Shown here piece after piece: positions 1 to 33,435 of a stretch of 33,435 nucleotides of DNA. Source of the stretch: Clostridiales bacterium. GTDB lineage: Bacteria; Bacillota; Clostridia; Christensenellales; CAG-314. Below the pieces are notes generated by a model. It saw only the letters and a program-made list of their open reading frames with translations. It did no database searches and was not told where the DNA came from. The position numbers and the translations under genes were made by a program. Numbering within the stretch: the stretch's first letter is position 1; each line of letters begins with the position of its first letter. The stretch lies in the NCBI GenBank assembly GCA_022508325.1, contig JAFLVL010000009.1, positions 1 through 33,435 on the forward strand, given 5' to 3'.

Positions 1-55
1 GTTCGGCTGGGGCGCATTGCGTAGCACCTAAGTCCCCAGACGAATACCCGAGGCG

Positions 56-799
56 CTATTTGTCGCTATGCTTCAAAAAATAATAGTCGAACAGGTGGTC
101 ACCGCAGGCAAGCTTCTCAAGCATTGCTTTGCGAATGACGTTCATGTCATAGGGAACTGATACTCGGCGGTAACTCCAACCGTTCTCGTCGTACTCTATC
201 ACTATGCCGCACGCAATCGGGTCGGGGTGACAGCCTACGCTTCCCACGTCAACGTAAATTCGCTTGCCCACAATGTCGCATGGCGAATGCTTGTGCCCGA
301 AAAACACCGCGTCGCAATTCATTTTGTCCAAACTCGCAAATATCTTGTCGAACTTCTCTGCAGTAGGCTCTGTCTGCAATGGCATGAAGGGGTAGTCCTC
401 CATGCTCGTCCAAGGTTGCACGAACGCGTAATGGGCAAATGCAAGCGTAGCTCCTCCGCAGTTGCGAGTGACGAATAGCGGGAATTTCTCCACTTTTTGT
501 CTCTGTTCTTCCGTTAAAGTCGCAAATACCTGCACCTTATGCTCGGCAGGAACGTTTGACAGATTGCGAACCGCCGTATGATTCATTGCAAAGTCACGGT
601 CATGATTGCCCAGCACCAAAGTGACGTCGGATCTGGACAAAAGCAGCTCCAAACACTCGAACGAATTAGGTCCAATGGATATTACGTCGCCTGTATGAAT
701 GATTTCGTTGCACTTTTCCTCGTCCAACAGCTGTAAAATTGCTGTCAAAGCCGCAAAATTACCGTGAACGTCGCTTATTACGCCAATTTTCTTTTTCAT
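56..799 (-). CDS. Metallophosphoesterase (YfcE/MJ0936-like phosphodiesterase family)
   Basis: This 247-residue protein belongs to the calcineurin-like phosphoesterases, binuclear metal enzymes that cleave phosphomono- or diesters. The metal-binding motifs appear in order: DVHGN at residues 8-12, a GDV motif near 43, GNHD near 69, and GHKH near the C-terminus. The ORF track starts at 1060, but the first 87 residues there have no family similarity and overlap the divergent galactosidase. I chose the ATG at 799, which gives the typical MKKKIGVISDVHG start. No ribosome binding site precedes it. A TTGCTT-17-TATAAT promoter places transcription start at about the ATG, so the mRNA may be leaderless. 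The natural substrate cannot be read from the sequence. The stop codon TAG sits at the edge of a short repeat shared with the end of the galactosidase gene. Confidence 0.88.
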   Translation of the reverse strand: MKKKIGVISDVHGNFAALTAILQLLDEEKCNEIIHTGDVISIGPNSFECLELLLSRSDVTLVLGNHDRDFAMNHTAVRNLSNVPAEHKVQVFATLTEEQRQKVEKFPLFVTRNCGGATLAFAHYAFVQPWTSMEDYPFMPLQTEPTAEKFDKIFASLDKMNCDAVFFGHKHSPCDIVGKRIYVDVGSVGCHPDPIACGIVIEYDENGWSYRRVSVPYDMNVIRKAMLEKLACGDHLFDYYFLKHSDK

Positions 800-806
800 A
801 ATTATA

Positions 807-835
807 ATTATAGCCAATCGCGCAACAAAAAGCAA
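807..835 (-). promoter_or_regulatory. Promoter of the phosphoesterase gene (leaderless arrangement)
   Basis: On the minus strand a TTGCTT -35 box is followed after 17 bases by a perfect TATAAT -10 box. The -10 box ends 7 bases before the ATG at 799, so transcription would begin at or next to the start codon. There is no Shine-Dalgarno sequence. Both facts fit a leaderless transcript. Confidence 0.55.
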
Positions 836-864
836 TAAAGCCGTCAAAATTTCAGTCGCGATAG

Positions 865-893
865 TTGGATTTGCGCGCGATTTATGATAGAAT
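865..893 (+). promoter_or_regulatory. Promoter of the alpha-galactosidase gene
   Basis: A TTGGAT -35 box and a TAGAAT -10 box are separated by 17 bases. The predicted transcription start is near 900, downstream of the ORF-track start at 884. This supports the ATG at 911 as the true start. The promoter is divergent from that of the phosphoesterase gene. Confidence 0.55.
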
Positions 894-910
894 GGAAATT
901 GAGGTGCTTT

Positions 911-3241
911 ATGATAACAGTAAAAGACAATATTTTCCGAATTGACACGGCAAACACAACCTATATCTTTCGCGTAACTCCCACCAACCACCTTCAACAC
1001 CTCTATTATGGCGCAAGAGTGGGCGAAATTGACGACGTGAGTTTTCTCGCGGAAAAACAAGGTAGCGGGCAGGGCACTGCCATTGCTCTCGAAACAAAAG
1101 AAGGCAAATTCTTCCCCGACAACACTTCATTGGAGTGCTCGTCGGTTGGGCGTGGCGACTATCGCGAAAATATCGTCACAATAGCAGACGGCAACGACAA
1201 CATCGTGTGTGAATTTCTATTCGATAGCTACGAACTGATAGACGGCTTCACTCTGCGCGAATTACCGTCAAGTCGCAACAAGGAGCAAACCATTGCCGTG
1301 CATACTGTTGACAGCGCGCGAAAGCTCAAGCTCACCCTCTACTACTCCACCCATAAAGACAGCGACGTAATAGTCAAAAGCGTTGCCGTCACTAACGAGG
1401 GCGACGACGAGGTGCGCCTTCTGCGCGTGATGAGCAACCAACTGGATCTGCCCGAAGACGACTTCACTCTCGACACCCTTGACGGCGCGTGGGCGCGCGA
1501 AAGGTATATAAACAGCGAAAAACTGCGTGTGGGCGTCACCAAAATAGACAGCAAGCGCGGAATAAGCAGTAACACACACAACCCCTATATCGTACTGAAA
1601 AAGAATGACTGTACGCTCCGTCATGGCGAAGCGTACGGCTTCAATCTGATATACTCCGGTAACCATGCGGAAATTATCGACAAGACGCCGCTACACAAGG
1701 TGCGCGTATTGAACGGAATAAACGATAGCGGTTTTTGCTGGCATTTGAGTGCAGGTCAAACCTTCTACTCACCCGAGGCAACTCTATGCTACTCCGACAA
1801 AGGAACTAACGTACTATCGCAACGCTACCACCGTTTCGTCAATAATTGCATAATTCCCGAGCAATGGGCGTATCGTGAGCGTCCGATTCTGGTCAACAAC
1901 TGGGAAGCGACATACTTCAACTTCACCGAGAAAAAGATTCTCGACATTGCAAAGAAAGCAAAAGAACTGGGTATCGAGCTGTTCGTGTTGGACGACGGCT
2001 GGTTCGGCAGTCGCACCGACGACACGAAGGGACTTGGAGACTGGACGCCCAACAAAAAGCGTCTACCCAAGGGTCTGGACGGACTGGCAGACAAAATCAA
2101 TCAACTGGGATTGAAATTCGGCATTTGGGTAGAGCCGGAAATGGTCAACGAGAACAGCGACCTCTACCGCGCGCACCCCGATTGGGCTGTTAAACACCCC
2201 GACTACGAGCCACTAAGATGCCGCAACCAATTAGTTCTCGACCTTGCCAACCCCGACGTATGCGACTACGTTATCGACGCTATGTGTAAGGTTTTCGGTT
2301 CGGCAAATATTTTCTACGTCAAGTGGGACTTCAACCGCCCGCTGACCGACGCTTATTCGCCGACTCTTTTCAACCGTCAAGGGGAATTCTATCACCGCTT
2401 TATGCTCGGCTTTTACCGAATTTTATCGACGCTGACGAAAGCCTTCCCTAATATTCTATTCGAAGGGTGCGCGTCTGGCGGCAACAGATTCGACTTGGGC
2501 GCACTATGCTACTTCCCGCAAATTTGGTGCAGTGACAACACCGACAGCTTCGACAGAGTTCATATACACGAAGGGACGCTGACTTGTTATCCCCAGAGCT
2601 GTATAGGCTCGCACGTCTCGGCAAGTCCCAATCACCAAACGCTTCGTTTGAGTACGGTAGACAACCGTTTCAACACTGCGTGTATCGGTGCGTTCGGCTA
2701 CGAGCTTGACTTGACTGCCCTAAACAAAATCGACACTGACTCCGTGAAAAAGCAGATTGAATGGTACAAAAAGTACCGCAAAACGTTGCAATTCGGTACG
2801 TATTATCAGCTTAAAAGCGTTTTCTCCGACACAAAAGCAAGCTGGTGCATAATTAGCGACGACAAGTCGCAAGCGGTAGTAAACCTCACTAACACAATCG
2901 CAGAGACTATTCCCCGCCAAGAAATTTTGCGCGTGCCTGACCTTGACCCATCGGCAAAATACAAGTTTGAAACGCGTAGACAGTTGTTCAGTATCAAAGC
3001 GTTCGGCGGACTTATTAACACCGTCGCGCCCATTCACCTGAAAGAGAACGGCAAGCTGTTGGAGCTCATCGCCAACAACCATCCTTTGCAAAGCGAACAG
3101 GAAAACTACGTCCTGACCGGCGAAATGCTCGCAAAATGCGGAGTCAAACTCAATCAGGAATGGTCAAGCACAGGCTACGACTCTACCATTCGCGTAATGT
3201 TCGACTTCGGCAGCAGATTGTACGCAATAGATAAAGTGTAG
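911..3241 (+). CDS. Alpha-galactosidase, glycoside hydrolase family 36
   Basis: This 776-residue retaining glycosidase should hydrolyse terminal alpha-1,6-galactosyl units of raffinose-type sugars or melibiose. It has the full GH36 layout: an N-terminal beta-supersandwich of about 300 residues, a central TIM barrel and a C-terminal beta domain. The barrel carries VLDDGWFG, FGIWVEPEMVN, the nucleophile motif KWDFNR (Asp473) and the acid/base motif CSDNTD (Asp542). The two aspartates are about 70 residues apart, as the family requires. I chose the ATG at 911, not 884, because GAGGTG lies five bases upstream and the promoter overlaps 884. There is no signal peptide, so it acts on imported sugar. 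No transporter lies beside it. The gene is followed by a repeat-like stretch and a terminator shared with glpK. Confidence 0.95.
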   Translation: MITVKDNIFRIDTANTTYIFRVTPTNHLQHLYYGARVGEIDDVSFLAEKQGSGQGTAIALETKEGKFFPDNTSLECSSVGRGDYRENIVTIADGNDNIVCEFLFDSYELIDGFTLRELPSSRNKEQTIAVHTVDSARKLKLTLYYSTHKDSDVIVKSVAVTNEGDDEVRLLRVMSNQLDLPEDDFTLDTLDGAWARERYINSEKLRVGVTKIDSKRGISSNTHNPYIVLKKNDCTLRHGEAYGFNLIYSGNHAEIIDKTPLHKVRVLNGINDSGFCWHLSAGQTFYSPEATLCYSDKGTNVLSQRYHRFVNNCIIPEQWAYRERPILVNNWEATYFNFTEKKILDIAKKAKELGIELFVLDDGWFGSRTDDTKGLGDWTPNKKRLPKGLDGLADKINQLGLKFGIWVEPEMVNENSDLYRAHPDWAVKHPDYEPLRCRNQLVLDLANPDVCDYVIDAMCKVFGSANIFYVKWDFNRPLTDAYSPTLFNRQGEFYHRFMLGFYRILSTLTKAFPNILFEGCASGGNRFDLGALCYFPQIWCSDNTDSFDRVHIHEGTLTCYPQSCIGSHVSASPNHQTLRLSTVDNRFNTACIGAFGYELDLTALNKIDTDSVKKQIEWYKKYRKTLQFGTYYQLKSVFSDTKASWCIISDDKSQAVVNLTNTIAETIPRQEILRVPDLDPSAKYKFETRRQLFSIKAFGGLINTVAPIHLKENGKLLELIANNHPLQSEQENYVLTGEMLAKCGVKLNQEWSSTGYDSTIRVMFDFGSRLYAIDKV

Positions 3242-3450
3242 CGGCTCGGGTATTCCAAACGGCTTCACTCGCGCACAAAAGGCGTGCACAGGACGCTCGT
3301 TGTAGGTTGTTTTGTAGCGGAACACCCTCGCCGACATAAGAGAGTGACTGTAATAAGACGACTGCAATGTCGCAAAGTGCGTGCTCGCAGAGCCTTCGCC
3401 TGTCCTTGGCGAACTACACGCCACGCAATTGGTGAGTTTAATTTGACTTA
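3242..3450. repeat. Intergenic repeat-like block after the galactosidase gene
   Basis: About 210 bases without a convincing gene. The block begins at the TAG stop of the galactosidase with GCGGCTCGGGTATTC, which recurs with one mismatch just after the stop codon of the phosphoesterase gene (complement of 39-58). The minus-strand ORF 3164-3424 reads through it, has no ribosome binding site and overlaps the galactosidase, so I do not call it a gene. Only the first 17 or so bases are shared inside this window. That the whole block is a dispersed repeat is inference. Confidence 0.35.
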
Positions 3451-3458
3451 ACGAAAGA

Positions 3459-3494
3459 AAAAGACTTTCTACGTTTTTGTAGAAAAGTCTTTTT
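3459..3494. terminator. Bidirectional terminator between the galactosidase gene and glpK
   Basis: AAAAGACTTTCTAC pairs with GTAGAAAAGTCTTTT across a short T-rich loop, with one bulged base. Runs of T follow the stem on both strands. The hairpin can therefore end the plus-strand galactosidase gene and the convergent glycerol operon. Confidence 0.8.
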
Positions 3495-3533
3495 TAATTT
3501 ATAGTAAAGATTTATTTGCCGTAAGAAGTGAAA

Positions 3534-5018
3534 TCAGTTGCCACCGCGAGTGAGAGAGTGTATGCAGTTTGCCCAGCCGTCGACGAGCTTTTTGCGTTTA
3601 CTGTCGCTCATCTCGGGGCTGAACGTGCGTTCAATCTGTTTGTTGGACTTGATTTCTTCAATGTTCTTCCAATATCCAACCGCAAGTCCCGCGAGGTAGC
3701 ACGCGCCGAGAGCCGTGGTCTCCACCACCTTTGGGCGAACGACGTCTGTGTTGAGTATGTCCGCCTGAAACTGCAACAAAAAGTTGTTAGCAGACGCGCC
3801 GCCGTCGACGTTAAGTGACTTTATCGGACTGCCGAGGTCTGCTTCCATTGCCTTAGCCACGTCGTATACCTGGTAGGCGATGCCCTCCAATGCCGCGCGA
3901 ATAAAGTGTTCCTTCTTGGTGCCGCGAGTCAATCCGAATACCGTTCCGCGAACCTTAGCGTCCCAGTAGGGCGCGCCAAGTCCGACAAAAGCGGGCACGA
4001 GATAGACGCCGTTGGTGTCCTTGACCTTCAAGGCGTAATTTTCCGTCTCGGCGGCAGTGCGAATCATTCTCATCTCGTCGCGTAGCCATTGCACGATTGC
4101 TCCGCCCATAAATACGCTGCCTTCGAGAACGTAACTCGGCTTGTCGGTACAGCTTGCCGCAAGCGTAGTCACCAGTCCGTTGGAGCTGACAGGCTCGTCG
4201 CCTGTGTTCATCAAAAGAAAACAGCCTGTGCCGTAGGTATTCTTCATACTGCCCTTCTCTACGCACAGTTGCCCGAAAAGCGCGGCTTGTTGGTCGCCGA
4301 CAACTCCGCAGATGGGAATATCCGAACCCACGATTGTGTGGTCTGCGTAGCCGTAGTTGTAGCTGGACGGTCTGACCTCGGGCAGCATACATTTCGGTAT
4401 GTCGAACAGCTTGAGCAAATCGTCGTCCCAACTGAGCGTGTGAATGTTGTAGAGCATTGTCCTCGACGCATTGGTATAGTCGGTGGCGAAAATTCTGCCC
4501 TTAGACAGATGCCACATGACGTAGGTGTCAACCGTACCGAAAAGCAATTCGCCCCTTTCCGCCCTGCTTCTTGCGCCTGCGACGTTGTCGAGAATCCATT
4601 TGATTTTAGTCGCGGAAAAATACGCGTCCAATACAAGACCAGTCTTTTCGTAAATTAACTTGTCAAGTCCTTCGGCTTTGAGATTGTCGCAATAGTCTGC
4701 CGTGCGGCGGCATTGCCACACGATAGCGTTGTAGATGGGTTTGCCTGTAATCTTGTCCCAAACTATGGTCGTCTCGCGTTGGTTGGTTATGCCGATTGCC
4801 GCAATGTCCTCGCTCGACACGCCTGCGCGAATGAGAGCCTCGGGGATTACTCCCACTTGGCTACCCATAATCTCGTTGGGGTCGTGCTCTACCCAACCAG
4901 TGTGCGGGTATATTTGCGGGAATTCCTGTTGGGCAGAACCGACGATTTCGCCCTTGTTATTGAAAACTATGGCGCGCGAGCTTGTCGTGCCCTGGTCTAG
5001 CGCAAGAATGTATTTCAT
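3534..5018 (-). CDS. glpK: Glycerol kinase
   Basis: This 494-residue FGGY-family kinase phosphorylates glycerol with ATP to sn-glycerol 3-phosphate in the cytoplasm. The N-terminus [19 protein letters not shown] is the classic GlpK phosphate-binding start. [36 protein letters not shown] and [19 protein letters not shown] follow at the expected places. Length matches the family. I chose the ATG at 5018 rather than 5060: it has a GAGGG site just upstream, and it overlaps the DUF1667 stop as ATGA. It is the last gene of the operon and supplies G3P to the dehydrogenase encoded upstream. Confidence 0.97.
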
Positions 5019-5368
5019 TTTGCTTCCCTCGTCGCAATAATATCTACATCGGTACCGCAAACGTTGGCAAGCAATACATCGCCTATTTTAACAGGCGCAG
5101 TTGCTCTAATATTTTTTATCTCGTCCAAGCACTCGAAAATTTTACTCTTCGCAATGGGCGCGGACGTCTTGACCGAAACACGTTTTGTCTTGGAGCCGAT
5201 GACGGGCACAGAACTTGTAACCATACGCTTAGGCGCGGTTATTTCGTTGACTGCGTAGGTTGCGCCACGCGGACAAGTGTTGCCCGAAACCTTTATATTT
5301 GCCAAATCCTTGTCGTCCACCGATAGGCGGCAGCCTAGCGGGCAGTTGATACAAATCAGTTCTCTCAT
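5015..5368 (-). CDS. DUF1667 domain-containing protein
   Basis: This 117-residue cytoplasmic protein has the DUF1667 pattern. A cysteine cluster, CINCPLGC near the N-terminus and a further CPRG cysteine at about residue 32, precedes a domain containing [10 protein letters not shown]. The cysteines suggest an iron-sulfur or other metal site, but that is inference. DUF1667 proteins commonly lie in anaerobic glycerol operons next to GlpA-like and FAD/NAD oxidoreductase genes, and here it sits exactly between them. It overlaps both neighbours by four bases (ATGA), so it is translationally coupled. A likely role is the small electron-transfer subunit of the glycerol-3-phosphate dehydrogenase complex. 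Confidence 0.9.
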
Positions 5369-6636
5369 TTGACGCCTCCTACGTTCAACGTGACTTCAAG
5401 TTTATTGCCCTGCTTGACCTTAGCCACAAGTTCGGGCTTCAATACTATCGTTTCCATTTCGCCGGGGGTGACGATTTGTTTGCGTCTCGATACTATCTTC
5501 TCGCCGTCGAGCAGTACTGCGATTTCTACGTTTTTGAAAGCGTTCGATACGCGCATACGCAGACTGATTTGTTCTGCGTCGTCGTCCTTGCGGATTTTCT
5601 GCGGAACGACGTATCTGACACCGTTTGTGCCGCAGGTTGGTACAAACTCAGCCGTTTTAACGCCGTTTCTTATATACTTTGCGGCGCAAATACCTGCATG
5701 GCGGCTCTCCTTGCTCACGTAGTCCACCAAATCGTGAACGTGCAAAACGTTGCCGCACTCGAATATACCTTCTACGCTAGTCATCATTTGGTCGTCAACT
5801 ATCGCGCCGTTGGTGATGGGCGAGATTTCCACCCCTGCATAGCCAGCAAGCTCGTTCTCGGGCAGCAATCCTACCGAAAGCAACAGCGTATCGCATTTAA
5901 TTTCTTTAGCCGTCTCCATTATAGGTTGAAGTCTTTCGTCTACTTTGGCGATAACCACCGAGCTGACGCGTCCGTTCTTTGCCTTAATGTCAACGACGGT
6001 ATGCGAGAACATCAGTGGAATATTGAAGTCGTTCAAGCATTGCACGATATTGCGGTTTAGTCCCGACGAATAGGGCATAAGTTCCACTACCGCCTTGACC
6101 TTTGCACCCTCGAACGTCATACGGCGCGCCATGATAAGTCCAATATCGCCCGAGCCAAGCACTACTACTTCTTTGCCTACTTTCAGTCCGTCGATATTGA
6201 CCAATTTTTGCGCTGTGCCTGCGGAAAAGATTCCCGCCGCTCTTGCGCCCGCAATATTTATGCCGCCGCGAGGTCTCTCACGGCAACCGCAAGTGAGAAT
6301 TATTGCCTTAGCGGCAATTTTTTGCAAGCCTTCCTGCTCCGAAACGTAAGTTACGACCTTGTCTGCCGTTACGTTGATAACAGTCGATCCAAGCTTGTAG
6401 TCAATGCCGCGTTCGAATACGAATTCTTCGTATCTTGCTGCATATTCGGGTCCTGTAAGCTCTTCTTTGAAGGTGTGCAGACCGAATCCGTTGTGTATGC
6501 ATTGATTGAGTATGCCGCCGAGGTTTTCCTCACGCTCGAGAATAACTAGATCGCGTATACCCTCGTCAAAAGCTGCCGTTGCCGCGGCAAGTCCGGCGGG
6601 TCCACCGCCGATTATTACAAGATCACAGTTTTTCAT
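5365..6636 (-). CDS. NAD(P)/FAD-dependent oxidoreductase of the glycerol-3-phosphate operon
   Basis: This 423-residue flavoprotein has two dinucleotide-binding Rossmann motifs. The FAD motif IIGGGPAGLAAA is at residues 8-19, and the NAD(P) motif VVVLGSGDIGLIMARR lies near the middle. CGCRERPRGG is typical of pyridine nucleotide-disulfide-type oxidoreductases found beside glpA. It probably passes electrons between the GlpA-type flavin and NAD or a quinone/ferredoxin partner. It is not a GlpB homologue by sequence. The start at 6636 has GGGGAGG five bases upstream, while the ORF-track start at 6657 has none. It overlaps the upstream glpA-like gene by 14 bases and the DUF1667 gene by four. Confidence 0.92.
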   Translation of the reverse strand: MKNCDLVIIGGGPAGLAAATAAFDEGIRDLVILEREENLGGILNQCIHNGFGLHTFKEELTGPEYAARYEEFVFERGIDYKLGSTVINVTADKVVTYVSEQEGLQKIAAKAIILTCGCRERPRGGINIAGARAAGIFSAGTAQKLVNIDGLKVGKEVVVLGSGDIGLIMARRMTFEGAKVKAVVELMPYSSGLNRNIVQCLNDFNIPLMFSHTVVDIKAKNGRVSSVVIAKVDERLQPIMETAKEIKCDTLLLSVGLLPENELAGYAGVEISPITNGAIVDDQMMTSVEGIFECGNVLHVHDLVDYVSKESRHAGICAAKYIRNGVKTAEFVPTCGTNGVRYVVPQKIRKDDDAEQISLRMRVSNAFKNVEIAVLLDGEKIVSRRKQIVTPGEMETIVLKPELVAKVKQGNKLEVTLNVGGVK

Positions 6637-8059
6637 CCGTCCTCCCCAGGGCAACATTGCTCTTTTTGCCGAATTTCGTAATTTCCGTCATGTCTTTGCC
6701 CAGCTCTCGCGACAGTATCTCCATAATGCGCGGTGTGCAGAAGCCCATTTGGCAACGCCCCATTCCCGCGCGGGTGCGACGCTTTACTCCGTCGAGATCG
6801 GTTGCTCCCACAGGGCGGCGAATACTGTCCACAATCTCACCCTCCGTCACGTTCTCGCATCGGCACACTATTTTGCCGTAGAGCGGATTTTGCTTGATAA
6901 GCTCTTCGCGTTCGCTGTCACTCATTTTGGCGAAACAGGATATACCTTTGCGGCGACTGATAAAATTGTCTTTTCTAACTGCTTGCAGTTTGCCCGCAAT
7001 CTCTTCGGCTACGTCTACAGCTATTGCCGGCGCGGAGGTGAGCCCGGGAGACTCGATACCCGCCACGTTATAGAAATTTGGCACGTCACTCTCGCCTATT
7101 ACAAAGTCGCCTTCGGTACTGTGCGCGCGAAGTCCCGCAAATTGCGTGATAATGTTTCTACGCGCCAAGCTCGGTACGCTCTTAGTTGCTGTATTAAACG
7201 CGTTGTTTAGACCGTTAAAAGTCGTATCTACGTCGTTTTTGCTAGGTACGTCGTCTGCTGTCGGTCCGACGATAATATTGCCGTGAGTGGTTGGCGCAAC
7301 CAGTACGCCCTTACCCATTGCAGAGGGCAGTTGGAATAGCGTCTTGTCGCACAGTCCGCCACACTTTTTGTCAAGCAAGCAATACTCGCCCTTGCGCGAG
7401 ATAATTTCCAGCTTTTTCTCGCCTACAACCTTGTTATAGATTTCGTCGGCGTAAACGCCCGCGCAGTTGACGACTATTTTTGCCTTTACAGTCTTGCGAC
7501 CCAGCTTTACCTTGAAGCCGTCTCCGTCGCGGTCAATATTTTTGACCTCTTGACCGAGCAAAAATTCTACGCCGTTGGTCGCCGCGTTTTCTGCAAGCGC
7601 GATAGTCATTTCGTAAGGGCTGACGATGCCCGACGTCTCGGCGTAAAGCGCCGCTACGACCTCGTTAGCCACGTTGGGTTCCATTTCGCGAACCGCGCGA
7701 CCGTCGATTACCGACAGACCCTTGACACCGTTGCGTTGACCTTGTTCAAGAAGCTCATAAAGCTTGCCTTTCTCGCTCTCGTCAAAGCACAGGACCAACG
7801 CGCCGTTCTGACGGAACGGAAAATCCAGTTCTCTCGACAACTCGGGAAACATTCTTGCGCCCAACACATTGTAGATAGCCTTATTTGTGCCTGTGTGCGC
7901 GTCAAACCCCGCGTGTACTATGCCGGAATTTGCCTTGCTAGTACCCATGGATACGTCGTTTTCTTTGTCGGCGACGGCGATTTTGAGCTGATAGCGCGCA
8001 AGTTCTCTCGCGACGGAACAGCCCACTACGCCCGCGCCGACGATAAATACGTCATACAT
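6623..8059 (-). CDS. glpA: Anaerobic glycerol-3-phosphate dehydrogenase, GlpA-like FAD subunit
   Basis: This 478-residue enzyme oxidises glycerol 3-phosphate to dihydroxyacetone phosphate. A DAO-type FAD domain starts with YDVFIVGAGVVGCSVAREL. The C-terminal domain carries a BFD-like [2Fe-2S] pattern, with CRC in IVCRCENVTEGEI and GRCQMGFC about 33 residues later. I chose the ATG at 8059 because the extra 31 residues of the ORF track are translated from a structured repeat. An AAGGAG lies about 13 bases upstream, a long spacing, so translation may be modest. It heads the four-gene glycerol set. No membrane segment is visible, so it must dock through partners. Confidence 0.92.
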   Translation of the reverse strand: MYDVFIVGAGVVGCSVARELARYQLKIAVADKENDVSMGTSKANSGIVHAGFDAHTGTNKAIYNVLGARMFPELSRELDFPFRQNGALVLCFDESEKGKLYELLEQGQRNGVKGLSVIDGRAVREMEPNVANEVVAALYAETSGIVSPYEMTIALAENAATNGVEFLLGQEVKNIDRDGDGFKVKLGRKTVKAKIVVNCAGVYADEIYNKVVGEKKLEIISRKGEYCLLDKKCGGLCDKTLFQLPSAMGKGVLVAPTTHGNIIVGPTADDVPSKNDVDTTFNGLNNAFNTATKSVPSLARRNIITQFAGLRAHSTEGDFVIGESDVPNFYNVAGIESPGLTSAPAIAVDVAEEIAGKLQAVRKDNFISRRKGISCFAKMSDSEREELIKQNPLYGKIVCRCENVTEGEIVDSIRRPVGATDLDGVKRRTRAGMGRCQMGFCTPRIMEILSRELGKDMTEITKFGKKSNVALGRTDEKL

Positions 8060-8097
8060 TTGATTATATTTGCTCCTTTTTACAATACATTGTGAGG

Positions 8098-8187
8098 GGT
8101 GAAATTTTTGCTCCGCAAAAGTGAAATTCACCTTCGGTGAGTGAAATTTCACTCGCGCAACGCACGAATTTCACTGTTGCGCAAGGT
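8098..8187. repeat. Structured intergenic repeat rich in GTGAAATT
   Basis: This 90-base stretch lies between the transketolase and glycerol genes. GTGAAATT or its close variants occurs about five times in both orientations. It also holds nested hairpins: TTTTGCTCCGCAAAA, CACCTTCGGTG and a GCGCAAC...GTTGCGC stem. The pattern fits a REP-like palindromic repeat or an mRNA-stabilising element between two operon parts. I see no gene and no clear promoter here. Confidence 0.6.
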
Positions 8188-8191
8188 CATT

Positions 8192-9121
8192 TTACTGTTT
8201 TCTGGCGACTAATTTTTTAGCTTGCGCAACAATATCGTCCACTGTCAAGCCGTAGTCGCGTTTCAAATCGTTCAGACTGCCCACCTGCGTCAGCTTGTCT
8301 CTTACAGCCACAGCGTCGCAAAGCGTCGGGCAACTAGCCGAAAGCGTTTCTGTGACAGCACCGTACAATCCGCCATGAATACTGTGGTTCTCAACGGTCA
8401 ACACAGCGCCTGTCTTTTTAGCCGATTTGATGATAGCTTCTTCGTCAAAGGGCTTGATTGTGTGAATTCCTAGCAGTTCTGCAGATATACCCTCTTTTTT
8501 CAGTTTCTTCACCGCTTCGTTGGCGTCGAAAAGGGACGTTCCGCTGGCAACTATCGTTATGTCCTTGCCACCTTTAATCTTGTCTGCCTTGCCAAAGTGG
8601 AATTCGTAGCTGTCGTCAAACAGCTCTTCCGTCTGTTTGCGAACAAACCTGAGATACATTGGACCGTTGTGCTCGACGATATATGGCAGAGCCTTAGCTA
8701 GCTGTACACCGTCAACAATGTCGAGTACCGCAATGTTGGGAAGAGCGCGTAGGCTTGCCACGTCTTCAAAGCACATGTGAGTACCGCCGTTATATGTGGT
8801 ATGCACGCCGGGGTCAAAGCCGATAATCTTCACGTTCTGCTCGGAATAGCATATTGACACGGCTATCTGGTCGAAAATGCGACGCGTGGTAAAGGGCGCG
8901 AAGCTGTGAATGAAGGGAATAAATCCGCTTGCGGCAAGACCTGTGGCAATGCAAGCCATATTAGCCTCGGCAATACCCACGTCTACGCAACGGTCGGGGA
9001 ATTCCTTATAAAGAGCCTTTGTGCCGCCTGCGCCTGCAAGGTCGGCGTCCAATACGAAAATTTTGTCGTTTTCTCTCATCAAACGGGCAAGTCCGTCGGT
9101 ATAAGCTTTTCTAAGTTCCAT
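8192..9121 (-). CDS. Transketolase, C-terminal subunit
   Basis: This 309-residue protein is the pyrimidine-binding and C-terminal half of a split transketolase. Together with the product of the upstream gene it moves two-carbon units between ketose and aldose phosphates in the pentose phosphate pathway. DVGIAEANMACIATGLAASG contains the catalytic glutamate that activates thiamine diphosphate. TTRRIFDQIAVSICY and VLTVENHSIHGGLYGAV are also family hallmarks. AGGAGGGG precedes the ATG at 9121, and the gap to the N-terminal gene is 12 bases. A 1-deoxyxylulose-5-phosphate synthase or unrelated dehydrogenase E1 is excluded by length and pairing. Confidence 0.95.
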   Translation of the reverse strand: MELRKAYTDGLARLMRENDKIFVLDADLAGAGGTKALYKEFPDRCVDVGIAEANMACIATGLAASGFIPFIHSFAPFTTRRIFDQIAVSICYSEQNVKIIGFDPGVHTTYNGGTHMCFEDVASLRALPNIAVLDIVDGVQLAKALPYIVEHNGPMYLRFVRKQTEELFDDSYEFHFGKADKIKGGKDITIVASGTSLFDANEAVKKLKKEGISAELLGIHTIKPFDEEAIIKSAKKTGAVLTVENHSIHGGLYGAVTETLSASCPTLCDAVAVRDKLTQVGSLNDLKRDYGLTVDDIVAQAKKLVARKQ

Positions 9122-9133
9122 GTCTATCCCCTC

Positions 9134-9937
9134 CTATTTCAGTTCCTTCAGCGCGAGCTCATATTGCTCGTCATTAACGTTTGTGCTGTGTACGCCAATG
9201 CCCATGGTCTCGTAGAAGCTAACGCCCTTGCCCTTGACGGTATCGAGCACTATACAGCTAGGTTGTTTTTTCTGCTTTTTGGCGAATTTGATAGCCGCGT
9301 CGATTGCCTTGTGGTCGTGTCCGTCTACGCGTTGCGTAACGAATCCGAAAGCGTCAAACTTGGCTTCGATGTCTTCAATGTCAATTACGTCCTTGGTCAG
9401 TCCGTCAATCTGCATTTTGTTGCTGTCGACGAATACGATTATGTTATTGAGGTGCTTGCTACCCGCAAACATTGCGCCTTCCCAGTTCTGCCCCTCTTGC
9501 AGTTCGCCGTCGCCTGTGATGACGTATACGTGACCGTCGAGCCCCTTTGCCTTGTTGGCGAGCGCAAGTCCGCACGCGCAGGAAAGTCCCTGTCCGAGAC
9601 TGCCCGCAGTCATGTCTACGCCGGGTGTCAGGTTGATATTCACGTGTGAGGGCAAACGAGTGCCGAGCTTGTTCAACGTGTCAAGCCATTCCAGCGGGAA
9701 GAAGCCCTTGAGCGCCAACGTCGCGTAAAGCGCGGGGCCTGCGTGGCCTTTGCTAAGCACGAGCTTGTCACGGTCCTCTTTTCTCGGGTCTGCGGGGTCT
9801 ACGTTCATGTGCTTCTCGTAAAGCACGGCAAGCAAATCGACGATAGACAGACTGCCACCGACGTGTCCCGAACCTTGCGAATGTAGACATCTAAGCGTTT
9901 CGCGCCTGATTTCTTTGCTGAATTTTTCCAATTTCAT
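9134..9937 (-). CDS. Transketolase, N-terminal subunit
   Basis: This 267-residue protein is the thiamine-diphosphate-binding half of the split transketolase. The diphosphate motif GDGELQEGQNWEGAMFAGSK is complete, preceded by LSKGHAGPALYATLALKGF and GSLGQGLSCACGLALANK. It needs the product of the next gene to form an active site. GAGGTG lies upstream of the ATG at 9937. A TTGACA box lies farther upstream, but its -10 partner is weak, so I do not list a promoter. Placing transketolase beside glycerol catabolism lets G3P-derived triose phosphates feed pentose synthesis. Confidence 0.95.
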   Translation of the reverse strand: MKLEKFSKEIRRETLRCLHSQGSGHVGGSLSIVDLLAVLYEKHMNVDPADPRKEDRDKLVLSKGHAGPALYATLALKGFFPLEWLDTLNKLGTRLPSHVNINLTPGVDMTAGSLGQGLSCACGLALANKAKGLDGHVYVITGDGELQEGQNWEGAMFAGSKHLNNIIVFVDSNKMQIDGLTKDVIDIEDIEAKFDAFGFVTQRVDGHDHKAIDAAIKFAKKQKKQPSCIVLDTVKGKGVSFYETMGIGVHSTNVNDEQYELALKELK

Positions 9938-9997
9938 ATTTGTTCACCTCTCGGTTTTATTTTTGTTTTTGTATATATCTTTTGTCAAAGACCGATT

Positions 9998-11896
9998 TTA
10001 TTTTAGTAGCTCGCCCAATCGGTCGTGGCAGGTGAAATACACCACCTGCGCGTGCGTAGATAGCTGTTTGAGCAAACGCGTTGCGCGTAAAAAATTGCTC
10101 TCGTCAAAGTTTACGAATGCGTCGTCGATAATTATGAATGGAATGTCGCCGTCGTAAAGCAATTCGGAGAGTGCCACGCGGAAACACAGTAGCGTTATTT
10201 CGCGTATTCCGCGGGAGAACGCGCTCATGTCCCGCGTCTGTCCCTCTTCGCGAATTCTGACGTTGAAGCTTCTGTCTATCACCACTGCGTAATCACTTTG
10301 GGTAATGCCCGACAGTAGCTCACTGCACCGCGATGTCAAACGAGGCAGATAGCTTGACGACAGGTTGTCCTTTGCCTCCGCAAGAAGCCTCGACACGGTG
10401 TCCGCAACCTCATATTCGAACTCCGCCTGTTTTCTCTGCTCCGCCACGTTCAACAGCTCGTCTTGAATGGAGACACTGTCGAACGTAAGCCCCTTTCGCT
10501 CCGTCGTCAGTTGCCCAACTTGCATAGAAAGCGCATTTAACCGCTCTGCTAGGTCGTTTAATGCGCGATTTATATCGTTTAACGCGTTTTCTGTCATTTG
10601 ACTGTCGGCGGACGGAGCTTTCATAACACTTCGTAGCGTGTCGCGCTCGCGTACGTCCTCACCGTACTTCTTGTACGCGTCCCACAGCCGCTGCTTCGCC
10701 GTGTCCAAATCCTCGCCGTCAACGTAAACGTATTTTCTGACAATGCCGAAATACTGCGCCAACAGCTCCTTCTGCTTGTTTTCCGCGTTAGTTGTATTGT
10801 GACGAGATTTACGCCAGAGTAAATAATCTACCACCAAACCAAAGACAGCAACTACGACGCCGCTGACGATCAAGGATATCCCCTCGTTAATGAAGCTTTG
10901 CGATACCACCCCCGTTATGCCGAGAATTGCCGCCACCACGCCGATAATAATGGGGATGGCATACCAAATCAAAGTCCACTTGCTGATTTTTTTTACGAAC
11001 TTTTCCTCTTTGAAATTGGCTAGTTCGTTAGCAATGCTCTCGCACCGCCCAACGTCGCGGTCAAACTCGGGCGGAATTCTGCGTATCTTCTCCTCAAGCT
11101 CGGCAAGGCGTTCTGCCGCGCGCTGTTCCTCGGGTGAAGCTTGACTTGCCGCCACCTCGCGCTGTAATTGCCTTTGCTTGACGGTATACTGTTCCTGTTG
11201 GTTGAGTAGCGTCTGCTTTTCCTGTTCAATCTCGTTAAGCGTATTCTCAATCTCTGCCGCGCGCCGTTCTGCTCGCTCCTCGTCGGCTTGCCTCTGCAAC
11301 AGCTCTCGCCGCTTGCAATCCAGCTCGTAGATTACGCCGCCATTGCCACGTTCGAAACGGTAGTTCTTTTTGTACGCGCGCAGCTTCTCTTGTATTTTGT
11401 CGTAATCATCCGCGCCGTTCTGAATGAGGTTACCAAGACGGTTGTCAAAGTTGTCGTTTGACGATAGCTCTACCGCCTCTTGCGGAAAATACGCCGAACG
11501 GTCGTAGCTGTCGGCAGTCAGACCCAACAAAAATTCCCCGGGCTGCAAGCCGCCTAAATCTATGGGCTTGCCTGTCTTGTCGTTGGTGACAGTCAAGGTT
11601 TCATTCTTCGCCGTTGCGCCGAAAAAGCGTTCAATGCGCAAAGTCTGCCCATCGTGTTCCACCGTCATGCTACCGCCAAATAGACCCGAACTCTGCCAAG
11701 GCGCAAATCGCGACGAGTCCTTCACTCCCCCTGCTGTTTTGTAGGTAAAGCCGTAGAGCATTGCACGAATAAAGCTCGCCATTGTGGTTTTGCCAAAGCC
11801 GTTGACATTCTGAATGACGTTTACGCCGTCTTTTAACGCGAGGTTGACGCCACTAAGCTTGCCGAAGGATTGGGCGTGAATACTGATTATCTTCAT
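9998..11896 (-). CDS. YhaN-like SMC/SbcC-type ATPase with internal transmembrane pair
   Basis: This 632-residue ATPase resembles YhaN/SbcC. The N-terminus has the Walker A site NVNGFGKTT at residues 30-38. The C-terminus has an FSRGIRE signature-like segment and the Walker B segment PFIIIDDAFVNFDE. Between them lie long coiled coils interrupted by two transmembrane helices at about 307-330 and 339-361, where SbcC would have its zinc hook. It is shorter than typical YhaN proteins (over 900 residues), because the coiled coils are short. The start overlaps the stop of the phosphoesterase gene as ATGA, so the two products are probably made together and form a nuclease-ATPase pair. The membrane helices suggest DNA handling at the membrane. 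DNA repair is the likely role, by analogy only. Confidence 0.85.
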   Translation of the reverse strand: MKIISIHAQSFGKLSGVNLALKDGVNVIQNVNGFGKTTMASFIRAMLYGFTYKTAGGVKDSSRFAPWQSSGLFGGSMTVEHDGQTLRIERFFGATAKNETLTVTNDKTGKPIDLGGLQPGEFLLGLTADSYDRSAYFPQEAVELSSNDNFDNRLGNLIQNGADDYDKIQEKLRAYKKNYRFERGNGGVIYELDCKRRELLQRQADEERAERRAAEIENTLNEIEQEKQTLLNQQEQYTVKQRQLQREVAASQASPEEQRAAERLAELEEKIRRIPPEFDRDVGRCESIANELANFKEEKFVKKISKWTLIWYAIPIIIGVVAAILGITGVVSQSFINEGISLIVSGVVVAVFGLVVDYLLWRKSRHNTTNAENKQKELLAQYFGIVRKYVYVDGEDLDTAKQRLWDAYKKYGEDVRERDTLRSVMKAPSADSQMTENALNDINRALNDLAERLNALSMQVGQLTTERKGLTFDSVSIQDELLNVAEQRKQAEFEYEVADTVSRLLAEAKDNLSSSYLPRLTSRCSELLSGITQSDYAVVIDRSFNVRIREEGQTRDMSAFSRGIREITLLCFRVALSELLYDGDIPFIIIDDAFVNFDESNFLRATRLLKQLSTHAQVVYFTCHDRLGELLK

Positions 11897-12930
11897 GCCT
11901 TCACCTCGCCGCTTAAATAAGTCAGTCCCATTTTCAGAACGGCTTCGCGTAGTCGCTCGTCCTCTATTTCGCCAGCCAGCTTGACGAATTCGCCGCGCAA
12001 TGACACCTCTTGAGAAAGCTTGTCGATGTCAATACTCAACACAGTTGCGTCCTTTATGCGCAATGCGAAAAATCTGCCGTCAAGTAGCTCTCTTGCCACC
12101 ATTTCGACGTGCAAATCCTCTCTTGCCTCACCTGTCAGTATAAGGTTCAGATAATTTCGCGGCGAAACCTCTGCTACAGCATTTTGAATTTTATTTTGCA
12201 GAGCAATGTCGCTTGTAACCCCGCTTATGTCTACGGTAACGGTTACAACCTTGCGCACCGCTTGCGTTACAAAATTTATTTTATCTGCATCGGTATCTAT
12301 TTCCACAAAACCGGTCTCTGCCGTCTCGTCAAAGCCACGCGCTTCGAGTACGCCACAGTAACAGCCTTTGACAGAACCGAACTTAAGCGGGCAAAAGGCG
12401 TGTCTGTGCCCCAACGCGACGTATTTGGCGCCACTTTGCGCAATAGATTTTTTGTCAATCAGTCCGTAGGCGGGGTCATCTACGTCGCCGTGCAACACCA
12501 ACACGTTATACGACGTCTTATCAAGCGATAAAGTCGCCCATTCTTCTTGGTCGTTTGTTCCAAGCTCGCGCCCACAGATTACGACGTTGCCGTGCTTATA
12601 TTTCGTCCAACTGTCGTCGAAAAAGTTGATTTCGGGGCAAAGTTTACGCAATTTTTCGTAAGCTTGAGCCCCACCGTGATTACCGCGCAAGACGAACCAA
12701 CTCGCTTTGCCACTCTTTACAATATCTGCAACGCTTCTGATCGTCTGCTCGGTGGTAAATTTCTCGTCAAATAGATCGCCCGCAACTATTATCGCCTCGA
12801 CGCCGTTGTTTGACGCGTACTCGTTTAAGTTTGATAGCGCCGTCAAAAGCTCGTGCCTACGCGTAGTCGAGTTGTTGACGCCCGCAAGCGGCGAATCTAA
12901 ATGTATATCTGCCGTGTGAATAATTTTCAT
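11893..12930 (-). CDS. YhaO/SbcD-like metallophosphoesterase
   Basis: This 345-residue protein is the nuclease-type partner of the downstream ATPase. SbcD/YhaO motifs are visible: HTADIHLDSPL at the N-terminus, VAGDLFDE near residue 48, LRGNHGG near 79, VLHGDVDD and LGHRHAF. GNHGG replaces the usual GNHD/GNHE, so one metal-ligand neighbour is changed. The C-terminal 120 residues form the capping domain. The gene begins eight bases after a TAGAAT box, so its mRNA is probably leaderless. Expected activity is Mn-dependent DNA end processing with the ATPase. Confidence 0.85.
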   Translation of the reverse strand: MKIIHTADIHLDSPLAGVNNSTTRRHELLTALSNLNEYASNNGVEAIIVAGDLFDEKFTTEQTIRSVADIVKSGKASWFVLRGNHGGAQAYEKLRKLCPEINFFDDSWTKYKHGNVVICGRELGTNDQEEWATLSLDKTSYNVLVLHGDVDDPAYGLIDKKSIAQSGAKYVALGHRHAFCPLKFGSVKGCYCGVLEARGFDETAETGFVEIDTDADKINFVTQAVRKVVTVTVDISGVTSDIALQNKIQNAVAEVSPRNYLNLILTGEAREDLHVEMVARELLDGRFFALRIKDATVLSIDIDKLSQEVSLRGEFVKLAGEIEDERLREAVLKMGLTYLSGEVKA

Positions 12931-12938
12931 ACCTTTTT

Positions 12939-12967
12939 ATTCTACCACAGCTTGCTAAAACTTTCAA
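12939..12967 (-). promoter_or_regulatory. Promoter of the YhaO/YhaN-like operon (leaderless arrangement)
   Basis: TTGAAA and TAGAAT are separated by 17 bases on the minus strand. The -10 box ends eight bases before the ATG at 12930, which puts the transcription start within about two bases of the start codon. The AAAAGG upstream of the ATG would then lie outside the mRNA. Confidence 0.55.
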
Positions 12968-13027
12968 TACGTTAATTACTATAAAGATATAAATTGGATT
13001 TATAAGAAATAGTTTCGCGCAAATAAT

Positions 13028-13057
13028 AAAAACCCTATATCATTGCGATACAGGGTT
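13028..13057 (-). terminator. Terminator of the two-small-protein unit
   Basis: On the minus strand AACCCTGTATC and GATATAGGGTT form a stem around a five-base loop, with one mismatch, followed by TTTTATTATT. It lies 50 bases after the stop of the 39-residue gene. It separates this unit from the YhaO/YhaN operon on the same strand. Confidence 0.75.
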
Positions 13058-13105
13058 TAACTAAATATTTCTACAATTAGCAGGGCAATTCCACTAGAGC
13101 AATGG

Positions 13106-13225
13106 TTATTTGCCGATTTGCGAGCAAGCGCGCGTAAGACCTAATGCGAAAAGATATTCCATTTGCTCTTCGAAAACGTCGCATGTGTCTCTTTCTTCGT
13201 TTGTGTAATCTTCATATCTAAGCAT
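13106..13225 (-). CDS. Small acidic protein of 39 residues, paralogue of the neighbouring 37-residue protein
   Basis: This gene is too short for the ORF track, but its signals are strong: AGGAGG eight bases before the ATG, a TAA stop, and a terminator downstream. The product starts MLRYEDYTNEERDTCD and ends ALGLTRACSQIGK. It has nine acidic residues in its first 23 and cysteines at 15 and 34. Its C-terminus matches that of the 37-residue protein upstream (ALG, hydrophobic, three variable residues, hydrophobic/Cys, SQ, Ile/Leu), and both share a [YF]ED.Y motif near the N-terminus. I do not recognise the family. There is no transmembrane segment. A signalling, leader-core (RiPP-like) or regulatory role is possible, but no modifying enzyme lies beside it. 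Confidence 0.72.
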   Translation of the reverse strand: MLRYEDYTNEERDTCDVFEEQMEYLFALGLTRACSQIGK

Positions 13226-13377
13226 TTCGTCTACCTCCTAATTTTTCGAATTGATCTTCAATTTGTTTTTTATTAAATCAGCTTTTCAGCCGGAATTATT
13301 ACTTAAAGTGCAACTCTGTCGCTCTTGCGCTGACAATGCAGCTCCGAAAATTATATTAAGCGACAATTTCCGCACAT

Positions 13378-13426
13378 GAACCTAGTGACTCCACGGCAAT
13401 GGCGAACCTAGTGCCCCTGTGGCAAC
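13378..13426. repeat. Two tandem imperfect 26-base repeats in the small-protein leader region
   Basis: GAACCTAGTG...GGCAA occurs twice in a row, starting at 13378 and 13404, with variable bases between the conserved ends. The pair lies directly after the stop codon of the 37-residue gene and before the 39-residue gene, in the transcribed spacer. It could be a regulator or RNA-binding site. Confidence 0.45.
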
Positions 13427-13428
13427 AG

Positions 13429-13542
13429 TTAAGCGCTAAGTTGGCTCATCATCATAGCAACGCCAAGCGCAGCCAGACAATCGTCCTGCAAACTGTTACT
13501 TTGTTCAACGTTGTCGAATTTGTAATCATCTTCAAAATACAT
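13429..13542 (-). CDS. Small acidic protein of 37 residues, first gene of the two-small-protein unit
   Basis: The ATG at 13542 is preceded by AAGGAGG, and the frame ends in TAA at 13429. The product begins MYFEDDYKFDNVEQ and ends AALGVAMMMSQLSA. It carries seven acidic residues, one lysine and a single cysteine at position 22. The last 13 residues align without gaps to those of the 39-residue protein (ALG[LV]...[CM]SQ[IL]), so the two look like diverged duplicates. The C-terminal half is hydrophobic but too short to span a membrane. A promoter lies about 80 bases upstream, divergent from the AraC-type regulator. I do not recognise the family. Confidence 0.7.
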   Translation of the reverse strand: MYFEDDYKFDNVEQSNSLQDDCLAALGVAMMMSQLSA

Positions 13543-13619
13543 ATTAACTTACCTCCTTCTAATTATTCACAGATTTTTTTGTTTTACACCCATATTATAT
13601 TTGCTTTTTTGCAAAACGT

Positions 13620-13649
13620 ATTATATAATACTGTAAAATACTAACACAA
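13620..13649 (-). promoter_or_regulatory. Promoter of the two-small-protein unit, with a 14-base palindrome
   Basis: On the minus strand TTGTGT and TATAAT are 18 bases apart. The -10 box is embedded in the perfect palindrome GTATTATATAATAC (13618-13631), and ACAGTATT occurs twice between the boxes. The palindrome and repeats could bind a regulator. The leader would be about 70 bases long. Confidence 0.45.
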
Positions 13650-13749
13650 TACTGTCATTTAAGAGAAATTTTGCTTTTTCGCGGCAAAATTATTAAAAAA
13701 TTCACTCCACAATAAGCAAAATTACATAAATTATATAATAGGGAACAAC

Positions 13750-14682
13750 ATGCTGACGGATTTTCACGCAATAAACGAGAAAAATTACAATCAATACAAA
13801 GAAAAGACGGTGCACGGCACGCCCATGTTGCCTTTTGCCAAATACCATACGGAAATTTCCGGACTTTTGCCCTTCTATCCCATTCATTGGCATGAGGAAA
13901 TGGAGATTATCAAGGTACAGAGCGGCAAAGGGGTGTTTTACGTGGACGGTGGCAGGTACGAGGCGGAGGCAGGCGACATAATTATATTGCGCCCATTCGT
14001 CATGCACTCCATCAACCGCCTTGGCGAGAACGATATGACCATAGACGCGATTGTTTTTAATTTGCGACTGCTGGAAACGGAAGGAGCGGACGTTTGCACG
14101 CTGAAATACTTTGCGCCACTGCTGAACGAAAGACACTCGGTGCCCTGTATCGTGCGCTCAAGCGACAGCTGGTACCGTCCGTTTGACGAGAGCACCACAT
14201 CGATATTTTTGTGCAACCCCGACGAGGAGGGCGCTGAGCTGGATATTAAGGCGAATTTGTATTGGATGTTTTACCACATCTACAACAACCGCCTGATAAA
14301 CGCTCAGCCGAATATTGCCGAGGATAAGCGTTGCTATACCGTGAGACGCGCTCTCGAATATATTCGTGCCGAGTACATGAATGAGATAACCATCGAAAAG
14401 ATTGCCAAATATTGCGGTTACAGCGAGTTTTATCTGATGAAGCTGTTCAAACAGCACACGGGAGCCAGCATAGTGGACTACGTGAACAATTACCGTCTGA
14501 CCGTTGCCGGACGGCAACTGCGCGACACAGACGACGATATTGCCACTATCGCCTATCAGGTGGGCTACAACAACGTATCCTACTTCAACCGCCAATTCAA
14601 AAAACAATACGGCATGACCCCGAAAGAATTCCGCTCCTCGCCGGACAGGCGACCGGGTTCGCCTGCGAAGCCTACGGTTTGA
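13750..14682 (+). CDS. AraC-family transcriptional regulator with cupin sensor domain
   Basis: This 310-residue regulator has an N-terminal cupin domain of about 150 residues, with IHWHEEMEII and AGDIIILRPFVMHSI as its conserved strands. A C-terminal AraC double helix-turn-helix of about 100 residues contains IEKIAKYCGYSEFYLMKLFK and IAYQVGYNNVSYFNRQFKK. Such proteins usually sense a sugar or other small ligand. The ATG at 13750 has a weak GGGAA site, and a TATAAT box lies ten bases upstream (13734-13739) without a clear -35 box. It diverges from the two-small-protein unit, so it may control that unit. This is inference from position. No sugar operon lies next to it. Confidence 0.93.
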   Translation: MLTDFHAINEKNYNQYKEKTVHGTPMLPFAKYHTEISGLLPFYPIHWHEEMEIIKVQSGKGVFYVDGGRYEAEAGDIIILRPFVMHSINRLGENDMTIDAIVFNLRLLETEGADVCTLKYFAPLLNERHSVPCIVRSSDSWYRPFDESTTSIFLCNPDEEGAELDIKANLYWMFYHIYNNRLINAQPNIAEDKRCYTVRRALEYIRAEYMNEITIEKIAKYCGYSEFYLMKLFKQHTGASIVDYVNNYRLTVAGRQLRDTDDDIATIAYQVGYNNVSYFNRQFKKQYGMTPKEFRSSPDRRPGSPAKPTV

Positions 14683-14727
14683 TATTATTTACTGCGTACA
14701 CAGAATATTAGCAGCGCTGTATAAATG

Positions 14728-14756
14728 TTGACTATATTATAGATTTGATATATAAT
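14728..14756 (+). promoter_or_regulatory. Promoter upstream of the tRNA-Arg region
   Basis: TTGACT and a perfect TATAAT are separated by 17 bases. The predicted start is near 14763, four bases before a 5' tRNA relic and about 95 bases before the intact tRNA-Arg. The promoter probably once served the broken tRNA and now drives tRNA-Arg. Confidence 0.7.
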
Positions 14757-14766
14757 GTATACGCAA

Positions 14767-14801
14767 GTCTCCATAGTTAAACGGATATAATAAAAAGACT
14801 C
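14767..14801 (+). pseudogene. 5' half of a tRNA, broken at the anticodon loop
   Basis: The stretch GTCTCCATAGTTAAACGG and the bases after it fit a tRNA 5' half. They give a 7-base acceptor strand, TA at positions 8-9, a D stem GTTA/TAAT with a GG-containing loop, and an anticodon strand AAAGA followed by CTC. The complementary TCTTT strand, T arm and 3' acceptor are missing. The reading breaks at the position where an Arg(CCT) anticodon loop would continue. It sits directly behind a strong promoter. The call rests on fold only. Confidence 0.35.
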
Positions 14802-14857
14802 GTTTGCACGTCGCCTTTTTATTGCTTCGTAGAACAAGCCCCCTCTATTAGTACCTT

Positions 14858-14933
14858 GTTCCCGTGGCGCAATGGATAACGCAATCGCCTCCTAAGCGAT
14901 AGATTGGCTGTTCGAACCAGCTCGGGAACGCCA
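14858..14933 (+). tRNA. tRNA-Arg (anticodon CCT)
   Basis: A complete 76-base tRNA with encoded CCA. The acceptor stem is GTTCCCG/CGGGAAC, the D arm GCGCAATGGATAACGC, the anticodon arm ATCGC-CTCCTAA-GCGAT and the T loop TTCGAAC. The loop CTCCTAA gives anticodon CCT, reading AGG codons. A terminator follows immediately, and then the decayed accessory islet. Confidence 0.95.
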
Positions 14934-14934
14934 A

Positions 14935-14968
14935 AAAACGACCGATGAAAAATCGGTCGTTTTTCATT
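14935..14968 (+). terminator. Terminator after tRNA-Arg
   Basis: AAAACGACCGAT and ATCGGTCGTTTT form a perfect 12-base stem with a small A-rich loop, followed by T-rich sequence. It starts two bases after the tRNA CCA end. Confidence 0.88.
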
Positions 14969-15026
14969 TTATAATGATACATACGTCGCTTACAATAAAA
15001 TCTGACCTTCTCTATAAAGATCTGAT

Positions 15027-15063
15027 TGCGCATTTGATTGACGTCGTTGCAAGCGGCAAGAAA
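15027..15063 (+). repeat. Left copy of a direct repeat bracketing the decayed islet
   Basis: The core ATTTGATTGACGTCGTTGCAA recurs at 19140-19172 with T/G at one position and a 4-base gap before a shared CAAGAAA. The Rhs reading frame begins immediately after this copy. The two copies, about 4.1 kb apart in the same orientation, enclose all the broken genes, so they may mark the ends of an insertion. They could also be remnants of two homologous coding tails. Confidence 0.5.
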
Positions 15064-16672
15064 AAATTACGTATGGCCCGTCTAACGGAGTAATAAAACC
15101 GTTTTCAACCAGGACATTCCAATATGACAACTTACACAGAATTACTCGGGAAACCAATAATAGGTTGAGTATCTCGAAAATTTATAGCTACTATTCCGAC
15201 GGACGCTTGAAAAAAATAAGCGGCATAGGGAAGAATAGTGGTACTAAAAACTTCATTTATGATGCAAATGGCAGACTGATTTCGATTAACAGTTCCACCA
15301 CTTATGCTTACGACCATTTCGAAAACCGCATTTCCAAAACAGCAAACGGAGTAACTACTCGCTATACATTCGATATCGGTGGCAGATTGGTAGAAGCAAA
15401 CGGCGCAAAGTACAGCTATAATGCCGACGGAATCAGATACAAAAAGACGCTTGCCAACGGTGAAACTGTAAAAATGTATCTTGACGGCGGTAAGTTACTG
15501 GGCGAAGATAGAAGCGACTGCAAATTGCGCTATTTCTACGACGCAATGGGACTGAAAAGAATACGGAGAATCGAAGGCGACGGTGTGATTGACTACGAAT
15601 GAGTAAAAGACAATCAAGGTAGCATTATTATGCTTACGTCTGCTCATAGCGGTGTCGTATTTGCTCGCCATGAATATGATGCGCTTGGCAATTGCACTAT
15701 TCTTGAAAATATAGACGGCGTTGCAGAAAAGAATCCCTTCCGCTGGAAAGGTTTCTACTTCGACTCTGAAACAGGATTCTATTACGCAAACGGAAGCTAC
15801 TACGATCCTGAAACTGCTTTATACGTTGATGCCGCTCAAGTATCTACTGTAATAGACAATGCACTTTCTCCAAGGCACATTGACAGAAACGGCATGTTGT
15901 GCTACAATCCTCTTGCTCTTGCAGGCAGTCCATTTACCGCATTCCCAACAATGGAAATGGAAGCAGACGAAACGTATGATCCAGGGCAGACTTGGTGGGA
16001 TAATCTGTGGGAGAAATCATGTAACTGGTGGCAAAATATTCCTAAATGGATAAAATTTGGAATCGGCTTAGCAGTAATAGTAGGACTAGCTATTGCTACC
16101 ATAGCAACAGGTGGCGCATCAGGTGTCTTGTGGGGCGCAGTTTGTGCCGGCGCATTGAAAGGTGCTTTGATTGGAGCGACGTCTGGAGCTATTGTTTCCG
16201 GTACGATTGAAGGTTTAGTCTCCCTGAGCAATCATCAAAGATTTTGGGATGGTTTTGCTAACGGCGCAGCAGACAGATTTATGTTTGGTGCGATAACAGG
16301 AGCAATAACAGGTGCGATAGAAGGTGCAAATGGATGGTATAATGCGAAGGCAAGTTATCCTCCAAATAATGGAGCGGTTCCTGGCACCGAGCAAGAAATT
16401 GTATTGCAACCTGGAAAATATTCACGTTATGGAACAATAGGACCCAAAAGCGATTATATAACGGCTGCAGGGGCAAGTCCAAGCCAACTTTCATTGCCGC
16501 CATGGAATGATATAGGGGGTTAATAGAAATAACCGTACTTAAACCCATACCGAATGTTACTCAGTAAGTTGTTGCCCCATGGGTGCCGTGGCACGGTATA
16601 GGAGGGGGCATACAATATTTGTTGCCAGATCCGATTATAGTCTTGAGAGATTTAGGTTACTTAATATTTTAG
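15060..16672 (+). pseudogene. Rhs-repeat protein with C-terminal TNT-type NAD glycohydrolase toxin domain, broken
   Basis: This is the 3' part of a polymorphic-toxin gene. YD repeats (FQYDNLHRITRE, YDANGRLISI, YDHFENRISKT) lead into an Rhs core ending GFYYANGSYYDPETALYVDAA. A glycine/alanine-rich membrane-crossing segment follows, then a TNT toxin domain with VLQPGKYSRYGTIGP, SLPPW and, in another frame, TVLKPIPNVTQ and GIGGGIQYLLP. TNT enzymes hydrolyse NAD+ and kill cells; the Gln of the GGGIQY motif is conserved in the family. Three lesions break it: an in-frame TGA at 15600-15602, a one-base loss in the G run at 16515-16519, and a TAA at 16565-16567. The 5' bulk of a normal Rhs protein is absent. 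The toxin cannot be made whole from this sequence. Confidence 0.85.
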
Positions 16673-16684
16673 GAGAACATTAAT

Positions 16685-16993
16685 ATGCAAATTAAAAATG
16701 ATTCTAAAAAAGAAAAAATTTTACTAGACAAAGGCATAGGTTTAATAGAGCATTTTAATTACCATTTTGTAGCCTACAACACAAAATTCTTAGGATATAG
16801 CCAAAATGATAATTACATTATTCGTGGCGAAAATTCAAATAATTCACAATTATTACATGAATTTTGTTATGGATATGACGATTTACACCATGAACTCCAC
16901 TTATTAAAAGTTTATCAAACAAAACAAGGTAAAAAATATGCTGCTATTGAAATCTCAAATTGTGTTTATGCATTTTGGGATATTCTCGAATAG
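16685..16993 (+). CDS. Probable immunity protein to the Rhs-TNT toxin
   Basis: This 102-residue protein starts 12 bases after the end of the broken toxin gene, with AGGAG at 16671-16675 as its ribosome binding site. It is intact, cytoplasmic, AT-rich in sequence and has no recognised domain; it is rich in aromatic residues, His and Asn. In polymorphic-toxin loci the gene directly after the toxin tip encodes the cognate immunity protein, which is the only basis for the call. It stays open although the toxin is broken, which would protect against kin that still carry the toxin. Confidence 0.6.
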   Translation: MQIKNDSKKEKILLDKGIGLIEHFNYHFVAYNTKFLGYSQNDNYIIRGENSNNSQLLHEFCYGYDDLHHELHLLKVYQTKQGKKYAAIEISNCVYAFWDILE

Positions 16994-17067
16994 CAATCAA
17001 CTCAACCTCGAAAGAATAATGAAATAAACGATATAAAGCCAAGAAAAGTCTCGAAAGCGAGGACAAT

Positions 17068-17118
17068 AAAGACGGCAGACAAGGTACTTTAGATACCTTT
17101 CTGCCGTCTTGTTTATTT
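17068..17118 (+). terminator. Long hairpin terminator after the immunity gene
   Basis: AAGACGGCAGA pairs with TCTGCCGTCTT (11 bp), and an inner AAGGTA/TACCTT helix of 6 bp extends the stem. TTGTTTATTT follows. It separates the toxin-immunity pair from the phage-tail genes. Confidence 0.7.
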
Positions 17119-17151
17119 AAAACAAAAAATAATGAAAAAAGGAGAAAAAAT

Positions 17152-17385
17152 ATGGAACTCAAAGACAGAAAGGCAACTAACCCCGGAAGAGTTAAGTTGA
17201 GAAACGTAAGTACCGGAGCAGAAACAACTTATGACCTCACCTTAGCAGACAACCCCACGGAACAAGGTACTCCGATCACCAAGCAGACCTTGGAAGCTCT
17301 CAAAGCAGAAATTCTTGACGAAGTACAAGCCAAGTTGAACGAGGTGTTTGTTTTGTCCGGCACTACCTTGACTATTAAAATATAG
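17152..17385 (+). CDS. Phage tail-type structural protein, short N-terminal domain
   Basis: This 77-residue protein begins MELKDRKATNPGRVKLRNV and contains TYDLTLADNPTEQGTPITKQTL. That matches the N-terminal domain of many Clostridia phage tail or fibre proteins (pattern LKDR...PGR...YDLT...P..EGTP.NK.TL). Here it stops soon after, with a C-terminal VFVLSGTTLTIKI. GGAGAAAAA precedes the ATG. It begins a short run of phage-derived genes and is intact, but it is probably a relic without a partner tail. Confidence 0.65.
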   Translation: MELKDRKATNPGRVKLRNVSTGAETTYDLTLADNPTEQGTPITKQTLEALKAEILDEVQAKLNEVFVLSGTTLTIKI

Positions 17386-17394
17386 GAGGCAATT

Positions 17395-18128
17395 ATGGCT
17401 CTGAAAGTAAACAGTATTGAGCCTAAAAACATCAAAGTTGATGATAACGGCACTATTACCGAACTAACAAAAGTACGAGTGTCTAAAGACGACAAACTAG
17501 TGAGTAGTTGGAATAAGACATATAAGCTGACCAATCGAAAGGTAACCACAGTACGGTCACTGTAGGACTTATGAATTCTGAAGGTGCGCAAATAACCGAT
17601 ACAGTATATAACGGAAGCACAATCACTTACGGCAATCATCTTGATATTACCGTTGGGGCAGATGAAGGATACAAAGTGTCTTGGAAACTTAACAACGTAA
17701 CTCAAACTTCCAATCATGTGACCGTTCCTGTTACCGGTGATGTTGCTATCACAGTTACAGAAACTACCACTCTGCAAAGCTTGGAGAAGCCTGTTATTTC
17801 CGGTACTTTTACTTACGATGCGCATGATGGATTTTATTATCTGTCATCTCAAATAAAAAACACCAATCCTCGCGCAGTTACGGCAAGTATTTTGGTGTAT
17901 GCGAACGGAGATGTATTGAACCGCACTTGGTCGATGACAATTCCAGCCAATTCAACAGAAACGTACAATCATGGGGAAATGTTCTCTAGCGGAGCGAGAA
18001 TGAGTGTTACGTTCTCTTGCAATGGGTATGGGGATTCCACCAGTTCTACAACTTTTTGACAATACATCAGCGGAGGTAGTACCGGCGGAGGCAGCACCGA
18101 TGATGAAACCACTACCACTACACCTTAA
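17395..18128 (+). pseudogene. Phage tail-associated repeat protein, frameshifted
   Basis: The ATG at 17395 has TAGGAGG upstream and reads MALKVNSIEPKNIKVDDNG, but a stop at 17563 cuts it to 56 residues. Restoring one A in the run before GGTAAC (near 17541) joins it to the next frame (GNHSTVTVGLMNSEG), which continues as ORF 17571-18059. A TGA at 18057-18059 then interrupts, and the same frame goes on as YISGGSTGGGSTDDETTTTTP to TAA at 18126. The whole gene would encode about 243 residues with beta-rich repeats (GYKVSWKLNN, DVAITVTETTT) and a low-complexity tail. It follows the preceding tail protein by nine bases. Confidence 0.7.
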
Positions 18129-18139
18129 GGAGCAATATT

Positions 18140-18382
18140 ATGGTAAGACCTATAGACAATTATATAGAAGTAGAAACGCAAGGAAGCTTCTCCTTGTGGA
18201 TTAACAAGCCCGTATATAAAATTTACGAAACAAGCGGTGGATATATCAGAAACGTGAGAACAGGAGAAAACGTGGGACAGCACGTTGAGTTGCACATGAA
18301 TCTTTATGATGAGAATCATGTTAAGCTTGAAGTCGCAAGCTACGAAGAAGATTGCTATGAACTTGTGGAGGAATGGGTATGA
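18140..18382 (+). CDS. Hypothetical 80-residue protein of the phage-like gene run
   Basis: A small intact gene with AAGGAG nine bases before its ATG. It begins MVRPIDNYIEVETQGSFSLW and is rich in acidic and aromatic residues (YEEDCYELVEEWV at the end). No domain is recognised. It overlaps the next gene as ATGA and follows the tail protein by 11 bases, so it was part of the same phage-derived operon. Confidence 0.6.
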   Translation: MVRPIDNYIEVETQGSFSLWINKPVYKIYETSGGYIRNVRTGENVGQHVELHMNLYDENHVKLEVASYEEDCYELVEEWV

Positions 18383-19078
18383 CGGACAATTTATCAACGA
18401 TTTGAAGGCATCGCCGTATTTTAACCGTATCTTGAACGGGCACGACGTAATAATGATATCTTTAACAAGTTCGAGACTTATTGGTATTACTGATGAACGA
18501 AGCGACTATGATTTGATAGTAATAACAAATGACGCAGAAAGAGAAGAGTATGTTTCAGAATTTTTGACCTATTATTCCAATAAAGTTCATTGGCACTACA
18601 TTCCGATAATGAATTTGATTGCAAATGAAAATGGAAATTTGCTCAGTTGCAGTGGCGAAGTTGAATTCGTTGGCTTGAGCGAACAGAAAATCATATATGT
18701 AAATCCTAAATATCTAAAAGTAATAAACTATTTGATAGAAAAAAAGGATGTTGTTGCTAAAGTAGGCGTATACGGTTTAGTAAGTTTTCATGCTCGTTTC
18801 ATATCTAGAATATTGAGGGCTAACGAAATTAAAACGGAAGATTATTGCAAGTTTATTTACCATTTGTGTTTTGCTTCGTATATCATTTTGTCCGAAACGC
18901 CCGACAAGAATTTTTTGTCGGAGATAAAAGAATAAGATGGAGAACGGTGTCAGACGAATACAAAAGCTTGGCTGTAGAACGAATACGGCTATTGTATAAT
19001 TTTGTTACCGAGCATCCTCTTGACATTAGTAACATTATTTGCGAATTTAACAAGAGTGTCAGTTTGATGCTTGCTTGA
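18379..19078 (+). pseudogene. Nucleotidyltransferase-fold protein, frameshifted twice
   Basis: The product carries a Pol-beta-type nucleotidyltransferase motif, SSRLIGITDERSDYDLIVIT, with the metal-binding D.D-like pair in SDYDL. Three frames must be joined to read it. The ATG at 18379 (GGAGG upstream) gives MTDN. Restoring one T near 18392 continues as FINDLKASPYFNRILNGHD. Restoring one A near 18930 continues from FLSEIK into RIRWRTVSDEYKSLAVERI, ending at 19078. The repaired protein has about 233 residues. Similar proteins occur in Clostridia phage regions; the substrate is unknown. It is too far from the S-4TM-like gene and too unlike CD-NTases to be a CBASS cyclase. Confidence 0.7.
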
Positions 19079-19139
19079 AATCTTGATTTGTACTAATCAG
19101 ATACGATAAGGACAAGCGTAGAAGTTGTTACATCAAGAA

Positions 19140-19172
19140 TTCGCGATTTGATTGACGGCGTTGCAACAAGAA
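19140..19172 (+). repeat. Right copy of the direct repeat bracketing the decayed islet
   Basis: ATTTGATTGACGGCGTTGCAA followed by CAAGAAA matches the copy at 15027-15063 with one substitution and a 4-base gap. It overlaps the left arm of the inverted repeat at the end of the surface-protein gene. Confidence 0.5.
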
Positions 19173-19211
19173 ACGGTTCTGCCTATTATATGGCGAACCG
19201 TTTCTTGTTGC
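19163..19211. terminator. 17-bp perfect inverted repeat at the 3' end of the surface-protein operon
   Basis: GCAACAAGAAACGGTTC (19163-19179) and its exact complement (19195-19211) enclose a 15-base loop. The right arm lies inside the last codons of the surface-protein gene. No T run follows on either strand, so it is a strong hairpin rather than a standard intrinsic terminator. It may stabilise the mRNA end or be a remnant of insertion. Confidence 0.5.
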
Positions 19212-21222
19212 ATATAAAATTGTCTGTTGCGTAAAGCTCTACGTCTTGCTCGAGTCTCAGTTCGGGGTCGGGCGTGTCTTCAATGGAGTCTAGCCAGCTG
19301 AGAGTGCCGAATTGGTAAGTAATCGAGTAGTACTTCGTCACGTCGTTGCCGTTTGCGTCCAATACCGTCGCAGTCACCGTGTTGGGCGCGGTGTCTTGGT
19401 CAGGTTGTAACGTTCCGGTAACTTTAAACTGCGCTGAATGCCCATTAAGCAGCGATCCAACCGAAATCCAAGCCAAATTGCTGCTTAGTGGCGTGCCGTT
19501 TCGCGCTTGCGCAACAGATATGCTTGTAACAGTCAAAGGACGGCGATTGACTGTCAACGGACTGCCTACAAATTCCACTGCGTTGGGGTCGTCTTGGTCA
19601 GCGAGTAAATCTCTGCCGTTGTTGTCCACTACCGTGACCTTACTCTGACTGCGCGCGGTAGCAAGAGACAGAACACCCGGTTCCGTGAGACTGCCGACGA
19701 GCGTCACTCTGACCCACGACGCGTCTACGCCGACAGGAACACTTTCCACGAACCAATCGGTAGCTTGATAGCTTAGTGGCGTGCCGTCGTAGAACTTGCT
19801 GAGCGCGTATACGCGAACTTTTATCGTAGGTTTGACGCGAATTTTGCCCCACTGTCCGCGCGGCAAGTAGTTTGCCGAGACGTCTCTGCCGTTGCCGTCC
19901 ACCACTGTGTAGGTCTGAACATTGTCAGCGTAGCCCACTTGATTTGATTTGTCTGTGACGTTTGTCACCCCTGCCGAAGCTGCCGCCGTCACTCTGTGTC
20001 CGTCCAATAACCCTTCGTTCAATCCGCTTGATGTCAAGACCTCGTATTGCAGATATTTGTGCCCAGTGCCGTCGTGAACGAATGTTTTGTCGCCTGTGCG
20101 CACGTCGAAAACGCGTTTAGTTACGGTCAATTTGCCGCAGATGTAGCTTAACGTGTAATTTGCGGTGACGTCTGTGCCGTGTTCGTCCGTAACCGCGAAG
20201 CTTTGCGGCTTATTGTCAACGCTACCTACGTCAACTATTGCCGTCCAAGCGCCAAAGGTAACGTTATGCCCATTTACTAGGTTGTCAAACGTGTGTCCCT
20301 CGGTGTGGCTGTGTGGCTGACCGTCGTATACCCAGCTGTCGCCAATGCTTGTGACGGTGATTTCGCGTTCAACGACTGTAAGCTCGCCCAAATCGAAACT
20401 TGCATGGTAGTGAACAGTAACGTCGTTGCTGTCCTCGTCGAAAATTCTATAACTTGTAACCTCGTTTTTTGCGCTGCCGACATCGGTAATAGATATAGTC
20501 ACCACATCTCTTAGGGTATGCCCATCCAGCAAGCCCTTTGCCGTAGCAGCATTTAACGCGTGAGGTTGTCCGTCATAGACCCAACTGTCGCCGTACGTGG
20601 TTATTTTGATTGAAATAGGATTACAAATTAACGTTTTAGCTTGTACCGTCACGTTGTAGTTGGCGGTAACGTCATTGCCATCGTTGTCAATTATCCTGAC
20701 GTCACCTTTGACAGGCGCAACATCTACCGTGTCCTGCGAATAGGCAAACTCAAACCCGCCGAAAATCAGTTTGTCGCCGTATTTAAGGTTGTCTGCGGCA
20801 ACATCTTGGGGAATGCTTCCGAAATCCAGCTCAAAATCGACCACTTTTAGCGTTAAATCTGCAGGAATAATGGCAAAAGTATGTATCTCGCCGTATCTTT
20901 CTTCACCTGAAAGCGTAAAAGACACAGCTTGCGCCTCGTAATTGCCTACGAATAGCGGTTCTTCATACGACCAAGCCCCGCCTACCGCTCTGTACCGAAA
21001 AGCGACGTTGCCGTAAAATGCTTTTGCCGAGATATTGGGTTTGTCGCCGTAGATTACGGTATCTTCACATTCTGAAAAGGTGACAGTTCCAACGAAATAC
21101 AGCAATACCGATGCGATAATAAGCAGTACGACTACTGCCAATATCAGATATCGCCATTTCCAAACGGCAAGAATACGCGCGTTGCGGCGGGCAAGCTTTT
21201 CTTGATACTCCTGATATAGCAT
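19186..21222 (-). CDS. Membrane-anchored surface protein with tandem MBG-like Ig-fold repeats
   Basis: This 678-residue protein has a short basic N-terminus, one transmembrane helix at about 25-45 and a long exported part built of repeats. Units of roughly 85-95 residues recur with two signatures: GDSWVYDGQPH at the start and DGNDVTANY...GKLTV near the end. This is the MBG/Ig-like pattern seen in Clostridia cell-surface proteins. There is no LPXTG anchor, and the helix keeps it in the membrane with the repeats outside. AGGAGGGG precedes the ATG at 21222. It is the last gene of the AAA+/DUF2357 operon, ten bases after the related upstream gene. Its last residues overlap an inverted repeat. Adhesion or envelope sensing is likely. 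Confidence 0.82.
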   Translation of the reverse strand: MLYQEYQEKLARRNARILAVWKWRYLILAVVVLLIIASVLLYFVGTVTFSECEDTVIYGDKPNISAKAFYGNVAFRYRAVGGAWSYEEPLFVGNYEAQAVSFTLSGEERYGEIHTFAIIPADLTLKVVDFELDFGSIPQDVAADNLKYGDKLIFGGFEFAYSQDTVDVAPVKGDVRIIDNDGNDVTANYNVTVQAKTLICNPISIKITTYGDSWVYDGQPHALNAATAKGLLDGHTLRDVVTISITDVGSAKNEVTSYRIFDEDSNDVTVHYHASFDLGELTVVEREITVTSIGDSWVYDGQPHSHTEGHTFDNLVNGHNVTFGAWTAIVDVGSVDNKPQSFAVTDEHGTDVTANYTLSYICGKLTVTKRVFDVRTGDKTFVHDGTGHKYLQYEVLTSSGLNEGLLDGHRVTAAASAGVTNVTDKSNQVGYADNVQTYTVVDGNGRDVSANYLPRGQWGKIRVKPTIKVRVYALSKFYDGTPLSYQATDWFVESVPVGVDASWVRVTLVGSLTEPGVLSLATARSQSKVTVVDNNGRDLLADQDDPNAVEFVGSPLTVNRRPLTVTSISVAQARNGTPLSSNLAWISVGSLLNGHSAQFKVTGTLQPDQDTAPNTVTATVLDANGNDVTKYYSITYQFGTLSWLDSIEDTPDPELRLEQDVELYATDNFICNKKRFAI

Positions 21223-21232
21223 CTTGCCCCTC

Positions 21233-22363
21233 CTACCTCAGCGTCAACGTGCCGAACACGAATGCGATAGAATAGTTTGCCGTAACGTCAACACCGTTGC
21301 GCATTATGCGCACTGTAGCCACATTTGCGCACGTGCCTCGCTCCGTCAATTGCGCTGTAAATTCTATTTTTATCTCGTCGCCCTGTAGCAATCCAATTTG
21401 CGTGTACTCGTGACACACGAGTGCGCTGCCGTTATAGACGGCTGTCAGCGAACCGGTCGTAATGGTCAGCTGCCTTTGCGTCATCGTCAGTGTGCCATAC
21501 TCCAACGTGATTTGGTAGCCATGAGTGATATCATTGCCGTCGCTGTCTAATATCTTCACCATGAAAGTATTGGCAATACTTCCAACCGTCTCGAGCGTTG
21601 CGAAAGAATAAACTTGGATTTTGTGTCCTTCAGGAAGAGAACCGTATAGAACATCGTAGCCCATATCGTAAAGAGGAGCACCGTCGTATTCTTTTGACGC
21701 GCTGGCGCTACGTACCGTCAGCTGTTGCATATCACACGCCGAACACCTGCCCGATTGGTCAAAAACGTGCTCGCCGGTAGGCTTTAACTCTCGCGTTTCA
21801 CGAACTAAGTGGCATTGTACACACGTACGATACTCCCATCCCGATCTGCCACAGGTGGGGTCTGCCGTACGCTGCCACTCGTCTTCATAGACGTGCTCGC
21901 CTGTTGCCGGTATTGTGCTCATCACGACGAATTTGCACTTGTCGCACCGGCGCAAGGCTACGCCAGGCGACATGCACGTGGCAGCTATATAAGTTTCCCA
22001 ATCGCCAAATCTATGCGTGCAAGTCACCGAACCCCAGTCGAAATCGTCGGGGAGGTCGTCCCAGGGTATGTCTTCCCAAGGATAGTTATCGGGTAATTCT
22101 TCCCAAGGGACGTCTTCCCATGGGACCTTTTCCCACGGCATATCATCGGGTAGTTGATCCCAAGGTACTTCGTCGTAGGGGAAATCATCGGGAAAGTCCT
22201 GCCAGGGAATCTTGTCCCAAGGCACATCGTTTGGCAAATCAAAGCGCGGTTTTTCGGGAGACTCGCCTTTGGCTTGCACAAGACTGTATGTAAGCGCGCA
22301 CATTAGCAAAAGTACAAATACTACCAACGCGCCTAATATGTAGACAAATTTAGATTTTCTCAT
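21233..22363 (-). CDS. Membrane-anchored surface protein with Pro-Trp-Asp repeat stalk, cysteine motifs and MBG-like repeats
   Basis: The protein has 376 residues. An N-terminal helix (about 6-28) anchors it. Residues 44-110 are a striking low-complexity tract of 14-residue units, such as DFPYDEVPWDQLPD, almost wholly Pro, Trp, Asp and Glu. Two cysteine modules follow (CTHRFGDW...RRCDKC and PTCGRSGWEYRTCVQC, then CSAC), a C-x2-C pattern common in Clostridia surface proteins, possibly metal-binding. Two MBG-like repeats end the chain. The ORF-track start at 22375 is a TTG; the ATG at 22363 has GAGG six bases upstream and is preferred. The acidic stalk could bind calcium or space the domains from the membrane. 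It lies in the operon directly after the second AAA+ gene. Confidence 0.8.
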   Translation of the reverse strand: MRKSKFVYILGALVVFVLLLMCALTYSLVQAKGESPEKPRFDLPNDVPWDKIPWQDFPDDFPYDEVPWDQLPDDMPWEKVPWEDVPWEELPDNYPWEDIPWDDLPDDFDWGSVTCTHRFGDWETYIAATCMSPGVALRRCDKCKFVVMSTIPATGEHVYEDEWQRTADPTCGRSGWEYRTCVQCHLVRETRELKPTGEHVFDQSGRCSACDMQQLTVRSASASKEYDGAPLYDMGYDVLYGSLPEGHKIQVYSFATLETVGSIANTFMVKILDSDGNDITHGYQITLEYGTLTMTQRQLTITTGSLTAVYNGSALVCHEYTQIGLLQGDEIKIEFTAQLTERGTCANVATVRIMRNGVDVTANYSIAFVFGTLTLR

Positions 22364-22371
22364 ACCTCGCC

Positions 22372-23763
22372 TCAATCCGACGTTATACTGTCAAGATAGC
22401 GTCTGCATTGCGAATCTTCGCCGAAGGTGTTGACGATAAAGCTCTTGAGCTGATCTATTTCGCCACGCAATCTCGACAGATCTCTGTATTCCAATTTGCG
22501 GAGAACTTTCTTGGCAAGAATGTCGTCAATGGCCTCCAATTCGCTGCCGCCGCAAGCGACATACACCGCTACGTAGTCTCCTATCTGACGGCGAATACGG
22601 TTGCCGTAGGTCATTTGAAACTTGTCCGTCAAGAACGCATCGAATGCCGTAATATCTGCCTGAAATTGCGCACCGGGACGGTAGTCCTTGATAGCCTGAG
22701 CTACCATTTCTTGAAATTTGGTGTAGCTGAGCGCGACGGTCGCCGACTCTTCTACCTCAAACGGTTGCGCTTTGCCGCCCAAATCTACAATCATTGCACG
22801 ATCATATACCTTGTCTGAGATGGGGTACGCCGAGTCGTCATCGTTGACTGTGCCTACAAACCACATGCTTTCGGGCAGCTTGAGGCAACCGTTGACAATG
22901 CCTTCGGGGTCGTTTGCCCACGCGTCGGATGCCGCTTCAAGATACCGTAGTTCGGGATTGGGCAGCTCCATAAGTGACAAAAACTCCGCAAAGTAATACT
23001 CAATCCGCGCGATATTCATTTCGTCTAACACGGTGATATACATGCGGTCGCCGAAATTCGCCTCGTATATCTTTCTGAACAGCGTCGTTTCGTTGAAATG
23101 TTTGGTAAATTCGTTGTAGTAGCCGAGCAGGTCAGCACGCTCCTTCCACATGGGTTGCACGGGTATAATAGTCGAGGAATTGTTAACAAATTCGCCGAAT
23201 GCGTAAGCCAGCGACGTTTTGCCCGAACCCGAGACGCCTGTGAGTATAAGCATGTGCGACGCGCCCAAAGATGCGACAAACTTGCGTACATCCTGCTCGG
23301 AAAAATACAGCTTGAGCTTATCTGCGGCAAAATTGCGAAAATCGGCACATAATTGACTGAGACTGCTTACTTCCTTGCCTTCTGCCACCGTTTTTCCCTG
23401 TGTCAAAGGGCTGAAACGGCTGGGAAGAGTCTGATTTTGATGGGCGACAAAGTCGGCTCTTTCCGCATCTATTGCCTGTTTCAAACCGTCCTCTAACGTC
23501 CAGGTAACTTTGTTTATCTTGCGTCCCCTGGCAACGGTAAATATCAGGAACACAATCAAAAGGATAGGCAGAGCAAATCCCCAAAATACTATCAGGGCGC
23601 TATTGTAGCTGTAGGTAATGTAGATAAAAAACGTTTCAAGATAGGGAACGAGTGTGCCCGCGATGCCATAATATATGAGCGTGATAATTCCTGTTCCACC
23701 AAGCAGCAGAACGAGAGCAAGCAACACTATCAAAAACCATGTATGATTTCGTCTTTTCTTCAT
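22372..23763 (-). CDS. Membrane-anchored McrB-like AAA+ ATPase, second copy
   Basis: The protein has 463 residues. Two transmembrane helices (about 9-31 and 55-78) precede a linker and an AAA+ module. Walker A is GVSGSGKT at 176-183 and Walker B is ITVLDE ending at Asp247-Glu248, followed by MNIARIEYYFAEFLSLME. The sensor region GTVNDDDS and ISDKVYDR come next. This is the McrB/AAA_5 branch. It is a close paralogue of the product at 25208-26491: PVQPMWKER.DLLGYYNEFTK and the C-terminal VYVACGG.E..A.DDIL.KKVLRKLE are shared. No EVE or other DNA-binding domain is present. Its start overlaps the DUF2357-like gene stop as ATGA. It probably forms a hexamer, perhaps mixed, at the membrane. Confidence 0.85.
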   Translation of the reverse strand: MKKRRNHTWFLIVLLALVLLLGGTGIITLIYYGIAGTLVPYLETFFIYITYSYNSALIVFWGFALPILLIVFLIFTVARGRKINKVTWTLEDGLKQAIDAERADFVAHQNQTLPSRFSPLTQGKTVAEGKEVSSLSQLCADFRNFAADKLKLYFSEQDVRKFVASLGASHMLILTGVSGSGKTSLAYAFGEFVNNSSTIIPVQPMWKERADLLGYYNEFTKHFNETTLFRKIYEANFGDRMYITVLDEMNIARIEYYFAEFLSLMELPNPELRYLEAASDAWANDPEGIVNGCLKLPESMWFVGTVNDDDSAYPISDKVYDRAMIVDLGGKAQPFEVEESATVALSYTKFQEMVAQAIKDYRPGAQFQADITAFDAFLTDKFQMTYGNRIRRQIGDYVAVYVACGGSELEAIDDILAKKVLRKLEYRDLSRLRGEIDQLKSFIVNTFGEDSQCRRYLDSITSD

Positions 23764-25199
23764 TGTTTGTCACCGTTATCTTTGGATTTTCCAAAAATCT
23801 GTTTTTTGAGGTCGTCGCGCGCTTGATTGCGTATATTTGCTTTGGCACTTTTCCACTTCTTTTTGACAATTCTGCCCAGCGCGTTGTACAGACCTTCCAA
23901 TTCGTCAAATTCCTTCTTTGTCGGCGTCTTTTTGTCGGTAGCCAAAACGGCAAGCTGTGCCTTCAATAGCAAATTCTCCTCTTGCAATTTGTTTTGCACC
24001 GTTTCAAATTCCGTAATTGTGTTTTGGAGCAAAATTTTACTTTGCGCAAGCCTGTCGGAATATCCGCTGATTGCCTCGGCGCATTTTTGCAAAATCGATT
24101 GCTTTTCTGCAAGGACAGACTGTAATTGCTCTTGTGTTTGCTCCGTCTGTTGGATTTGAACGCTCAGCGTCTGTTTTAATTGCTCTATTTGTGGCTCGGC
24201 GGCGTCCAAAAGCTCGCTTCTTTGCTGTAAGACAAGCAGATAGGCGCCATCACCCTCTGCAAAACGCCTTTTGAGCTGTTCGAGCTGTTCGCGACGTTCT
24301 TTTTCGCACTCACTCGCCAATCCGTCGGATAGCTCCAGCGCGTTGACGTAGTCGGAAAAGGAGAGCAGTAGGCACAACGCCTCAACATCCTCCGACACCT
24401 CCAGCGTCTGCGTGGAATATTCTACGCTGTAACCGTCTCCCTCGTAAGAAAGCAGGTAGTCGTATAAAGCAACCGCTAACTTGAAGTTTTTGTCCATCTT
24501 GAGCACGTTATTCTTGGTGATTACGGTTTGCACCATATCCACCTTAGACAGCTCGACCATGAGGGGAGTGGACAGATAAAAGTCTACAGTACGCAAAATA
24601 TTCGCCAAACGCTCTGCCGCGTCGCAAAGGGAGAGCAAATAGTCGTCGTTTTGCCGCTCGTCCAGTAAATCAATGGCAATATTCAGCTTGCGAACGCCAA
24701 AATCCAGCTGCAAATTGGCGTCCAGCTTGCCAGAAAAGCTACTCGTAGCCTTTGCAATAGGCTCGTACCTCGCGGACACGAAGCTCTTGACCGTAGTAAG
24801 CAAACGGTACAAAAACCTATTTTCGTAGGTGGCGTAGTCATTGAGTCGCTCCACCGTGTACAGCTTGTCGGGTACGATATTGTCATCGAAGTTGGTCTCG
24901 CGTGAGATAAACTCGCCGTGGCGGGCAAGATGCTGAATCGACTCCTTGGAAATGCGCTTGACCTTCTCTATGGGTTGCACCTCTCCTTCGGAACGTATAA
25001 ACCGACGTTCTTCATCGATGGCTTTCCCGACGAAGTCAAGTCCCCGCTCTATTGCTACAATCCACTTGTCATCAACGGTGCATTTGGCGTAACTGACATT
25101 GAGAGTCGCAGAGCCTTCTTTTGTAAGCTCCCTGTAGCCGTCGCCCACTGCCTGACGGAGTGACTGTAAAATTTTGTAAAGATTAGTTTGCTCGGACAT
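23760..25199 (-). CDS. DUF2357-like coiled-coil partner of the McrB-like ATPases
   Basis: The protein has 479 residues. The N-terminal half is globular and contains DYATYENRFLYRLL at about 121-134. This ENRF motif resembles the DUF2357 domain that precedes the nuclease in McrC-like proteins. The C-terminal third is a long coiled coil rich in Gln, Glu and Leu, and the tail is basic. No PD-(D/E)xK nuclease motif is visible. I chose the ATG at 25199 (MSEQTNLYKIL), which has AGGAG upstream, over 25247. It lies exactly between the two AAA+ genes, so it is most likely the adaptor or regulator of that motor, in the place McrC holds beside McrB. The DUF2357 assignment is from pattern only. Confidence 0.65.
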   Translation of the reverse strand: MSEQTNLYKILQSLRQAVGDGYRELTKEGSATLNVSYAKCTVDDKWIVAIERGLDFVGKAIDEERRFIRSEGEVQPIEKVKRISKESIQHLARHGEFISRETNFDDNIVPDKLYTVERLNDYATYENRFLYRLLTTVKSFVSARYEPIAKATSSFSGKLDANLQLDFGVRKLNIAIDLLDERQNDDYLLSLCDAAERLANILRTVDFYLSTPLMVELSKVDMVQTVITKNNVLKMDKNFKLAVALYDYLLSYEGDGYSVEYSTQTLEVSEDVEALCLLLSFSDYVNALELSDGLASECEKERREQLEQLKRRFAEGDGAYLLVLQQRSELLDAAEPQIEQLKQTLSVQIQQTEQTQEQLQSVLAEKQSILQKCAEAISGYSDRLAQSKILLQNTITEFETVQNKLQEENLLLKAQLAVLATDKKTPTKKEFDELEGLYNALGRIVKKKWKSAKANIRNQARDDLKKQIFGKSKDNGDKQ

Positions 25200-25207
25200 A
25201 GTTACTC

Positions 25208-26491
25208 CTAACTGTTGCGAGCAAGGGCGCGAATGTAGTTGACGCAATGCGTCATCGTACCTTTGCCAAAGCAGTCCTCAATAAACTGTATCAGCTCGTC
25301 GGCATCCTTCTTGCGATAGGCAATATTTTGCATTTCCAGCTTGCGAAGTACCTTTTTGGTGAGAATGTCATCTAACGCCTTCTCTTCATTGCCGCCGCAC
25401 GCCACATATACGGGCAGGTAGCTCTTTATTTGCTTCATCACGCGGTTGCCGAAGGATATGCGAAAATGCTTTTGCAGGTATTCATCAAGTTTGTTGAGTC
25501 TGTCGGAAGAAGCTTTTGAAATGGAATTTATCTTGAGTACCTCTGCCACTTTGTCGTTGAAAGCCTGCGCAGAGATGGGCATTGTGCCAAATTTTGCCGC
25601 TTCAAAAGGTTCTGCTTTGTGGTCTAACTGAATTATCATCGTGCGGTCGTAGACCTTGTCGGAGATGGCAAACGTGCTGTCGTCGTTATTTGCCGTGCCC
25701 AAAAACCACATATTTTCCGGCAATTTGATACTGCCGTTTTTGAGGTCCTTGGGGTCGGAGCTCCATTTGTCGGTGATAATGTCAAGATACCGCAACTCGG
25801 GGTTGGGAATCTCCATTAGCGAAAGAAATTCCGCAAAGTAGTACTCTACGCGCGCAATGTTTAGCTCGTCCAAAATGGTGACAAACATCGCTTGACTTTT
25901 ATTTGCCTCATACATTTTCGATAGCAAAGGCGTCTCGTTGAAACGCTTGGTGAATTCGTTGTAGTAGCCGAGTAGGTCGGATCTTTCCTTCCACATAGGC
26001 TGTACCGGAATAACGGTAGAGGGATTATTCAGAAATTCGCCAAAGGCAAACGCCAACGAAGTTTTGCCGGTACCCGACATGCCCTGCAAAATAATGAAAT
26101 GGGACACAGCCAGACCGCTCACAAAAGCGCGAATAGTATCGCGGTCGTAGTATAATCCAAGCTTTCCCGCGGCGTAGTTGCGGAACTCCTCGCACAGTTC
26201 GCTTAGCGTAAAATTGTCTACAAATTGTTCTTTTGGCGCCTTATTCCAACGCTCGTCGATGGACTTCAACATCTCAAAACGCGAGCTTGAGACCTCAGCT
26301 TGTTCGCTTGCTTTGTTCGCGCTCGATTTGAGTTGCTTGTTGACGCTGTTGAGTCTGCGTTCGTTTATTATAGCGGCAATGACGATCAACCCCATCAATA
26401 CCACCATGACAGCCATGTACATAATGACGAATTCCGGGGTTTTGATAAAATTCCATATTTGAGCCAAGGTTATGCTGAATAAATTTCTCAT
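25208..26491 (-). CDS. Membrane-anchored McrB-like AAA+ ATPase, first copy
   Basis: The protein has 427 residues. One transmembrane helix (about 22-42) is followed by a charged linker and the AAA+ module. Walker A is GMSGTGKT at 137-144. Walker B is TILDE (Asp208-Glu209), followed by LNIARVEYYFAEFLSLME, then GTANNDDS and ISDKVYDR. The sequence is strongly similar to the second copy throughout the ATPase part; they differ in the membrane segment and linker. This points to an old duplication and a hetero-oligomer. It is the second gene of the operon, 28 bases after the seven-helix protein and eight bases before the DUF2357-like start codon. Confidence 0.87.
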   Translation of the reverse strand: MRNLFSITLAQIWNFIKTPEFVIMYMAVMVVLMGLIVIAAIINERRLNSVNKQLKSSANKASEQAEVSSSRFEMLKSIDERWNKAPKEQFVDNFTLSELCEEFRNYAAGKLGLYYDRDTIRAFVSGLAVSHFIILQGMSGTGKTSLAFAFGEFLNNPSTVIPVQPMWKERSDLLGYYNEFTKRFNETPLLSKMYEANKSQAMFVTILDELNIARVEYYFAEFLSLMEIPNPELRYLDIITDKWSSDPKDLKNGSIKLPENMWFLGTANNDDSTFAISDKVYDRTMIIQLDHKAEPFEAAKFGTMPISAQAFNDKVAEVLKINSISKASSDRLNKLDEYLQKHFRISFGNRVMKQIKSYLPVYVACGGNEEKALDDILTKKVLRKLEMQNIAYRKKDADELIQFIEDCFGKGTMTHCVNYIRALARNS

Positions 26492-26519
26492 AAGTTCTCT
26501 CTAAAAAAGGCTTTTTTCG

Positions 26520-27320
26520 TTAATCTAATATAGGGTTGTTTGTGCGGCGCAACCCACGCGAAAACATAAGCGCCGTAACACTCGCCATGGGCAGTATCAC
26601 AAACACGCCCGAGCCTGCAAATATCATTACTCGCTCTATGTCGTCAGCGGTACAGTTTGCAAGCAACACGTAGCCCGCAATCAACAGGCAAAACAGCGTT
26701 GCAGACGTCGCTAGCAATATTGCGCGACGACGCCTCCACACCGATTTGCGACGCACCACACAGATCACTGCCACGGCGACTATCTCCGCCGCCACACCTG
26801 CAAGCAACAGGCGTTTAACGGTGAAAAGAGACGCCAATTTGAGCAGAATGTAGTCCATAATAAGTGTCAGAATGACGGCGGCAACCGCCATTGCCAACAC
26901 AAGCAAGGCTATCTGCGTGGCGAAAAACCAATCCATGTTCTTTGCCTTTGGTCGCAAGTCGCTTGAGGATGCCCTACTGTCGCTCCGTTTAGGTGCAAAC
27001 TTGAGTATCAATACGCCCACAACAAAAACCACCGCGGCAACTCCTACCGCAACGTATATCGACCACAAAATAGGCGCGCCTTGCAAATTTAAATATGCGA
27101 ACTCCGCCTCGCTTTGCGTAACGTAGGTTGCAATAACCCAGCACAGCGTAGAAACGTCCAACGCTACCACCGCCGAAAAAACCGTCAAATAGGATAATTT
27201 GGCACGCCGATTGCCCTCCTGCGCAGCATTCATAAGTTTGCTGAAAACACAGGGCGCAACAAAGGAAAAGAATATATTAAAAACTATTCCTATGATTAGC
27301 CAAAGTATCCAATAAAACAT
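26520..27320 (-). CDS. Seven-helix membrane protein, first gene of the AAA+/DUF2357 operon
   Basis: This 266-residue protein has about seven hydrophobic helices (near 1-24, 43-66, 82-106, 130-155, 170-187, 199-218 and 230-251). A soluble loop of about 25 residues after the third helix (KRSDSRASSSDLRPKAK) is basic. No family is recognised and no catalytic motif is visible. It opens the operon directly behind the promoter. Given the membrane-anchored ATPases that follow, a channel or scaffold role is plausible, but this is inference. Confidence 0.75.
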   Translation of the reverse strand: MFYWILWLIIGIVFNIFFSFVAPCVFSKLMNAAQEGNRRAKLSYLTVFSAVVALDVSTLCWVIATYVTQSEAEFAYLNLQGAPILWSIYVAVGVAAVVFVVGVLILKFAPKRSDSRASSSDLRPKAKNMDWFFATQIALLVLAMAVAAVILTLIMDYILLKLASLFTVKRLLLAGVAAEIVAVAVICVVRRKSVWRRRRAILLATSATLFCLLIAGYVLLANCTADDIERVMIFAGSGVFVILPMASVTALMFSRGLRRTNNPILD

Positions 27321-27353
27321 AAATTCGGTAGTCTTCCTTTATACGTCTATATT

Positions 27354-27382
27354 ATTTTAATTATTAATTCGCCCTCTGTCAA
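27354..27382 (-). promoter_or_regulatory. Promoter of the AAA+/DUF2357/surface-protein operon
   Basis: A perfect TTGACA -35 box is followed after 17 bases by TAAAAT on the minus strand, 34 bases before the first gene. The preceding S-4TM-like unit ends in a terminator, so this promoter makes the six genes 27320-19186 one transcription unit. Confidence 0.75.
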
Positions 27383-27472
27383 CAATTATCGACAAAATAG
27401 CATATACGACGCGCGCACAAATTCCCTATTTGTCCTTTGGGCAATTTATTTTCTTTTCGCGTTTGTCAAGCG

Positions 27473-27506
27473 CAAAAATACAGCCGAGAATGGGCGGTTC
27501 TCGGCT
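27473..27506 (-). terminator. Terminator of the S-4TM-like gene
   Basis: AGCCGAGAA and TTCTCGGCT form a perfect 9-base stem around a 7-base loop, followed on the minus strand by GTATTTTTG. It lies 22 bases after the gene's stop codon. Confidence 0.8.
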
Positions 27507-27527
27507 TGTCGGTTAGTATTGAACAAC

Positions 27528-28733
27528 CTACTTTTTCGTTGTTTTCTTGGCGGTAGAGGATTTTTTCGCGGTTTTGCGCGACTGTTGCGTTTTGGTTGTC
27601 GATTGCGGTTTAGTAGCCGATTGCGATTTGGTTGCAGGCTCGGGTTTATTGTCTGACTTGGTTGCAGTAGCTTTACTTGGCGCGGTTTTAGCAGGTTCGG
27701 TTTTCGCAGGCGTGTCCGTTTTTGCCTTTTTGCTCTTTTGTTTAGAGCCTTTTTCCAACTTATTCAGCTTGTCGAGGTCGTAGTCGACCTTGGTTATCAG
27801 CGTTCTGCCTTTGGGAGATGAAATGATACCCTTCTGCATCATAGACTTGCCTTTAAGCTCCACTATCGCCCTCTCGAAACGAATGGTTACGCCCTCTTCG
27901 AGGTCGGCAACACCCCTGCTGAACATTTTCTTAAACACGGTATAGATTGTCGGTCGGTTCGTCAGCATCTCGAATTCGATATACTGAACGTAGTAATGCA
28001 TTCTTGCCAAACGCTCGAGCGAGACGTCTCCGTCGGCGAAATAGTTGTCTATGTCCGCGCACAGTTTCGTGCAATCACGCATACATTCTTTGCACTTGCC
28101 GCACGCCTTGATAATGGGACTGACGACAGGATAGAAGGTAATGAGCAGAGTCAGATATTCGATGGTTTCGCTTTTGAAAAATACCGCCACTACAAAGCCC
28201 ACGGCAACCATAATCAGGAAGAACAGATATATGTAGAAAATTCTGCTAAGCAAAAATTTGGTGGTCGCTGCCGAGCGACGGCAGAGATACAAGTAAGCGT
28301 ATTCGTCGGGGATTTCCTCGGGCACGTTGACGTCGTAATAAGCGTCCTTGCCGCGCATTTGCGGCAAACCCTTGCGAATGGCAAGCTCGTTCACCTCGTT
28401 GGTGGTCTCGCGGTCGTACTCTATCTTGGAAAACTCCGTACCTGCAATGCCTGTCTCGTACAGCTGGTACTCCATTACCGCCTTTTTCTTGTATTCGTTG
28501 AGAAATGACGTCAGCGATTCGTTGAGCAACGACAAGCCGAAGGAAATAATCGAGCAAATAAAGACGTATTGGTTGGAAACAGCGGGAATGAAAGACAAAA
28601 CGATGGGAACAAGCGCAATAACGTACAGCAACACGCGAGATGCCTTGAGGTCGAAAAACATCTTTTGTGAGGCGTAATAAAATTTGGCAAATTCCTCTTT
28701 CCGCGATCTTTCCTTAACTCTGTTTTTAGTCAT
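27528..28733 (-). CDS. S-4TM-effector-like membrane protein with histone-H1-like basic tail
   Basis: The protein has 401 residues. Two pairs of transmembrane helices (about 35-55/56-71 and 163-186/190-209) frame a soluble segment containing EYKKKAVMEYQLYETGI, and a helical region ending IRFERAIVELKGK follows. This order resembles the S-4TM pore-forming effectors linked to cyclic-nucleotide defence. After the last helix comes a cluster of five cysteines in 15 residues (CGKCKECMRDCTKLC, 211-225). The last 75 residues are almost only Lys, Ala, Thr, Pro, Ser and Gln, like histone H1 tails. No CD-NTase gene is adjacent, so an S-4TM defence role is uncertain. It has its own promoter and terminator. 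Membrane scaffold or nucleic-acid tether are alternatives. Confidence 0.6.
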   Translation of the reverse strand: MTKNRVKERSRKEEFAKFYYASQKMFFDLKASRVLLYVIALVPIVLSFIPAVSNQYVFICSIISFGLSLLNESLTSFLNEYKKKAVMEYQLYETGIAGTEFSKIEYDRETTNEVNELAIRKGLPQMRGKDAYYDVNVPEEIPDEYAYLYLCRRSAATTKFLLSRIFYIYLFFLIMVAVGFVVAVFFKSETIEYLTLLITFYPVVSPIIKACGKCKECMRDCTKLCADIDNYFADGDVSLERLARMHYYVQYIEFEMLTNRPTIYTVFKKMFSRGVADLEEGVTIRFERAIVELKGKSMMQKGIISSPKGRTLITKVDYDLDKLNKLEKGSKQKSKKAKTDTPAKTEPAKTAPSKATATKSDNKPEPATKSQSATKPQSTTKTQQSRKTAKKSSTAKKTTKK

Positions 28734-28781
28734 CTGTTCTCCCTAGCGCCCTTAAACGCCGTATCAATGCTTATTTCGTTC

Positions 28782-28810
28782 ATTATACGAATAAACACGG
28801 CTTTTGTCAA
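28782..28810 (-). promoter_or_regulatory. Consensus promoter of the S-4TM-like gene
   Basis: Perfect TTGACA and TATAAT boxes with a 17-base spacer on the minus strand, giving a leader of about 42 bases. GGAGA precedes the ATG at 28733. Confidence 0.85.
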
Positions 28811-28820
28811 TTATCTGGTA

Positions 28821-28849
28821 TTGACTTGCGCCTTTGATTATGTTATAAT
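28821..28849 (+). promoter_or_regulatory. Promoter of the nrnA-nrnA-surE operon
   Basis: TTGACT and a perfect TATAAT are 17 bases apart. It is back to back with the S-4TM-like promoter: the two -35 boxes are ten bases apart. The leader would be about 55 bases. Confidence 0.85.
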
Positions 28850-28910
28850 AGCTTGCTAAACAATTTAATAATGCAATAATTAAGACATTATAGAAAGTTG
28901 AGAGGTAAAA

Positions 28911-29861
28911 ATGTTCAAAAAGGCGAAAAAGTTAATTGAAAAGTACGATACGATAATTATTCACAGACACACCAACCCCGACGGAGACGCGCTGGGCAGT
29001 CAAATAGGTCTGCGCGAAATCATACGCGAGAACTACCCCGACAAGACCGTCTATATCGTCGGAGACGGCACCAAACGCTACGCTTTCATGGAAGGTTGGC
29101 AGCCCGACGAAATTCCCGACGAGTTTTATCAAGGCGCATTGGCGATTATACTGGACACATCTGCTAAACACCTGATTAGCGACACTCGCTACCCGCAAGC
29201 CGCCGAAACGCTACGCTTCGACCACCACCTGTTCGTTGAGAAAATTTGCGACGTCGAGGTTGTAGACAGCACCTTTGAAAGCTGTTGCGGACTGCTTACG
29301 CAATTTGCCATAGACTGCAAACTGAAATTCAACACCCTTGCCGCAAAATCGCTCTTTACAGGCATGGTGACGGACAGTGGACGCTTCCGCTACGACTCGG
29401 CAAACCCACGCACGTTCAGACTTGCGGCGACGCTGACCGAGCAGGGATTTGACACAAACGAGATTTACTGCGAGCTGTACGCCGACGACCTGTCAATGCT
29501 TCAACTGCGTTCGCAGTACGTATTGAAAATTCAACTTGCCGGCGACGGCGTGGCATTTATCGTCACGACTAACGACGAACTGCACCGCCTAGAAAAGGAA
29601 TACGGCGTGGACTCATTCGGTATTTCCCGCGGAATGGTAGGCACTATGGCGGACATTCGCGGCATAGACAGTTGGGTGAACTTTACGCAGACTGACGATT
29701 GCGTACTCTGCGAATTACGTTCCAAAAAGCACAACATTAACCCCATCGCCGTAAAATACGGCGGCGGCGGACACGCCAAAGCAAGCGGCGCGGCTATACC
29801 CGACCTTGACACAGCAATGAAGATGGTTGCGGACCTAAAGGCTTTACATAGAGGTGAATAA
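28911..29861 (+). CDS. nrnA: NrnA-type DHH/DHHA1 phosphoesterase, first copy (nanoRNase / pAp phosphatase family)
   Basis: This 316-residue enzyme of the DHH family degrades very short RNA (2-5 nucleotides) and/or 3'-phosphoadenosine 5'-phosphate in the cytoplasm. Metal-binding motifs are present: HTNPDGDALGS near residue 23, ILDTS near 83, and FDHH near 104. The DHHA1 substrate-binding motif GGGGHAKASGAA closes the chain. GAGAGG precedes the ATG. It is the first gene of a three-gene operon, and its stop overlaps the next start by one base (TAATG). The next gene is a diverged paralogue, so the two may divide substrates. Confidence 0.93.
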   Translation: MFKKAKKLIEKYDTIIIHRHTNPDGDALGSQIGLREIIRENYPDKTVYIVGDGTKRYAFMEGWQPDEIPDEFYQGALAIILDTSAKHLISDTRYPQAAETLRFDHHLFVEKICDVEVVDSTFESCCGLLTQFAIDCKLKFNTLAAKSLFTGMVTDSGRFRYDSANPRTFRLAATLTEQGFDTNEIYCELYADDLSMLQLRSQYVLKIQLAGDGVAFIVTTNDELHRLEKEYGVDSFGISRGMVGTMADIRGIDSWVNFTQTDDCVLCELRSKKHNINPIAVKYGGGGHAKASGAAIPDLDTAMKMVADLKALHRGE

Positions 29862-30847
29862 TGACACAACAAAGAAAAGCAATGAAACAAATTTTGGATA
29901 AAATCAAAGCCTACGATACGATAATCGTATCGCGCCACGTACGCCCCGACGGCGACGCAATAGGCTCGTCGCGCGGACTGGCTGCAATGCTGCGTCTGTC
30001 TTTCCCCGAGAAGAAAATCTACGTACAATCGGAAGATTCAAGCGACTATCTTGCCTTCCTCGGTCCTGACGACGCGCCCGTGCCCGACAGCGTATATTCC
30101 GAAGCGCTACTAATAGTCACCGATACGGCAACGCTGGAGCGCATATCTAATACTCGCTACGCGCTTGCCAAAGAAATCGTAAAAATCGACCACCATATAA
30201 ACCGTGACCCTTACGGCTCGGTATACTGGGTAGAGGATTTGCGCTCCTCTGCCTGCGAAATGATAGCGTATTTCTACAAAACCTTCAAAAAAGAGCTGAA
30301 GCTTGACAAGGAGGCGGCTACTTATATCTTCACAGGCATGGTGACGGACAGCGGACGCTTCCGTTACGAGGCGACGACAGGCGACACTCTGCGCCTTGCG
30401 GGCATGCTACTCGACTTCGGCATTGACATTGACACGCTATATGCCCATCTCTATCTCGAGGAGTACGACCAACTCAAATTCCAAGCTTACGTTCTGCAAA
30501 ACATGCAAATTACGCCTAACGGTTTGGTTCATCTGCACGTCGACAAGGCAATGCAGGAGCAATTCCACCTCACCAGCGAACAGGCAAGCGAGGCTATCTC
30601 CTATCTCAAATATATTAAAGGTTGTATCTCACAGTTGGCTTTCATTGACATGCCCGACGGCACCATTCGCGTACGACTGCGCAGCCGTTTTATGGAGATA
30701 AACGAGCTTGCGGAGAAATACAACGGCGGCGGACACCAATTCACATGCGGAGCAACGCTCTACGACCCCGCCGACATCGAGAAAATGCTCAACGACGGCG
30801 ACGCAATGGTTGGCGAATTCAAAAGAACACACAAAGGTTGGTTATGA
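29861..30847 (+). CDS. nrnA: NrnA-type DHH/DHHA1 phosphoesterase, second copy
   Basis: This 328-residue paralogue of the preceding enzyme carries HVRPDGDAIGS, VTDTA, IDHH and the DHHA1 motif GGGHQFTCGA. All metal ligands of the DHH family look intact. The two copies share the segment FTGMVTDSGRFRYE/D and the overall layout but differ widely elsewhere. Its DHHA1 motif reads GGGHQFTCGA where the first copy has GGGGHAKASGAA, which may change substrate choice. GAGGTG lies before the ATG. Its stop overlaps the start of surE. Confidence 0.92.
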   Translation: MTQQRKAMKQILDKIKAYDTIIVSRHVRPDGDAIGSSRGLAAMLRLSFPEKKIYVQSEDSSDYLAFLGPDDAPVPDSVYSEALLIVTDTATLERISNTRYALAKEIVKIDHHINRDPYGSVYWVEDLRSSACEMIAYFYKTFKKELKLDKEAATYIFTGMVTDSGRFRYEATTGDTLRLAGMLLDFGIDIDTLYAHLYLEEYDQLKFQAYVLQNMQITPNGLVHLHVDKAMQEQFHLTSEQASEAISYLKYIKGCISQLAFIDMPDGTIRVRLRSRFMEINELAEKYNGGGHQFTCGATLYDPADIEKMLNDGDAMVGEFKRTHKGWL

Positions 30848-31572
30848 TGAAAATTCTTGTATGTAACGACGACGGCATAAACGCCGAAGGTATAAAACTG
30901 CTGACAAACTGGGCAAAAAAGCTCGGTGAAGTGACTGTGTCTGCGCCAAAAGTACAACAAAGCGCCAAAAGTCACGCCATCAACATTCATGAGGGACCTA
31001 TAGAGGTGCGACAAGTGCCCTACATTGACGGAGTAACGGCTTACGAAGTTAATTCAACGCCTGTAGACAGCGTGCGATTCGCCACACTGGGGCTAAACGC
31101 CCACTACGATCTCATTTTGTCGGGTGTTAACCGCGGCTTTAACATGGGGGAAGATATTCTGTACAGTGGCACTGCGGCAAACGTTTTTGAAGCGGCACTG
31201 CGCGGCTGTAAAGGAATAGCCTTCTCGACAGACCCGACGAGCTTTGCCGAAGCGGAAAAATGGCTGGATAAAATCTGGGATTATTTCGTGAAAAACGATT
31301 TGCTCGCGGCAAACGACATTTATAATGTCAATATTCCGCTAGACGCCAAAGGTATCAAGTGGACGAAACAGGGCGGCGCGTACTTCACCGACGAATTTAT
31401 AGAAATCGGGCAAGGACAGTACAGCCAAGAGGGGTACTCGGTATACAAGCATGGCGAAGACTTCACCCTAGATACCGACTCCGTGATGAACGGCTTCATT
31501 TCCGTAACACCGCTTTCCACCCGCCGCGACGACCTAGCAGTATTTGAAAAGCTGTTTGAAAAAATAAAGTAA
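30844..31572 (+). CDS. surE: 5'/3'-nucleotidase SurE
   Basis: This 242-residue SurE-family enzyme removes phosphate from nucleoside 5'- and 3'-monophosphates. It starts MMKILVCNDDGINAEGI, with the catalytic NDDG Asp pair, and has VNSTPVDSVRFA, the family motif SGVNRGFNMGEDILYSGT and VNIP. Either ATG (30844 or 30847) is possible; both follow an AAAGG site and overlap the upstream stop codon. The 33 residues before them in the ORF track are the nrnA frame shadow. In this operon SurE would recycle the mononucleotides that NrnA releases. Confidence 0.95.
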   Translation: MMKILVCNDDGINAEGIKLLTNWAKKLGEVTVSAPKVQQSAKSHAINIHEGPIEVRQVPYIDGVTAYEVNSTPVDSVRFATLGLNAHYDLILSGVNRGFNMGEDILYSGTAANVFEAALRGCKGIAFSTDPTSFAEAEKWLDKIWDYFVKNDLLAANDIYNVNIPLDAKGIKWTKQGGAYFTDEFIEIGQGQYSQEGYSVYKHGEDFTLDTDSVMNGFISVTPLSTRRDDLAVFEKLFEKIK

Positions 31573-31588
31573 TAAAATTAAATATACC

Positions 31589-31622
31589 AAAAGCCTCCTC
31601 TATCACAGGGGAGGCTTTTTTA
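31589..31622 (+). terminator. Terminator of the nrnA-nrnA-surE operon
   Basis: AAAAGCCTCC and GGAGGCTTTT pair around an 11-base loop and are followed by a T run. The A-rich other side may also serve the convergent 5'-nucleotidase gene, whose stop is at 31623. Confidence 0.88.
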
Positions 31623-33200
31623 TCAAATAATTGTTTTCAAAATATTCTTCTTATATCTTGCAAAAAGCGTTGTCGCGTGGTCTACGAGCGAAAGGTTGAT
31701 AGTTTGCGACAACAGGTTTTTGTTCGTGTTGTTGTTTACGTTAATGTAGTTCGAAGCCGCAACCGTTCCAAGCGACAGCAGAAAATCGCGTGTAATCAGG
31801 CGATAGTTATATGCCGAAACGCCCGCTTTCGTCAACGGCACAGGGTCAAATCCGCTTGTGAACGCCGATGGGAAATAGTTATATTGGCGGTTGCTGTTCT
31901 GATGATACAGTAAGTAGTCTATGACTGCAATGTAGTAGTATTCGTTAGATTCTATTTTTTTGCCAGACACGCGCCATATACTGTTGCTGTCGTATTTTGC
32001 CTCGTTGAGAATGTCTGCGCCTATGACTTTTGCTACGTACACAATGTTGTCGAAGGGTATCGCCTCGTAGAGCGCAGTATAGGTGACGTTGCCCTGTTGC
32101 AGTGAGTTTCTTGCATTGTTGACCATAGCGAGGTCAATGTCGTAGCCCTTTGATTGCGCGTATTCTGCAATGGCGTGGCAAACAAGACGGGGAACGCCTG
32201 TTTGGCTGTTGAGATAGCCGCCGTTTAGTGTTGCCAATACTTGATTGGCTTCATTTTTTATACTCTCGTTGGAGTTGTCTATCTTTTCGCCTACATCATA
32301 CTTATTCGGCCAACGGCTGCTGAAGGCTATATTCTCGCTCTTTTTGCATGTTACGTTGCCGTTCCCGTCCACAGTCAGCGTCACGTGTGACACGTAATTG
32401 CCATAGCTGCCGCCTTGAATGAAGGGAACACCGTTTTTCGTTTGTTTTTCGTCGCGATGGGTATGCGCGCAGAAAACCGCGTCGGCGTAGGCAGTAATAT
32501 CCCACGAATTGTCATCAAGGAAGGTATCCCGACCGGTGTGCGCGGAGACGACCACGATATCGCAACCAAGTTCGTCGCGGAGTTTCTCCGACAGTTCGGG
32601 CACGACGACTGCAGGGTCTTTGAAACCGATAGTCTGCACCAGTTGCGAAGAAATGGAGGTTATTTGGTCTTTGCCGATTACGCCAATAATGCCCACCTTC
32701 AAGCCGTTGTTCAGCTCTTTAATGACGTATTCTTGCGCAAAGTCAGCCAATTCGCCCCAGCCTGTCGACCTATTCCAATCGTAAATATTTGCGCCGAGGT
32801 AGGGGGTTTGACTGTTGCCGGCGAGTGTGCGAAGATTATCCAATCCCCAGTCAAATTCGTGGTTGCCATAGGTGAAGGAATCGAAACCTGTGTCGTCCAT
32901 ACATTCGGCAAGCAGCGCGCCATAGTTGCTGTTGGATTCCATCGAGCCTTGGAACATGTCGCCCGAGTTGATGAGTACCGTGTTGCCACCGGCTTTTTGC
33001 TCCGCAAGATAACCCGACACCTGTGCCATCTTGTTCCACTCGCCGTGGAAGTCGTTTATCGCGTAGAACTCTACCGTATTGGCGCCACCACCGCCTCCGA
33101 GACCGCCCAGATCTCCAAGCACATCGCAAGCCGCAAGCAGAACGCTAACCGCCAGCACCGCTACCAACATCAAACTAACAAGAATTTTCCGTTTTTTCAT
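31623..33200 (-). CDS. Lipoprotein 5'-nucleotidase / metallophosphoesterase
   Basis: This 525-residue exported protein starts with a type II signal peptide (MKKRKILVSLMLVAVLAVS) and a lipobox LLAAC at about Cys25, followed by a glycine-rich linker. The metallophosphoesterase domain shows DFHGEWN, NSGDMFQGS, YGNHEFDWG, VVSAHTG and CAHTHRD. A UshA-type C-terminal domain, with MVNNARNSLQQGNVTY and ALYEAIPFDNIVYV, follows. It should dephosphorylate extracellular nucleotides on the outer face of the membrane so nucleosides can be taken up. The GTG at 33206 in the ORF track is replaced by the ATG at 33200, five bases after GAGG. The ribosome binding site is almost the same as that of the galactosidase. 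Confidence 0.93.
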   Translation of the reverse strand: MKKRKILVSLMLVAVLAVSVLLAACDVLGDLGGLGGGGGANTVEFYAINDFHGEWNKMAQVSGYLAEQKAGGNTVLINSGDMFQGSMESNSNYGALLAECMDDTGFDSFTYGNHEFDWGLDNLRTLAGNSQTPYLGANIYDWNRSTGWGELADFAQEYVIKELNNGLKVGIIGVIGKDQITSISSQLVQTIGFKDPAVVVPELSEKLRDELGCDIVVVSAHTGRDTFLDDNSWDITAYADAVFCAHTHRDEKQTKNGVPFIQGGSYGNYVSHVTLTVDGNGNVTCKKSENIAFSSRWPNKYDVGEKIDNSNESIKNEANQVLATLNGGYLNSQTGVPRLVCHAIAEYAQSKGYDIDLAMVNNARNSLQQGNVTYTALYEAIPFDNIVYVAKVIGADILNEAKYDSNSIWRVSGKKIESNEYYYIAVIDYLLYHQNSNRQYNYFPSAFTSGFDPVPLTKAGVSAYNYRLITRDFLLSLGTVAASNYINVNNNTNKNLLSQTINLSLVDHATTLFARYKKNILKTII

Positions 33201-33311
33201 AAGCACCTCAATTTGTACATAATATTGTACTTTAATTTAACAGATTTTGCAATACCTAACGCTGAGTTCGCTCTCGCACTTCATATCTAAAAACTAATTA
33301 CGCGCAAGCAG

Positions 33312-33340
33312 TTGCATTTTTTTTTAAATTGTTGTATTAT
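33312..33340 (+). promoter_or_regulatory. Promoter of the tRNA-Pro gene
   Basis: TTGCAT and TATTAT are 17 bases apart, about 44 bases before the tRNA. No other gene follows in the window. Confidence 0.5.
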
Positions 33341-33383
33341 ATACAAGCAGGTCAGCAAAATCAAAGATTAATAAGTAAATTAT

Positions 33384-33435
33384 CTGGGTGTAGCGCAGTT
33401 GGTAGCGCACAAGACTGGGGGTCTTGGGGTCGCTG
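33384..33435 (+). tRNA. tRNA-Pro (anticodon GGG), 3' end cut off by the window
   Basis: The 5' part CTGGGTGTAGCGCAG with D loop TTGGTAGCGC is typical of tRNA-Pro. The anticodon arm is CAAGA-CTGGGGG-TCTTG, giving anticodon GGG. The T arm and 3' acceptor lie beyond 33435. Confidence 0.85.

Follow-up and report, generated by a model that had tools for sequence, protein, structure and literature searches.

Introduction

Proteins of the ANR (AraC Negative Regulator) family, 39-80 aa in length and helical, modulate activators of the AraC/XylS type (PMC4038620, PMC5570504). They are predicted to have three helices and a highly conserved Cys (PMC4038620); an example is Aar/Orf60 of enteroaggregative E. 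coli (PMC4038620, PMC5570504, PMC10148876). The products of the two genes analyzed here, designated A and B, are likewise small, predicted to be helical and encoded under or near an AraC/XylS-type activator, and a protein-protein contact is proposed for them as well. However, the ANR proteins are known from Gram-negative pathogens, while A and B come from uncultured Clostridia of the gut, and B has one predicted helix and no invariant Cys, compared to the three helices and the highly conserved Cys of ANR. The search with the ANR_neg_reg model (NF033650) against the 25 genomes of the genus gave no match at the A/B locus and none over the cut-off anywhere. Given this result, and given the differences in the number of helices and in the conservation of Cys, membership of A/B in the ANR family was rejected.

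The proteins SgrT and SR1P, of about 40 aa, are intracellular, are produced under metabolic control and act on a protein partner; they are encoded by dual-function RNAs. Compared by description, A and B differ: they are a pair of paralogous mRNA genes, their promoter is conserved as DNA and no conserved RNA was seen. The locus also resembles those of AraC/XylS factors with divergent targets, as the regulator combines a cupin/AraC_binding domain with HTH_18 and the promoter has no -35 box. On the other hand, the usual target of such a factor is a catabolic operon, whereas here two orphan small proteins would take its place.

Standard gene finders overlook proteins shorter than about 50 residues, and a function is known for few of them. 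A and B give unusually good handles: there are 15 orthologues, the two genes are paralogues, the promoter is sharply delimited and the regulator is always the same, so that both binding and partner become testable.

Layout of the locus

The window, i.e., the whole stretch of 33,435 nt that was analyzed, carries A and B on the minus strand, divergent from the gene of an AraC-type regulator (araC). The features of the locus are as follows.

13429-13542, minus strand: gene A, 37 aa (37 codons), MYFEDDYKFDNVEQSNSLQDDCLAALGVAMMMSQLSA; ORF with AGGAGG, directly 3' of the conserved promoter
13106-13225, minus strand: gene B, 39 aa (39 codons), MLRYEDYTNEERDTCDVFEEQMEYLFALGLTRACSQIGK; ORF with AGGAGG, orthologues and profile match
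13552-13557, minus strand: ribosome binding site of A, perfect AGGAGG, spacer 9 nt; read from sequence
13234-13239, minus strand: ribosome binding site of B, perfect AGGAGG, spacer 8 nt; read from sequence
13030-13058, minus strand: intrinsic terminator 3' of B, 13 pairs followed by a T-run; strict terminators in 9 of 15 species
13594-13599, minus strand: -10 box TATAAT of the A-B unit; cross-species alignment
13620-13657, minus strand: operator-like conserved element, M1 then M2; gap-free in 15 species, 33 bits and E=2.4e-9 in the window
13642-13657, minus strand: M1 palindrome, TGACAGTATTGTGTTA; part of the operator-like element
13621-13636, minus strand: M2, TTACAGTATTATATAA, consensus TTGCAAGATATTGCAA; part of the operator-like element
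13750-14682, plus strand: divergent AraC-type regulator, AraC_binding/cupin and HTH_18; Pfam
11893-12930, minus strand: sbcD-like nuclease gene downstream of B, a separate unit; Pfam Metallophos
12967-12939, minus strand: promoter-like site of sbcD, TTGAAA-17-TAGAAT; promoter scan

The initial annotation had described two ORFs of 37 and 39 codons, each preceded by AGGAGG, in a unit bounded by a promoter and an intrinsic terminator and divergent from an AraC-type regulator. All of this was upheld: both ORFs with their AGGAGG sites are present, the terminator lies where listed above, the promoter is gap-free across the 15 species, and the order of araC on one side and A-B on the other, read away from each other, is conserved. 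The AraC type of the regulator is confirmed by its Pfam domains (PF12833 at 8.9e-25, PF00165 at 3.6e-22 and PF02311 at 8.3e-12). Downstream of A-B, on the strand shared with them, sbcD and then sbcC follow; the unit ends with B and the terminator, and a separate promoter-like site precedes sbcD. We regard it as confirmed, at the level of comparative sequence analysis, that A and B are real genes under selection and make up one transcription unit of two small acidic paralogues.

Gene B: distribution and selection

Orthologues of B were found by the profile search in 15 of the 25 genomes of the genus, always adjoining the same araC; most of the relatives come from rabbit gut samples. Of 956 segments of the window, a profile built without it recovered the one with B at E=1.4e-23, which makes B certain. 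A search with a single query found B homologues in relatives down to E=9e-12. For the B of G006, the E-value was 1.4e-5 with the profile lacking the G006 row and 2e-16 once this row was included. Homologues bearing the C-terminal motif, on which the initial annotation had staked its proposal, are thus present in 15 genomes. The further copies that it had suggested to look for upstream of other AraC genes were not found, with one locus per genome.

The A/B family was absent from the rest of the 396 genomes of the order, where two matches at E=0.007 sit inside larger ORFs, and none of its members were found in plasmids. Comparisons with Pfam, NCBIfam, PHROGs, PADLOC and PDB produced chance-level matches only; for 13 B proteins and two A proteins, the number of NCBIfam matches was zero. 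By these searches, A/B is a new orphan family of small proteins of one genus, with a putative function only.

The pooled pN/pS across species in the true frame was 0.50 for B and 0.61 for A, even with the synonymous sites near saturation, compared to 1.08-1.44 in the other two frames. For the closest B pairs, pN was about 0.18 and pS varied from 0.43 to 0.57. The differences at codon positions 1/2/3 numbered 1478/1143/2292 in B and 949/734/1215 in A, an excess at the third position in both; the codon-position bias, which had been named earlier as a property to look for, is clear in the cross-species data. Selection on the protein had been claimed from the divergence of the two DNA sequences alone. 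This argument is invalid, although its conclusion is borne out by the cross-species pN/pS.

Gene A and its paralogy with B

A accompanies B in 11 of the 15 B-bearing genomes. It is located upstream of B in ten genomes, the window included, and downstream of B in G021, while in four genomes (G004, G011, G020 and G024) A is missing and B stands alone. The A-B spacers, with lengths varying from 37 to 348 nt across species, share no obvious sequence.

The profiles of A and B aligned by hhalign with a probability of 93.7% over the C-terminal 25 residues. The B profile ranked four A proteins above all 2,104 shuffled sequences and, conversely, the A profile ranked seven B proteins above all 2,957 shuffled sequences. 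The helix common to A and B has the pattern [E/Q]Q..Y[IL]FALG...[AC]..[NQ][EQ][IL]GK. By these profile comparisons, A and B are paralogues. The initial annotation had aligned the two products at both ends, and here the two ends have to be separated. The C-terminal helix end is conserved in the family; the [YF]ED.Y start is loose (YEDYT in B) and not conserved, and the N-terminal likeness of A and B reflects acidic composition more than a motif.

The A of the window scored 5.0 bits only against the A profile from which it was left out. Against an A+B profile lacking this sequence, it reached 9.2 bits (E=0.057), ranking second among 956 segments, with p=0.0014 in comparison with its own shuffles. 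We identify it as A by this rank and p value together with its place behind the conserved promoter; judged by its sequence, it is a weak, fast-evolving and divergent copy, identified mainly by position. One could ask if it is a decayed relic, with B alone functional in this species, as the low score against the A profile and the four related species without A would allow. Still, its frame is intact, it has the AGGAGG and the promoter directly upstream, it differs from its shuffles and it keeps the helix motif ALG..AMMMSQLS, which makes the relic quite unlikely.

Linkage to araC and sbcCD

B and a strong araC orthologue always occur together: 15 genomes have both and ten have neither. In the Ppx tree, the genomes bearing araC and B form essentially one clade; therefore, the co-occurrence counts as one clade-level event rather than 15. 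The joint loss of araC and A/B in G013, the one apparent exception, was rejected as independent evidence: sbcD is missing from this assembly too, and an assembly gap is the probable cause. The tree of the AraC proteins was too poorly resolved for dating gain and loss of A.

More distant AraC-type genes divergent to sbcD occur without A/B in G003, G016, G017, G018 and G023, which shows that the regulator does not need A/B in general. The neighbours of A/B in the species examined were araC, sbcD/sbcC or a convergent aldo/keto reductase gene. In G022 (locus L068), sbcD is no longer downstream of B, while araC-A-B and the promoter are kept; thus, A/B belong with araC rather than with sbcCD.

In G010 (locus L134), the slot between araC and sbcD behind M1 holds a phosphatase-like gene of 265 aa, named from its sequence.

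Promoter, operator-like element and terminators

About 65 nt located 5' of the first small gene aligned without gaps in 15 of 15 genomes. The consensus in these genomes is AAAACAGTATTGTGTTAGTTTTTTGCAAGATATTGCAATCT..TTTT........CAATATAAT....GCGTAAA, and the order of the elements is the TAACA-N6-TGTTA palindrome (M1), TTGCAAGATATTGCAA (M2) and TATAAT. M2 has the form TTGCAA-N4-TTGCAA, which can be read both as a direct repeat at 10-bp spacing and as an inverted repeat. No -35 hexamer was found at the usual distance, with at most three of six matches in any of the 15 species. Promoters without a -35 box are expected of activator-dependent control. The lack of this box combined with the fixed geometry argues for an activator, and the sequence pattern points to control of the A-B promoter most simply by the adjacent AraC.

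In the motif search, the module of M2 and the -10 box was found strongly at essentially the A/B locus only. The matches of the operator model in lon promoters were judged to be due to chance, with TTGCAA serving as the -35 box. In G021 (locus L061), a separate, diverged copy of the element precedes the second small gene, which indicates that promoter and small gene travel together.

Strict intrinsic terminators were present 3' of the last small gene in 9 of the 15 species, where shuffled sequences gave an expectation of 0.73. The terminators of these species are unrelated in sequence; therefore, it is the function of the terminator that is kept and not the sequence. The shared strand and the position of the terminator between B and sbcD might suggest a leader or attenuator of sbcCD, in which the small ORFs are read to control the downstream terminator. 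However, sbcD has a promoter-like sequence of its own, and G022 keeps A/B with their promoter where no sbcD follows. Moreover, terminators and spacers vary freely while the proteins, with pN/pS below 1, do not, and Rfam gave no match except tRNA-Arg. We find an attenuator hardly credible.

M1 and M2 sites elsewhere in the genus

The search with the M1+M2 model revealed a second full site in seven genomes, all of which hold the araC orthologue. In six of the seven, the site precedes an AAC(3)-like acetyltransferase gene by ~125 nt (loci L126 and L128-L132; genomes G005, G002, G012, G020, G004 and G009). At L127 (G019), the M1+M2 element is present and the acetyltransferase gene is absent. The copies of this gene are 90-93% identical to the G005 copy, and the gene is absent from all ten genomes without this araC. 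Its product scored 198.7 bits, under the NCBIfam cut-off of 270, so that resistance is not implied. A conserved small gene was sought on the plus side of the AAC(3) sites and not found.

M1 without M2 is seen genus-wide, before ppx/gppA in nearly all genomes and before malQ or pfk in some. Such sites occur also in genomes without this araC orthologue, which suggests that a factor shared across the genus reads M1. M2 would then be a better candidate than M1 for the site of AraC. Furthermore, genomes without A/B also have M1 and an AraC-type gene at the araC/sbcD locus, which marks the locus as an older regulatory site; A/B are an example of small genes appearing at such a site.

The palindrome AAAATAACA-N6-TGTTATTTT precedes ppx/gppA as a conserved feature of the genus (L133, L139-L145, L148-L150, L152-L155, L157-L159, L163 and L164), and is a probable site of a genus-wide regulator. 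The palindrome is also located upstream of malQ in L136, L156 and L160, and upstream of pfk in L146 and L151.

Protein features and possible function

For B, AlphaFold2 predicted a helix at residues 14-36 with high confidence and an acidic start with low confidence (mean pLDDT 81); for A, it predicted one long helix with lower confidence (71). The model thus predicts for B a disordered acidic start followed by a single helix in the C-terminal part. The net charge of the A/B members varies from -6 to 0 and is negative in nearly all. The N-terminal half is acidic and polar in nearly all of them, a composition that speaks against a signal sequence, and the number of Cys residues varies from 0 to 4 across species.

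Peptide signalling, a RiPP precursor or a regulatory protein had been proposed initially. The small size, the tandem paralogous genes, the strong ribosome sites and the adjacent regulator would suit exported signalling peptides or RiPP precursors. However, we saw by eye no secretion signal, GG-type leader or cleavage motif in any member, and the variable Cys count leaves no invariant modification site. In the species examined, the conserved neighbourhood (araC, sbcCD) holds no gene for modification, protease or export, and what is conserved is a helix ending in IGK rather than a variable core. Peptides of these two kinds are therefore very unlikely, and an intracellular regulatory protein remains as the most plausible class.

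Two small tandem genes might also bring to mind a toxin-antitoxin pair, or phage-derived or defence proteins. Such an origin is highly improbable given that A and B are homologous to each other and neither strongly hydrophobic nor basic, that B occurs alone in four genomes, that the chromosomal position is fixed and that PHROGs and PADLOC gave no match of note.

Our preferred, though tentative, reading is that A and B are clade-specific small intracellular paralogues controlled by AraC, with a helix that docks on a protein partner, likeliest the regulator or its circuit. Both would be made as one short transcript from the activator-dependent promoter. Once its cupin sensor is occupied, the AraC protein would bind the conserved element, most likely at the M2 direct/inverted repeat beside the -10 box, and switch on A/B. 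The acidic N-terminus would be flexible, and the C-terminal helix, EEQxxYxxALgLxxAcxQIGK, would dock on the partner. The likeliest partner may be the AraC regulator or another part of its circuit, with feedback damping of the ANR kind; next would come a metabolic enzyme or RNase, as for SgrT/SR1P. Compared to AraC itself, an enzyme or RNase is only slightly less likely as the target.

Alternatively, A and B could be induced by AraC in response to a small molecule and modulate a metabolic enzyme, a transporter or an RNase post-translationally, with no feedback on AraC. The AraC gene encodes a cupin sensor as seen from Pfam, and AraC regulators with such a sensor are typical of sugar or metabolite control. 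M1, which adjoins the A/B operator, is found in the genus at pfk, malQ and ppx/gppA as well, and the size and predicted single-helix form suit a docking peptide. Still, the locus has no linked target gene, and the sole other gene with a full M1+M2 site is the AAC(3)-like acetyltransferase gene; we consider modulators without feedback rather unlikely.

A more specific form of our preferred reading is that the pair arose in the araC-sbcD gap of one clade and, in the form of homo- or hetero-oligomers, sets the output of the adjacent AraC by direct contact; it would be an ANR-like device of independent origin in Gram-positives. We hold this for unlikely as a whole. If A/B do feed back on AraC, dedicated small protein partners would have been acquired by AraC-type regulators more than once.

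Other features of the window

At 14858-16523, a tRNA-Arg (CCT) gene is followed by fragments of RHS-repeat genes, an arrangement suggestive of an integrated or decaying RHS element. At 22372-26491, a DUF2357 gene lies between two similar AAA_5 ATPase genes in a McrB-like arrangement, possibly a duplicated NTPase/nuclease system. The region 19186-22375 encodes two long proteins of surface type, in which 'NYxxxxxxGxLTVxxR' units are repeated; judged by eye, these repeats are MBG-like.
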